Notes under the pieces: generated by a model
The model's input: only the letters and a program-made list of their open reading frames with translations
Database searches by the model: none
Told to the model about the DNA's origin: nothing
Assembly: GCF_000003815.2 (NCBI RefSeq)
Contig: NC_049983.1
Location: 6,381,208-6,445,207 of the forward strand
From: Branchiostoma floridae
Lineage: Eukaryota > Chordata > Leptocardii > Amphioxiformes > Branchiostomatidae
Length of the DNA: 64,000 nucleotides
Direction of reading: 5' to 3'
Program-made: the position numbers and the translations under genes
Shown here: positions 1 to 64,000 of the stretch, in pieces
Position numbering within the stretch: the stretch's first letter is position 1
Layout of the letters: each line of letters starts with the position of its first letter

Positions 1-390
1 CATATGAAACTGAAAATACAATACAACAAAAATTGCACTCCTATCTTGATTGCTTTCAGTTCATGTTACAATAGACTAAAACATGAAAAATATGGTGAAA
101 ATTGTAACTCCTTCAAAATATAAAGAATGCTGATATGTACAAAAAGGAAAATACAGATGGGAAAGTGAGACATTACGATAAAGATTAAGAATGAACATAC
201 ATTTTCAGTTCTTTAAAATGTCAAGATCTTATTCTAACAATACAAATAAAACCGTGCATCTGTCGTTTAGTAATACTACCATTACATGTCTACATTAAAC
301 CCCAATAGGTTTGTATTGCTATACATGTTGTATAGTACAATTTACAATGGTGCAAATTTTCTCCAAATTCTTCTTGTTGACAACAACTAT

Positions 391-393
<3 letters not shown>

Positions 394-439
<46 letters not shown>
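394..439. repeat. (AT)n microsatellite
   Basis: An uninterrupted run of about 23 AT units. The rest of positions 1-500 is AT-rich sequence in which I see no gene. Confidence 0.95.
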
Positions 440-441
<2 letters not shown>

Positions 442-499
442 TGTTATCATAACAGTTTCGTGGTTTAGGAGTCCTAAGTACTGTATAAGTTTCCGACGT

Positions 500-1050
500 G
501 TGATTTCTCGTCGTCACCTGCTGTTAAATCCGAATACGTGATAGAAAATTATCTATATCATAATGAGTTTAATGAAAGATCAGCCATATGTAAGATAAGA
601 ACAAGCGCACATCCGTTAGAAATAGAAAGGGGCCTCTATAAACAGCTCCCTGTCCACGAGAGATTGTGTACATATTGTCCAATGAATGCAGTGGAAAATG
701 AAACACATTTTATCAGTCAGTGTACCCACTATGAAACCGAAAGAAAAACATTATTTCAAACAGTTGCCACAATTTCACCAAGCTTTAACCACCTAAATGA
801 TCACCAAAAGACTACATTTCTATTAAAAGCACAAAATCCCACCATCATACAGAACGTGGGACAGTTCATTAACCACTGCCTTCAAAGAAGAAGTCAAACC
901 CGACAATAGTATCCATAGTATCATGTAGTTGATTAGACACTAGTTTTATGTACTTACCTCTCTTAGTTCTTGAGACTGTGTATGCAATTAGCCCTCGTGC
1001 ATTATTTTGCAAATAAACAATATGAGTTAATAGGATATATGAGAATTCTT
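500..1050 (+). mobile_element. 3' end of a non-LTR retrotransposon (LINE)
   Basis: The reading frame 538-909 encodes the C-terminal tail of a LINE reverse transcriptase. It has the zinc-binding arrangement CTYC, then ENETHFISQC about 12 residues on, preceded by a stretch of the kind KIRTSAHPLEIERG seen in many invertebrate LINE polyproteins. The frame ends at 909 and is followed by a 3' untranslated tail rich in 'ttagttgattagacac' and 'tgcaattagcc'. A second, shorter copy of the same tail lies at 19617-19872. The 5' part of the element is missing, as expected from incomplete reverse transcription. The right end runs toward the N gap. Confidence 0.75.
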
Positions 1051-1172
1051 NNNNNNNNNNNNNNNNNNNNNNNNNNNNNNNNNNNNNNNNNNNNNNNNNN
1101 NNNNNNNNNNNNNNNNNNNNNNNNNNNNNNNNNNNNNNNNNNNNNNNNNNNNNNNNNNNNNNNNNNNNNNNN
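1051..1172. other. Assembly gap (122 N)
   Basis: A run of N. The flanks 'ggatatatgagaattctt' and 'tcatatatcctatattc' are inverted copies of each other, which suggests that the gap hides a hairpin or repeat. Confidence 0.99.
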
Positions 1173-2397
1173 TCATATATCCTATATTCTACCAACCTGA
1201 TGAAATTATTTTCGGAATATAAGTTAATGCTACGGTCACATTTGCACCTGTGCCCGTACGGGTTGTTGCTACGGCCGGGCTCCTTAGCCACAAATTTGTC
1301 TTGGAGGACTGTTGGGCAGATACCGGGAGTACACCTTGGTGTTTTCACGATTAGGTTAAGGTGTCTATTTGTCGCCGGGCTGATTTTAACTACGAATTGA
1401 AAACAACAAAAAAAATCCGGGGCCCGGCCTTGCCCAACAATAGTCCGTGTCCCATTGGACCACGTAGGGGTCACGCCGGAAATTGAAAACAACAGCCCGT
1501 CGACTACCCGACGGGGCCCCTTTTATCAACTGTGAACGTAGCATAAGGCCCACGTCACATTTTCAAACCGGGACCGACCGAGCAGCTTTCGGGAACGAAA
1601 GGTATACGTATGATATAAAAGACATCAAACTACACAGGACGAAAAGGGGGCAGTCGTGAGCATTATTTGTTTATCTTCTACCGATACATTTCTACTTTTT
1701 CATTTCCACAAACAACCCGGCCGGGCCCGGTCTTGGAAATGTGACGTTAACCTAAGCTGTAGTCACTAGTACACTACTTTGTACGTATTTATTTTACAGC
1801 TAGACTTCCTATCGCTTTGACTCGATATTGAACAACGCATCATTGGTGACACTTTTCTCTGTGTTGTGTGGACACGGGCTATTTGTGATGTTGTCTGCAG
1901 TCTCGCTAGTGGCCATTGATTGCCAGGCGTTCGTAGACCAACTGTTCAAGGTGATGGGAATGAGCCTGTAGAATCCCGGTCACTACAATCCCTGCGACCC
2001 AACCTCTGCTTGGAGAATAGCATTTTATGTTGCTGCCTTCTTCAAGGCACCTCCTTGCGATGCTGCCTCTTTCTCCAAGGCGGCGTCCTTCTGTCTTTCT
2101 TCCACTTCTTTTACCATGCCCTGAGCCTTATGGTTTGAAATGAGAAAAGTACGTTTAAAAGCGCTTATTTTTCACAATGTAAAAAGAAAACCTTTTCACG
2201 GTTTCGATTCAGCAAAAAACTGATTTGAGTATAAACAGACGAATCCACACAGTAATATATAATCTCCAAGCAAATATTGAAAGAGTTTTGTGGCTGAAAA
2301 AACAGTGTGATTTTCACTCCCAACAGCTGCTTGGAGATGAGTACTTAGTGACTTAGTGATATTCATATTCAGTTAGATTTGAAGTGCAGCCAGTAGC
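1173..2397. other. Non-genic stretch with a dispersed repeat at 1350-1430
   Basis: No coding exon is supported. Positions about 1350-1430 ('ttgattttaactac...aaaaatccggggcccggcc') match 51345-51425, so this is a dispersed repeat. A motif 'ctgcttggagatga' at about 2329 is one of many CTCCAAGCAG-type ends in the window. Confidence 0.5.
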
Positions 2398-2602
2398 TAG
2401 GTACCCATATGAGTAACGAAGCTGTTATAACATTCTTGAGGCACCCTCTCCACTACACCCCCCCCCCCGCCCCATATGCATTCTACCTCCCATACGAAAT
2501 AAAAGACGAATGCAACTCCAAACTTTAAACAGGTTAATCTTCCCAGGATTCGAACCGACCAGGGTCTCCTGAGTTACGAACCTGCTACCAGATAGAGGTA
2601 AT
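2398..2602 (-). mobile_element. tRNA-headed SINE, degenerate
   Basis: Read on the minus strand, 2545-2602 has an A-box-like TATCTGGTAGCAGG and a B box GGTTCGAATCC, the pol III promoter of a tRNA-derived SINE. The body at 2398-2460 ('gtacccatatgagtaacgaagctg', 'cttgaggcacc') is the same body found with a 5S-like head at 43480-43725. A C-run at 2459-2468 interrupts it. Confidence 0.5.
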
Positions 2603-2801
2603 AAGATACGCAGAATGGTAGTTGATTAAGGATCTGGATAGTTTACCGTATACCTTTCGTCACTTGCGTAAAAAGAAGTGGATAACGAAAAGGTCATTGA
2701 GGAAAGGTAGTGGATGCTACCTGAACGAAGTTTCCAAAGACATATCCAGTTCCTTTACAAACCGCTATGTGGCGTTGTGGTCCGGGGACATTCTTACTCA
2801 C

Positions 2802-2987
2802 CCAGATGAAGAAGGCTGCCGCGCCTGCGCTCACGTCTCGCAGCTGATCCAGATCAAACTTGCTCAGGATCTTCTTGGCGGTCCGCGCCACTTCCGGCCG
2901 GATCTTCTTGATGTCGCACTGCTGCACCCGCCTCTTCAGGTTCTCCTTCCCCGTCTTCCCGATAAACAACCGTACCTCCTGCCAACT
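2802..2987 (-). CDS. Exon: dynein stalk-tip-like domain, second half
   Basis: 62 codons, phase 0 at both ends, acceptor catccag|AGTTGG and a consensus donor ATCTGG|GTGAGT. It begins SWQEVRLFIGKTGKENLKRR and continues with VARTAKKILSKFDLDQLRDV and AAAFFIW. This follows the pattern of the dynein stalk head: a W after the coiled coil, a basic helix, then a 'V-S-A-A/G...W' helix where dyneins usually have AAKSLCMWV. The gene must continue left of 2802. Confidence 0.75.
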
Positions 2988-5900
2988 CTGGATGGGAACA
3001 TTCCGAATGATATTTCACACAAAAATCTGTAACTCTCTTATGCATGTAACAGTTTCGATATGCTGTATGATAATAAAGTTAATGACCCGTCTGTTCCTCG
3101 ATGGCGTCATAATATCCGGGCCTTTGCTATACCTCACCTTACCCTTCCTGCCTCATTTGGTTCGCTTCGCTCATTCGTTGGTTTTATTCGGTGGCTATAG
3201 CAGATTATTGGACATTATAGCATCATATACACCTCGGGGCGGGTCATTAACCATTAATTCATGCCCAAAGGCAAAATTGTATGAGTAACGCTGTTACAGC
3301 AGTACAGTTCGAGAAAAAACACCAAAATAGAAAGTTGAAGATCAAGGGACTGATTGAATGCTTGTTCGTAACTGTTCTACTGTGTCCGGAAATATCGTAT
3401 GAAGACATAATAATGTCAACCACAGTCATATACAGATGGGCTTTGATTCGAACGATGAAGTTGAAACCACCTTCCGTCGACAGGATATTCCTACATATTT
3501 TAAAATAGAACGGATAAAGGTTACCTCGCGGATAAAGGCGAACCATTGTTTTGCTAACAATGTTTCCTTACCTTCATGTTGCTGGCGTCCTCTCCGAGCA
3601 GGAGGTAGGTTGCTAGCATGACTTTGTGCACCGGTTTGGGAGGGTTGGAGTAGGACCGTATCTCTGATATCGTGCTCTGGTTCAGCTGCAGTACTTCGTG
3701 ACGTAAACTGCAAAACGACAAATGACATTTTTGCATCAGAAAGTGTTGGCATGTGCACAGCATTTGGCGACGTCATTTAAGATGGTTGTAACGTCATGGT
3801 TAATCTCGACACACACATATTTGAACTGTATGGTTTGTAACTGCCACTCAGGCGCAGAATGCCTACTTGTAGGTGGATAAAACAAGTCTATAAAAATACA
3901 ATGACTAAACAATATTTAGAAAAAAATACTTAACATTCAAGATCAGAGCAGTGGTTGAAAGTGTGTTTATAAGCACTCTAAGAAAATACCGTGTTTACAG
4001 TCCTGTTGTTTGAGGTTCAATCGAATATAGCAAAAGGAATCGACTCATGCTTAAGTTTGATGACAGCAGAGTGTAACAAATCTTCAACTATGTGTCATAG
4101 TCATCCTGACAATCTTCATATTCGAGAAATCTACATTCTTACTATTTAACATACAGTAATTGATAGACAAAACTGTTTTGCCTTTACAGAGTTGTAAAGT
4201 AGATATGTCCAAAACTGTTTACCTTTCTTAAGACCGTAAGGTACCTACTAGATGTTTACATGCATAATTGATGGTAAAAATTGTTTTGCCTTTAAAGGAC
4301 TTGTAAAAGTACAAACCATGTACATGCCCAAAACTGTTTTACCTTTCTAACAGCCGTAAGGCACATACCTACGAGAGTTTACATACAGTAATTGATGGAC
4401 AAAACTGTCTTGCCTTTACAGGAGTTGTAAAGTATATGTCCAAAACTGGTTTACCTTTCCAGGAGCCGTAAGGACTCTGCGACCCGCTCGGCCTCAGCCA
4501 TGTCCACCCGCAGTCTGTCCGCCAGGCCCTGCTCCCTGACCAGCCGCAGGGTGTTCTCAATGTCGGTCAGGCTGCGCCGGCGGACAGCGTCTCGTAGGAC
4601 TGGATAGGTACGAGTAGATATCATGGTTAAAACATCATACTATTTAGTATAACACTAACTCAAGTGTTGCAGTACCAGAAGAAACCGTAAGGCGAACAGC
4701 GTCTCGTAGCACTGGAGAGACATGAGTGGGTTTGATGACATCATGAAACAGATTCTAGCAATCATCGGTCAACGTTCAACGAATGATATAAAGTGTTGCA
4801 GTACCAAACTAAACCGTTGAGCGAACAGCATCTCCGGCGTAGGACTACACCATGAAACAAGTTGTTGCAGTACCAACACATACCGTAAGGTGAACAATAT
4901 CTCGTAGGACTGCATTGTGGGCATAGTTACACCATGAAATAATTCAAGTCATCGTTCAACGTAGGAAATGCAGATATTTGACGGAAATTTAGCCACGGTC
5001 CCATTGGTCGAACTGTTAATTACTATGCCATCATTTGTTCAATTGCAAATTGTGATTGAAAGCCAGGACCGGATCAACCAATGGCTCCGTCCACCTCCGT
5101 CAAAACGAAGCAATACAGATATTTCACGGAAATTTAGTCACGCTCCTATTGGTCGAACAGCTAATTGCTATGCTATCATTGATAGAAGTGCTAATTGTGA
5201 GTGACAGTCAGACAGACAATTGAACCAACCTAATCGTCGACTTGAGCGGAGGTGGGCGGAGCTATGGGGTCGGTTTGTAGTCATGTTTGTAGTCACATGT
5301 TACTATTTTATAAGAACAATTTTCTTAAGTTACCTTCTCGGAGCTCCAGCTCTTTCTGAACACTTAGCGCATGAAGGAAGACGTCCTCGTCCGTGGACAT
5401 CCCCGCCTCTCGCCACTGCTCCATGGCGGCCTGCAGTTCCGACGGGTCCTTGTCGTGCACAAGCCTTCTTGAGGCGCTCTCGAAGCTTGTCTTCTGAAAA
5501 GTTACATGTTTACTATAATGGTTATGTGATTTACACAAGATATTTGTTGATTTTGTGAGAGGTGAAATCTTGATACATTATCACATAATAAAGACACTAC
5601 TTTTAACATTATTCATCAATCGTTTAGGAGTGTTGTGTGTACATTGTAGACACATTTATACAGTAAAAACTAGTTACAGTAATTGCACAACGGATTACCG
5701 TACACTTCTGTTAATTGCACAGGATCCCCAAATCCCATGGTGGTGCGGTGCAGCTGGATAACTTTGCTTTGTTGCACCACCTAATTGGACGAAGTATCCT
5801 GGCAAATGGGATGTACAATTAAACGGCTTTTACTGCAGCATGTTATTTGTCTACATTTGCATTTATAACTTAGGAGTAAAATGTTAAGAAGAAAAAACTC

Positions 5901-8379
5901 ACCCTGCTGTTTTCTTCTCTTTTCTTCTTCTGAAGCTTCATCTGCCTCGTCACCACTGCCAAGGGAGTCCACGTCCATATCGTCTTCCGTGCCGCAGTCT
6001 TGATCGTTCTCGTCCGCACCCCTTTCCTCTTCGTCGTGTCTTTCCGTCTCGTCCTCGGCAGCGCTCGGCTCCTTCTCGGTTGTGTTCGCGTCTAGCTCGT
6101 GCAGATTCGGTTCTTCGCCGTGATGACCGACTGGAAGATCGGATTCCGAGTTTTCGTCGTCCAAACTGTCGTCTGACAAGTCGTTTGGGTCCTGAGGGAC
6201 GAGAGAAGATTCCTTCACGGGAATTCTGTCCAGAGAGTCCGTGCTGATTCTCGACATCGACTCTGTTGTGGTCACGTCACGTTCTACTACTGTAACTGTT
6301 CCAGACACTTCCTCAACTATCTTTGTGACGGTTTTAGTGTGAGTGTAAAGAGTTCCCTCCAAATCGCGTTCATTATCGCGAGAGTCGTCGGACGTGACTT
6401 TTTCGTAGTCCTCTTCTGGAAAGGGAATGACGTCACCGTTTGACTCGGGGGTTGCACGGTCTTCTGACGACCCGGCCTCGCTCTTGTTGGACCAATCGTC
6501 GCCGTTGGATTCTTCTACGACATCTGGAGTTTTTGTAGCTTCGTTGTTCAGGGACGCTACAGTTTGTGAATCGGTGACGTCACTACTTTGCATATAAGCG
6601 TCTTCTACGGTGCTGTCTTGTGTAATCTGAGAGGTTTGGAACTCGTCTGCATACTGCGGTTCCGGGCCAAGTGCGCACCTGTAAATTCCCTGTGAGAACA
6701 AAATGTAGTGAGTCTTTGATAGAATCTTTTATAGATCTACTACCAAGATGTGTATAGTATTAAGGGCTGACAACAAATGGACAATCTCAAAGTATGTCTA
6801 AGTATGTAATATACGCATCCTTTGGTTAACCTATATCCGTTGTTTTGAGAAAAAATGTAGTATTTAGGATACACGCCTATCAGATTCAACATCAGTAATA
6901 CCGCCAAAATTGCCAACTTGAGAGACTCAAGTATTCAAAGTCTTACTGTAAAACAACACGGATATAAGTAAACTGGCGTTAATTTGAATGCAGCATAAAA
7001 TGAGCTAGTTGTCACAAATATGTGCAATCTTTGTCCAATGTTTCCTAACCTATTATCAAAGCAGAGGTTTCGGTTGGAGGTAGTAGTTGCCGGTATTTCT
7101 CACTGAAGGTAGGCAACCATAAGAAACTCCGGCCACTGCTACCAAAACCTCTGCTTGGAGAACATTCAAGTCAACTATCATCAACACTGTCTTACTTTGT
7201 AAGTGTTTAGCTTCTCCTCCAAACGACACTGGATATCGTTGGCTGCCATGGTAACGGTGTTCCAGCGGAGCTCTAGCACAAGTGCAAGGAACTGCAGCGA
7301 GTCTCCTTCTTCTTCATCTTCTTCTCCTCCCTCCATCATGTCAATTGACATCGTGCTTTCGTCTTGAGTCATGACGTCATCCTGTTGAAGCGAGGAATCA
7401 TGGGATGCGTGTTCTTCTTTGGCGCCATCACGAAGTTGTTCAGTGTTTTTGTCTTCTACACAATCATCTACGTCAGTTATGTTCTCTTTTGTGGGCTGAC
7501 TTGATGAGATATTCCCTTTGTCAGAATCTATGTTTGAGATAATGCCTTTCATTGGTGGATCCGCGGAATATTTGTCGTCTGTTTCGGTTGGTTCTTCAAG
7601 GTCAAGGTCCTGACTGTGACCCGACGTGTCACTGAAGCTCTGTGACAGGGGGCTGCACATGCGCACTGCTGGTTTATGGAGTAGGTCGGCACACAGTAGC
7701 AGGAGCTCGTCTATGTCCCGCTGTCGGTCGTGGATTTGTTCTGTGATGGCCTGTTGTGAAGCAAAGGTATAATCTTGTAATACAGTGCAGCTTATTCATC
7801 TATTATCTAACGTTATCCTTATCTATCCATACACATTTGGCTCCCTTGTTTGTTTGTTTGTTTGTTTGTTTGTTTGTTTGTTTCGTCTATGAAGGTTAGA
7901 CAACTAGGTAACCGTTACTCAAGCAACTGGACATTTTTTTAACGGTCAGATGTTTCAATTGCCAATGACTCCAGTTGAGTATTTTGTATCTTGCGTTTGT
8001 TTTGTTTATAAAAAAATAATACTATCATTCCTAGGACTTGGCATCGCCTTGGAGAAATGCCTTGCATTTCCATACCGATCAAAACGTTTACAGCATATGA
8101 TTACTGTCTACTAAATTCAAAATAATTAACTGCTCTTTGTCACTAAATAATGAAAAGAGAAAGACTATGAATTCCTTTGTTTCAATCCAACGGTATCACG
8201 GTTGCCATCTTGGATCCGTACGTTCCACCAGTATGGCGGGTATGAACTGACCTGGTGCCTGGCCAGGCTGTCCTCCACGTCCTCCAGACAGGAGATGGCG
8301 TGCAGCCCGCTCACGTCCAGCCGCGCCTCCATCGACGAGAACCAGGACTGCAGCTCACACAGCTGCTGCTCCAGGCAGT
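2802..8379 (-). CDS. Spectrin-like / dynein-stalk-like protein gene (partial, at least 7 exons)
   Basis: Exons in transcript order: 8379-8252, 7750-7196, 6689-5903, 5493-5334, 4599-4455, 3707-3572 and 2987-2802. Each is bounded by AG and GT. Reading phase is preserved across every junction except 5903/5493, where it is off by one and a small exon may be unseen. The product so far is about 700 residues: a spectrin-like helical segment, a long acidic linker, two helical hairpins, then a segment like the microtubule-binding tip of the dynein heavy-chain stalk. No AAA+ motor is seen. The true 5' and 3' ends are not visible; the donor at 2801 means that more exons lie to the left. By family analogy it may be a cytoskeletal or ciliary protein, but the function is not known to me. 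I cannot exclude that exons 5' and 3' of the phase break belong to two genes. Confidence 0.7.
3572..3707 (-). CDS. Exon: dynein stalk-tip-like domain, first half
   Basis: 45 full codons after a split codon, acceptor cgttttgcag|T and donor AACATGAAG|GTAAGG. The peptide ISEIRSYSNPPKPVHKVM is very close to the dynein stalk signature 'I-x-E-[IVM]-[KR]-S-[FY]-x-x-P-P-x-x-V', which marks the start of the microtubule-binding tip. TYLLLGEDASNMK leads directly in frame into the next exon. Confidence 0.8.
4148..4475. repeat. Tandem repeat spanning the donor of exon 4455-4599
   Basis: About three copies of a ~112-120-bp unit. Each unit contains 'ctttacagg(a)gttgtaaag', then 'ccaaaactg.tttaccttt' and 'ccgtaagg'. 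The donor boundary (GAAAG|GTAAA on the minus strand) is real at 4455/4454. It is repeated as decoys at about 4343/4342 and 4223/4222, each with the last ~20 bases of the exon copied. Confidence 0.8.
4455..4599 (-). CDS. Exon: second helical hairpin
   Basis: 145 bp, acceptor cctatccag|TCC and donor GGAAAG|GTAAAC. The frame reads LRDAVRRRSLTDIENTLRLV, REQGLADRLRVDMAEAERV, AESLRLLE. This is an amphipathic hairpin of the type 'L-x-x-A-[IV]-x-x-x-(D/S)-x-x-x-[IL]-x-x-x-[IL]-x-x-[AV]-R-E-x-G-L', matching the hairpin of the exon upstream. Its phases join exons 5493-5334 and 3707-3572 exactly. Both splice borders are copied into the neighbouring introns. Confidence 0.75.
4575..4930. repeat. Tandem repeat spanning the acceptor of exon 4455-4599
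   Basis: The first ~20 bases of the exon plus its AG are repeated in the upstream intron. Copies of 'gaacagcgtctcgtag.actg' occur with borders at about 4711, 4844 and 4909. They alternate with 'gttgcagtacca' and 'ccgtaagg' blocks. All three decoy copies keep the AG of the acceptor on the minus strand. Confidence 0.75.
4962..5215. repeat. Two tandem copies of a dispersed repeat segment
   Basis: 'atgcagatatttgacggaa...ccattggtcgaac' (4968-5010) is repeated as 'tacagatatttcacggaa...ctattggtcgaac' (5114-5158), each followed by 'taattgctatg.catcatt'. Related sequence lies inside the element at 49842-50231. This is transposon-derived, not coding. Confidence 0.6.
5334..5493 (-). CDS. Exon: first helical hairpin
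   Basis: 160 bp, acceptor acttttcag|AAGAC and donor CGAGAAG|GTAACT. It reads KTSFESASRRLVHDKDPSEL, QAAMEQWREAGMSTDEDVF, LHALSVQKELELRE, a helix-turn-helix hairpin homologous to the next exon. It starts in phase 0, whereas exon 5903-6689 ends in phase 1, so either a short exon is missed between them or one border is misplaced. Confidence 0.7.
5903..6689 (-). CDS. Exon: long acidic, low-complexity linker
   Basis: 787 bp, acceptor ttctcacag|GGAATT and donor CAGCAGG|GTGAGT. It encodes about 262 residues, open throughout, very rich in D, E, S and T. Examples are SNKSEAGSSEDRATPESNGD and DENDQDCGTEDDMDVDSLG. It includes a patch TVTKIVEEVSGTVTVVERDV, and ends in a basic run EEEKRRKQQ that may be a nuclear or nucleic-acid contact. 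It is probably disordered. It joins exon 7196-7750 in phase (LNTYK|GIYRC). Confidence 0.75.
7056..7165. mobile_element. Small foldback element with CTCCAAGCAGA-type ends
   Basis: 'aaagcagaggttt.cggt' at 7056 is inverted at 7148-7165 as 'aaaacctctgcttggag'. Inner arms are also complementary ('gttgccggtatttctcac' against 'ggcaaccataagaaactcc'). It lies in an intron of the minus-strand gene. Confidence 0.5.
7196..7750 (-). CDS. Exon: end of spectrin-like segment and acidic region
   Basis: 555 bp (185 codons, phase 0 at both ends), acceptor cttcacaacag|GCC and donor TACAAA|GTAAGA. It begins AITEQIHDRQRDIDELLLLC ADLLHKP, a helix typical of spectrin-like repeats. A D/E/S/T-rich stretch follows, then LQFLALVLELRWNTVTMAAN and CRLEEKLNTYK, a second helix with the spectrin-type buried W. 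It joins exon 8252-8379 in phase (ARHQ|AITEQ). Confidence 0.75.
7846..7883. repeat. (GTTT)n microsatellite
   Basis: About nine TTTG units in the intron between exons 7196-7750 and 8252-8379. Confidence 0.95.
8252..8379 (-). CDS. Exon: spectrin-like helix
   Basis: 128 bp, acceptor tttgtgtcag|ACTGCC and donor AGGCACCAG|GTCAGT. It reads CLEQQLCELQSWFSSMEARL, DVSGLHAISCLEDVEDSLARHQ. The pattern L-x-x-W-x-x-x-x-E-x-x-L is that of a spectrin or nesprin repeat. The first base completes a split codon, so at least one more coding exon lies to the right of 8379; I could not find it. Confidence 0.7.
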
Positions 8380-8895
8380 CTGACACAAAGGAAAATGAGA
8401 CAAAGTCTGAAACAGCCTGTTTGTAAATTATCGTCCTTCTCTCTTTCGATGGACAGAGAGAGAGAGAGAGAGAGAGTGAGAGAGAGAAATAGAGAAATAG
8501 AGAGACATGAGAGGAGGGAGACAAACAGACAGACTAAGTCTGAAACAGTCTGTCTTTTAGTGGACAGAGAGAGACAGATAGACGGGCATGGAGAGGAGGA
8601 GAAAGACAGACAGACAGACTTAGTCTGAAACAGTCTGTTGGACACAGAGAGACAGACAGTGACAGAGGCAGACAGAGATGGGGGTAGTGAGAGTGAAACA
8701 AAGAGACTGATAGGCAGACTTAGTCTGAAGCAATCTTTTGAGGAGTACGAGGAGTGACAGACAAATAGACGAACAGATATAAAGCAAAGAGGGAGGGAGA
8801 GAGAGGGGGAGAGAGAGAGAGAGAAACCTGAACGATCATGAACTACAACTCGCACAGATTCTGTTCCAACTGTCTGTCACAAAGGACTGTGAGTT
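8342..8895. repeat. Purine-rich minisatellite seeded by an exon border
   Basis: Blocks of 'gacttagtctgaaacagtctgt' recur at about 8399, 8531, 8614 and 8715, separated by (GA)n and 'gacagacag' tracts. At 8839-8890 a diverged copy of the exon border returns: 'tgaactacaactcgcacagattctg' against exon sequence 'ggactgcagctcacacagctgctg', followed in both by '.tctg.cacaaagga'. The array is thus bracketed by the true acceptor and a decayed copy of it. Confidence 0.65.
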
Positions 8896-8959
8896 TGCAA
8901 CATTACATATGACCATGTCTTGTCAATTTAAGTAAACAATAATTAACAAGTCGTCTCGC

Positions 8960-9265
8960 CAATAAACACACGAACATACTTGCAGAAAGAGAGGGAGGGG
9001 AGCGAGACAGAGAGTTTGTGTCCCCACCATCCATTCCTAACACTGTAGAGTCTGTTCCCAGTATACATTCCCGACTGTAAAGTCTGTATCAAAGATATAG
9101 TAACAAACACACACGTACATACTTGCATGCAGAGAGAGAGGGGGGGATGAAAGAGAAAGAGAGAGACAGAGAAAGATGGGAGAAGGAGGAGAGTAAAGTT
9201 TGTGTCCTGACCATACATTCCCAACACTGTAGGGTCTGTACTAAAGATAGTAACAATTTGCCGAT
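8960..9265. repeat. Imperfect duplication, ~145-185 bp unit
   Basis: 'acacacgaacatacttgcag' (8966) and 'acacacgtacatacttgcat' (9109) are both followed by a GA-rich tract and 'agtttgtgtcc..accat.cattc..aacactgtag.gtctgt'. Two copies are present and a third is partial. The stretch to 9640 holds nothing else I recognise. Confidence 0.6.
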
Positions 9266-9639
9266 GGGACAAATACTTGGCCTGTATAGCTAGCTTGCGG
9301 AGGAAACGTTCGATACACACACTTGCTGTATTTTGCTGAAAAGAGACAAGGTACCATTGTTGCACCTGTGTAAATTTTCAGGGTGATTCACCGAGACATA
9401 TGAACTTGATTGATTTGTAAGCATGGTCTTCTTAATATAAGAAGCACAATGGACACACCGGATATGTACTGTGTAAAGAACAACCGGCGAAACGCATGAG
9501 AGATCTTTTTGTCATTCAGTACATACACGCTGTACAATTAAGGGGGAACGTTAAGCCACAGAGGCACATTGTTAACTCTTTTCGTTGTTATTGCTGTTGA
9601 ATTTTTAGTGTCTAGCTAGTGGCACATATATAGGATAGT

Positions 9640-9766
9640 ACGTTTTTTTAGCTGTTTGAGTAGCGGGGTATATTTCTAGAGGAAGGTGTTCCAGCCCAAT
9701 TACCAAATATGATTTGAATCAGGGGCACAACTCTGCGACTGCTACCAATTGAGCCACGGGAACATC
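9640..9766 (-). mobile_element. tRNA-derived SINE
   Basis: On the minus strand, 9766-9715 reads as a tRNA-like head: A box TGGCTCAATTGGTAGCA, B box TGATTCAAATC. It is followed by a short body 'aattgggctggaacacc'. It is too diverged for a working tRNA. Confidence 0.5.
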
Positions 9767-10526
9767 CCCAATTCTGTGCCCATGACTGGTTTGAATACAA
9801 TAATACAAAAGGTAGAAGACAAAAAAAAAGATAATTTGCACTTCTAGTTTTAATTGCAAGAAAATATTGCGCCGGAATACCCACCCCGCCCCCAAACGGT
9901 TAGTTTTCGCCTATTTCCAAAAGCGAACTTTGACACGGCCCTTATATAAGAGGTCATCATCATTAGCTTGAATGTGGTACGTGTATACATAATTATATAC
10001 CATTAGCCCGTAGGTTTGTTTTCCAACGACTCACATCATGTGGCGAACTTGTGACCTCAGTAATGTATTGTCCGCTTCAAATATTTGTGCAGGGCCGTTT
10101 TTCACCCAAGCAATGTATAGACGGTAGGGCGATGTGCAGTATACATTATTGAGAGCCTGTTAGAATATAGAGTGCTCAGTTTCTGTCCATAAGTCGTTAG
10201 ACCCCCTTTGCAATAGACGCGATGGTTGGGAGACCATACAGGGACAAAAAAATGGATTTGTGTGACCGTTAACTTTATAATTGATATACGATGTGCGGTG
10301 CAGTATGATTAAAAAGGCAACGAAATGTACAAAACGTAAACAGATTTGTTCTTTATATATGAAATTGGTTGAGCAATTTGTAAAATGTTCGGTCACTCAA
10401 AGGTACTAACTTCTAGTGGTTGGTAGCAGACATTTCTATTGACATACGCTGTTAACGGTGCATTTAACGGACGATAAAAGAGCAAATAGATATGAAATCT
10501 ACTGTCAACAACATCAGCAGTAACTA

Positions 10527-11322
10527 TGAATTTCGATAACAAATGCAAATAACGGTATTGTGTTATGGATTTTTGTTCTACGTCGTTATAATTTGCATAC
10601 GTCAAAGACTGTCTGCGTTGGAACTATTGTGTTTTGATCGTAGCCGTTACAATTTAACGAAGTTTGCCAATTTCTATCGATAATGAATGCAAATATGGGT
10701 TCAAGTTTATATCATAACACATGGTCTAGATATTTTCTTTATTTTTTTCGAATTTATGTCGATATAATTTTCATCCACAAACAAAGGTCTACATTAAAAG
10801 TATATATGTTTATTGATCCGAACCGTTACAATTGTCGATTGATAGAACATTTTTTATCGATAATGAATGAAAATACTGGTTCAAGTTTGTATCATAACAC
10901 ATGGTCTGCATATTTGCTTTATGTCAATATAATTTTCATCCACAACCAAAGGTCTGCGTTGAAAGTATATAGATGTTGATCCCATATGTAGTCAATTGGG
11001 CCAATTTTTATCTATAATAAATGCTAATACTGGTTCAAGTTTGTGCTAAAACACATGGTCTGCATATTTGCTTTATGTTGATATAATTTTCATCCACGAC
11101 CAAGGGTCTGCGTTGAAAGTACATGTATATAGGTATTGATCTGAGATGTTCTTATAGCCAAACAAATTGACCAATTTCGATCGATAATGAATTCAAATGT
11201 TGGTTCAAGTTTGTATCATAACACATGGTCTGGATATTTGCTTTATGTCGATATGATTTTAATCCACCAAAGATCAGCATTGAAAGTATATAGGTATTGA
11301 TCTTAGTCGTTCCAATCGTTGC
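10527..11322. repeat. Tandem array, ~155-180-bp unit, 4-5 copies
   Basis: The unit contains 'atcgataatgaatg', 'ggttcaagtttgtatcataa', 'acacatggtctg.atatttg', 'tatgtcgatataattttcat' and 'ggtctgcgttgaaagtat'. The 'taatgaatg' landmark recurs near 10681, 10861, 11015 and 11185, with a decayed copy upstream. AT-rich and non-coding; the short frames across it are repeats of the unit. Confidence 0.85.
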
Positions 11323-11649
11323 ACAAATGGGGCATTATTCTTCTTATATGGCGCCCGAGGCACATGTATTGATGGCTCATCTAGCGTCAGATGTTGGGAG
11401 GGATGATTGTAATGTTTTGTACTGACTGGCCAATTCTATTTAAGTCTGACTACAGCAGCGCATGATAGCTAGTCAGTACCCAACTATGATGATCTTTCCT
11501 TCCTATAATCAGCGTCATAGAGGCGTGTGAGTGACATTGGGAGGGACAGAAACGATACGTGAAAAAATCTCACCATTTCAAGGTTTTATGAAGGTCACAT
11601 ACCAAGTATCAATACAAACCATCCAGGCTTTTTTGAGCTATCGTATTCA

Positions 11650-11892
11650 CAAACACACACACACACACACACTCACAGAGAGAGATGCAGACAGACAGAC
11701 AGACACATACACACACAAAGCGGCACATACACATACATACACGCAGAGAGACAGACACACAAACACACACAAAGAGACACTGACACACACACTTGCACAG
11801 ACTAGAGAGAAGAAATAGAGACATAGGTCTACACACACGCACATGCACACAAATATAGGCACACACACAGACATGCAAAGAGGGAGAGACAC
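11650..11892. repeat. (CA)n / CAGA-rich microsatellite cluster
   Basis: Compound ACAC, CAGACAGA and GAGAGA tracts over about 240 bp. Open frames of 80-120 aa on both strands here are artefacts of the repeat. Confidence 0.9.
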
Positions 11893-13038
11893 AGAAACAG
11901 AGACTACGTATACCTTGCATAACCTTCTTAGTGAAGGTAATGATTGCAAACCGCACGAAGTACAACAAATCTCTTACCTATCCTATCCTCCTCTTCCTTG
12001 CGTTGTGACGTTGGAAGTATGGAACCAAGGTCCAACGACTCAACAGAAGTCTCTACCACCTCCATGTTCAACCCACTCTTTGTAGTAGACTCAACGGTCA
12101 CACAAACGGACTTTCGTCACCAAGCCCCTCTACAGTAAACACATTCCTTTCATCACCTCAAGAGCTAGTCATTATTTTACTAAAGGTTACGCATGTTTAC
12201 ATTGTGTAGCAATGGCAGTTGTAAATTACAAGTCCTTAAACAAACTTAATGCACCCACAAAAAAGCTTCACACGCTTTTGATTATATTCACTATGCGTAC
12301 TTCATTATTGTGTTAAATCCACGACTTAGGGTAATTTGCGTACTACGATATACCGATACCGCGGGGGGGATATCTGTCTGTCTAGGGTATACGTGAGGGA
12401 ATGGCCCTTATAGATTTTTATGAGGGTCGTGCGAGGTGTTACCTAGATAGCTAGGATTCTTTCAAAATGCTTTTATGGTGGAACATTGTAAAATTACAGC
12501 AGATTTGGCCAAATCAAACGTTGTTCATGCCAGTGCTACGTGTATGGCCTGCTCCAAGCGTTATCAATCTATAGTTTGTAGAGCGAGACATATAATGATG
12601 AAGTACAATGGTTGCCCCGCTGGCTTGTAAGCTTTGGTATGTAACGCAAGATATTAGCCGTAGTTCCCAGTGACATTGTAAGGAAAGATCTACCTTACCT
12701 GACCCTCTCTGCACCAATGGCATCGATCTTTACAGCCGTGAGGATGGGAGTGGCGGGGTGAATTCTTCCGTAGCTGCGTGGCGTCGACATCGCAGGCTCG
12801 CCCCCTTAACAAAGACTGCGCACGCCCCCGCTTTGTCACAGTACGTCACGGCTTAAGCCCTTAATATCGCGACGCTGGCGGGTCGTTGGAAAGGCATTTA
12901 TTATAGTTAATAAACGACGTGTTTGGACGAGAGCGCAGTCTGACCAAAGGGGATCACGAGGTATATCCAGGTTACGGTAGATAAGGTATGATTGAGAAGA
13001 GATGGAGGGCAGAGTTGAAAAAGGAGGTCGCACGTTAC
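11893..13038. other. Non-genic stretch
   Basis: I see no supported exon, tRNA or element. Short open frames have no family resemblance and lack plausible splice borders. Confidence 0.4.
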
Positions 13039-13277
13039 GGTGGTGTATCTCACTGCACTTGTGGCACCGGTGCGGCACTGCGGGGTTCGTTCACTGCGGC
13101 ACTATGTTGTGCTATTTTGCCGATTTTTTTGATAATTCAGATATTACGTAATACGTAAAAGTGTGACTTAGAAGACAACAAATACACAAAAAGTAGAAGA
13201 AAATCTCTGAATTCGTTGAGTAATCTTTCGAACCCCGCAGTGCTGCACCGGTGCCCCCCGTGCAGTGAGATACCACC
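13039..13277. mobile_element. MITE family A, copy 1 (~239 bp)
   Basis: Terminal inverted repeats: left 'ggtggtgtatctcactgcac', right end 'gtgcagtgagataccacc'. Both continue inward with 'ggcaccggtgc.gcactgcgggg'. The AT-rich centre contains 'ttgccgattttttt' and 'attacgtaatacgtaaa'. The same element is present at 53788-54034, which confirms a dispersed family. Non-autonomous. Confidence 0.85.
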
Positions 13278-13498
13278 ACATGACGTAAATTGTTGTAAAG
13301 CTGTTTCAAAGAGAAGGATAAATAGTGGTTTCCGGGGTAAGGGCTATCATTGATGGGGAATGTTTCGGTTGGGGTGAGAAGGGTGGGGTGCAGAAACATG
13401 TGTTCACAATAGGTGTTGACACAGGGTTTTTAACACAGATATTTACCAACCCTGTGACACTTGTAGTGTTCAAGTGTACCATTTCCTCCTATAGGGTG

Positions 13499-13626
13499 AG
13501 GCTAGCAATGACCTTAGAATAAGCTGCGTTTTAATCCACTGGTAATACTAATAGAATCCCGCAGGGGCTAGCAATGACCTTAATTAGAATAAGCTGCGTT
13601 TTAATCCACAAGTAATAGAATCCGGC
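13499..13626. repeat. Twofold tandem duplication, ~67 bp
   Basis: 'ggctagcaatgacctta', 'gaataagctgcgttttaatc' and 'gtaata...agaatcc' occur twice in succession. Confidence 0.85.
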
Positions 13627-13655
13627 ATATAGATATCATTCGAGTATGTTTTTCT

Positions 13656-14196
13656 AAGGCCACAGCAAGTACATTTTATGGAAGACATTAGCGCGCTCCG
13701 AGCGATTCATTTTCGCCTGATTTCAGAAAAAACAAAACAAGAATTTTTGTCTTCTTCGGGGATGGCCAGATAGATCAAAATAGGCAAACATGTTGTTTGT
13801 AGCCTACTCATACTTGTAGCAGTAACACTAGGCAGGTAGCCGTGACTATAGTTACAGAAGTGAAAATGCAGTTCCTACCTGTGCCTGAAGAACTCTACTC
13901 TACTCTACTCTACTATTGATGAGCATAATTGTAAAAGTGCCACCAATAGGGAAGCCAGTGTCTAGTATCACTTTTGATACACTACTTCACTTCTTTAATA
14001 CAGGAATGAATGCTTTCTTAGTTAGTAAACGCGATGTAACGTTTTGTCACTTCAAATCTTGTTTGCCGTTTATTTTGTCTATTTCTAAAATTTAGCCATC
14101 TTGTTTTTTTACCCATCTTGCTTTCTTCGCGCTATCTCATTATTTTTGCACACTGCATAGGATGTCATCCATAAAATTTACTTGCTGGGGCCTAAT
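13656..14196. mobile_element. MITE family B, copy 1 (~540 bp)
   Basis: Left end 'aaggccacagcaagtacatt' followed by 'ttatggaagacatt'. The right end is its inverse, 'gatgtcatccataaaattta' then 'cttgctggggcc'. Related ends occur at 53176 and at 56434 and 57090, which define the family. There is no transposase frame. Confidence 0.7.
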
Positions 14197-15443
14197 CTTC
14201 TGTTTTGCTGTAGGATAACAGCTTGTTTTCACGTTTACAACTATGTTAATAACCGTATCCAATGGTGAGTTTTGACGACAAAGGTTTTCATCAATGTATT
14301 TCTCGTGTAATAATCACCGACTGGCCCACACCCGTAAGTAGTATCATTACGGGGCGAATAGCGGTCCTTAGAATAAATTACCATCAATTTGTAGCGAGGC
14401 CTTCGACAGATGGTCCTCTAGGGTCAATGTACGAGAGATGCCCTAAGACAAAATGTAAAACGTATACGTCTTCAACTGCATAGAAAGCTAATATAATGAT
14501 GATTTTGGTAGTATTGGTAATATTTGCATGCTTATTGTGGAAGAACAGCAAGACAAAAAAAACTATGAACGGATAGTAATGAAATTTGGTATGATATTAG
14601 CAGTTAGGTCATATCAAAGAAATTATTATTCCATGTCACAGCCTTCCTTGGTATAGCAACAGAACTTACGGCCTTGATATCTCGTTAACTTAGAGTCATT
14701 AAATTCATTGTGCAACATCATTAACATTAAACCAACTCGACTATCACAATCTGAATTAGCGAGCGTACGATAAAACAAGACTGGATGTCGGAAGAAGACA
14801 CAATTACAGAATATTTCTAGATAGAGTTATCTATTTTCAATGTGGTCCAACATATAGCCTGTGTTTACACAATCTCTCGCTGGCTGGTGTTAATGCCCCC
14901 TCCTCAGGTGGTGGCAACTTTAGGGTCCGCCGCTAGGTGCGCGATTTCTGTCAGGCTAGTCCACTTACAAAAATACGAAGTCGACTGATTCTCACAACTG
15001 TCATTTCTGTTACATTACGATACCAGCAACATTTCAGATGTTAAGTACACTTGTACAATGACTGGAGCTCAGTACTTTATAGATCGATATAACTTTATTT
15101 TGTACCAAAGCTACGTCTTTTGATTACAGGGCACTTTTACTTATAGCAGTATACATTACAACAATCAGAAAATATTCCTTACAACGTTTGAATATAGAGT
15201 GAAATTTGAGTGAACTTTCAGATGTATGTACGTAGTATGGTTCCCCAAGACATCTTCTGTCAGCAGCAATACTAGTACATTCACAAACAGATGAGGTCAG
15301 TTCACTCAAGGTTATTCGTGGACCATGATGCACATTTTCATTAAGTAGGTACACCACTGAATGTTATATGTGCTGATAAATTACATACTTAGCAATGAAA
15401 TAAGACCACACTTGTCTAACCAACACTTTAACTTGTGACTTAC
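14197..15443. other. Non-genic stretch
   Basis: No gene, RNA or clear element recognised. AT-rich with only short frames. Confidence 0.4.
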
Positions 15444-15603
15444 CCAAACTTTCGGAATGGACTAGTCTTCTTCTCTTTCTGTTGTGTGACGTTGAAGCCA
15501 CGTGACTGCAGCAACGATTCGTAAGTGCTAGATAACCTATGTCGCCCCCCGTCTGCCCATCCCCCGTTAAGGAGGTTGCGTACATTCGAGCTCACCTTCC
15601 GAC
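15444..15603 (-). CDS. Possible orphan coding exon
   Basis: 160 bp open in one frame, with a pyrimidine-rich acceptor ctgttcaag|GT and a consensus donor TTTGG|GTAAGT. It would encode RKVSSNVRNLLNGGWADGGR, HRLSSTYESLLQSRGFNVTQ, QKEKKTSPFRKF. The composition is protein-like, but I recognise no family. It could be a 5' exon of the minus-strand gene at 2.8-8.4 kb or a chance frame. No partner exon with matching phase was found. Confidence 0.3.
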
Positions 15604-16157
15604 CTTGAACAGAGACGGGGAGCGACACAGGTTATCTGGAAATTACGACCCATTGCTGCAATTACGTGGTTCAAACGTCACATCCCGGAAATAGCAGCAG
15701 ACGGGTCCATTCATTGTCAGTCGAAAATTTGGGTAATTTTCACTTAAGTGCAGGCCAGATGTAAAGTTTTCTGTCATAGGTACACCACCATTTCTCATTA
15801 AGAACGGAACATGGCTTACAGAAAAATGTACAGCTGGTGTTTCGGCGCCATCAGCTAGCCTGTGCCAATCAATAGAGAAAATAGACGTCTGATAATAATC
15901 AGGGATGGACACGAAATTATCAGTTGGGATGGCAAAGAATGCACCTGCAAAAACTTGGGGCTGTAATAAAAAGTGGCACAGCATATGAGGGAATATGGAG
16001 GAATTGTTGACCTTGAAAAATGACCTTGCAAGTGACCTTGAACCACTTAAGCTTAACTGAATGCAATGAAAAGTTGAGCTACTCTTCCACTGGTCGTGAC
16101 ATTAAAGACAGACGCTATGGTTTAAAAGTATTTGTAGTCAGAAAATATATTTCCTTT

Positions 16158-16397
16158 TGCTTGGAGATACGGCACTACCCGCCCATGTCATTCCTGGTCG
16201 GCCCCTTCCTTACATCTACTAGGAAATAAGGGGATACCCAATCAGGTCATTCCTGATCGATCCCTTTCTTGCATATAGCATCTGCTTGGGGATAAGAACC
16301 TATCCGCTCAGGTCATACCTGGTCGATCCCTTTCTTACCTCTGCTTGGAGACAAAGGGAAACCCGCTAAGGTCATTCCTGATCGGTCCCTCGGTACA
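16158..16397. repeat. Degenerate tandem repeat, ~60-70-bp unit, 4 copies
   Basis: Each copy contains '(c)tgcttgg.gata', then 'ccgc.ca.gtcattcctg.tcg' and 'tccctttctta'. The CTGCTTGG element links it to the CTCCAAGCAG family of ends scattered through the window. Confidence 0.7.
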
Positions 16398-16690
16398 TGT
16401 TTTCGCTTTCAAGGTCGGCTACTGAATTACGCAGTCACAACAGCCGTCAACAAGCATTTACTGTTACGGTATGAGGAAGCTGTTTTGCAAACCAATTCTG
16501 CTGAGTCATTCGCGCATTTGGGGGTACAGTTACACTGCTTTGTTTTGGCCTAGAATGCACTTTGTATGGAAACGCCACAAATAATTTTTGCCAGTGTATG
16601 AGTAAAAAAAATCGTCAATTGCCTCATTCAAGCACTAAATATTAATTATAAATCCTGCTTGTTTTACTCTAGGCTGTAGCCATTCACCTA

Positions 16691-16696
16691 TTTATT
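16691..16696 (-). terminator. Polyadenylation signal of ETHE1
   Basis: AATAAA on the minus strand, about 147 bases downstream of the ETHE1 stop codon. It is the only canonical signal I see in the presumed 3' UTR. Confidence 0.55.
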
Positions 16697-16842
16697 GTCA
16701 AACAGCCCTCGGTAGTTCAAAAGTTGTCAATCAAAGTTTCTGACATTTCGTATAACGTTAATCCACCTGGCTGATTGGTTTATAAGAAAGGTGTGTCCGA
16801 GGCGTGGTGGAGGCGTGGCACTATTGTTCTCACAAATCATCA

Positions 16843-17682
16843 TCACTTCATGAGTTCCTGTAGCCCGCAGACCATGTTGGCCGGCACTGCCATGTCGATC
16901 AGGCGGGGGTACGGTAACTTCAGCTCGTTCATGAGCTGTACGAACTCCGCCTTTGGTTTGGACAGTCTCGGGTTGAACTTCTTCTCCTCTGCGACGGTGG
17001 TGACCGTCTGGCCGGTGTAGTCGTGCGCAGGGTACAACTGCGTGTCGTCGGGGAGCGCGAGGATCTTCCCGTGCACGGAGTCGTAGAGCCTCCCGGGGTC
17101 GCCTTGCTGGAAGTCCGTGCGGCCGCACCCGCGGATGAGCAGCGCGTCACCGGTAAACGCTTTACCCTGATTTTTCAACACGAAGGTGAGACATCCGTCG
17201 GTGTGGCCTGGGGTGCTGCGGACTTCCAGCTCGAACTGACCGAACTTGACCGTATCCCCCTCGTCTACCTGGACGTCTGCTACCGCATTGCTCACCTTGG
17301 CGATGACACTCTTCACCGCCGATCTCTTCTTGAGCTCGCCGGTACCTGTTACGTGGTCGGCGTGCACGTGTGTGTTCAGGGCATAGGTCAACCGGAGGCC
17401 GAGCTCCGAGATGACCCGAGTGTCCCGGTCAACCATTTCCATCACTGGGTCTATCAGGACGCATTCTCCGGACTCGCGGTCACCCAAAACATACGTGTAG
17501 GTGAAGCTGGTCTGGTCGAAGAGCTGGCGGAATACAAGGCTTGGATGAGATCTTGTTTCCCCGGCGCAAAGTCCTCTACAGTGCAGGAGAAAGGGGGAGG
17601 GGCGGAGCTCGGTTCGACACCGTTGCACCGAGCTCACGCTTCTCAGGAGCCCCGCAAGAGCCCGTCTCCCTGCCGTAGCCAT
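16843..17682 (-). CDS. ETHE1: Persulfide dioxygenase ETHE1, mitochondrial, intronless
   Basis: A 279-residue protein of the metallo-beta-lactamase fold. The family oxidises glutathione persulfide to sulfite in the mitochondrial matrix, a step of hydrogen sulfide breakdown. Family marks seen: THVHADH (H105, H107, D109, H110), STPGHTDGC (H160), [19 protein letters not shown] (D179) and LYPAHDY (H220), which together give the iron-binding histidines and aspartate. Residues 1-45 are R/S/L-rich with almost no acidic residues, like a mitochondrial presequence. The human protein has 254 residues; the excess here is N-terminal. I chose the ATG at 17682 because it is the only in-frame ATG ahead of the domain and has a strong context (AAGATGG). 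The human gene is split into several exons, whereas this frame is uninterrupted and complete, so it is either a retrocopy that stayed intact or a gene that lost its introns. It has higher GC than its neighbours. Confidence 0.93.
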
Positions 17683-18535
17683 CTTGACGATCCTCTGGCA
17701 CGGAAACACTCCCGTTAGCAAGTGCAGGTTCCTGTTATAGCCGCCGGTTTATAGTGCACCTTTGCGTACGTGCGAGTTGCCCTTGCAGAGTATGACTAAA
17801 CAAATTCTACCCACTCTCGTCCCCACTCCTGGGAACGAGAAGTACACAAAGGTCAACGTCCAGTCGTTTGGAAGAAACCATTCACAGCATTGGGTATCGC
17901 TTTCTGCATCATGCAAAATATCGGAAAAACAATCACTACATGTGCTAGATGGGGTGACGTCAAGTTAGAAAGCAATATTAATGTGATACAAGTTACTAGT
18001 AGTATGTCAACTTAACTCAAGTAAAGGTCTTCTTAGATAAATATTTAATTGTTAAAATTTTTTCCAGCTATGAACACCCCTTTCCTTATATTGAATGTTC
18101 CCAATGGTCACTGAGGTGGGACCGTGCGTATTGGCACGCATTGAAGCAAGGACGTAATGTTTGCTACCTTCAATAAAAGTGACAAACGTTTGTTTACTTA
18201 CTATATAACGTCCTTGCTTACTCGCACGACACATGATTAATTTGGTCAAGTAGGTCTTTTTTAACCTCCTTGGACTGATTGACATAATGGGGTGAGCGGG
18301 CACTTTTCGTTGAACTTTGATATGGTAGTCCTGCAGGTCACTTTTTGACGTTCGACGACGATTACTGCATCAAACGTTTGTTCCTTTCCACCACTAGTAA
18401 ACTTGCATTGAGGAAGTATAGTGTGTACATAGTCGAGTGGTTAGCAGCTATTCCTCTGTAACTAGAAGTTCCCGGCGGCTGCGCATGTACACACTACCGG
18501 AAAGGGTTGCAGTCATTAGGTTGGGACATTGAGTA
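17683..18535. other. ETHE1 upstream region
   Basis: Contains the presumed ETHE1 promoter and 5' UTR. No TATA box is evident. No other feature recognised. Confidence 0.35.
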
Positions 18536-19486
18536 CAGTCAAACCTGCCCGAGCGACCTCCTCTTCTCAGCGACCACCTGGCCATTTCGACCGCTTTTTC
18601 TCGGTCCCGATTTTTTTCCCCATTGACGTAAGCATTAAGCGACCTTTTCTCAACGACCACCTGGCCAACGCGACCGCGACCGGCCCAAATTGGGACCCAT
18701 AACGACCGCATCATTTTCAAAATTGAGGTTTTCATCGATTTTTTATGATAACTAGTGCGATTTTATGCCGAAACCGGCCAGTTTGCGTCGGATTTTGACT
18801 GCCGTTGCGACGTTAGGTTTAGAATAAAGATGGTTGCGGTCAATGGGACAGTGTACTGTAATATGGGAGGAAATTTCGTTGTAAGAAAATCCGAATTTTG
18901 TTGTTACAGAAGTTTTTTTGAAAATCTATATCATTACACGAATGCTGAAACGTATATAGCCTCATACTTTTTTAAAGAAAGATCTGTGTAGCTCATACCT
19001 TTTTAAGAAAGATTGTGTGAGTACTTTTGGCCAACCTTACTGTACATTCACCCGTGGGTAAGTACGCTATCGGGACGTACCGGGCATCGAAATCGAAAGG
19101 TGCACTGTAGTTGTTTCAGATACGGCGATCATGAACACAGCGACGCATAAAGGCTTGTATGGTAACTGACAGCATCAAAGTTCCCTTACTGTCTAAAACG
19201 TTAGTGTACAGATATTGAGCTTTAAAACACTGTATCGTATAAAAGCTCGATAAAAGCTTGGGGTTAAATTTACAAATTACAGTGTGCGTGTTGTATTAGA
19301 CATTAAAGACCTCGCTTCTTTATTGCTTGCTTGCAGTGTGCTTGCTATTTGCCATTAAACACAACGGAAACCATTTATATTTTGCATCGGGCATGTTTTG
19401 AGTCGATACTCTTCTCAGCGACCACCTGTCCAAATCGACCGTTTTTCCCCGGTCCCCCGGGTGGTCGTCTTGGGCAGGTTTGACTG
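18536..19486. mobile_element. Tc1/mariner-class (pogo/Tigger-like) non-autonomous element, 951 bp
   Basis: Ends CAGTCAAACCTGCCC and GGGCAGGTTTGACTG are perfect inverted repeats flanked by TA on both sides (18534-18535 and 19487-19488), the target site of this superfamily. Subterminal blocks 'cttctcagcgaccacctg.cca' repeat at 18563, 18646 and 19410. No transposase frame remains, so it is non-autonomous. A similar lone end lies near 50280. Confidence 0.8.
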
Positions 19487-19616
19487 TATATTCTCCAAGC
19501 AGAGGTTAGGTCGCGGAGATATAGTGGTCAGTTTTGTTTACTGGGCTCGCTCCCCCGAGGATAATACATTAAGCCGTGGTCAACTACTACCGTAAGAGTT
19601 GCATGCTATTAATAGA

Positions 19617-19872
19617 AACACATTATTTCAAACAGTTGCCACGATTTCACCAAGCTTTTGCCACCTAAGAGATCACCAAAAGACTATATTTCTACTAAAA
19701 GCACAAAATCCCACCATCATACAGAACTTGGGACAGTTCATTGACCGCTGCATTCAAAGAAGAAGTCAACCCCGATAATAGTAATCATTGTATCATATGT
19801 AGTTGATTAGACAATAGTTATATGTACCACACTGATTACTTCTCTTAGTCCTTGTGCAATTAGCCTTCGGGC
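19617..19872 (+). mobile_element. LINE 3' end, second copy of the element at 500-1050
   Basis: 'cattatttcaaacagttgcc', 'catacagaacttgggacagt' and 'aagaagaagtcaaccccgat' match 749-905 closely. The tail 'tagttgattagacaatagtt', 'tgcaattagcc' also matches. 5'-truncated. Confidence 0.75.
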
Positions 19873-21820
19873 AACTACTAGTAATCTTCCACAGAAAAGA
19901 CAGACCTAACCAAGCGTCTGTCTTCCCTGTCACGACCAGTGGAAGATTAGCTCTTCAGTGATAAACTGGAGACCACGTTATCTCGCATACATTTCAAAGA
20001 GCGTATTGTTTGGTTTGTTGTAACTTTAACCATGGCCCTTGCAGATCATTATCAACGAATTCAAATTTAGTGTTTCATGTTTCGGTCCACCAATAGCCAT
20101 CCGTTACCATTTTGGTCAACGTTGCGTATAGGATCATATAGCGGTGTATTCCGTTACAAGCCCGGTTAGGATCACCCGAAGGTCCTTTTACCATACCTGG
20201 ACATGTAGCTCTTCGACCTTGACCCCTGACCTTGACCCCTGACCTTGACATACAACCAATCGTTGTTGATCCTGGTAGCACTCCGAGGTTGTGAAGCGAC
20301 ATATGAAGCTGGGCATTATTTTTGAAACATTGACATGTAAATGAACGCCGATAAAGTGCATGGCAGCCATATCTGTCGAAATACAACGTTATGAAATTGT
20401 AATAGAATGCCATAGCCTGTGGGTACCTTTCAAAATGTATTCTTAAATCAAGTTGAATAAACATTACACAGATTTCATCAAATGCCATTGATCCTACAAA
20501 ACATGTTTGCGAATTATTGTGTATAAACACGACGTGACATAATACAACATTGGCACATCTACTGGGACAGTTACACATAGTTCCTAGCATTTTCGAACCC
20601 GACATATACAACATAACATGGCACAATATTAACAATATACAGCTACTAATGTATTTTGTTTATGGCAGCCCACTAGAAAACTATAATTTACTACTGCAAG
20701 ATTCGCGTATGTACAGACAGTCCAAGGAGGGGCTCGTTCATGTGATATCAAAATAACTGATTTCTGACGGACATCACAACAATATTTGGGAAGCCTTTCT
20801 TATTATTCTATTGCCATGATAATTTCGGTATCTGAAGCTCAGTGCGGTATACGTTGGTGACCTCGCTAGCTGTAGTTGACAGAATAGACAGAATGCTCAA
20901 CGATACAAACGAATCTTTTTCACGTTTTATCTACTTTGCTGTCTTACAAGTGTGAACGATATTCCCAATATCAAGTCAATGGTAACAATTTACCAATTTA
21001 GGACGCAGCCACGCCACAAACGTGCAGAAATCCTGTGAAATAAACGTTTAAAGTTATTGCATGTAATAAGGCTAAAAGCTACTTATACTTTAATTGGGTA
21101 TGTTTATAACAATTACCAATTATTTGCACAAAATTCATAATAATGAAATCCACCCACCACACACTCATTATAAAAGCTTCGATTGCAAACCGCAATTTCA
21201 ACCATGATAGTTTCACTTACTGATAAATTAATCTTCAAGTACAAAAGCGAACAACTTTTACTACGCAACAATCTGGTCCAACATGAATAGCGTTTCATGG
21301 GCTTAAATGTGGCCTTGCAACATTTGTATCCTTCGTAAGTTATACGTTGTGAATAAAAATCCCATTCTTTTTCGTGGCCATACTGTCTAAAGTTCTGCTA
21401 GATGATATTGTTTGAATTATGATTGCCATGCCAGTACACATTGTATCATAAAAGGTATTTCATAATAAAGACACCATACTGCCATACATATCAAGATTGT
21501 TCATTAATATGTATAGATAAGTATTCAAACATTGTGCAACAATCTCCAGGCAGATACTGGGAGGGAAATTGTAGCGTTTTTGTGACAAGCAACCTATCCC
21601 AGAAAAACTTCGATTTTCATTTAGATCAATAAATCAATTGACTTATATACATTGTCCTTGTTGCATGAAGTACCCCCTCATAGTCTTCCCTATCGTTGAT
21701 TTCACTTTAACTCAATTTTCAACTTACCTTTGGGTAAGATATTTAATACCAACATACACAGTATGAGAAAATACAACAACCAGTGAGTCAGTGAATACAA
21801 CCATTGTTGTTCTACCATGC
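19873..21820. other. Non-genic stretch
   Basis: No gene supported. 'tgaccttgacccctgaccttgacccc' at about 20215-20250 is a short tandem repeat. 'ctccaggcagatactgggag' at 21543 matches 41685-41705 and marks another dispersed end. Confidence 0.4.
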
Positions 21821-21821
21821 A

Positions 21822-21955
21822 AGCTGACGTTTCGTTGACCGTCTGTCACCATCCGCTTTCCACAATGCAGCAGCGACGTCTAGCTGCAGTGCGAAGTATT
21901 GCAGCAGTCTGAATTATCCCGAGGAAGGTAACAGACGGTCACCGAAGCGTTGTTT
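21822..21955. mobile_element. Short inverted-repeat element
   Basis: 'gacgtttcgttgaccgtctg' and, inverted, 'cagacggtcaccgaagcgtt' bracket about 130 bp. No target duplication was confirmed. Confidence 0.35.
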
Positions 21956-22100
21956 AGGTAAAAACACCTGGTTGTGTACCAAGAACTTTGTTTTATCCAC
22001 TGCCTCAATACACCGTTAACATGGATGCAGTATACACACGTTCGTGCCAATGCAGAAAAAAGAGGCACAAATCCAAGGCACCAAGTCACCTTGATAGACA

Positions 22101-22301
22101 TACCCTGGTTACCAGACTGATACCCAAGGGTGGCAGGCGGTTTCTTCGGCGGCTCAATGTACAATCTCCCGCTCCGGAGAGTTTTGCCAGCCCCTCCTTC
22201 TAGCTAAACTCCCCGGTGTGCTAATTATATATCGGCGGGAAGACTGCATATGGCCGCCGGTGAAGAAACCAACTGGCTCCGTCGGTCTGGCACCCAGGGT
22301 A
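22101..22301. mobile_element. MITE family C, copy 1 (201 bp, 9-bp target duplication)
   Basis: Ends TACCCTGGTTACCAGACTGA and, inverted, TACCCTGGGTGCCAGACCGA. Flanks 22092-22100 (tgatagaca) and 22302-22310 (tgataaaca) match at 8 of 9 bases, a 9-bp target duplication as made by Mutator-like elements. A second 201-bp member lies at 52891-53091. Confidence 0.75.
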
Positions 22302-22488
22302 TGATAAACATGACAGTGTCGACGACATTCATACAGTTGAAATTCTCTTCCACTCTTTAAAGCTTAAGAAAGTTTCACTTCGAAGGGCGATTGTCTTCCG
22401 CATCTTGATGTAAATTGAATCAGTTTATCCTCACTTTCTGTAAGTCTATGTTCCTTGTTTTGGACAGGTTCAACGTTCTAGAGGGCGC

Positions 22489-24717
22489 TCACACAGGTAG
22501 ATGCGCCACCGATTTTGCTGTGAAGTCTGGTAGTGAAAACACCCGTCTGGAGTCCATCTCTATCCCCGTTTCCTCGCCGCTACTGGATTCCCTGGATGAA
22601 GGGTGGACCCGTGCGGAGGACTGAGTACTCCAGAGGATCATGCTCTGACTCCGGAGGCGGCGGGACCAGCTGTCCGGGGCGGGGTTACGCCGCTGGAACA
22701 CCTGTCGGATGACTGCACGCATTACCTGTAGCAGATAGATAAGATCAAGGAGCTTTTATAGACTATAGGTGAAAAAAGCAAAGGTAGTCCAATGGCCTTT
22801 TTGAAGGCAGTGGGTTGTTGTCCACTCTGCCTAGGACACGGTATTGGAAGGCAAGGCCTAAACGTCCCACACAGCGGAGAAAGGAACACATGTGTATTAT
22901 GGTCTTTAAATGTATTAACGGGCTTGTCCCGACATACTTGGATGCTACCTTTGTACACAACCCTGTTACACAGCCACAACACCAGACAAGCATCTTTGTT
23001 CCATAAACCCAACTACACGAACACAGCTGGCCATCGGACATTTGCATACAGAGGAACAACATACTACAATACACTTTCAGCGGACATTAGACATGCATCA
23101 ACTCTACGGCAGTTTAAGGCTGCCCTAAGACACATACCACGGCACATTGACCTCTGACCTCCACCGTTGACGTTTTTGGCTGACTTTTGACCGTTTTTTA
23201 TTTGTATATATTGTTTGTTGTCCTCTGGTTGTCTTACGGAATGTAACACGTCTTGTTTTAATAGTTATGTAGTGGGCCCCCTTGGAAATCAACTACCAAT
23301 AAGTTGAAGGGGCTACCCACCTGTCTGAAGATCAATAAATAAAAAAAATAATTAAACCTGTCTAACCGAAATCATTTCTACACTTGGATGGAGTGAGAAA
23401 AAATGGTGTCAAGTGCCTTTTCTTAGTTCACAACATCGGTAGCATGAAAGGATTTGAACCCAGAACCTCTGGTGTCTGTACCAAACACATTGTAGTAACG
23501 TCACACGATCCCACGATACAAAATTACCAGAAAGCCACCAGAGGGCGTCCAATCTTATAATTTCTTCAACAGGACATTTAGTTACATAACACATTTCATA
23601 AAAATCCATCCATAGCTTGACTGATGGTGCTAGATAATGTATATCATAAACATACATGGCACACATACTGACACACATACATTTTATAACAGTTACATAC
23701 ATAGCCGTTACATACATACATATATGCATACAAACGCTGCCGAAAATATAATCTTCTTGGCGAAGCTATCATAATCACGGTTAACGTTAATCTTATTACC
23801 AGTGGTATCTCTTGAGCCGACATTTCCGGATAGAGCCGGTCCCGGAAGCGCACGATGACGTCACCGCTCTCCTCAGGCCGCACCTGTGAGCACATGGTCT
23901 CCAGTTCTAACCGGTCCATCTGGGACAGCTGGTAGCGCGACCGGCTGCGGGTGGACGTACATGCCAACCAGCTGTAGTCCACCTTCGTTTGACGGCGCCT
24001 CTCTTCTTCCTACAATCGTGGCGGGAAATTATATAATGGGTGAATGACAGTTCCACAAAGTTATGGTCTCTAGTTCTAACCGGTCCATCTGGGACAGCTG
24101 GTAGCGGGACCGGCTGCGGGTGGACGTGCACGCCAACCAGCTGTATTCCACCTTCGTCTGACGACGTCTCTCTTCTTCCTGCAATCATGGGAAAATGTAA
24201 TGGGTGAATAACAGTTCCGCAAAGTCATGGTCTCCAGTTCTAACCGGTCCATCTGGGACAGCTGGTAGCGGGACCGGCTGCGGGTGGACGTACACGCCAA
24301 CCAGCTGTAGTCCACCTTCGTCTGGCGCCGTCTCTCTTCTTCCTATACAGTCGTGGCGGGAAAGTGGGTGAATAAAAGTTCTGCAATGTCAAAATTTGCT
24401 GTTCACCTTGTAGTGTATAATGTCACATATACCGTACCGATACCCATCTCTAATAGCAACCCCTCCTTGTCAAGATATAACTTTACCCTGCGTGCTAGAG
24501 TCAAGGAGGGATTACTATCATAGATGGGAATCGGTAATGTGTACCTGTACAAAACCGTTTTTGGACCATTGTTTTGAGTGTCGCCCATTCAAAAACAATT
24601 AGGTCCAGGTTCAGGTCCGGACCTAGTTGCTTCTCTTTGATTATGCAAATATAAGGTCATCATTTGCATAAATTCAACCAGTTAACGATCTTTTCTACCT
24701 AAGTGATATAACGTTAA

Positions 24718-24752
<35 letters not shown>

Positions 24753-27700
24753 GGGCGTGCGAGCTCAAGAGCGAACGCGCTATAACTAAACCCCGTGGTA
24801 ACATAAAGTCATGATAATAGTACGCGCCCCAACATCTATTAATCATACATAACTGTACTATCATCGATAATGTTTTGTTGTTGTTTTGTATGTAGCCTCT
24901 TAGTACTACTGTCTGTATAGCTATTAGTTGTTATTAATTGCCATACATTGTACCCTGTGCGATTGTTGAGCAATAAATTCATTCATTCATTCATTCTACT
25001 TGGAGGTGACACAAAACCCTTGGTAACTTAGAATGATTCTTGAAACCAATCTCGCGTTAATCTTGTTCAGATTATTGTCGGATTTATCTTCAAGATCACT
25101 GAATGAGCTTTAATCGCTTGATCAAATGCATTTGGTTTCACCGAAGTGTTTTCCCGTACATTCACTTCATTCGCGATTTATTGCTTGCTTTGTCACGTAA
25201 TGAACACCAGTCCAATACACCATTTTGAACGTTAACTCAATGTCATATCTGCTCTCTGGCTATCAATATGTGTTTCGCAATTCGACGTGAAGTGCGAGAC
25301 TTGTACAAGATTGATTAGGTAATCATGTACAAGAGTAACGACTTTGATATCTTGATATAGATTCAATTTATATTCCACTTCCTGATTTACATGATACACA
25401 CATGTATATATCGTTGGCAGTATTCTGTTGGCGTATAGGATATGATACTTATGCGCAATAGAATACAGCAGACCAATACTTCAGACTATCGCAATCTTAA
25501 AACATAAATCTATCTGCAATTGACTTGCTTAACCCTCATCCGACCGTATGGGGTCATTTTTGACCCCAGGCGTATCTTTTAATCTGCCATAGCAACATTT
25601 TTCATCAGAGAAAAAATTCCTTCCATGAATTTGTTTGTATACATGTCTTACAACATCTACCAATTTTTCGCCGAGTTTTGCCCATTATTGTATAAGCTAT
25701 ACTTGAAAGTTTGTGTCTTGCTCGGTGGGGTCAAAAATGACCCCAGCCAATAATGAATCATTAATTACATAAATATCAAGACATTTCAATAAAATAACAG
25801 GCATTCCTCATTATTGCTATTACAGCAACAGGTTATAGTTGCTTGGATGAGTAAACACCGAATATTTTGAAAGAAATTTAGTATTTTAGTGTAAAACACA
25901 GGTTTTCTACATTCTGCATAAATTATGATAATACACACTAATTACCTGTGCTAATGAAAGCTCTGCGCGACTAAGGTGGCCCAGGCCTGTCTTGCCAAAT
26001 GCCTCATTTAAATATGATGATTAGGTACTTGAATATTGTAATGAATCAAGTGCGAGTTAGGTGCTTGTAAATATGCAGTAGTTCCCCTCCCAGTGTCCCG
26101 CCTGCTGTTTTGCATCCCAATCACGTGCTAATTTCCCCTGGTGAGTTAATTGCTTTACCCCCGGACTCCATTTCCAAGATGGCCCAGCAAATACAAAGCA
26201 AAGGACAAGACAGGGCTGTATGTGCTAATGTGTACTTGTTCGTTTTGTGACTAGAAATAAAGCATGCGGTTATTGTGTAGTTCATACTATTTGTCTATAA
26301 ATCAAAAATAACCTTGACTGTGTACGTGAAAACTAAGACTTCCAAAAAATGTCTCAAAAAGTTTCAATTGGGCATACTAGTATCATCCTACACGAGTATT
26401 AAAGATATTTTTGCGTGATCTTATCCAATACACAATATTTCCAAGGAGGTTAAATAAGGGTTAGGGTTTTAACCTCAATATTTCAGTTGTTGCTTTTGTG
26501 AACATATTGTCTAGACAGTTAACGTTGTTGTCTCAAGTCAGAGAAGAACTTTTGCACAGATGGCGAAAAATTTGTCGTGGATGCTTCAAGGATGCTTTTA
26601 TTAATTTCACCTGGTTGAAACCGCACAAAATAGCTACACGTAACTCTTTCTCTAAGACAAAATTCCCAGACAGGCAGCTGCGAATCGGCTCCGATTATTG
26701 TCTAATTCCTTTGGTAAAAACAACTTTCCCAGCCAGAGGAGGACAATGATCTTTTGTTCTCCAATCAAGCACAAACAATACTAAAACAACAGACTTTGTA
26801 CATGTACATCGGAATTACCCCGCTTTCAGCACAAGTCTTTGTGGCTTAGTTGGTAAGGGTTTGATACTACATGTGAACTTTGTTTTGACCTGGGTTCGAA
26901 ACCGAGTTGGTGTAATTTTCTATTTCCTTTTTTCACTACTAGTATTTATCACAATATATTGTTGCACATTTGTAATTCAAACGTTGGTTTAGATGGTATT
27001 TCTTCTTATCAGCCCTCCAAAATGTTATAAAACGTTCGGCTATGGTGTCGATCAGTCTTTAATAGCGAGATAGACATGTGCGGTGCCGTACGCGTGTATA
27101 ATGACAAATATATGAATGAATAGTGCTCACATAAAGTTATAACAAAATCGAAATATTTTATGTGTATTCTTTTCAGAAGAGTCTTTTAGCAGATGCTCTA
27201 CAATCGCAAAAAATGTAGCTTTTTCAAAACCAAATTGAAGGTACCTTTTTTTCAAACTCTATATCACCTTTATCAATTCAAATTGTTGCAGAAATTATCT
27301 GTATTGCATCATACAATGGACATGACCAACTCAAACTGATTACTAGTAATAATGTCTACTCTGTAGTTACAATGTGTATTGCCGATTGACTCATATTCAA
27401 AATTTTCCTAATACATGTACTACATTCTATGTAAAGTCTTTTTCACACTATGCGCTGCCGATCTTCAACTGTCTATTCCTGGGGTCTCACTACAGCCCCG
27501 GGACACTGAATGAAGCAAAATATCGGTGAAGAAGCCACACATATGTTGATATTTTAGGTCTTCATTTTATCACCAAAATTAACTACATGTACATAGAATT
27601 CAATCATTCAGTTCACCTTCGATCATTAGTTATGTGCGCAGCTATATGAACAGTACTTCGACTGCTTAAGGAAACAAAAGGAATTCCTGGGCCTTCATTA

Positions 27701-30700
27701 ATCGAAATGTAACTTTTGTAAGTTTTACAGTTGTCTTTTCATGTCATTATTTTGTGTTTAAAAAAACTTTTGGATGGGCATTGGACTATGGTAAGGTGAA
27801 AAGCGCAAGACAAACCTGACAGACCACACTACGCATAACAATAGCACCAGCTGAGCCCCGATGCAAGTGTCAATTACTTATAATTGCTTCTCAAGGAGGT
27901 GCTAAATAAACTAAGTAATTAGGCTGTCAGATTGATTGGTTGGAGAACATGCCTCTGTAGGTAAAATTTATAGTACAAACTTTAAACCATTTTAAAGGAC
28001 TATAGTAACCTTTCAGGAAAGACCAAAATAACGTTTGATGATCGACCATGTCCTTGTCTACTCTAAAAACAGCCAAAAAACTAGGAAAATGATTCCGTAG
28101 ATTTTATATAAGCCAGAAGGAAAAGAACTACCCTAGAATATCCATCAATAACATAGACAAATAATGATTTTTCAGGAGAAGGAAATATAGTATCATTATA
28201 ATCACCCAGTTTCTGTTCAAAGGTAAGTATTAGCAGCTATACAAAAAAAAACACAAGTATTGAACTTTAGGAATGGTTCTTTAAACTACATTTTCTACCC
28301 CCAAAAATGACTTTATTAATTTATTAAAACAAACAAATTAATACAATATATCAATACCAAATTACTTAGACGCAACGATACACATCCAATCTAACCCTCC
28401 TGCAAATTTGTCAATTTGAAATGCGTATGGCTGACTTATACCCATTTTCACTCCGACCCCAAGTGATAGCTGTAACATGGCCTGGACCACCTTAGTTACG
28501 CAGAGAGTGAAAATGTTTCTAATTAATTAAAAAAACAATATATGGACAGAATGTGCAGAAGGAACCTACAAGAAAGATCTTTGCGGGAAAATAGACAAGA
28601 GTTATTGTATGTATATATATATGTGTATAGATGGCGGAATATGGTGCATAATTAAGTAATAAATTTGTTACTTTTCACAAATATTGTATTTTTTCTTGTT
28701 AAATAACATCATTATGCTATCAGTATTATTGCATCATCACAATTATTGTTTAGAAATTGATGACAAAACATTGTTTAAGTTAAGTTGAGTATGGTAAATT
28801 TTCAGAGCAAATGTGGTTTTTCCTCATTTTCTGCATAAATTATGATAATGAGTAATACCTACTGACACCAAAACTTGTCAAAATATTTTTCATAGGTTAA
28901 TGAAACAGTAAATACATAGAAATGACAAAATAAGCCAGCAGAAATATGTCTATGAGCAAAACAAAATGGGGTCAAAAATGACCCCATACGGTCAGATTCG
29001 TCGTAAAAATGTAACGGTCGGATGAGGGTTAAAAAATCTAATGTCAATATTAATAGAATATCTAACAATTTCATAAGTGGGAGGATAAAATCATGCATCA
29101 CGTAAATAAATTATAGATAAACAATGTCAATGTATATGTGTATGGAGGATGGTTTCCAATTTTCTTTACCCCACCACCAAGCATTTTTGGACCACCCCTA
29201 ATTGCCTACTAAAGGCGGCAATCCTCTGTTATCCTCGGTGTTACAAAGACTCACACACAGAATGCATTATACACGTAAAGCCGTACTTAGAAGCGCCTTC
29301 ATATATACAAGCCATGTTCTCCCATAAAAGCATGTTCGCCAGATTAGTTTTCGTTTGGCGTGTCGCTTTCATTCTAGATCATTCGTGAACCAATGACCAC
29401 AGAGACTCTAGCATAGATAGCATATGATCAGGCAATGATTGGCCCTTTGTACCGAAACCGACTGTTTTTCTTTGATCCATAGAACTGAACGACGCTAGTA
29501 AAACAGTTGTCGATTTTTAAGAAGAATACAATCAATTGCCTCTGTTCTAGATTATTCGTGAACCAATTGATCACAGAGACTCTGGCGCAGATAGCATATG
29601 ATCAGGCAATGATTGTCCTTTTGTACCGAAACCGACTGTTTTTCTTTGATCTATAGAACTGAACGGTGCTAGTAAAACAGTTGTCGATTTTTAAGAAAAA
29701 TACAATCAATTGCCTTCGTTCTAGATCATTCGTGAAACAATGGTTCACAGAGACTCTGGCGTAGATAGCATATGATCAGGTTATGATTGGCCTTTTGTAC
29801 CGAAACCGACTGTTTTTCTTTGATCTATAGAACTGAACGACGCTAGTAAAACAGTTGTCGATTTTTAAGAAAAATACAATCAATTGCCTTTGTTCTAGAT
29901 TATTCGTGAACCAATTGATCACAGAGACTCTGGCGCAGATAGCATATGATCAGGCAATGATTGGCCTTTTGTACCGAAACCGACTGTTTTTCTTTGATCT
30001 ATAGAACTGTACGATGCTAGTAAAACAGTTGCCGATTTCTAGGAAAATGTAATCAATTGCACGTAGACATTGCATGCACCGACAAAGGTGATAGGAATAT
30101 TGTGATTGGATTTGAAGCGTTTTCCTTAGAACCGGGTCTATCAAGTCACATGGCACCAATACATGTATTTACTTTGTAATATAAACATCTTATAGTTTTT
30201 AAATGTAATACGATCTAATACGTGTATGGTGATATTCTATAATATCTGTCATTTCGTGAATCATTTTATCATTGTTGTGAATATGACACGCATTAGAGTG
30301 ACCAAATTGTAAGGGCGTCGAATGAGGTAGAAACATCTTTCATATCCCATATTATTTGACGTGATTTTATGCATTATGCAAGTGTGTGTTATCATATCGC
30401 CTTCACCGACATTATGATATTAATTAGGGCACGTATTTATCTCTAGCTTATCGGATGTCTATTCAAGCAGTAAAATCAAATGCAATCTCTATTCCATCTA
30501 TTCCTTGGGATAAAAATTTAAAAAAATACCTCCATTTTTGCATGGAGGTAAGAAGTGTACATAAATGTATTTAGCTGTTGATCGATTCTCAGCGCTGTTA
30601 AATCCACATATGACCTTTCTACCTTGTCATACCACCCACGGTGGTGATTTGTTTTTGACACCTATATGACGTGGGATGATGAAATGGTCGGAAATTGAAA

Positions 30701-31515
30701 TAATCTCAAGTATGCTCTCGACGTGTTTGGTATCGTGGGAGTATGGCGTTCACTATACATATCATATAACGTTATGTGTAATATTTTACCACCATCTGTT
30801 GCATTAAGCTTACAATAAAGAAATCGTATACTCACTCCCATGAAAAAAGTACAAAACACCTTTAGAAACGTACAAAACACGTCCAGAAAAATTCCCAAAA
30901 TGTCTCCGAAACAACTAGAAATACGTACAAAGCACGTTCAGAAAAAAACGTACAAAACAGTTCCATTAAAACGCATAAAACACCTCCTTGATCCAGAAAA
31001 ACACACGAAACACTTCCATTAAAACGTACAAAACAGAGTTCAATAAAACGGATACGTAAACAAATAACCTCAAAGCAAGTCCACCGCTACTTCTGCTCTG
31101 CGATACGGGAAATTGCTATTTGGTGATAACATTCACATCTGCAATAGGTACATGTATATACGAGAACAATTCATCGTACATATAATACACATAAGAAATG
31201 TCGCGTACTGCGCACAATATCTAAATCCTACCTCTAATGGCCTGGCCTATTGCTAAATCGTTAAATTTTAAAAAATTATAATATTCACATCTGCAGTACA
31301 CGTAGGCATATACGACAACGATACATCCCTAACGTTATAACACACATAACAAATGCCGCGCACAATACCTCTCTTTCCCTGGCTAGCCGATCCGCCTCTC
31401 GTAGCTGCCACTCTAGCTCGGTCATGAGGCAGTCAGCCACCACCATACTGTCCGGCTTCTGTCCGGGGAACTGCTGCTCGCTCCCCGTCCATGGCAACCA
31501 TGACGACAGGGGCAT
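22489..31515 (-). CDS. RD3: RD3-like protein (retinal degeneration 3 family), 3 coding exons
   Basis: Exons: 31515-31369 (49 codons), 24009-23800 (70 codons) and 22725-22489 (78 codons plus stop), all phase 0, total 197 aa; human RD3 has 195. The start MPLSSWLPWTGSEQQ parallels human MSLISWLRWNEAPS. 'TELEWQLREADRLARERE' then 'VDYSWLACTSTRSRSRYQLS' and 'MDRLELETMCSQV' follow the family core (VDYSWL, Y-x-L-S-x-x-[ED]-R-L-x-L-E). The last exon VMRAVIRQVFQRR and RRVFSLPDF matches the family's LFRSVLQEVLER and RSWSMPEF. In vertebrates RD3 binds retinal membrane guanylate cyclase, inhibits it and is needed for its traffic to the outer segment; that role here is inference. It could equally be called RD3L-like. 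The ATG has A at -3. Exon 2 lies in a tandem array with two extra partial copies. Intron 1 is 7.4 kb and full of repeats. Confidence 0.9.
22863..23345 (+). mobile_element. 5'-truncated LINE, RT C-terminal end and tail
   Basis: Frames here give RRKEHMCIMVFKCINGLVPT YLDATF, then RTFAYRGTTYYNTLSADIRH and STLRQFKAALR. This is the typical last ~100 residues of a CR1/L2-type reverse transcriptase ('...R-G..W.N.LP...R...S...FK..L'). The frame shifts once, at about 23006-23030. The element ends with 'caataaataaaaaaaataat'. It sits in RD3 intron 2, on the opposite strand. Confidence 0.8.
23430..23530 (-). mobile_element. tRNA-like SINE head, degenerate
   Basis: On the minus strand GGTTCTGGGTTCAAATCCTTTC forms a B box, following 'acaatgtgtttggtacagac'. 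A related piece, also on the minus strand, is at 37915-37990. Too diverged for a tRNA gene. Confidence 0.4.
23894..24391. repeat. Threefold tandem repeat (~164-169 bp) containing RD3 exon 2
   Basis: The landmark 'atggtctc.agttctaaccgg' begins at 23894, 24063 and 24227. Each unit carries the acceptor AG and the first ~117 bases of RD3 exon 2, plus ~50 bases of intron. Only the 23.8-24.0 kb copy continues to a full exon with a donor. The two upstream copies keep AG|GAAGAAG at about 24178 and 24342 and keep the VDYSWL or VEYSWL coding, but have no donor. Unit lengths are not multiples of three, so read-through would shift frame. Confidence 0.92.
24717..24752. repeat. (CA)n microsatellite
   Basis: About 16 CA units with one interruption, in RD3 intron 1. 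Confidence 0.95.
24868..24996 (+). mobile_element. LINE 3' tail with (ATTC)n
   Basis: 'tgccatacattgtaccctgt', 'gcaataaattc' and then four ATTC units. The first motif also occurs at 44869 in another LINE tail, so this is a severely 5'-truncated copy. Confidence 0.6.
25533..29028. mobile_element. piggyBac-like non-autonomous element, 3.5 kb
   Basis: Ends CCCTCATCCGACCG and CGGTCGGATGAGGG are perfect 14-bp inverted repeats flanked by TTAA on both sides (25529-25532, 29029-29032), the piggyBac signature. Next to each end is GACCGTATGGGGTCATTTTT, itself part of a small palindrome GGGGTCAT..GACCCC. A 25-bp subterminal inverted repeat joins about 25964-25988 ('ctgcgcgactaaggtggccc') and 28480-28505 ('ggaccaccttagttacgcag'). 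No frame longer than 83 codons exists inside and no transposase is seen, so it is non-autonomous. It lies in RD3 intron 1. Confidence 0.85.
26837..26912 (+). mobile_element. tRNA-like SINE head inside the piggyBac-like element
   Basis: A box TGGCTTAGTTGGTAAGGG and B box GGGTTCGAAACC about 40 bases apart. The acceptor stem does not pair, so this is a SINE remnant or tRNA pseudogene, not a tRNA gene. Confidence 0.4.
29373..30060. repeat. Four-copy tandem satellite, 173-174-bp unit
   Basis: Units begin 'tctagat.attcgtgaa' at 29373, 29546, 29720 and 29894. Each contains 'cacagagactct.gc', 'gatagcatatgatcaggcaa', 'tttgtaccgaaaccgactgt' and 'agtaaaacagttg.cgattt', and ends 'tacaatcaattgc'. Copies are about 95% alike, so the array is young. 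In RD3 intron 1. Confidence 0.95.
30838..31055. repeat. Degenerate A-rich minisatellite
   Basis: Blocks of 'cgtacaaaacac.t.cagaaaa' and 'ccattaaaacg' repeat with a ~20-30-bp period. Confidence 0.75.
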
Positions 31516-33398
31516 GATGATGATAAAATGGCGCTGAATACACGTCCGCTTCCCTCTACAACAGCTGCCAACGGAACGGTTGGACAACACACTGACACTA
31601 ACACCTTGCGTCTAGCTAGTCCTTGATTGAACCTGTTACAACACAAACACTCAGATAAAACCGCATGCAACGCAGCAGGCGTCCATTTTGGGTAATCACA
31701 GTTTGCGCAAGCGTTGTACGCAAACCGTTGATACTTATTCTAATAAAAATGACGCCTACGCGAGTCGCCAAGAGCGCATTGACAGCAAGAAAAATCACCT
31801 CCCCTTGCATTAAATGTACTCAATGCTGTGCAAAGTGCTCCAGACTGTCTTGCTATAATTATCAAGTATAAAAGCCCATTATCGTTGTAGCCATGGCAAC
31901 GGCAAGCTTTATTTTTCCGTCTTATTGACATGGGGTTTACTTAGGGTAATTAATCCATGTAAGGGCAATATCCGCTTACCTGCTTATAATGTTATGTGTA
32001 CTGTGCGTTTTGAAGGCTCTAGAACGTTGTTTTAGACATGCGCCTACGATGTGTAATTAATTCTTAGAAATTGGTTATACGATACTGGCGCGTAGTACGT
32101 TTCGGAATGTTATATGCACATTTATCATAAAATGGTAACGTTGTACGTCAATAATCTTTATTTCCAAAGAAATCAGTTCCGTGGAATTTTTTCGTTAGAG
32201 AAACTACAACTCTCAATTTCTACATTATTATTATGATCACCGTGGAATAAATACGCTTACCACGGGCCGGACATGTCAACGCAAATCCCACGGTGATCAA
32301 TTAGTTTCTTCTCTTGCGACAGCAATCGTATCCTATACGTCATTACTAACAAAGATACTTCCTTCTACGTTATTTCGCAAAGAAGGGACAGAAGATATGC
32401 GCAATTACTTCACAAATCATACAATCGATGTATAATCTTCTATCTGTGTGTGCAACTTCTTCGTTCTAATAATCGTACTAAGCCATATAAGCGGTTGTTT
32501 TCTTCCGTAAACGTAAAGTAGTTTTGTTTGCACAGTTTCAGTTTGGTTATTCCGAGTAACCATAATGCATGTTGTATTATGCTTGATTAGCCTACATTAT
32601 GTGTACTTACTACTAGTAGTATTTATCAATCTTGGACTTAGATACAGATGTGTATTATTGTGTATATTTTACCTGGACGATTTTGTGCGTAATGCCACAT
32701 GATTTTAAAATGAATAAGTTTAGTTGTAAATTGAGAGTTAACTTGAATAGTTAATTTTAGATGTATATATCATTTATTCTTGATATTGCTCTGATTGATG
32801 ACTTTTAACTACTAGTATGTAATGTCCGTACTGCAATTCAACGCATGACTATGTATATGTGTTGCTACTGACGTGACAATGTGAATTATTTGTACTGAGT
32901 AATAAACCATTACTATTCCCTTTAGCTGAATACGGTTGGTGTCTAAGCTAAGGGAGTCCATGGCATGTACATAGCATACGTGCTAGGGAGGTTATATATG
33001 ATACAAGTAAACTTAGACATAGGTCAAGTCAATTTTGGGCCCCCTGTGTGTGACCTTGGTACTGCAGCAGAACTTCTGTTTTTGTATCTTTTTTTCCTGG
33101 ACATGCTATGGTCTTGATTTTTATGTGGCAGATAGCTTTTAATGCGAGAAAGACGTGGTGTATGTTTGACCCCCCTAGCCAACTTGCTCTGGAACTGCAG
33201 GAGCGTTTTTGTCAATACAGGCAATCAATACAGGTGTATACAGGTGTATTCAATGTGTAGTCTCTATTATACAGTGCCGATTGCTCAGATAATGTGCCAA
33301 ATGACAACAAGGCAGCTAGTATAATAATGATATTGATTGAAAGAGGGAAGTGGAATTTTTCTGGATAATAATCAATGGGCCATAACCCATGACAAATT
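31516..33398. promoter_or_regulatory. Intergenic region between divergent RD3 and BRK1
   Basis: RD3 starts leftward at 31515 and BRK1 rightward at 33653, so this ~2.1 kb must hold both promoters. 32205-32330 holds an imperfect inverted repeat ('gatcaccgtggaataaatac' with 'cacggtgatcaatt'). No exon is supported. Confidence 0.35.
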
Positions 33399-33585
33399 AA
33401 TCTCCAAGCAGATGCAGTAATCGGACATGTTTTTAGCCTATTTGGCGCTGTTTTATGTTTTTTACGTTTTTCTAGAGGTACGCGATTCTACAGATTCACT
33501 CCTTCCTGTGTCCAAACGCAATAATCACTGTCGAAATCACAGTCGAGTATGCTTGACTGCTGCATGCATCTGCTTGGAGTATAAT
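33399..33585. mobile_element. Small foldback element, CTCCAAGCAGATGC ends
   Basis: 'aatctccaagcagatgcagt' at 33399 is inverted as 'gctgcatgcatctgcttgga' at 33559. It ends about 70 bases before the BRK1 start codon, so it lies in or next to the BRK1 promoter or 5' UTR. Confidence 0.65.
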
Positions 33586-33652
33586 CAGCCTATGACGTCA
33601 CCACGGAGATCGCTCGTCATTGTTCGGTAAAACTCCGAAGAAGGAAATCAAG

Positions 33653-35797
33653 ATGGCCGGCGGAAGAGACACAGGAAGCGCAGTTCAGAGACAAATTCAG
33701 CAGGACTGGGCCAACAGAGAGTACATAGAAGTCATCACCGCTAGTATAAAGAAGATAACAGACTTTCTGAACGCGTTTGGTGGGTATATTTTGGTATTCG
33801 TTTCGTATTTGGTGCAAGAGAGCACAGTTTGTTTTGCCACACCTTGCCCCCCTCCCCAAAAATTATTTTAGGTGAACGTCCTGTATAAACTATAATATTG
33901 AAAAAAAAATTTTCGGTCCCATAAAGTTGAGATTTTATCACAGGCACTGACTACAGAATCAGATAACTTCTGTCCATATGTAGGCTTTGATATGTTGGCC
34001 ATGATTTTAAGTTGCAACTTCTCAGGGAGAATCTTGTTTTTTTTTTGGCTCACAAATATTAGTCCAGATATCAATGGTTGTAGTCTGGACCCAAATTATG
34101 TACATGTTGTACTGTAAATGCAGAAATTTTCACGGTGGTTTTATGTTCACGCTTTTTGCTTTCCCAATTCACCGCAAACTTTAAAGCAAAACCACCGCGA
34201 ACATTTTTTCTCGGCAGTAAGGGGCTACAGTGCATAGCGCAATCGCGAACTTAAAACCACCTAGAACAGTCCTTTTTCCCGCTACCGCAAAAGTAAATCC
34301 CTGCAAACTTAAATGCATTTACAGTATTACATGTATCTCCAAAACATAGCACAAATATTAGTGATTATCCAGATGGTAACGTTCAGTGTGCTCGTGAACA
34401 ACAAGGAAAGATACTAGGTTCTTTTCTTTTGTTGCCTTTAGATCAGGCCTTTTTCAGGACCCTTCCCCCTGTCCCACTCCCAGGATGGAAATTTGCTTGT
34501 TGGGACAGGAAAAAAATCTTTCCCAAAGATCTGAACGTTTGCTTTAGATAATACAAAATGGTTTTTATACTGCATATTTTCCTCTGTAGACATGTCCTGC
34601 CGATCCAGGCTTGCCATGCTGAATGAGAAACTCACATCCCTGGAGAGACGTATCGAGTATATCGAAGCCCGGGTGAGTTTTGATACACACGAACACAGTA
34701 GCAGTGTTCAAAATACTTTTTTGGTTACATGCAAAACTGTATGTTGGGAAACATTTTACATGCAATTTGAAACATCAACATCATACATGTATTATGTATT
34801 TTCAGTATCAAACACAAAAGCTTTCAAACCATATATCATTACAACATACTATTAAACAAGGATACAAATTTGGCTCAACTTCTTCTGCTACAGATTCTAA
34901 CATCAACTTAACACCCAAAGCTCATATTTATAGCTAACCATGCATTTCTAAATACTTTCAAGAAAGGAATGAATTAGTTACAAAGGATTTTGTGGCAATA
35001 AAAAATAAATGCACTTGTACAATTATTCGGGAGCTGAATGCACAGGAAGTGCAATGGAAGCCTTGTGATGCAACAAGACAGGGCTTTTTTTATAGTGCTA
35101 AATTGGGTGTTAGGCATATTTTGTGCATGAAAATATTGCAAATAGCATGCAGATTGCATGTTGCATGAGGGTACAGTATTTTGAGCACTGACAGTAGTTT
35201 GGAAATGGTATGAGGTTCATTTTGTATCACAATCACAACTTGGTGACATGGTTTAAAGTATGAAAATGGTCAGTCGAATAGAAACAAATTCTTATACATG
35301 AAAGTAGGAGTTAAATGAAAATAATGAAACAACAGGGTTCAAATCAGGATTTTTTCCCCAGCTTAGGGGACATCCAAGGAGGTTATGGGACATTTTAGCA
35401 TGGTGTTGCAAGCAGTGCAGACATAAGCATTGTAGCTATATAGGGGATCTGTGGGTATCCATCCCCAGAAAATTTGAAAATTAATACCCCCCAGCAACAC
35501 AATTTCCTGCATTTTGTACCTTTGTTACAGGTAAAAAAAAATGCTGGTTGTAACCAAGGACGTGATGTAACACAACATAGAGGCAGCCAAAGAGCTCAAA
35601 CCACAGCATAGGGGTTATCACAGAGTAATGGCTGAACTGTGCTGGAAAAATCTAAACAACGGACATAGTTATGACAAGGTGTAACTAGCTAAAGATATAG
35701 TGTTAGCTAAAGCTAAAGCTATAGGTTGCTTAGAATGTTCAATGCTAAAGTTTGTACTTTGTTTCTCCAGGTCACAAAGGGAGAGACACTGACATAA
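33653..35797 (+). CDS. BRK1: BRICK1, WAVE/SCAR complex subunit, 3 exons
   Basis: Exons 33653-33779, 34590-34672 and 35771-35797, with donors TTTG|GTGGGT and CCCGG|GTGAGT and acceptors tctgtag|AC and tctccag|GTC. The 78-residue product starts [17 protein letters not shown], then [58 protein letters not shown]. It is almost identical to human BRK1 (75 aa; [38 protein letters not shown]). BRK1 is an alpha-helical subunit that trimerises with WAVE and ABI in the complex driving Arp2/3 actin branching. ATG context CAAGATGG. Exon 3 carries only nine codons including the stop. Intron 1 contains a MITE (34110-34326). FAM204A follows on the same strand. Confidence 0.97.
34110..34326. mobile_element. 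MITE family D, copy in BRK1 intron 1
   Basis: Ends TACTGTAAATGCAGAAA and GCATTTACAGTA are inverted. The interior alternates 'ccgcgaac' and 'ttcacggtgg' blocks. Other members: 37096-37222, 45121-45332 and 54866-55087. Confidence 0.85.
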
Positions 35798-36088
35798 GGA
35801 TCAGTCAAGTACTGAAGGGACAGTGGAAGGGATCATTGTGACAAGTAAAACCTAACATACAAAAGGACTGGAACTGAAAGAAACAACTGAAAAAGAAGAG
35901 AACTTGTAGAGGTGTTGAACACTTGATGAGACAGAAGCATTCAGTGTAAGGTATCAAAGTGTATGTTACAACTTACATGTTGTGAGTGCTACCAAATTTC
36001 TTTTTGGTTTGTATATTTTTAGTAATGATAAAGGTCTTCCTTGATTAAGCAATAAGTGTATATATATTATTAGTGAACAGGTGAAAGT

Positions 36089-36727
36089 ATGGAAGGGGTG
36101 TTACCAGCCGATCTTCTTGCTGTAGCAAGCGACATTTCAAGCGACGAGGTTGCATCAGACACAAGCAGCGAGTCCTCTGACTCCGAGAGTAGGCGGGATG
36201 AACCAACCAATGAGAAAACAGCTGACAAAGTTCGCTCAGAGAGGTGGAAGAAGTTTAACAAAATCGACAGCGAGAGGGTGGCCGTGGTGAAGAGAATGAA
36301 GCGACGGCGCGGCGGAAGACGTCACAGAAAGCGACGGAAGATCGCCACGCCTCCTGGCGACGCGCAGACGTATAACAGCGTACCGCCTCCGACCTGCGAA
36401 GACAAGCCCGACCCGTTAGACCACCTGAAGCCGTACATGGACCTCCCCAAACCTCCGCAGAGTAGCGGGGCCACGCCGGCGCCAAAGAGTGGCCTGGAAG
36501 AACAGATGGAGAAGGCGATTGCGGAAGGGAAGGTCGGAGAAGCAGAAGAACTGAACGAGAAACTGGCGGAACGGGAGATGGCCGTACGTATCACGGAGGC
36601 CGTACGGGCGCGAGAGTGGAAGGAAGATAAGGACGTCGACGTCAAGAAACGCGGCCACAAGAAGAAGAAACAGCTGGGTTGGATGTTCCAAGCCAAACAG
36701 AGATGGGAGACCAAGGGTGCCATGTAG
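36089..36727 (+). CDS. FAM204A: FAM204A-like protein
   Basis: A 212-residue frame in a single exon. The N-terminus is acidic and S-rich (SDISSDEVASDTSSESSD). The middle is strongly basic (KRMKRRRGGRRHRKRRKI, a likely nuclear localisation signal). The C-terminus has the family hallmark: SGLEEQMEKAIAEGKVGEAE, ELNEKLAEREMAVRITEAV and KKKKQLGWMFQAKQRWETK, matching human FAM204A ([38 protein letters not shown]; 233 aa). The function of the family is not known to me. The start at 36089 is the first ATG in the frame. A good acceptor (pyrimidine tract then ag at 36021-36022) upstream suggests a spliced 5' UTR. It starts 291 bp after the BRK1 stop. Confidence 0.92.
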   Translation: MEGVLPADLLAVASDISSDEVASDTSSESSDSESRRDEPTNEKTADKVRSERWKKFNKIDSERVAVVKRMKRRRGGRRHRKRRKIATPPGDAQTYNSVPPPTCEDKPDPLDHLKPYMDLPKPPQSSGATPAPKSGLEEQMEKAIAEGKVGEAEELNEKLAEREMAVRITEAVRAREWKEDKDVDVKKRGHKKKKQLGWMFQAKQRWETKGAM

Positions 36728-36849
36728 TCCTGTACACAGCTTGGTTATGTCTTATGTTAACATTGTGAAGTGGTTACTTATATACAACTATTGGTGAAGT
36801 ATATACATGTAATTGAATATGATAAATTTGTACAATGGTGTGTTTAGTG

Positions 36850-36855
36850 AATAAA
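36850..36855 (+). terminator. Polyadenylation signal of FAM204A
   Basis: AATAAA 123 bases after the stop codon. No canonical signal is seen between the BRK1 stop and FAM204A, so this may also serve BRK1 read-through transcripts. Confidence 0.6.
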
Positions 36856-37095
36856 CCCATTATAAACGTCTGTCGGAACAACAAAGCATTCTTGTTATGA
36901 GTTGCTGTATTCTTGATACGGGTACAACACTATATAGGTGTTATATAGGTGTTCCCTCCCAGGACTCCATCGTATTTACCTCAATGAAATACGGAGGTAT
37001 TGTTTAGGGCGTGCCTGTCTGTGTGCATGTGAGCGACCATGGTACTGCAACAGAACTTTTTGTTGAACAATATGCACAACAACAGCATCCAGAGA

Positions 37096-37222
37096 TACTG
37101 TAAATGCATTTAAGTTCGCGGGGATTTCAAGTTCGTGGTAGCACCATGCACTGTAGTCTTTTACTGCCATGGAAAAAGTTCGCGGTGAAGCGGCCACCAC
37201 AAAGGTTGCTGCATTTACAGTA
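37096..37222. mobile_element. MITE family D, short member (127 bp)
   Basis: TACTGTAAATGCATTTAAGT at the left and TTGCTGCATTTACAGTA at the right, with 'gttcgcggtgaagcggcc' inside. It interrupts an older repeat: the left flank 'gcgaccatggtactgcaaca' recalls 'gtgaccttggtactgcagca' at 33050. Confidence 0.7.
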
Positions 37223-37604
37223 TTCTGGATAGTATCTTTGTAAACTGTTTCCGATCCATTAATGGGGTTAAGTACCTGCTGATAGATATAGATTGGTGGT
37301 TCAGCATTCATACCTCATCACTGGTATTGGCATCTGGAATTTGTTGTTTTTCTGACAAAGGCTTAAAATTGTTATATAAGACAGGTGGTAGCTGGAGCCA
37401 AACACGTTTTGCTGTTTCTGCTTTTTTTGTCTTATTTGATGCTCCCTATCCATTAGATGTGTCTAGGACATGGTATTGGAAGGCGGAGCCCATCCCTTTT
37501 CTTCCACTGCCCTTTCACCTCCCCAAGCAAAGTCAGGTACCCATTTTCACACCTGAATGAAGTGAGGAATTTATCAAGTGCCTTTTCCTAAGTGCCTTTA
37601 CACC

Positions 37605-37905
37605 GGTGCAATGGCCTAGTGGTTAGAGTGTTCGCCTTGCATTCGGTAGGTCGTGAGTTCGAACCCCGGCCGGGTCATACCAAAGACTTTAAAAATAGTA
37701 CATGCTGCTTTCTCTGCTTAGCACTCAGCACTAAAGAGAAAGAGTATGGAAGTTAAACACACATCACTACCAGCGGACCAGCCCCCTGCTGTAGTGGCTT
37801 GCACATGTGTGGCCCAAGGGCTACTCGAAATGGAGATGGGCGCCACCCCAAAAGCATCTGCACAGATGTAAGGGTAACTTTAACTTTAACTTTTCCTAAG
37901 GTACA
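37605..37905 (+). mobile_element. tRNA-derived SINE, near complete
   Basis: The head 37610-37682 has A box TGGCCTAGTGGTTAGAG and B box GAGTTCGAACCCC, with a tRNA-Ala-like anticodon loop (TGC). The body includes 'gtacatgctgctttctctgc' and 'ccagccccctgctgtagtgg'. The tail is a short run of 'taactt' units at 37880-37900. The cloverleaf is imperfect, so it is not called a tRNA gene. Confidence 0.75.
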
Positions 37906-37985
37906 ACACCGGTGGTATGTCAGATTTGATCCCGAAACCTCTGGGTTCTGGGTCAAACACCTTAACCATTACACCAACATATATT

Positions 37986-38092
37986 AGTCTATGTATACAC
38001 TCTGCTGTCCAGGGCTGTAACTGACCCCTCCCCTCAGAGGCCCGCTGAATGTTGGGCGGGCTGCTATAAGCGAGATATAATCAGGCTACTAC
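37986..38092. repeat. Dispersed repeat shared with 39236-39345
   Basis: 'ttagtct.tgta', 'gggctgtaactg.cccctccc' and 'tgttgggcgggctgctataa' occur here and again inside the spacer of the long-armed foldback element. The matching copy inside that element must have come with or after its insertion. Confidence 0.75.
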
Positions 38093-38423
38093 TAGTACTA
38101 GTACACATGCTAAAACCTCTTTTCTAAAACAGAGATGCCAACTGAGTGCCAGGCTATCCACACTTCTATGCAAAAGGATTTCGTGAGATGTTTTTAGAAT
38201 ATGAGAATTCAAATGCCCCATGTGTTCATAGTAAGCTGCCACGAACCTAAAGTCTTACTTAGATCCATTTTAAGCCAAGTCATAAATAAGCCGCCGACCT
38301 GACACCGTTTACGCTAAGTGCCAGGCCATGCTGACAGAAACTGCCATCCTGGAAGGCAGGCCGGATTTAAACCTCAAGACAAGACAGATACCTACCGTGG
38401 CCGATATCAACAATGTGCAACAC

Positions 38424-38660
38424 ACTTACTTTTCTGCTCAAGACACTTACTTTTCTGCTCAAGACACTTACTTTTCTGCTCAAGACACTTACTTTTCTGC
38501 TCAACACACTTACTTTTCTGCTCAACACACTTACTTGTTTCTGCTGGAGACACTTACTTTTCTGCGCGAGCCACTTACTCTTCTGCGCTGCACTTACTTA
38601 CTTTTCTGCGCGAGCCACTTACTCTTCTGCGCTGCACTTACTTACTTTTCCTGTGGTGCG
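38424..38660. repeat. 21-bp minisatellite in the left arm
   Basis: Six fairly regular copies of a 21-bp unit, then diverged 'ccacttactcttctgcgctg' copies. The inverted counterpart is at 40040-40275 with about eight regular units. The unit is 7 codons long, so it stays open in several frames and gives spurious proteins. Confidence 0.9.
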
Positions 38661-40039
38661 CACCCCTCCCTTTATCAATGGATGGTCCCTGAATCAGGCC
38701 AAAGGTCAAAAAGACCACATAAAATGTAGGATTGACCGCATGTCAATCCTAAATTATCCTCCTTCGGATGACCCTATGAAATGACCTCTACCTTGGCGCG
38801 TTTTTTGGATTCAACTTAATTTTTTGTGTCTTTAGTATAGCATTTTGACAATGCAGATCGATAACGACAAGTCTCAATTTGATCATCACAACATCGCGTT
38901 TTGTTGCCATCACAACGTATTGTCAGAAAACAAATTCTGCAGCACGTGTTTCTGTCGCGCAGCTTTAAACTTTTATTTACCAGGGTTTACATAAATTTAT
39001 AAATTTTTAATTTATAAATCTGGTAAAAATAGTAGGTTTTCCATTCTTTCAACCTCCTTGCTCCCAGCTGTTTCTAACCAAAAGCTACAGATTGTTTAAT
39101 CATAATGAAGTCATAATGCTACATTTGGGCCAACTTCACACATCATGGTTAAGGGTGACTTTCCACTGTGTTGTTGTGTTGTTTGTCTCAAAGTCTCAAA
39201 GTATTAAAATAAAAGTTTCTGTTGCAAAGTAAACACACTTAGTCTGTGTAACACAAACTCCGCTGTCGAGGGCTGTAACTGGCCCCTCCCCGCGGCCGGC
39301 GGATGTTGGGCGGGCTGCTATAAGCGAGATTTAATCAGGCTAAAACACACTGAGTTTCACCCCAAACATGCATAATTAGCCCAGGAGGGGGGGGGGGGGT
39401 GGCACGGGTAGGATCTGTCATTTTTCTTGACAACACACAACTTATCCCACTCTCACACATCTGATTTGCTAATATTTACTAACATTGTCTTGATCTGTCC
39501 ACTTCGTCCAAAGTTAGTCCGGATCCGGGTAGTAAAATTCAGTGCTCCCACCAAAACATTACGTGCGGCAACTTGGCTATTTATTACCATAACCTCCTTG
39601 TTATTACTAAACAGGCGCCGAATTCTGGACAGAGGAGCTACCAAGGCCTACCTGCCTTCTTACTCCTATCTACAGAGGAGTTAAGAGCCTCTGCCTGGTT
39701 TAGGTAAACCCTGGTAAATAAAAGTTTAAAGCTGCGCGACAGAGACACGTGCTGCAGAATTTGTTTTCTGACAATACGTTGTGATGGCAACAAAACGCGT
39801 TGTTGTGATGATCAAATCGAGACTTGTCGTTATTGATCTGCATTGTCAAAATGCTATACTAAAGACACAAAAAAATTAAGTTGAATAAAGAAAACGCGCC
39901 AAGGTAGAGGTCATTTCATAGGTCATCCGAAGGAGGATAATTTAGGATTGACATGCGGTCAATCCTCCTACATTTTATGCGGTCTTTTTGACCTTTGGCC
40001 TGATTCAGGGACCATCCATTGATAAAGGGAGGGGTGCGC

Positions 40040-40275
40040 ACCACAGGTAAAGTAAGTAAGTGCAGCGCAGAAGAGTAAGTGCAGCGCAGAAGAGTAAGTG
40101 TCTCCAGCAGAAAAAAGTAAGTGTGTTGAGCAGAAAAGTAAGTGTGTTGAGCAGAAAAGTAAGTGTCTTGAGCAGAAAAGTAAGTGTCTTGAGCAGAAAA
40201 GTAAGTGTCTTGAGCAGAAAAGTAAGTGTCTTGAGCAGAAAAGTAAGTGTCTTGAGCAGAAAAGTAAGTGTGTTG
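40040..40275. repeat. 21-bp minisatellite in the right arm
   Basis: 'ttgagcagaaaagtaagtgt' repeated about eight times, the reverse complement of the left-arm array but with more regular units. The arrays have expanded separately since the arms formed. Confidence 0.9.
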
Positions 40276-40354
40276 CACATTGTTGATATCGGCCACGGTA
40301 GATACCAGCCGTCTGGACAAGACGCTTGGACTCGCACTTCTACCATCTTTAAGA

Positions 40355-41668
40355 ATGGACGTCTTCATTTTCGATGATCCGGAAGATGAGGTACATGTAT
40401 GTAGATATCTTGTCGTGAGTCTTGTTTAGATCGAGCTTTCCGTCAATCTGCCTGTTTTGTTAGTTTTGTTGTAAGGAGATTGAAAGGACGTTGGTGGCAC
40501 TGGGGAAAAGTTGACTCAAATGTATCAGTGGGGAAGGAGGGGGGATGGGGTCGTGGTATGGACCTTGCTTGCTTCAAAATTCTACCTCGTCAAAATCGTA
40601 CGGAGGCCTACTGTGAATGTGTTTGAGTCGTTACATCACTATAGATGTTGTATTTACATAGACTCCTTCGCAGACGTCCAGTCACGTGTTACTGGATTTT
40701 ATTTTTGGCTAAGGCTAAGATTCTCTAATGACTAGATCACACTCTGGCATTCATCCAAGTGGTAAGCGAATAGATCCATAGACATGTACAGTTCTATATC
40801 ACACAGATTACTAGTAAAACACTTACAACCGTACGCTGTAACAGGACCTGGAGAAGGTCCGCCAGCGTGCCATAGCTCGAGGGGCCGCCGTGCAGAAGGT
40901 AGCGGCAGAAATCGAAGGAGAGTGCGAGGAACTCCGCAGGTCGCTGGTCAAGATAGAACGGCGGTAAGAAACAGAACAGCTTCGTGGTTCAAGACCTGAT
41001 GATTGTTGGTATTTACATATAAGTGCTTTGACAGTTGTTTAGGATTTTGCGTCGTTTATAACTTCAAGTGTAGAGATTACTTGAGAACATAAAGAAACTT
41101 TTGATTGGGTAGGAGTCCGTAGGACCGTAGGAGATGCTTGTACCAATTGTTTATAATACAAAATTATACCATTGATTGTAACATTTGTGTAACTTGCACT
41201 GGAGCCATTCGACCACTGTGGTCACTTTGTGCTGATCCCTTGGATTTAGTTGCCTGTGATGTCCCCAAGAATTTGACCAAGACCTCTGGGGCACCCTAAC
41301 TGTTTTGATAAGTGTGTTGGGTTCTTTAATGTATATTTGATATATTTACCCGGTACAATGAATCTGTAAATGCTGTACATAGCGTCTGTCTTCTCTGTCA
41401 CGACCTGTGGAAGACTTAAGCTCTGTACTCTGGCTCTGCAGTGAGATCACTTTCTCTTTTTCCTCCCAGGTACGCCCTGCTGTGCGAGCGGCGGCATGAG
41501 AAGGTCCGGCGGGAGTTTGAGCGACGTCGCCGCCGCCGAAAGTCCATCCTGTGGCCCGGGTCGGACTCCCGGGAGTGGCTCCGGCTCATGTGGACCATCA
41601 CTGCGCTGTGTGTGGGGTTCCACCTAGCGACAGCCGCAGTACATGCAGCTTCCGTCTGGATGCTGTGA
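40355..41668 (+). CDS. Unrecognised small coiled-coil, C-terminally membrane-anchored protein, 3 exons
   Basis: Exons 40355-40390, 40845-40963 and 41470-41668 give a complete 117-residue frame. Borders are GAG|GTACAT, aacag|GAC, CGGCG|GTAAGA and ctcccag|G, and the phases fit. The order is MDVFIFDDPEDE (acidic start), DLEKVRQRAIARGAAVQKVA and ECEELRRSLVKIERRYALLC (amphipathic helix, likely coiled coil), a basic run KVRREFERRRRRRK, then WLRLMWTITALCVGFHLATA, a single hydrophobic span ending 13 residues before the stop. This looks like a tail-anchored or single-pass protein with the basic side in the cytosol. I do not recognise the family. ATG context is good (A at -3, G at +4). The start codon lies 54 bp from the end of the foldback element, so that element may sit in the promoter. 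No AATAAA is seen soon after the stop. Confidence 0.72.
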
Positions 41669-43479
41669 CGTCAGTTTATTAACCTCCAAGTAGATGTTGG
41701 GAGGGAATATCGTGGCGTTTTCTGACCAACCTCACAGACTAGGACGACAAAGTTTATATATCATTAAAACCTGTCAAGAAAGGAATACTAGCTTTTGCAT
41801 GCCAGAGAGGAAGTGCACCCTTATTTGCGAGGTTACATTCTGATACAATGTCACTTTCAGTCATCAAAATGAGCCAACACAACTTGCAATTCTGCAAGTG
41901 GACTACAGAGGTCGCTCGTGAGACGTTAGTCTCTTTTTCCTAAAGCCTAACTATGCCTATGTCATGGAAGGTGTGCATCTTATGAGCGTTCAACAGTTCG
42001 ATGTTGCGTTTGCTTCTGCTCAACGCACATATGCAGATGACATTGATATTCTTCGATATATATGAGTATAAAAAGGAGCAATAGTTCGAAGGTCAGGAAA
42101 TGGTTTCATTTTTTAGAGGGCTCTGATCAAGAAGTAACAGAGCAGTTTCACGTTATCTTTTTCTGATCCTATACATTTACAGGGTATGTAGATCATTTTG
42201 CATGTAACACTAATTCACCTTTATCCACAGGGTAACCTATATTCGTTGCATTTAAAAACAGGTTATTTAGGGATTTCAAGCCAACAGACAGTTTTTTTTT
42301 CAAAATTGCAATATTTTCAAAATATTGGTCCGGACCGGTCAGAAATACCCGTGTCTTAATACTACCCTTGAATGTTATCAACCTATTGCACATTTGTAAC
42401 ATGTAAAAAGTATGCCCAACGATCTCTGGAGTTTCCAATACAATAATCTTTTCCGAAACACAATTTGGAAAACATTTATTAATGCTTACAATCTTCACAA
42501 AGCCCACACATAATAGAAATGGTTGGGATCTTTTGTCTTCCACTGTCTCCGAAAAGGAAGTCAAACCCAACATCTTTTAGACTAGAGTAGACACCTGCTA
42601 TATTGTTCTGTTACACTGTTTGAACCTCTCATGTTACCTGCAATTAGCCCACGGGAAAGAATTTTCAATAAATGTATTGATCTTTAATCAAGACTGTTGC
42701 CTATCTAGACATACATACAACACTACACACAGTATAACAGGTAATAGCCTTTATTGCATATTCATGCCCTATCGGACTAAGCACAGGCATATAGATTCAA
42801 AAGGTAGTAATACAGTACACATGATTTCTAAGACTAATCTAAAACATGAATTCTAAAAAAAATATTCTAATACATTTGTTCGGCTTCTTCTCGTTTCTTA
42901 GTAATGTTAAATATGTAGCTTGAGATGTGTTTTGTATAATGTCGTTTGATCAAAACTCATATAACACCACATTTTCTGAAAACACGTGTTCCGTAGACTT
43001 CACCGTGAATGACACACACATGAATGCAATTATCAATATATGCAAATCAAGGTACAGAACTAACGCTAAGACACGTTTATGAGAAGGCCAAGGCTTGAGG
43101 GGTTATAAGAGGTCACTTGGTTCGTGTGTAGCATAGCACGATGTTCATGAATTATTAATTCAGAGTCGGCGAAAATAGCGCCGAGAAAATGAAACGACGG
43201 AGAATACCGCGGCGACGCCATTTCAATCAGCTTTTGGACGAAATTGTTTCTCCTGGGCATGGAAGTAGGCGCGCGTGTGCTATTAGTGGCCGCAGGGATG
43301 AAAGCTAAGAAAATTGTTAGCGTAGGTTGTGACGCGTTCGAGCAGACAGAGACGCATGTTTCAAGTAGGTATTTCACAGGGCTGTCCCTTTTGGTGACAA
43401 ATTATTTGCGGCCACTTTGCGAGCGAATTTTCCCTTGCTGACGTGCGACACTCGAGTAAAATATATAATCATCTGGTGT
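41669..43479. other. Non-genic stretch
   Basis: Includes a dispersed end 'cctccaagtagatgttggga' at 41685, matching 21543. An ATG-initiated frame of 126 codons on the minus strand (42193-42573) has no recognised features and is not called. AATAAA at 42667 is an orphan. Confidence 0.35.
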
Positions 43480-43725
43480 ATTTTGCCAGCCAGTAGGTAC
43501 CCAAAGTATGAGTAATGAGGCTGTTTAACGTGGTCGAGGCACCTCCTCGAGCACGGGACCCCCGTTTTACGTCCCTCCCGGAAGACGATTTCGTGGAAAA
43601 CTTCGTGAGGCTACAGCAATCCGGACGTCCTTGGTTGGTCCCCCATCCAAGCACTGTCCGGACCGCGCGTTGCTTAACTTCCGAGATCGAGGGATCGGGT
43701 GTACCAACGCGCCACGCGGCCGTAC
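43480..43725 (-). mobile_element. 5S rRNA-headed SINE
   Basis: Read on the minus strand, 43725-43607 follows 5S rRNA: 'tacggccgcgtggcgcgttg', 'gatctcggaagttaagcaa', 'gtgcttggatgggggacc' and 'ggattgctgtag'. The internal pol III promoter blocks are recognisable. It continues into a body 'acgtaaaacgggggtcccgt', 'gaggaggtgcctcgaccacg' that is shared with other SINEs in this window. It is therefore a 5S-derived SINE (SINE3/Deu-type) and not a 5S gene. Confidence 0.75.
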
Positions 43726-44099
43726 ATATATACATGACCTCTAGAAACAAAATGGCCGCATCCTCAGTTATATATATCATTGGAAATCGCAGTGCTGCCA
43801 GTGAATTATCTATGATTAAAATTCATCAAAAAGAGATTTGGAGTGATTCAACCGGCCTGTTGATATTTAGTTCAAACCCATCCGCGACATTTTGCCAATT
43901 GTGATCTTTAAATGAAATTTCTGAAATTCGCAAATTCTAGGCGATAGATTGGCGTCCATTGGTGACACATTTCAGTCGATTAGCGCAAAAAGTTCGCAAC
44001 CAGTTGGCGCCCCAGTGAGATGCCCGCTTTAGAAAATTGTTGGCTCATCCTTTGACTTCTTGATGCCGTCGGCGACGCCGGTTTTAGCCCGGTCTTAAG

Positions 44100-44504
44100 A
44101 TTTGATTATCCTTCTTGTCACACCCACGGACACTTGAAGGCCACAACAAAAACGACCAATAAACTGGTGGACGTACCGACTGATAAGTATCTAATACCAG
44201 TTCAAAAACGAACAAGAAACAGCCATGACTTCAAATACAAGAGTTACCAACCTAGGATTGATGTGTTCAAAAATTCGTATTTTCCCAGAACTATCGTAGA
44301 GTGGAACTTGTTATCACCAAGCACAGTATGGGCATCTTCTCTGGATAGTTTTAAAGAACGCTTGCAGATAGATGTGCAGAAGTTAGGTGTGACGGATCGT
44401 TGATTGTAATATTACCAGCCGCTGCTGCACCGCGTGCCTGCGAAGCTGGTGTGTTACGCCGAAGGGCGGTTATACCGGCTATATAGATACAGATACAGAT
44501 ACAA
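44100..44504 (+). mobile_element. 5'-truncated LINE with (GATACA)n tail
   Basis: The frame to 44403 ends PRIDVFKNSYFPRTIVEWNL and SLDSFKERLQ, the classic C-terminus of CR1/jockey-type reverse transcriptases (FFPRTI..WN.L). The 3' UTR 'cgaagctggtgtgttacgcc' and then GATACA repeats follow. Directly abuts another LINE tail. Confidence 0.8.
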
Positions 44505-44925
44505 AGGTTCTGCCCTTTCTATCCAAAACATATTGAAGATGAATTTCACTTTTAATGGAATGTTCTAGATACGCTATTTTACGTAATGAGCTATTCACAC
44601 TTCTCGAATCCAGTACAGCAGATTTCAAGAGACTCGATGCTACAGACAGATTTGTATATATCTTTAGATGCCACAACTCCCATAATGCAAAGATAGGCAA
44701 ATATATCAAAGACTGCTTTGCTATCAGAAAGAATAATGAAACTCATGATTAGCCCAACTCGATTGTTACACTATATCAAAGACTTGTATTAGCCATTCTT
44801 GTTATGTTAATTAAGATGTTAAGTCTTATTGTATAGACCTATTTTGTACTTTGTGTAATAGTCGTTGCCATACATTGCACCATGTACAAATGTCGTGCAA
44901 TAAAGTTCATCTTTATTGTTACGAA
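44505..44925 (+). mobile_element. 5'-truncated LINE, second tail
   Basis: It begins with a zinc-binding remnant (CPFYPKHIEDEFHF, then a stop), followed by FTLLESSTADFKRLDATDRF and HNAKIGKYIKDCFAIR. The tail has 'tgccatacattgcaccatgt' and AATAAA at 44899. It shares its tail motif with 24.9 kb. Confidence 0.7.
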
Positions 44926-45120
44926 AGACACCCACTCGCGCAAAGATTTTGAACTAACGCTCCATCTATAGTATAAGATAAAAACAAGGTCGTCGCTCCC
45001 TTTGAACGACATACAATTATTTTCCGTCAGCCAGCTTACACTGAATGAAAGGACCCATACAATCTGCATAACCGGACTATTTGTAGACACCCCATCATCA
45101 TAATTAGCCGTAGGGCAGAT

Positions 45121-45332
45121 TACTGTAAATGCAGAAATGTTCGCGGTGGATTAATGTTCGCGGTTTTCGCGGCGACCACTTAACCGCGAACTTAAATCCA
45201 CTGCGAACATTTTTCTATTAAGGTATTAGACTGCAGTCGATGGTGTTACCGCGAAATTAAATCCACTGCGAAAAGTCATTTTTCCCGCTACCGCAAAGTT
45301 AAATCCCCGCGAACTTAAATGCATTTACAGTA
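45121..45332. mobile_element. MITE family D, 212 bp
   Basis: TACTGTAAATGCAGAAATGT at the left and AAATGCATTTACAGTA at the right, with repeated 'ccgcgaacttaaatcc' blocks. Confidence 0.88.
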
Positions 45333-46229
45333 TATCCAGTTTACACAAAACACGCGTGCAGAGAGCGGTCGATATTTTCTTGTAAAGGGGCTGGGTGTCT
45401 ATGTCATCTGGCTTTTTGTTTCAAACTTTGACAGACCACAACTCAAGAGGGCGTTGAATGACCGTCATGATGTTTTTGTATGTAGATAGCTTAACTGATC
45501 ATTTACGTAATCATATGTTCATTATACAAATCAGAAGCTACATAATGACAAAAATTTATCCGCTGCATTCCACGATAGGACTGTCAAACACATCACAAAT
45601 ATAACTGAAATAGAGAGGAATCGATATCAATTTTGAAAACGAAGACTTTTTTGCATAGTCGATTAGAGAGTACTAAAATTGATGTATGTAGGATGAGAAG
45701 TTCATTAATGTGGCATTTGGAAGATAAGTGAACGTGTACATTATTAAGCATAAATCATGCAAATGATGGCCTCATTTTCATAATTTATGAGAAAATTAAA
45801 TCCTACAATAGCCCTCTCTGTTAAGATAACACTTTGAAGAACTTGTGTTGTTAAGGTGAAAAACATGATCAACTGACAAAATCTATCCACAAGACGGCTT
45901 CATTTTCGGTCCTTATTTGCATAATTAACGACAAACACACATCATACGACACTTGAAAAGATTAACATCATTTGTTAAATGCAGGAGGTTGTGAAACTCT
46001 AGTTGTGACAACTGTTTCACTTGTTCGCGTACCGTCCTATATTGTTCTTTCCATTGACATCGATAGCCCTTCAGCACCTTGGACAGGTATATCTGTTGTA
46101 GAAATGAGTTTCTTACTCAAAGGTTTTAAAAAAGAAGTAAATATGAGATCCAGATGTCACTGCTACCTCATTCAAATGCACGTGCATCCGTGTATTTTGT
46201 ACATTTTCAGATAAGCATACTTGTACTTT

Positions 46230-46950
46230 TTCCCTCGGTTACAAAATCTCATATACGCAACATTTCTCTACAACAGAGAATTGAGAGCATCATCAGGCAA
46301 ATTCCAAGTTAACAAAAAGCGCAGTCCATACTTCCACTTTAATTCAGTCACCAATGACAACTTCTTCAAATAGATATTTACGTATATGTGATTTCAATGC
46401 AGTGGTATCCTTTTTTTCCGGTTACAAAATCTCTTATCCGTAACATTTCTCTCTGACGTGCAAATCATCGTTTACGTTAGCAAAACGTGATTATAGTAAC
46501 CGTTGCCAAGCCATCCAAATGCACTTAAAGTAGAGAAGCATAACGTTTACATTTGTAGTTTTTGTACGATAAAAACATCGGTGCGTAGAATTTTTCTCTG
46601 GCGTACAAGTCAACTTTTACGTTATGACAAAAATGCAAGTCCGCGTGTTTTCAATTTCATCATTGACACGTCAATGAAATACACATGCATTAATTTCAAA
46701 GCATGGCGTTATCATACATTTACTGTACGTGTGTAGATTTTTCGATTAGCACATCCGTAACTTTTCTCTCTGACGTGCAAATCAACGTTTACGTTAACAG
46801 AAATGCAGTTAATCAATGCGACTTAGTCACCCTTGAAAAGTCAAGAAAATACACGTGCAAAGCATGGTGTTATACATGTAATTACGTTTTCTCTCTCTGA
46901 CGTGCAAATCAACATTCACGTTACAACAAAACGTGTATGTAGTCACTCCA
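46230..46950. repeat. Degenerate tandem array, ~165-bp unit, 5 copies
   Basis: Landmark 'tttctctctgacgtgcaaat' and 'cgtttacgtta' recur near 46236, 46418, 46578, 46747 and 46886, with 'acacgtgcaaagcatgg' between. Non-coding. Confidence 0.75.
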
Positions 46951-47332
46951 CGTGGCTTAACAAAACAACAGGAAGAGCTCTCGTTAGAGAAAAAATAATC
47001 GTCTTGTCAGTGGCCTTTATTAGCGTATCCGGCTTGCGTCAATACGTGTTCCAATCGGTACAAAGGTTCACGTCGTTACGTCACGACGTCGCTCTCGAGC
47101 CCGGATGCGTCCGCACGTTGCCGGCTGACACGTGACGTCGTGACGTTAACAAGCTTTTCAGACGGAGAAAGCGCACACGCTAACGACGTCGTTCTGATTT
47201 CAAGAGGTCGGATACTTGACCTCCGGATGCGTTGCAGAAAAGGTCTATGAGTTCCCTAATGATCTGAACATGTTCGTTCGTTCAGACTTGTAGTGCTTGG
47301 GCAAATCTATTTGTTGCTTTTCGGATCTTTAC

Positions 47333-47631
47333 ATTCAAGTCCGTATGAGGTCCGTATGGATGTCTTAGTCTCTGCCAGGCTCGACAGGTTGCTGGAAAAA
47401 ATAATAGAAATTGAACATATATAATATAAAAATAAAATATATAGCCAGATAACATACCAGACGAATTAGCTGGTGCAAACCATACTCCACGGACAGCTAA
47501 TTCACTTAGCACGTATATGTTATGCATCTATATTTGTCCAGTTTTTACTACATTTTTGTATTTTTACAGTGGCCCGCGGAGTCAGCTGGTAGAGGCTAAG
47601 ACTTCCTTACGGACCTCATACAGACTTGAAT
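47333..47631. mobile_element. Foldback element, 299 bp
   Basis: 'attcaagtccgtatgaggtc' at the left is inverted at the right as 'ggacctcatacagacttgaa'. Next inward 'cttagtctctgccag' pairs with 'ctggtagaggctaag', and 'ccagacgaattagctg' with 'cagctaattcac'. The 'agtctctaccag' block links it to the palindrome at 56774. Confidence 0.75.
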
Positions 47632-48599
47632 ATATACGCAGGTGTGAACCCACCTAAATATTGTCCACCTTGTACAGTACGTGTTTCAACCACAAAAGCC
47701 TGCAATCTAGGCCTGGTTGACTGTTTTCAAATGCTAATTCTAAGCAGATGTTAGGAAAGAAACTGGCAACGTCCATCTGACATGCAACCAATCCTACAAA
47801 TGAAGCTGCTTGAAAAATTGTCGATGATTCACCACAACATATCTGCTTTTTTACAAGATTGAGCAAAGCCTGCCATTGGATGAGATTTAGAGTGCACTCA
47901 AAGGACAATAATCTAGAGGCTGGCGCATGGCCCGGTCACCATTCTCCACTTGTCGGCATAGGGGTGATTTGTCAGGCCTTGTTGTTTCTAGCAACCTGTC
48001 TTTTACTCTGGTCTTTCCAGCGCTGTAGCATAAACTAATCCCGTAAAAACCTAACAAAACCAATCGCGTAAAAATCCACCGTAGAGCGCCAATAAACTGG
48101 GCCGGCGGCTACACACCTAGCACCGTAGAGATAGCGGCGAGCTCCCGATGGTATGGTAACAAGGCTAACTAGAGACAAAGGTCCTTTCTCTGTTGGAAAG
48201 ATATCATAAACATATCCCACGTCGACGCTAGTTCTAGTACACGTCCCTGAGTTCCACAGGGAAGCCCCGTGTAGATCATAATCTGTTCCCAACAGTAGTC
48301 AGAAGTGTCCGCTGACGTAGGTTCGGCTTTGTTCACTGACGTACACCGGGGTAATCGCGCATCCGATCTGCCCATTGTCAGTGCAGCCGGCATAATCGGA
48401 CGTCGCTACGTTCGCCACGTTTTCTTCGCGCTAGGACGTAAACATATTCGTGGGGATCGTCCAGTAATATCTACGTTATCGCCCAAACGAAGTTTGTTTC
48501 TTTGTATGTTTGTATTGCATATTCTGTACAGCCTTTTGGTGTGACACACGTACTGAAGAATACAAGTTGCATAATTTTATCCGGACAGATTTCTTTAAT

Positions 48600-48850
48600 C
48601 CATTCACACCGGTGTAGTGGCTTCTTTAACGTGTTCAAGGTTTGGCTATCCTCGAACACGGGACCTCCAGTTAACGTCCTATCCGACGGACGGCCCTAAC
48701 CGAGGCTGGGCGTTCATTTTCACCCGAGGGAAGTGAGGAAATTTGTGTAAACTGAAGTGCCTTTCCCAAGCGCAAAGCGTCGGAGAATAGTAGGAGAATT
48801 GAAAACAGAACCACTGAATTCTGAACGAAACACTCCACCATTACGTTACC
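48600..48850. mobile_element. SINE-body fragment
   Basis: 'ctttaacgtgttcaaggttt', 'cctcgaacacgggacctcca' and 'gttaacgtcctatccgacgg' match the SINE body at 43480-43600 and 51148-51240. The head is not clear here. Confidence 0.45.
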
Positions 48851-49841
48851 TATTCCACGCAAAGGTGGACGTTTGGAAGGGTGTTCGGAGTCAGATAAAG
48901 TACGATAAATTGAAAGCATTCATTCTCAACTAAGGTGAAGCATGGCGGTAGAAGTAGCGCGGACACGACTCGCGCTTTCAGACAAGCATATACCTGGTCA
49001 TGCACCCCTTCTGCTCTCAATAAGTGTGTTGGGTTCTTTTGCGTGCAGAGGTCTGGCGCCTGGGACTCTCCCATACACGAGACCACCGGTCTTACGCCCC
49101 ATCCGAAATCATGAATGCAGTCCATCGTTTGTGAATGGATTAAGAAAGCAGATTTCCTCCGCAAAACGATCTTTAAGAAAGTTTGATCACATGTTGCAAT
49201 ATCATGGCATAGCTCAACTTTCTAGGCAAGTCGAATTCTCAATCTTTGTATCAGATGTTGGATTATGATTGTGAAGACGTTTCTCTCGTGACGTTCTCTC
49301 TTTGTAGAAACAGTTGCGTTTATTTTGAAATCTAAGTGGCCAGGAAGCTTAAACAAACGATTCAACAGAAGTATGGTATCCCGGACAACAGATTCTTCAT
49401 TTCTGTTCTTTGCAGTGACCTCTTTTTGCTTGACTTTGAAATTCGATTTGGCATTCTAAGACATTAGTATACGTTTTCCGATATTTTTTTCATCTTACAG
49501 CATATATTTGTTCATTTCGCAGCACCTCGTCGAAAACATTCTTTTTGGAAAACGGCCGAAAATTTATGCGCGTGTGGATGTCATCCATATATTCAAATCA
49601 ACATGGCCTATCAAAGATGATCCGAGCCAAATATTTGCCATGATGGATAAACGTCAAGTTACTTCCGTGCTGTTGTAGCTGTAAGGCAGTTTTGTCTTGC
49701 ATGAAGTCTTTAAGTGTTATTGTTGTGTCTGTATCTGAAACGTCAAATGTACATGTAACTGCTGTTGTAATGGCTTGCACCTGTATAGGTCCAATAATTA
49801 GGGAATTTCACCGAGGCGAAGCATAGTGACCGCCTGCCCTT

Positions 49842-50231
49842 ATACACCTTTCTCACGCGGCGGCCATGATAGATCGAAGACGAGGTCAATGAGGCAAACA
49901 GACAAAACTTATTTCTAAAATCAGGTCCAATTTAGTTTTTCCCCAAACCACACAAATTTTCATGATATAAGATAAAATAATAAATATTATAATTAGTGTT
50001 ATGCACCGAAAAATGTAGCAATTTATAGTAGTGTAGACTGATCCCATAGTCTCTTAATAGATGCAAAATAAAAACATAATCATGCAAATATTTGACGGAC
50101 TTCACTTATTGGTCGCTTTTCTAATTGGGAGGCTATCATTAGTTGAACTGCTAATTATGATGGACAGTCTTTTGTTTGCCGCATTGAACTCGTTTTAGAT
50201 CTATCATGGCCGCCGCGTGAGAAAGGTGTAT
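49842..50231. mobile_element. MITE family E, 390 bp, ~33-bp inverted ends
   Basis: 'cacctttctcacgcggcggc' plus 'catgatagatc' at the left is inverted at the right as 'gatctatcatggccgccgcg' plus 'tgagaaaggtg'. TA dinucleotides flank both ends. Inside, 'atttgacgga' and 'gttgaactgctaattatgat' resemble 4962-5215. Confidence 0.85.
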
Positions 50232-51139
50232 AGATCAGATTGTATATGAGAGTCCCCTGAGTGGTCTTCTTTGGTAGGTTTGACTGTATTTCCGAAACAC
50301 GAGAATTCCCACGTTCTTACGTACAATATTCGTAATGGTGATGTCAATGGGAAATATTATCTCAGGGACAACCAAAAAGTGGTCACATTGGCCAGGTTAT
50401 TCTTATGTAGAGGTGGTCACTAGTACAGACTTGACTGCACGTATCTTTGTTACTGTGTCATTACTCTTTTTCTTTTTCTTTTTCTTTACTAATTTAGAAA
50501 TAAAGTTTCGTTGCAATCCAATTTTCAAACGGAATGAACCCCATATCCGTCCTTGCCGACTACGGAAGTAGTAAGACAAAATAACAAGTTATTTTCATCT
50601 CTTCTGAATAATCATATTCCGTTTGACGCAAGCGGACATCTTGGATAGCTCGGCCATATTTGGATATTCTGTAGCGTTGCCATGGCGACGCCGTTTCGCG
50701 TGCGTCACTTTCTCATGTTTCTGATTACCTGCATTTGAGACGAGCTGTTTTGATATCCGGGAGATTTTTTTTTATAGCTCGGAGGTTTTTTGGAGGAGAC
50801 AAAGTTATCATGTCCTAAGGGCCTTCACTTTCCTTTCAGATGAATTAATTTCCCGAGCGGATATTAAAAACGAGAGTGAGAGAGAAAAAAATAACTGAAT
50901 AGCTGAGATGTATGATTAAGAAACTGTTTACATCTTAGGCTGTGTGGATCATAAGAAGGTCATATAGTATAGGTTAGTCCATGTATCAATTTTAGTATTG
51001 AAATAATTTAACATGGAAAATGTACAAAATGACTTAGCCACAAAGAGATGTTGTTGTTAATCTTGTAGTGCCTAGCGTAACATAGGTCGGCAAATTTCCT
51101 TGTTGTTTCTGTAGCAGGGTATATCAGGGTTGCTAGCCC
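50232..51139. other. Non-genic stretch with a pogo-like lone end
   Basis: 'ggtaggtttgactgtat' at about 50272 resembles the end of the element at 18536-19486. (TTTCTT)n at about 50466-50488. No exon supported. Confidence 0.4.
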
Positions 51140-51330
51140 TTCCCTTTAACGTGCTTGAGGCACCTCCTTGAACACGGGACCCCAGTTTTAAGTCCCTTCC
51201 GAAAGACGGGTGCAGCCCCAACCGAGATGCCCTTCCCATGATTTGAACCAGAGTCTTACAGTTACCAACTTCATTGAACCAGGAGCTCAACTGTGAGGCT
51301 GCTATCAGTTGTGTATATTAATGATTCGGT
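51140..51330 (-). mobile_element. tRNA-headed SINE with the shared body
   Basis: Body 'taacgtgcttgaggcacctc', 'gaacacgggaccccagtttt' and 'aagtcccttccgaaagacgg' on the plus strand. The minus strand of 51330-51270 reads 'ctgatagcagcctcacagtt' and 'ctcctggttcaat', a decayed tRNA-like head. Confidence 0.5.
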
Positions 51331-51467
51331 GATTTCACAATAACGTTACGGCGTCTGTTTTTCGCTGAGTCCCGGCTTGATTTTAACTGCAAAATTAAAA
51401 AAAAATCCGGGGCCCGGCCAAAAAATAACCCAGTAGCAACAGGGCGTGCCTGTAGCATTATATAGAT

Positions 51468-51690
51468 AGTCTCCAAGCAGACGTGTCAGCTGGATGAAAT
51501 GAAAAGATGGGGACAAATAAGGTCTTACCATCGGATTTCAGTCAGTCTTTTGCAGTCTATCCAACTATCCACCTGCCGAACAGTTCACTCCTAGGCCAAT
51601 TAACTCCTACTAGGCTTTTATTCCTAACTTGGCCAAAGTCCTCTATTAGTATTACTATTCTGCCAGGCAGGAGTCTGCTAGAGATTAATC
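51468..51690. mobile_element. Dispersed element fragment, paired with 55795-55965
   Basis: It starts 'agtctccaagcagacgtgtc'. The stretch 'ggatttcagtc...cagtctatcca.ctatc', 'aacagttcactcc.aggccaa' and 'ctccta...aggcttttattcc' matches 55825-55925 closely. Confidence 0.6.
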
Positions 51691-52351
51691 GATTCTACTG
51701 CAACAAGACCATGGTATGTCTATGTCATAATATACGAAAAATGAAATGGAACTTCTGCTGTAGTACTAAGGTTACATACCAGGGGTCCCAAAATCACCCT
51801 TGATCTTCATCTTCCCAACCCCTACCTACATACCGAATATCATTGTAATCCATCAAGAGGTTCTTGAAGTATACTAACCAGAATTATCGGGAAACACAAA
51901 CAGATATATGAACGGATTGTTCATTCATTGACAAAGACTGGAGTTTATCAGGCGAAAATTTTTTGTGTTGGAAATTACAGTTCAACTCGTTCCAGAAAGA
52001 CAGACAGATACACAGACAGACACACCAAAAACTATACCTCCATTTTTCATGGAGGTGACTATCACCACAGCTTAGTTGAGCCGGCTATATCTGTCACCAA
52101 TGTGGAATAGCCAATCAAAGGCATGATGTGAGCCTGGTACGTGATCTCTGATGTAAAATCTCCACATGCGGTATCATAACAAGTAGATTCACTTCACAAA
52201 TTCTCGGAATAAAGGAAGTCGCAGAACCGCGTGACAACGGTATCTGAGTGTTATCACCTTTATCACATTTTTGGCTGAACTCCAAGCAGATGTATGTTGA
52301 AGAGGAAACGCGAACTGGAATCTCAAAAAGCCTCCGTTACATCCAGTATTA

Positions 52352-52574
<223 letters not shown>

Positions 52575-52890
52575 TAGCGTACAGATCCGGGACCTTTACC
52601 TGTATATAAATGTAGCCAACTGTCTTTCCTAGTGATAAATTGTAATCTCTGTACGAGGATTTGGATATTTGAATCCAAAAACAAAGTTCTCTTAATTTTC
52701 AACTGCAAGATTATCACAATTGTCAGCATTTTTATTGTTTCAGGCGGTTGGAGTTTGGTTCGCCATTTAAACTTCTACCTCGTAACACTACCGCGGTGCC
52801 AAGTATTTCCCCGGCGGCGGAAAACTTCACCAACCCCGTGGAGAGCCTGGCCAATCCACGGCATAGTAAGACTTTGTGCCATGTTAGTTT

Positions 52891-53091
52891 CACCCTGGGA
52901 GCCCGGGATCGGGCAGCTAGGACAGTTTATTCGGCGGCCTAAGACAGTCAGGCCCGCCGATCTTCTATAAGCGCTCGGGGGAGTTTAAGCCAGAAGAAGG
53001 TCTACCTCTTCTCCTTCCAATGTGAGATCGGCGGGCTGACTGCCTTGAACAAAACTCGCTAGCTACCCGATCCTGTATGGCCCCCAGGGTA
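52891..53091. mobile_element. MITE family C, copy 2 (201 bp, 9-bp target duplication)
   Basis: The left end 'caccctgggagcccgggatc' and inverted right end 'taccctgggggccatacagg' fold on each other, then 'atcgggcagctag' with 'ctagctacccgat' and 'gtcaggcccgccgatct' with 'agatcggcgggctgac'. The 9-mer TGTTAGTTT flanks it perfectly (52882-52890 and 53092-53100). Same length as the copy at 22101-22301. Confidence 0.88.
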
Positions 53092-53175
53092 TGTTAGTTT
53101 TGGCACAGGTCCCGTGCACTTGTTGGCCGACCGGACTTCTGGGTCACATATTCCTAGATCCTGAGTAAGTAAGAA

Positions 53176-53760
53176 CTAGGACACAGCAAGTACATTTTAT
53201 GGATGACCTCTTCTGCAGACTCCAAATTTAGTGAGGGAAGGAAAAAATATATAGATTTTCAAAATAGACACCATAAACGTTGACAGAAGCATTGAGGTGA
53301 TGAAACATAGTATCACAGTCACCAACGTTGACTTTTAATTTTTGTTATGTTACCTTCATAGAAGGGAACATGTCTGTTTTTGCTTTGTTTCTTCCTCTCC
53401 GCGCAAATAAGGTCAACGACCTGGACCAGACGGCTGTCACCATGGTAACCGGTAAAGTAGCAGGCACCATGTGGTGTTCGGTTACATAATGTAGCAATGT
53501 CAGACCTAGAGGGGCTCGGTTCACTACATTTAGAAATGTGTTCAAATAAGAATGAACAAAACAGTTGCCAGTGTTAGACTACAACACGTGAAGGTAACAT
53601 TCTGTATTTGCTTGCAAATATTACCATTCTAGTTTATTCTGTATTCAAGAGATAAACCACAAAGTGACACTAGTGCGGCTTGTATCATTTACCAAGTTGA
53701 AAACTACAGTCATGGATGATTGGTGCCACTTTTACTCTCTAACCAGTCTCACTTTTACAA
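53176..53760. mobile_element. MITE family B, incomplete copy
   Basis: 'acacagcaagtacattttat' and 'ggatgacc' at the left match 13664. 'agtgacactagtg' and 'tggtgccacttttac' inside recall 56590-56700. The right end is missing, cut short before the family A element at 53788. Confidence 0.5.
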
Positions 53761-53787
53761 CAATTTTACTTCAGCTGTGGCCCAAGT

Positions 53788-54034
53788 AAGTATCTCGCTG
53801 CGCCTGGGGCACCGGTGTGGCACTGCGGGGTTCGTTCATTTCTGCACTGTTTTGTTATTTTCGCCGATTTTTATTATCTAGATATCGCATAATACGTAAA
53901 GTATGGCTTAGAAAACAACAAAATACACAGTCCGTAAGAAAATTCGTTCTTTATCTCTGAAATTTGTTGAGCCATCTATATCTACGAACCCCGCAGTGCC
54001 GGGCCGGTGCCCCAAGCGCAGTGAGATACCACCT
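53788..54034. mobile_element. MITE family A, copy 2 (~247 bp)
   Basis: 'agtatctcgctgcgcctggg' against the inverted right end 'gtggtatctcactgcgcttg'. The interior 'ttcgccgatttttatt' and 'cataatacgtaaa' matches the copy at 13039-13277. Confidence 0.85.
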
Positions 54035-54345
54035 TAAGAACTAACACTTCCATAAAATGTGAATGCCTGACGGGAATCAAGTAACAAAACATCCCAAGGC
54101 GGTTTCTCGGAAGACGTGTGTAAACTGTCTAGCTTGCGGATTTTCAGCCAAGTTGAGCTGACAGACTATCCCACTTCAAGGCTTGTACCGTGAAGCTATT
54201 TTCTGGTTCGCCACAGCTCTAGCCAAAACAGCCAACAACGCCTCGTCAGATATTTGTTGCGTAGTCGGCCTTTTGTTATTGACTTGGACAAAATCTGAGT
54301 GTGTATAATGATGCCGAGTTATGTATTCTGAATAGCTTATTCCTC

Positions 54346-54520
54346 TAATCTTCAAGCAGATCCTACGGTAGCAGACGATAGTAGCAAAAGCTGGCATAGG
54401 AGTGAAGCCGGCATAGGAGTGTGTATGCTACCGGTACTCGTCTGACTCCCTTTGGCCGGCCATACTCCTTAGCCAGCTTTGATACTATCTTATGGCATCG
54501 TAGGATCTGCTTGGAGATTA
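54346..54520. mobile_element. Foldback family F, copy 1 (175 bp)
   Basis: 'taatcttcaagcagatccta' at the left and 'taggatctgcttggagatta' at the right. Inside, 'gctggcataggagtgaagcc' and 'ggccggccatactccttagc' pair. Flanks tattcctc and cattcctc (7 of 8 bases) may be an 8-bp target duplication. Confidence 0.85.
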
Positions 54521-54865
54521 CATTCCTCCTTTGCATGAATCTAGCCTCATAGAAGCTTCCGTAAACACATTGCACGGAGTTAAATACTTTGGCATACCTT
54601 AAAGCATGTGTAAGGACTCCTGAAATCAATGATTTGCGTGTGCTTGACGAATGCTTTACGTCTGCGTATAGATGAAAATCCGTGGAGTGACGCTTTTGAC
54701 GCCATGTACGTATAGAAAAAGTTGCCAATTGCGAATTTTGACATTTATTAACAATCGCCATTTCCTGCAACAAGCTTGAGCCTATTTGCGCCTATAGTAT
54801 TGGCGACTTGTTGGCGAATACCTTTCACAAACAAGAGCAACCAGTGCAACCCAGTGCCAGTGATA

Positions 54866-55087
54866 TACTGTAAATGCAGAAACATTCGCGGTGGTTTAAT
54901 GTTCGCGGTTTTCGCGGCGGCCGCTTCAATGTGAACTTGAAACCACCGCGAATATTTTTCCATGGCAGTATTAGCCAGTAAGAGACTACAAAGCATGGTG
55001 CTCGAAATTAAAACTACCGCGAAAAGTTCTTTTTCCGCTACCGTGAAATTAAATCACCGCGAACTTTTTTAAAATGCATTTACAGTA
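54866..55087. mobile_element. MITE family D, 222 bp
   Basis: TACTGTAAATGCAGAAACAT at the left and AAATGCATTTACAGTA at the right, with 'ttcgcggtggtttaatgttc' and 'gaaattaaatcaccgcgaac' inside. Confidence 0.88.
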
Positions 55088-55363
55088 CCCGCTTTACGTA
55101 GTCCTAGACCTCTTCTTCAAAACATCTCAACACAGAGGGCCGTATCTCAAGGTTACGCCTCAACTAGAACTGGCGACAGGCTCCCAGCTGCAGTCGGCAA
55201 ACATTTGCGCCCCTCCCCCCGAGTGTTGACTGACAAGCTGCTTGTCAAACCTGGTGCATGTTTGTCCCCGCTGTACAGGAGACACACATGACCCGGACTT
55301 GACCCCCTATCCGGCGGCGCCCAGGCAACTTCCGGCGGGCAGAAACACTCCGCGTGTTGGCTT

Positions 55364-55541
55364 TAATCTCCAAGCAGATCCTACGGTGCCATAAGATAGT
55401 ATCAAAGCTGGCTACTGAGGAGTTTAGCCGGCCAAAGGGAGTCAGACGGCCACCTCAGGTCGCAAACACACTCATAGGCCGGCTTCACTCCTCTGGCAGC
55501 TTTTGACTATCTTATGCTACCGTAGGATCTGCTTGGAGATT
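55364..55541. mobile_element. Foldback family F, copy 2 (178 bp)
   Basis: 'taatctccaagcagatccta' and 'taggatctgcttggagatt' with inner 'ataagatagtatcaaagctg' and 'cagcttttgactatcttatg' paired. Very similar to the copies at 54346 and 55594. Confidence 0.9.
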
Positions 55542-55593
55542 CCTTTTTTCATCCAGCTGACACGTCTGCTTGTAGACTACAGTACACCAACAC

Positions 55594-55771
55594 TAATCTC
55601 CAAGCAGATACTACGGTAGCATAAGATTATGATAGTATCAAAAGCTGGCAGAGGAGTGAAGCCGGCCTCGCCTACTAGGAGTGCGTTTGGCTATCAGTGG
55701 CCTAGCGGGCTACTGACTCCCTTTGTCAGCTATACGCTTTGGCCAGCTTTGAAGGATCTGCTTGGAGATTA
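55594..55771. mobile_element. Foldback family F, copy 3 (178 bp)
   Basis: 'taatctccaagcagatacta' at the left and 'aaggatctgcttggagatta' at the right. It lies 52 bp after copy 2, and the intervening piece ('catccagctgacacgtctgc') is the inverse of 51475-51495, i.e. part of yet another element. Confidence 0.88.
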
Positions 55772-56433
55772 GATAAAGAAGAATTTGGCCAAATAGACTA
55801 GAGGCAAATAATTTGACACGGGATTTCAGTCCATGCAGTCTATCCAGCTATCACCAGTCGGCCAGTTCACTCCAAGGCCAATTAACTCCTAACTATTGCT
55901 GGGCTTTTATTCCCAACTTGGACACAAAGTCCCCTATTACTATACAGCCAGGCGGGAGTCTGGGAGATACTTGTGTTGGCGGTTAAAACTCAAAGTCGGA
56001 TTAGAAAAACACAAAATGGTGTCTGTCACTCGCCAAACCGCGCTAATAGCCTTTTTACAGGCTACCGTATGCTACAATAGTTTTTGGCTGGATTGGAATG
56101 GCTAAGCTTTCTGAAAGATAAAAACATCACTGTCAAAAATATAGAATTCTCTCAACGTTTATCATGCCCAAATAGCACAAGGTTAACACATTGTTGACAC
56201 AAAACAGTAGAATGCGGTTGATATATCATTGGATACGCTGCTACAAGTTGGTATGAAAGCTTGGCAACAATTTTGTTTCACAGTGACGGTTGATTAGAGT
56301 GAATATTCAGTTGAAGTATGTTTCAGTGTTTACAAATAACTTCCAGTACTCGTACAATGTTCATGTCTTATTTTTTGCTGACGTATGGACGTAGCTATAC
56401 GTCCGGTCCTTCTGTAATGAACTGGTGCTGATT

Positions 56434-57120
56434 ATGAGGCAACGGCAAGTAAATCTTACGGATGACGTCAACGCGCGCATTGATTTTTTTCTGATTTAGT
56501 AAAAAAAAAAAAGAATTAACAGTTCCTCTCCGTAGATGGTCAAGTTGACATGAAGATACAAAAATGGGAAAATATGTTAGTTGTACTTGTAGAAGTGACA
56601 CTAGATCGCTAGTTATAGAAGCGACACAAGTGAGGTAGCCTTGAGTGTAGTTGCAAACTTGATAAGTGATTCCAGGCAACCACACTAGTGTCACTTCTTT
56701 AAGTTCTTAGGAACAAAATACTTGTTGCCTGTGATATCATACTTTTGTCGCTTCAATTCTTCATCCAAACTTTAGTCTCTACCAGACTCCGGATCGCTGG
56801 AAAATCGTAGAAATGGAACAAATAGAGAGGAATATAACAGGCCAGAGAACAGCTCGCGATCCTAGGATCCGTAGATCGCGTGCTGTTCCCTGGCCGGTTA
56901 TATTCCTCTGGCCGGCTTACTCCTCTATTTGTTCCATTTCTACGATTTTTCCAGCGATCCGGAGTCTGGTAGAGACTACCAAAGTTATGGTCTCCTTTTT
57001 TAAGATTTGGGCATTTTCTTCTTTTTTTTGCCCATCTTGTTCATCTATAGCGCTCCCACATTAAATTTGTTTTAAGTTTTCGAGGGGATGTCATCCATGG
57101 AATTGACTTGCTTCGCCCTT
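56434..57120. mobile_element. MITE family B, copy with nested palindrome
   Basis: The left end 'aggcaacggcaagtaaatct' plus 'tacggatgacgtc' and the right end 'gatgtcatccatggaattga' plus 'cttgcttcgccct' are inverted. The interior holds 'actagtgtcacttctttaag'. The perfect-arm palindrome at 56774-56977 is nested inside. Confidence 0.6.
56774..56977. mobile_element. Near-perfect palindrome, 204 bp
   Basis: Arms of about 80-100 bp: 'agtctctaccagactccgga', 'tcgctggaaaa.tcgtagaa', 'atggaacaaatagag', then 'ctcgcgatcctaggatcc' near the centre, all mirrored. One arm carries a short extra block ('ggccggcttactcc'). Young foldback element related to 47333-47631. Confidence 0.9.
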
Positions 57121-59369
57121 CCAGATGATATACGAGAGTTCCCTCCCCCTGGAACAGGTACGGACCTACCCAGTGTGCTATTTTAAGCACTATTTAGGTT
57201 CCCTGTCATTAACCCCATTTCCGGTGGCTTTCGTCCCGACAAGTAGGCCACAGTAACTCAGTTTGGGTGTTGGTGGTTTTTTGGTGATTTATTTCTAGAG
57301 ATTGAGTAACATGGGTGATTTCATTTTTGATGTGCTGTAACGTTATATAGAATTTCATTTTCGTGTAAATGTTGGCGTGAAAATCATCAAGTTTTCTGAC
57401 AGTCCTTGGCTCCGGTGAGTTGTCTTTGCATGGCACAGGTACCCTGAAAAATCCTAGTACTTTGCAAGGAAATTGCTTTCTTCCCAGCCCACTGGCACAT
57501 TTACAAGAGTGGTTCTAAACATATCGGAAAACGGTAGAAACTACTACTAGTTAGAAAGTTAAACAAATGTTAGGAATGTCCAAAACAGCTATTTTCAGTT
57601 AGTGTTTGTAATACGTTTGAACTATTTCAAATAAAAGAATATTTTAGTCACAATTATTCTAGATTGTTCAAAAGTTTGAACATGTTTAACATATTAATTA
57701 ATATATGCTGGAAACATCTTGAACTTAACGTTAGATCTCTTTATTTAGCAGCGTTTCCAAAAACGTGACTTTTCACTGTAAGACCATGTTCCAAAAATTT
57801 GCATCATTTTCAAAATGGTAGATTTGTATGTGTCATTGCCCCATAGAAATAGGTACTAATCTTGTCGTACGTCTTGTGGGAGAGAGCACAATGGTCGCTC
57901 GTTCAACCGCCATGGCAAATTGACAGTATATTTTATTTCTGGGTGTGCCATTTTTAGAACGGTACACTCAGTTCGACAGACCGTTTGTGCAATATGACTT
58001 TCTCCATTGTTGATGTCATTGAATATTTAGTAGGCAAGTTGACGTGACAACACCCACATTTTCTTTTAGGAAAAGGCATTCTCAGCAGAATGCCCCCCTC
58101 CCCCTTCTTCCAAACAACTACACAAGTTACAAACGTTCTTCTTAGAAATGTTCTTCCGCGAAACGTTATCACAACTTCCGTTGCACAGTACTGGCCACAA
58201 GTGGTCGATATACAGTGTAAACATAGGTTCACCTAAACAATCAAACAGTTCGATAAGTTTGCTCGAGAAACAACAAAAACATTTCTCCCAAACGCTCTGT
58301 TGCTCAAAACTACAAACATCTTGTATTTGTTACCATGTAACGTTTAACCAAATCCGTCCATTGTCCATCTATACATGAGAGAGACTTGGACTGGGACACT
58401 TTGTTAATCAATAGAATTTAGTATGATAGTGAATACACTATTCCCTGGCATTGGGACAGTACGTTTTACTTCTTATTCTTTCAAAATGCCTGTTTTCAGA
58501 CTAAGGTTCTCCTCCTGTAATATACACAACGAACTGTCCCTAAATCTCAAGGTGCGCCGCCTAGTATGAAGTAACACACCAACAATGCAAACACTCGATA
58601 CGGTCCACAACATCCGACCAATGGAGAGGCTCCTCTCATATACCCTCGCCATGACCTCACTGGTCATCTACGTCAACTATTTAATGAGGGTGTTTCCCGG
58701 CTTCCGGTTGGTTTGCGCGTGTTTAACATTGCTGGAGCACCTCAGACCACCATTTCCTGTGGGTATTACGACACCCCCCTCTACTGTCTCCTCCAGTGGT
58801 GCCTTCCCCAGTGCAGTCTTGTCTTTGCGCCTATCGGACGTGCATGTGTGGAGTACCACTACTTAACTACAATACCAACGCGAACGTCAACGCCAACACC
58901 TGGACTTAAACCTGACGTACGCATTCCGGTCGACTGTCTACCAACTGGATTTACGGAATTCTTAAGGGTCTTAAGGGCCTTTGTACAGGGCGTGCGTCAA
59001 CACGGTAAGAGCAGAGTGCTTTCTCCATTGTCTCATTCTTCAAACATTCAACAGTCCCTATTCTCCAAAAAAGCTTTTAAAGTTCGGTCAACTGCTAAAG
59101 CATTGAATATATGATTAAAGCTATTTTCTAACTGACGTAACATGTTAAACTCTTAATGATAGGTATTAAGTCTATGTATAGGATGAAATGAAGCTATTTT
59201 TGTCGTGATATAAACATGTGTTTAAATGTATTATCTGAGGCGATGCCTTGTCGTCTGGTAAGCCTGTTGATTATACGTTGATACTGAATAGACAGTGAAC
59301 AGAAAGAGGTCAAGTGTATAGTTTAGACTAAGGCTAAGAGAAGATAATACAGTTGTAGTCGCGAAGCAC
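57121..59369. other. Non-genic stretch
   Basis: Several frames of 60-130 codons (for example 58585-58866 and 58713-59114, both plus) overlap each other in different frames. They have no family resemblance and no matching exon borders, so none is called. Confidence 0.35.
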
Positions 59370-59625
59370 GTCATAGTTTTGGTGAAAGCTGGCCGCAAGG
59401 TCTATGTACCGTCGGCTCGGCGAAGTGATGACGTCACAGACGGAAGTTGTTATTTCCGGGCCCGTGTCGTGTGTGTCTGGTTTTTGCGCGAGCCTACTTG
59501 GGAACGCCGCCTGTTCAAACACTTCTCCGTCCGCCCGTCCGGGAGCTAGCCAGCGGTACGTAGCTACAGGTGTCGCTAGTACGTGGTCTGTCCAGTAGCT
59601 CACACTGGGGGAAGGTAACGCACAG
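59370..59625. promoter_or_regulatory. CpG-rich, promoter-like patch
   Basis: Locally GC- and CpG-rich in an AT-rich neighbourhood. It contains a CRE-type palindrome TGACGTCA (about 59428) next to an ETS-type CGGAAGT (59440) and ATTTCCGGG (59453). A consensus donor GGGGAAG|GTAACG follows at about 59619, which would suit a non-coding first exon on the plus strand. No downstream coding exon was recognised in the window. Confidence 0.35.
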
Positions 59626-60452
59626 GGTGTCCTCAAAGTGGGGTCAAGACACAGGTGTGTGTATTTTGTCGTTCCTTGGTATAGCTCGGCTGCAACGGTT
59701 AGGGTTTTGTTATGGTCTGACTTGGTGGTGTACTGTGAGTAGGCCATATCCATAGACGCATACACACATGGCGGTATCACTTGTAGGTCAACCGTGGTCT
59801 ACCTCGACAGACGTACCCGGATATCCTGTCCCGTCGAAAACTCGACATAGGATTGTTTGAACGGCGAGACAGGAGCGTAGCCTTTTCTTTTCGTTGTAGT
59901 TTATTTGATAAGAGATCAACAGCTTTTTTTTCACCACCCACTCTCCTTTCGGACGGTTCTCTCGTATAATAGGTCTACGTGACGCATAGAATGGTGTTCT
60001 CGTTTTGCAATGTATACGTATACTCGGCGAATGCCAATTATCAAACCTTGGACGCTTGGAATTGGTGGCCTGGTTTCTGGTATTTTGTCTAGGTCGATTT
60101 GAATATAATGGTCGTATATTCTATCAAACTGATGCAGTACCGTTTTACGTTATGCATTTATTACTTATAATCTATGACGTTATATTAAACGTCCTTGCTT
60201 AAATGGCTCTTATTTGTTTCTTACGTCTATACCTATGCCTTCAGACATTTCCCCAGACGTCATACTAGAAGGACATTTACGTGGGACTATGTCTAGACCT
60301 CAGGTGTCTTAAGCAAGGTCAACAGACTAGACTTTTGCATAGGCCCACAGGCCCCGGCCCAGACCGCTACGCGGGAACTGTTTTGGGTCTAAACCGGAGC
60401 CGAACCGGATATCCGGTGTGGTCTGTCGCGTTGTGGCGGGCTGCGAACCACT

Positions 60453-60985
60453 AAACTGTCCATGAGTAGGCTACTGATGTAATTGAGAAAGCTTGGTCTC
60501 TTCTCAGAAAAACCGCCTTCGTAGAGCGAGGGAGAGAGACTCAGAGAGGGAGGGAGTGGGTTTCGAAGGTGCGTGTTTGTTTTTTTATACTACGCGTAGC
60601 TGGTAAACAAATAGTGTTTGTCTAAACTGTCCATGAGTAGGCTACTGACATGACTGATATAATTGAGAGAGCTTGGTTTCGTCTCATCAGACGAAAAACC
60701 GCCCTGGTGTAGAGAGAAGGAGAGAGAGTGGGTTGGTGTGAAGGTGCGTGGGTTATTTTATACTACGCGTAGCTGGTAAACAAATAGTGTTAATCTAAAC
60801 TTTACTGTCCATGAGTAGGCTACTGATATAATTGAGAAAGCTATTAAAGGTCTCGTCTCGTCAGAGGGAAAACCGCCCAGGTGTAGAAAGAGGGAGAGAG
60901 AGAGAGGGTGGGTTGGTGTGAAGGTGCGTGGGTTTTTGGTACTACATGTACACGCGTAGCTAGTGAAGAAATAGTGTTTGTGTAG
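60453..60985. repeat. Threefold tandem repeat, ~171-178-bp unit
   Basis: Landmark 'ctgtccatgagtaggctact' at 60456, 60627 and 60805. Each unit continues 'tgatataattgagaaagct', 'aaaaccgcc...gtagag', a (GA)n tract, 'gaaggtgcgtg.gt', 'tatactacgcgtagctggta' and 'aaatagtgtt'. Confidence 0.92.
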
Positions 60986-61736
60986 AATTTTGCGGAACTG
61001 GAAGCGGAACGGGAACAGGACTTGTTGCAATTTTAAGCTTCATCTGTGTTTGCATGGACTCAAGTTGTTGGTGTTGCAAGGTACGGGGGCTTCGTTCGGT
61101 GCACTTTCCAAGCAGAGGTTAGGCTACTTATTGTTTTGGCGTCTTTTGGGCGGTGTTGTTCTATTTTACCAGGGCTTCCAAACTAGCTGGCGGGCAAACA
61201 GAAAATCTGTGAAAATAGAAAGCCCGACAATCATTTCAAGAAAAGACGTCATGCGCATACTACAAAGGTCTGTGATTTCGGATTCTCTGTATGAAATTTA
61301 ATCTTAATCTTTCTGTGTAAGTGAAGTGAGCGCTCGCTGTTTCAACAGCGCTTTTCAACTAGTCGCTTAGTACGTCAAAACAAGGTGTATATATTCACAT
61401 GGGAACGCGTCGCGCGGGGGCTTGAAACATTTCTGCTTTCCATTTGAAGGCCGTCCTTCGTGGCACCGTAGACAAATTTGCGCCCCACAGGAAGTAGCGT
61501 CTAGGCGGTAGTAGGTACAATGTAGTAACAGCAGATATTCACTTGCACAAGCAGAGGTTCGTAAGTCTATTGTCACGTATTGGCGCTTTTTGTGTATACT
61601 CCGTTTGCACGTTCTGAATCTTGATATGAATGAATAGGTCCGATTCATTTTCAAATTTCTGAAAAAGGAACAGGTATTTGGTAGCTTGGTGGGTTTACTT
61701 CTGAAATGAGGTGTATGTTTTTTTTATGGTTTCCCA

Positions 61737-61815
61737 ATCTCCAAGCAGATGTAGGGTGCGGCCCAGCCAGTGTTTTAATCTCCAAGCAGATGTAGAGTGC
61801 GGCTCAGTGTTTTAG
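61737..61815. repeat. Tandem pair of CTCCAAGCAGATGTAG ends
   Basis: 'aatctccaagcagatgtagg' then 'gtgcggcccag' is repeated 40 bp later as 'aatctccaagcagatgtaga' then 'gtgcggctcag'. Confidence 0.85.
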
Positions 61816-64000
61816 GCCTGTTTTTACGGCGATCTGTGTATTTTCCTTTCTAGCGGTATGCGTTTTAGCTCTTTGCATTCTCCAGAGCAAAAGGGCATAG
61901 GGTATAGAAATTGTCTGAAGAAGAGTTCTCTTTTTGTCGCTTCGGGCTTTCGTACAATTAGCCTCTGGCTAGGAGAGATTGTGTTACACAGGCTGGAGAC
62001 TAGTCATAGACAGGGGGTGTACGCTTTCGTGACCTTGATACAGATCGGGACGGTTCATTGAGTATCGGTCAAGTGTGTGTGCAGGGACTGTTTATTTACC
62101 CTTTCAAAGGTCATGGCTACCGGTGAAACTCAAAGACACTTTCTCATTGGTTGAACCGCTAATTGTGATTGACAATCGGGATTGGTGGCTGAAGATACCG
62201 TTGACCGAAATTCTCGAAAGTCTTTCAAAATGCGACTTCCGTAGATATTCACTCGTTTCAACGTTCAAACAAGTACTTTGTACAAGTACCAGTATGCGTG
62301 TGGCGAGCACCTTGGTTTAACCCATCCATAGGCATCAATCATGCAAATTGTGGCCTAATTTGCATAACTCATGAGGGAATAATCCTATCACACAGTGGTA
62401 AAACGGTACATGAGGTAGTGATTTGGAATTCGGCTTTATCATCTTGCGCATTGATGAACACAGGTGTACCCAGTACATTGTATGTGCGCGGGAAGGGCAC
62501 CGGACGTTTCTGAGAAAAATGAACGTGACCACATCGTGACCCGTGTTTTATACCTGGTCCTTTAATCAAAGGCCCATTATGCAACATTTTGGCTTCCTAG
62601 ATGGACTGTATTCTCTTAAAGAAAACCTTCTCGTTGATGAGATGCACAACCGATTTTCAGCATACTGGAATCAACATTCCATGTTTTTTTTCAGAACTGT
62701 TCAAAAACAAGCTCTGCAGACTTTCCGAAACCACCATGAACTCAACCCTCCTAGAGTAAGCAATAACATACTGTACACTGGTCTGAAGGAGCACAGTTTT
62801 TATTAAACACGTTTCTATGGTGCAATAATTCTGTAACTGTATCCATCTAACTTACTGCATAGATAAGTATGTTTTACATTTTACAGACCACTGCATATGA
62901 TGATGATATGTATAAAGAAATGGTCGGAAAACTTCATTTTAATTGTTGTCCTAATATGACATAAGAAATGATATGACTGAGCAAAATACATGTTTCAAGT
63001 TGATAAAGAAATCTAACTCGCTATAGCCTGCAATAGCTGTGCCTAGGACATTGCATTACAGATGAACTTTCGTACTATTTCACCCTGTTATATTTCGCAT
63101 GTGCTACAACATAATCATATTCGACGTCATATAGGTGTTAAGCTACGCACGGGGAAACCTTTCCGTTACGTAACCGTCAAATCCGGGTACTTATATAACA
63201 CTCACAGCATTAAAGTTGCAAAATATGGGACAAAACTAGATTATCGTTTAGCCCCCAAGGAACATTTCTTCAAGAAAACATTATCCGTTTGATATATATA
63301 TACCATATAAGGATTCAGTGGGCTAACTGTGTATTTCTCTCTCTATAGTGCCGCTTAGAGAGTGCTGGCTGCACAACTACTACGAAGTCCAAGCGGAGGC
63401 GTGTACATCGCATCAACACATCAACCATTGAACGGTAGCCAACTTGGCAGTGTACAAGAAAGAATGCAAGGTGAGAAGTTGTTCTTTTCGCTTGGCAGTC
63501 ACTTCAGGGTTGGACAACTTTCCAAAATTCACTTGTCCTATCGGGCAAGCACATAAAAAAATTAGTTTCCCGAACCAAGTTTTGACTTGCCCAAGATTCA
63601 AATGTCACTTTTATATTAATTTTGACATCCAGCAATGGAAATGAATTTCTTACTATTGCCTCTTTTTTTCTATGTTGACCATTGCTCGATGTCATGACTG
63701 TACAAAGTAACAAGTATATAAAAATCTCACTCAATGGAAAAAAAACCTTACTTGGGGTAGGTCATGCACTTGCCCGATCAGCACTTTTACTTGCCCTGGA
63801 CAATAGGGCTAGTGGATTCGTTCAACCCTGCACTTAATGTTTTTTTTTCAAGAATTCTTATCTGGTATACAATTTTGAGAAAATTATAATATATTACCTT
63901 ATATGACACACGAATAATGGTAAAGTTCGCACTACGCGTGTATTGAAGTTGCTATGACACAACCCACGCTATATGTAGATATAGTACAAGCTGAAAATAG
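61816..64000. other. Non-genic stretch to the right edge
   Basis: 'ttggttgaaccgctaattgt' (about 62139) recalls the family near 4962 and 50150. No gene, RNA or complete element is supported. Confidence 0.4.

Follow-up and report, generated by a model that had tools for sequence, protein, structure and literature searches.

An apparent two-sided mirage: copies of both splice borders flank one exon of a dynein-like gene in Branchiostoma floridae

Repeats spanning intron-exon boundaries have been described in the amphioxus globin genes BflGb6 and BflGb9 and were named mirages after the case of Adh3 (PMC3087553, used here and below in excerpt). According to that text, duplication can affect 5′ as well as 3′ boundaries, the Adh3 data together with RT-PCR of globin transcripts suggest that regular splicing is undisturbed, mirages are proposed to create introns in amphioxus globins, and one of them was apparently misassembled in the genome draft (PMC3087553). 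Exons 3 and 4 of PGBD5 also carry border repeats, which were confirmed by re-sequencing with heterozygosity left open by the authors, and troponin C is cited there as a further case (PMC3902484, likewise in excerpt). In addition, the excerpted text of a paper on amphioxus huntingtin mentions tandem repeats in passing (PMC2206037).

The window analysed in this work is a stretch of 64,000 nucleotides of B. floridae DNA, to which all positions refer. At exon 4599-4455, near-tandem repeats that combine exon bases with intron bases across a border, by which mirages are recognised, were found on each side (Table 1), and on sequence grounds this exon looks like a further, two-sided example of the known amphioxus mirages. 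As in BflGb6 and BflGb9, tandem copies span the boundaries and splice signals are kept in many of them, the globin units being of 150-160 bp; on the other hand, BflGb6 is duplicated on the acceptor side and BflGb9 on the donor side, one side per exon, whereas both sides are duplicated here, and the copies are 73-89% identical as compared with 81-100% in BflGb6 (PMC3087553). Imperfect repeats with splice sites are shared with PGBD5, where units measure 60 and 108 bp; there, two different exons are affected and copy number varies between assemblies, whereas our case concerns one exon in one sequence (PMC3902484). Adh3 offers the parallel of a minisatellite lying across an exon-intron border, with reported somatic instability and units of 10-72 bp, in contrast to 112-120 for the donor-side units of this locus (via PMC3087553 and PMC3902484). 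Copies flanking a single exon on both sides are not described in the available portions of PMC3087553 or PMC3902484. Searches of open-licence papers turned up no mention of RD3 or dynein, although earlier reports of either case may exist elsewhere. The original prediction was right in linking the locus to the repeats of amphioxus Adh, but wrong in presenting it as a second example, since BflGb6, BflGb9, troponin C and PGBD5 had already been reported; that count is also undercut by an array in the RD3 gene within the same window. The new details are the two-sidedness, a hint of internally deleted exon copies, and the third-position pattern of the RD3 array.

Table 1. Positions of the exon, its border copies and related repeats in the window.
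Feature	Positions	Strand	Details
Exon	4455..4599	-	145 nt; phase 1 at its start, phase 2 at its end
dn1, copy of last 19 exon bases	4343..4361	-	CCTTACGGCTGTTAGAAAG then GTAAAA; decoy donor, exon end 4343
dn2, copy of last 19 exon bases	4223..4241	-	CCTTACGGTCTTAAGAAAG then GTAAAC; decoy donor, exon end 4223
Donor-side array	4146..4473	-	real unit and two copies, each exon tail plus ~100 nt matching intron
Self-BLAST match	4146-4241 vs 4378-4473		89%, E 9e-27
Self-BLAST match	4255-4473 vs 4146-4361		74%, E 2e-34
up1, exon-head copy	4691..4711	-	decoy acceptor 4711
up2, exon-head copy broken by 4-nt insertion	4821..4844	-	decoy acceptor 4844
up3, exon-head copy	4889..4909	-	decoy acceptor 4909
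Possible mini-exon in up1	4676..4711	-	36 nt; head plus tail-like octamer; weak donor GTACTG
Self-BLAST match	4661-4775 vs 4858-4962		73%, E 2e-10
Self-BLAST match	4791-4834 vs 4662-4705		84%, E 3e-7
Self-BLAST match	4579-4615 vs 4691-4727		84%, E 5e-5
Further local duplication, same upstream intron	4967..5211		100-nt unit in two copies at an offset of 145; no recognisable exon bases
RD3 border-spanning array	23893..24391	-	three units; acceptors 24342, 24178, 24009; acceptor and first 117 nt of exon 24009-23800 in each

On the minus strand, the tail of the exon reads CCTTACGGCTCCTGGAAAG and is followed by GTAAAC. The two copies of this donor that had been predicted downstream were indeed found, with 19 exon bases each and at irregular spacings of 112 and 120. 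Compared by eye, dn1 differs from the exon at synonymous sites only (3/3), and the dn2 tail shows a TAA in the aligned frame. Between the real unit and dn2, the 64 intron positions show 2 differences and the 19 positions of the exon tail show 6 (Fisher P 0.0015), the tail difference shrinking once gaps are allowed; this patchwork suggests a possible local conversion or the duplication of a two-unit block, a reading on which we do not lean. No significant match to the exon head was obtained in the downstream copies (455/1000 shuffles as good), nor to the head together with the end of the upstream intron (160/1000). Just before dn1, at 4368-4369 of the minus strand, there is a combined acceptor/donor-like site, TCTCGTAG followed by GTATGT, with a donor score of 4.0 vs 3.5 for the real donor.

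The head of the exon, TCCTACGAGACGCTGTCCGCC, is preceded by CAG. Its three predicted copies in the preceding intron were likewise recovered, each preceded by AG and containing 21-24 exon bases, with irregular spacings of 112, 133 and 65. Inclusion of exon bases in the copies was borne out by self-comparison through both self-BLAST and shuffles. The differences between up1 and the exon also fall at synonymous sites only (2/2, by eye), and, judging from the other copies, three of the synonymous changes of dn1 and up1 look as if they had occurred in the exon itself.

Local alignment of the first 25 nt of the exon with the adjoining intron gave a score of 34 (shuffle maximum 24), and that of the last 25 nt a score of 26 (shuffle maximum 24.5), with 0/1000 shuffles as good in either case; no copy of the 95-nt exon middle was detected in either flanking intron (677/1000 and 862/1000 shuffles as good). 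As a further control, 4000 segments of 145 nt were drawn at random, 145 of them being skipped for proximity to the locus or gaps, and copies were sought within 350 nt. Among the 3855 segments used, 18 attained both scores of the exon at once, 106 the head score, and 152 the tail score. None of seven other exons tested reached a head score of 34 or a tail score of 26; the closest was RD3 exon 24009-23800 with a head score of 32, the remaining heads scoring at most 19.5 and no tail above 14. The border copies are thus far beyond chance.

The exon has a G+C content of 67%, and its flanking introns of 42% and 35%. No stop is met in frame from the last 13 bases of exon 5493-5334 through exon 4599-4455 into exon 3707-3572, and the remainder of exon 5493-5334 is also open in the frame that joins exon 4599-4455. 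Read by eye, the start of exon 5493-5334 (minus strand) makes sense in one frame and its remainder in a second, and only the former is compatible, again by eye, with the donor of the preceding exon (~5905); this mismatch may reflect a sequence error or an exon that was missed. Exon 4599-4455 looks like part of a dynein-like gene. The two exons that follow it gave a weak, sub-threshold Pfam match to MT, the microtubule-binding stalk (E 0.0082, 15.6 bits, cut-off 24), and a PDB sequence search with the same two exons returned a cytoplasmic dynein chain as best match (E 0.0054), unrelated proteins accounting for two of the 29 hits with E up to 1. When exon 4599-4455 and the preceding exon were added, MT appeared at E 0.021 alongside other weak families; exon 4599-4455 itself has no dynein stalk match, being left uncovered by Pfam MT. 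The host gene may be DNHD1, a name that is not given by any search result. On the minus strand, the tail and the head of the exon are similar in sequence (AGTCCTTACGG at 4465-4475 and AGTCCTACGAG at 4591-4601), a resemblance that might have seeded recombination.

Splice sites from 2800 to 5600 were scored with a consensus matrix and by U1 duplex. The real donor and both decoy donors scored alike (3.5, U1 duplex -6.8; ranks 7 to 9 of 184 GT sites). Among 168 acceptors, the real one ranked 5, and decoys 4711, 4844 and 4909 ranked 1, 9 and 22, respectively, so that decoy 4711 outscores the real acceptor. Since some decoys score like or above the real sites, score alone fails to mark the latter. 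The splice dinucleotide, AG or GT, is kept in all five copies. Judging by site score, it is plausible that decoys might compete with the real sites. Each of the 11 non-canonical acceptor/donor pairs runs into a stop after 25 to 53 translated codons, four codons of the preceding exon included; two of the 11 keep the overall frame and yet still meet a stop. Two mini-exons could also be drawn. The 36-nt one at 4711-4676, placed before the real exon, leaves the frame open, its donor ranking 48 of 184 GT sites, and inclusion of a 26-nt one at 4909-4884, whose donor-like ACG/GTATGT at 4884 scores about as the real donor, brings in a stop codon.

The second clear border-spanning array of the window lies in a gene whose minus-strand exons, with borders read by eye (an exon ending at 31369, 24009-23800 and 22725-22489), encode an RD3 protein (Pfam 3.6e-36). 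The acceptors at 24342, 24178 and 24009 score -0.0, 5.2 and 2.0, respectively, one decoy thereby outscoring the real site, and use of decoys 24342 and 24178 leads to a stop after 93 and 54 codons, respectively, five of them from the preceding exon. Within the 117 nt of exon shared by the units, 10 sites vary, each of them a third codon position (naive chance 1.7e-5); eight are synonymous, and both amino-acid changes fall in unit u2. When the comparison is extended to 126 nt there are 17 variable sites (2, 3 and 12 by codon position), the last 9 nt being judged to lie beyond the repeat end. The intron parts of the units differ by 17-24% over 46-49 aligned bases, with gaps. Because the exon parts vary at third positions only while the introns have diverged, the RD3 copies appear to have served as coding sequence over much of their past, and exchange between diverged alleles of a working RD3 exon would explain the pattern. 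A separate duplication with an offset of 152 nt (31126-31363, minus strand) starts a few bases beyond the donor (31369) of the first RD3 exon identified.

Local tandem duplication is widespread in the window, where 16 clusters make up 9.6% of the 64 kb; among other arrays, those at 29365-30060 and 60451-60984 have units of ~174 and ~173 nt. In a small placement test with hand-entered cluster spans and an incomplete list of 16 exon borders read from the sequence, three borders fell inside clusters vs 1.5 expected under rotation (P 0.18), border 4599 counting only through the 4579-4727 match of a laxer BLAST table, otherwise two. No excess of exon borders in tandem clusters was therefore shown for these 16 borders; chance placement may suffice, and special targeting of borders is not needed. 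A transposable element was rejected as the source, as no other part of the window matches the border units (E up to 1e-3), and so was a common origin of both arrays of the exon, since the similarity of the downstream array to the upstream intron is within chance (266/300 shuffles as good). The neighbouring duplication of 145-nt offset has a 63-nt match of 76% at 50107-50169.

The border copies are most probably a degenerate mirage, that is, minisatellite-like intronic duplications that took in both borders of one exon. We prefer this explanation because the copies exceed chance, precedents of similar unit length exist, all the non-canonical pairs end in stops, and RD3 provides a companion case. 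Like other repeats of this repeat-rich window, the copies would have originated through recurrent local tandem duplication and unequal exchange. The spliceosome would use the sites beside the G+C-rich exon body, allowing the copies to persist, and any use of decoys would yield early-stop transcripts that would be degraded; no function of the copies is required. For accurate splicing and length polymorphism at this locus, we rely on what the literature makes likely.

It may be that what is left upstream derives from duplicates of the whole exon and not just of its borders. As a full alternative, tandem duplication of the whole exon would have left upstream copies that are exons minus their middle, head joined to tail, in an exon graveyard, which we regard as possible but unlikely. 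The tail octamer CCTTACGG stands directly after the copied head in up1 and up3, in changed form in up2, and occurs six times in the window on both strands, five of them at the locus on the coding strand. At this fixed place, up1 matches the exon tail plus donor in a way equalled by 26/2000 shuffles, and only 6 of 393 control segments align as well with up1 as the tail does, all of them overlapping the tail itself. Summed over up1 to up3, the tail alignment was matched by 53/2000 shuffles, but 23 of the 393 control segments equal this sum, several of them away from the tail. An unplaced search for a tail match upstream was not significant (147/1000 and 101/1000 shuffles as good), the resemblance between exon ends AGTCCTACGAG and AGTCCTTACGG means that the octamer could have come by other routes, and the absence of the exon middle from both introns also speaks against whole-exon copies.

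The coding signature in RD3 bears on another reading, which we hold to be rather doubtful. In this scenario, border copies would be renewed from working exons by unequal exchange between diverged alleles, exons turning into decoys and perhaps back; the upstream copies of the dynein-like gene would then be old, internally deleted ones, one of which could still serve as an in-frame 36-nt mini-exon.

That the copies are in use, through alternative or poison splicing at decoys or via the 36-nt mini-exon, and so control how much protein is made or in which form, appears improbable. The strength of the decoy donors and of acceptor 4711, the open frame across mini-exon 4711-4676 and the stop brought by the 26-nt mini-exon would all suit such a role; however, donor GTACTG of the 36-nt mini-exon is of low rank, the outer copies have decayed (the insertion in up2, the TAA in the dn2 tail), and the excerpted Adh3 and globin data suggest undisturbed regular splicing (PMC3087553). 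An assembly artefact, with haplotypes or reads joined in tandem, has a precedent in the apparently misassembled globin mirage (PMC3087553, in excerpt) but is highly improbable here, as copies that are irregular and differ by ~10-30% with different indels exceed what is expected from stuttered reads of one locus, and the PGBD5 repeats withstood re-sequencing (PMC3902484, in excerpt).

An exon flanked by near-identical donors and acceptors that are similarly strong constitutes a natural test of site choice by the spliceosome, and border repeats also test whether new introns or exons can grow out of them, as the excerpted report proposes for amphioxus globins (PMC3087553). With two clear cases within 64 kb, border-spanning repeats may be common in the genome, and the two-sidedness and the RD3 coding signature are the parts worth following. 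Elsewhere in the window, a 301-codon open frame on the minus strand (16846-17748), possibly ETHE1, encodes a metallo-beta-lactamase domain (Pfam 3.9e-20).
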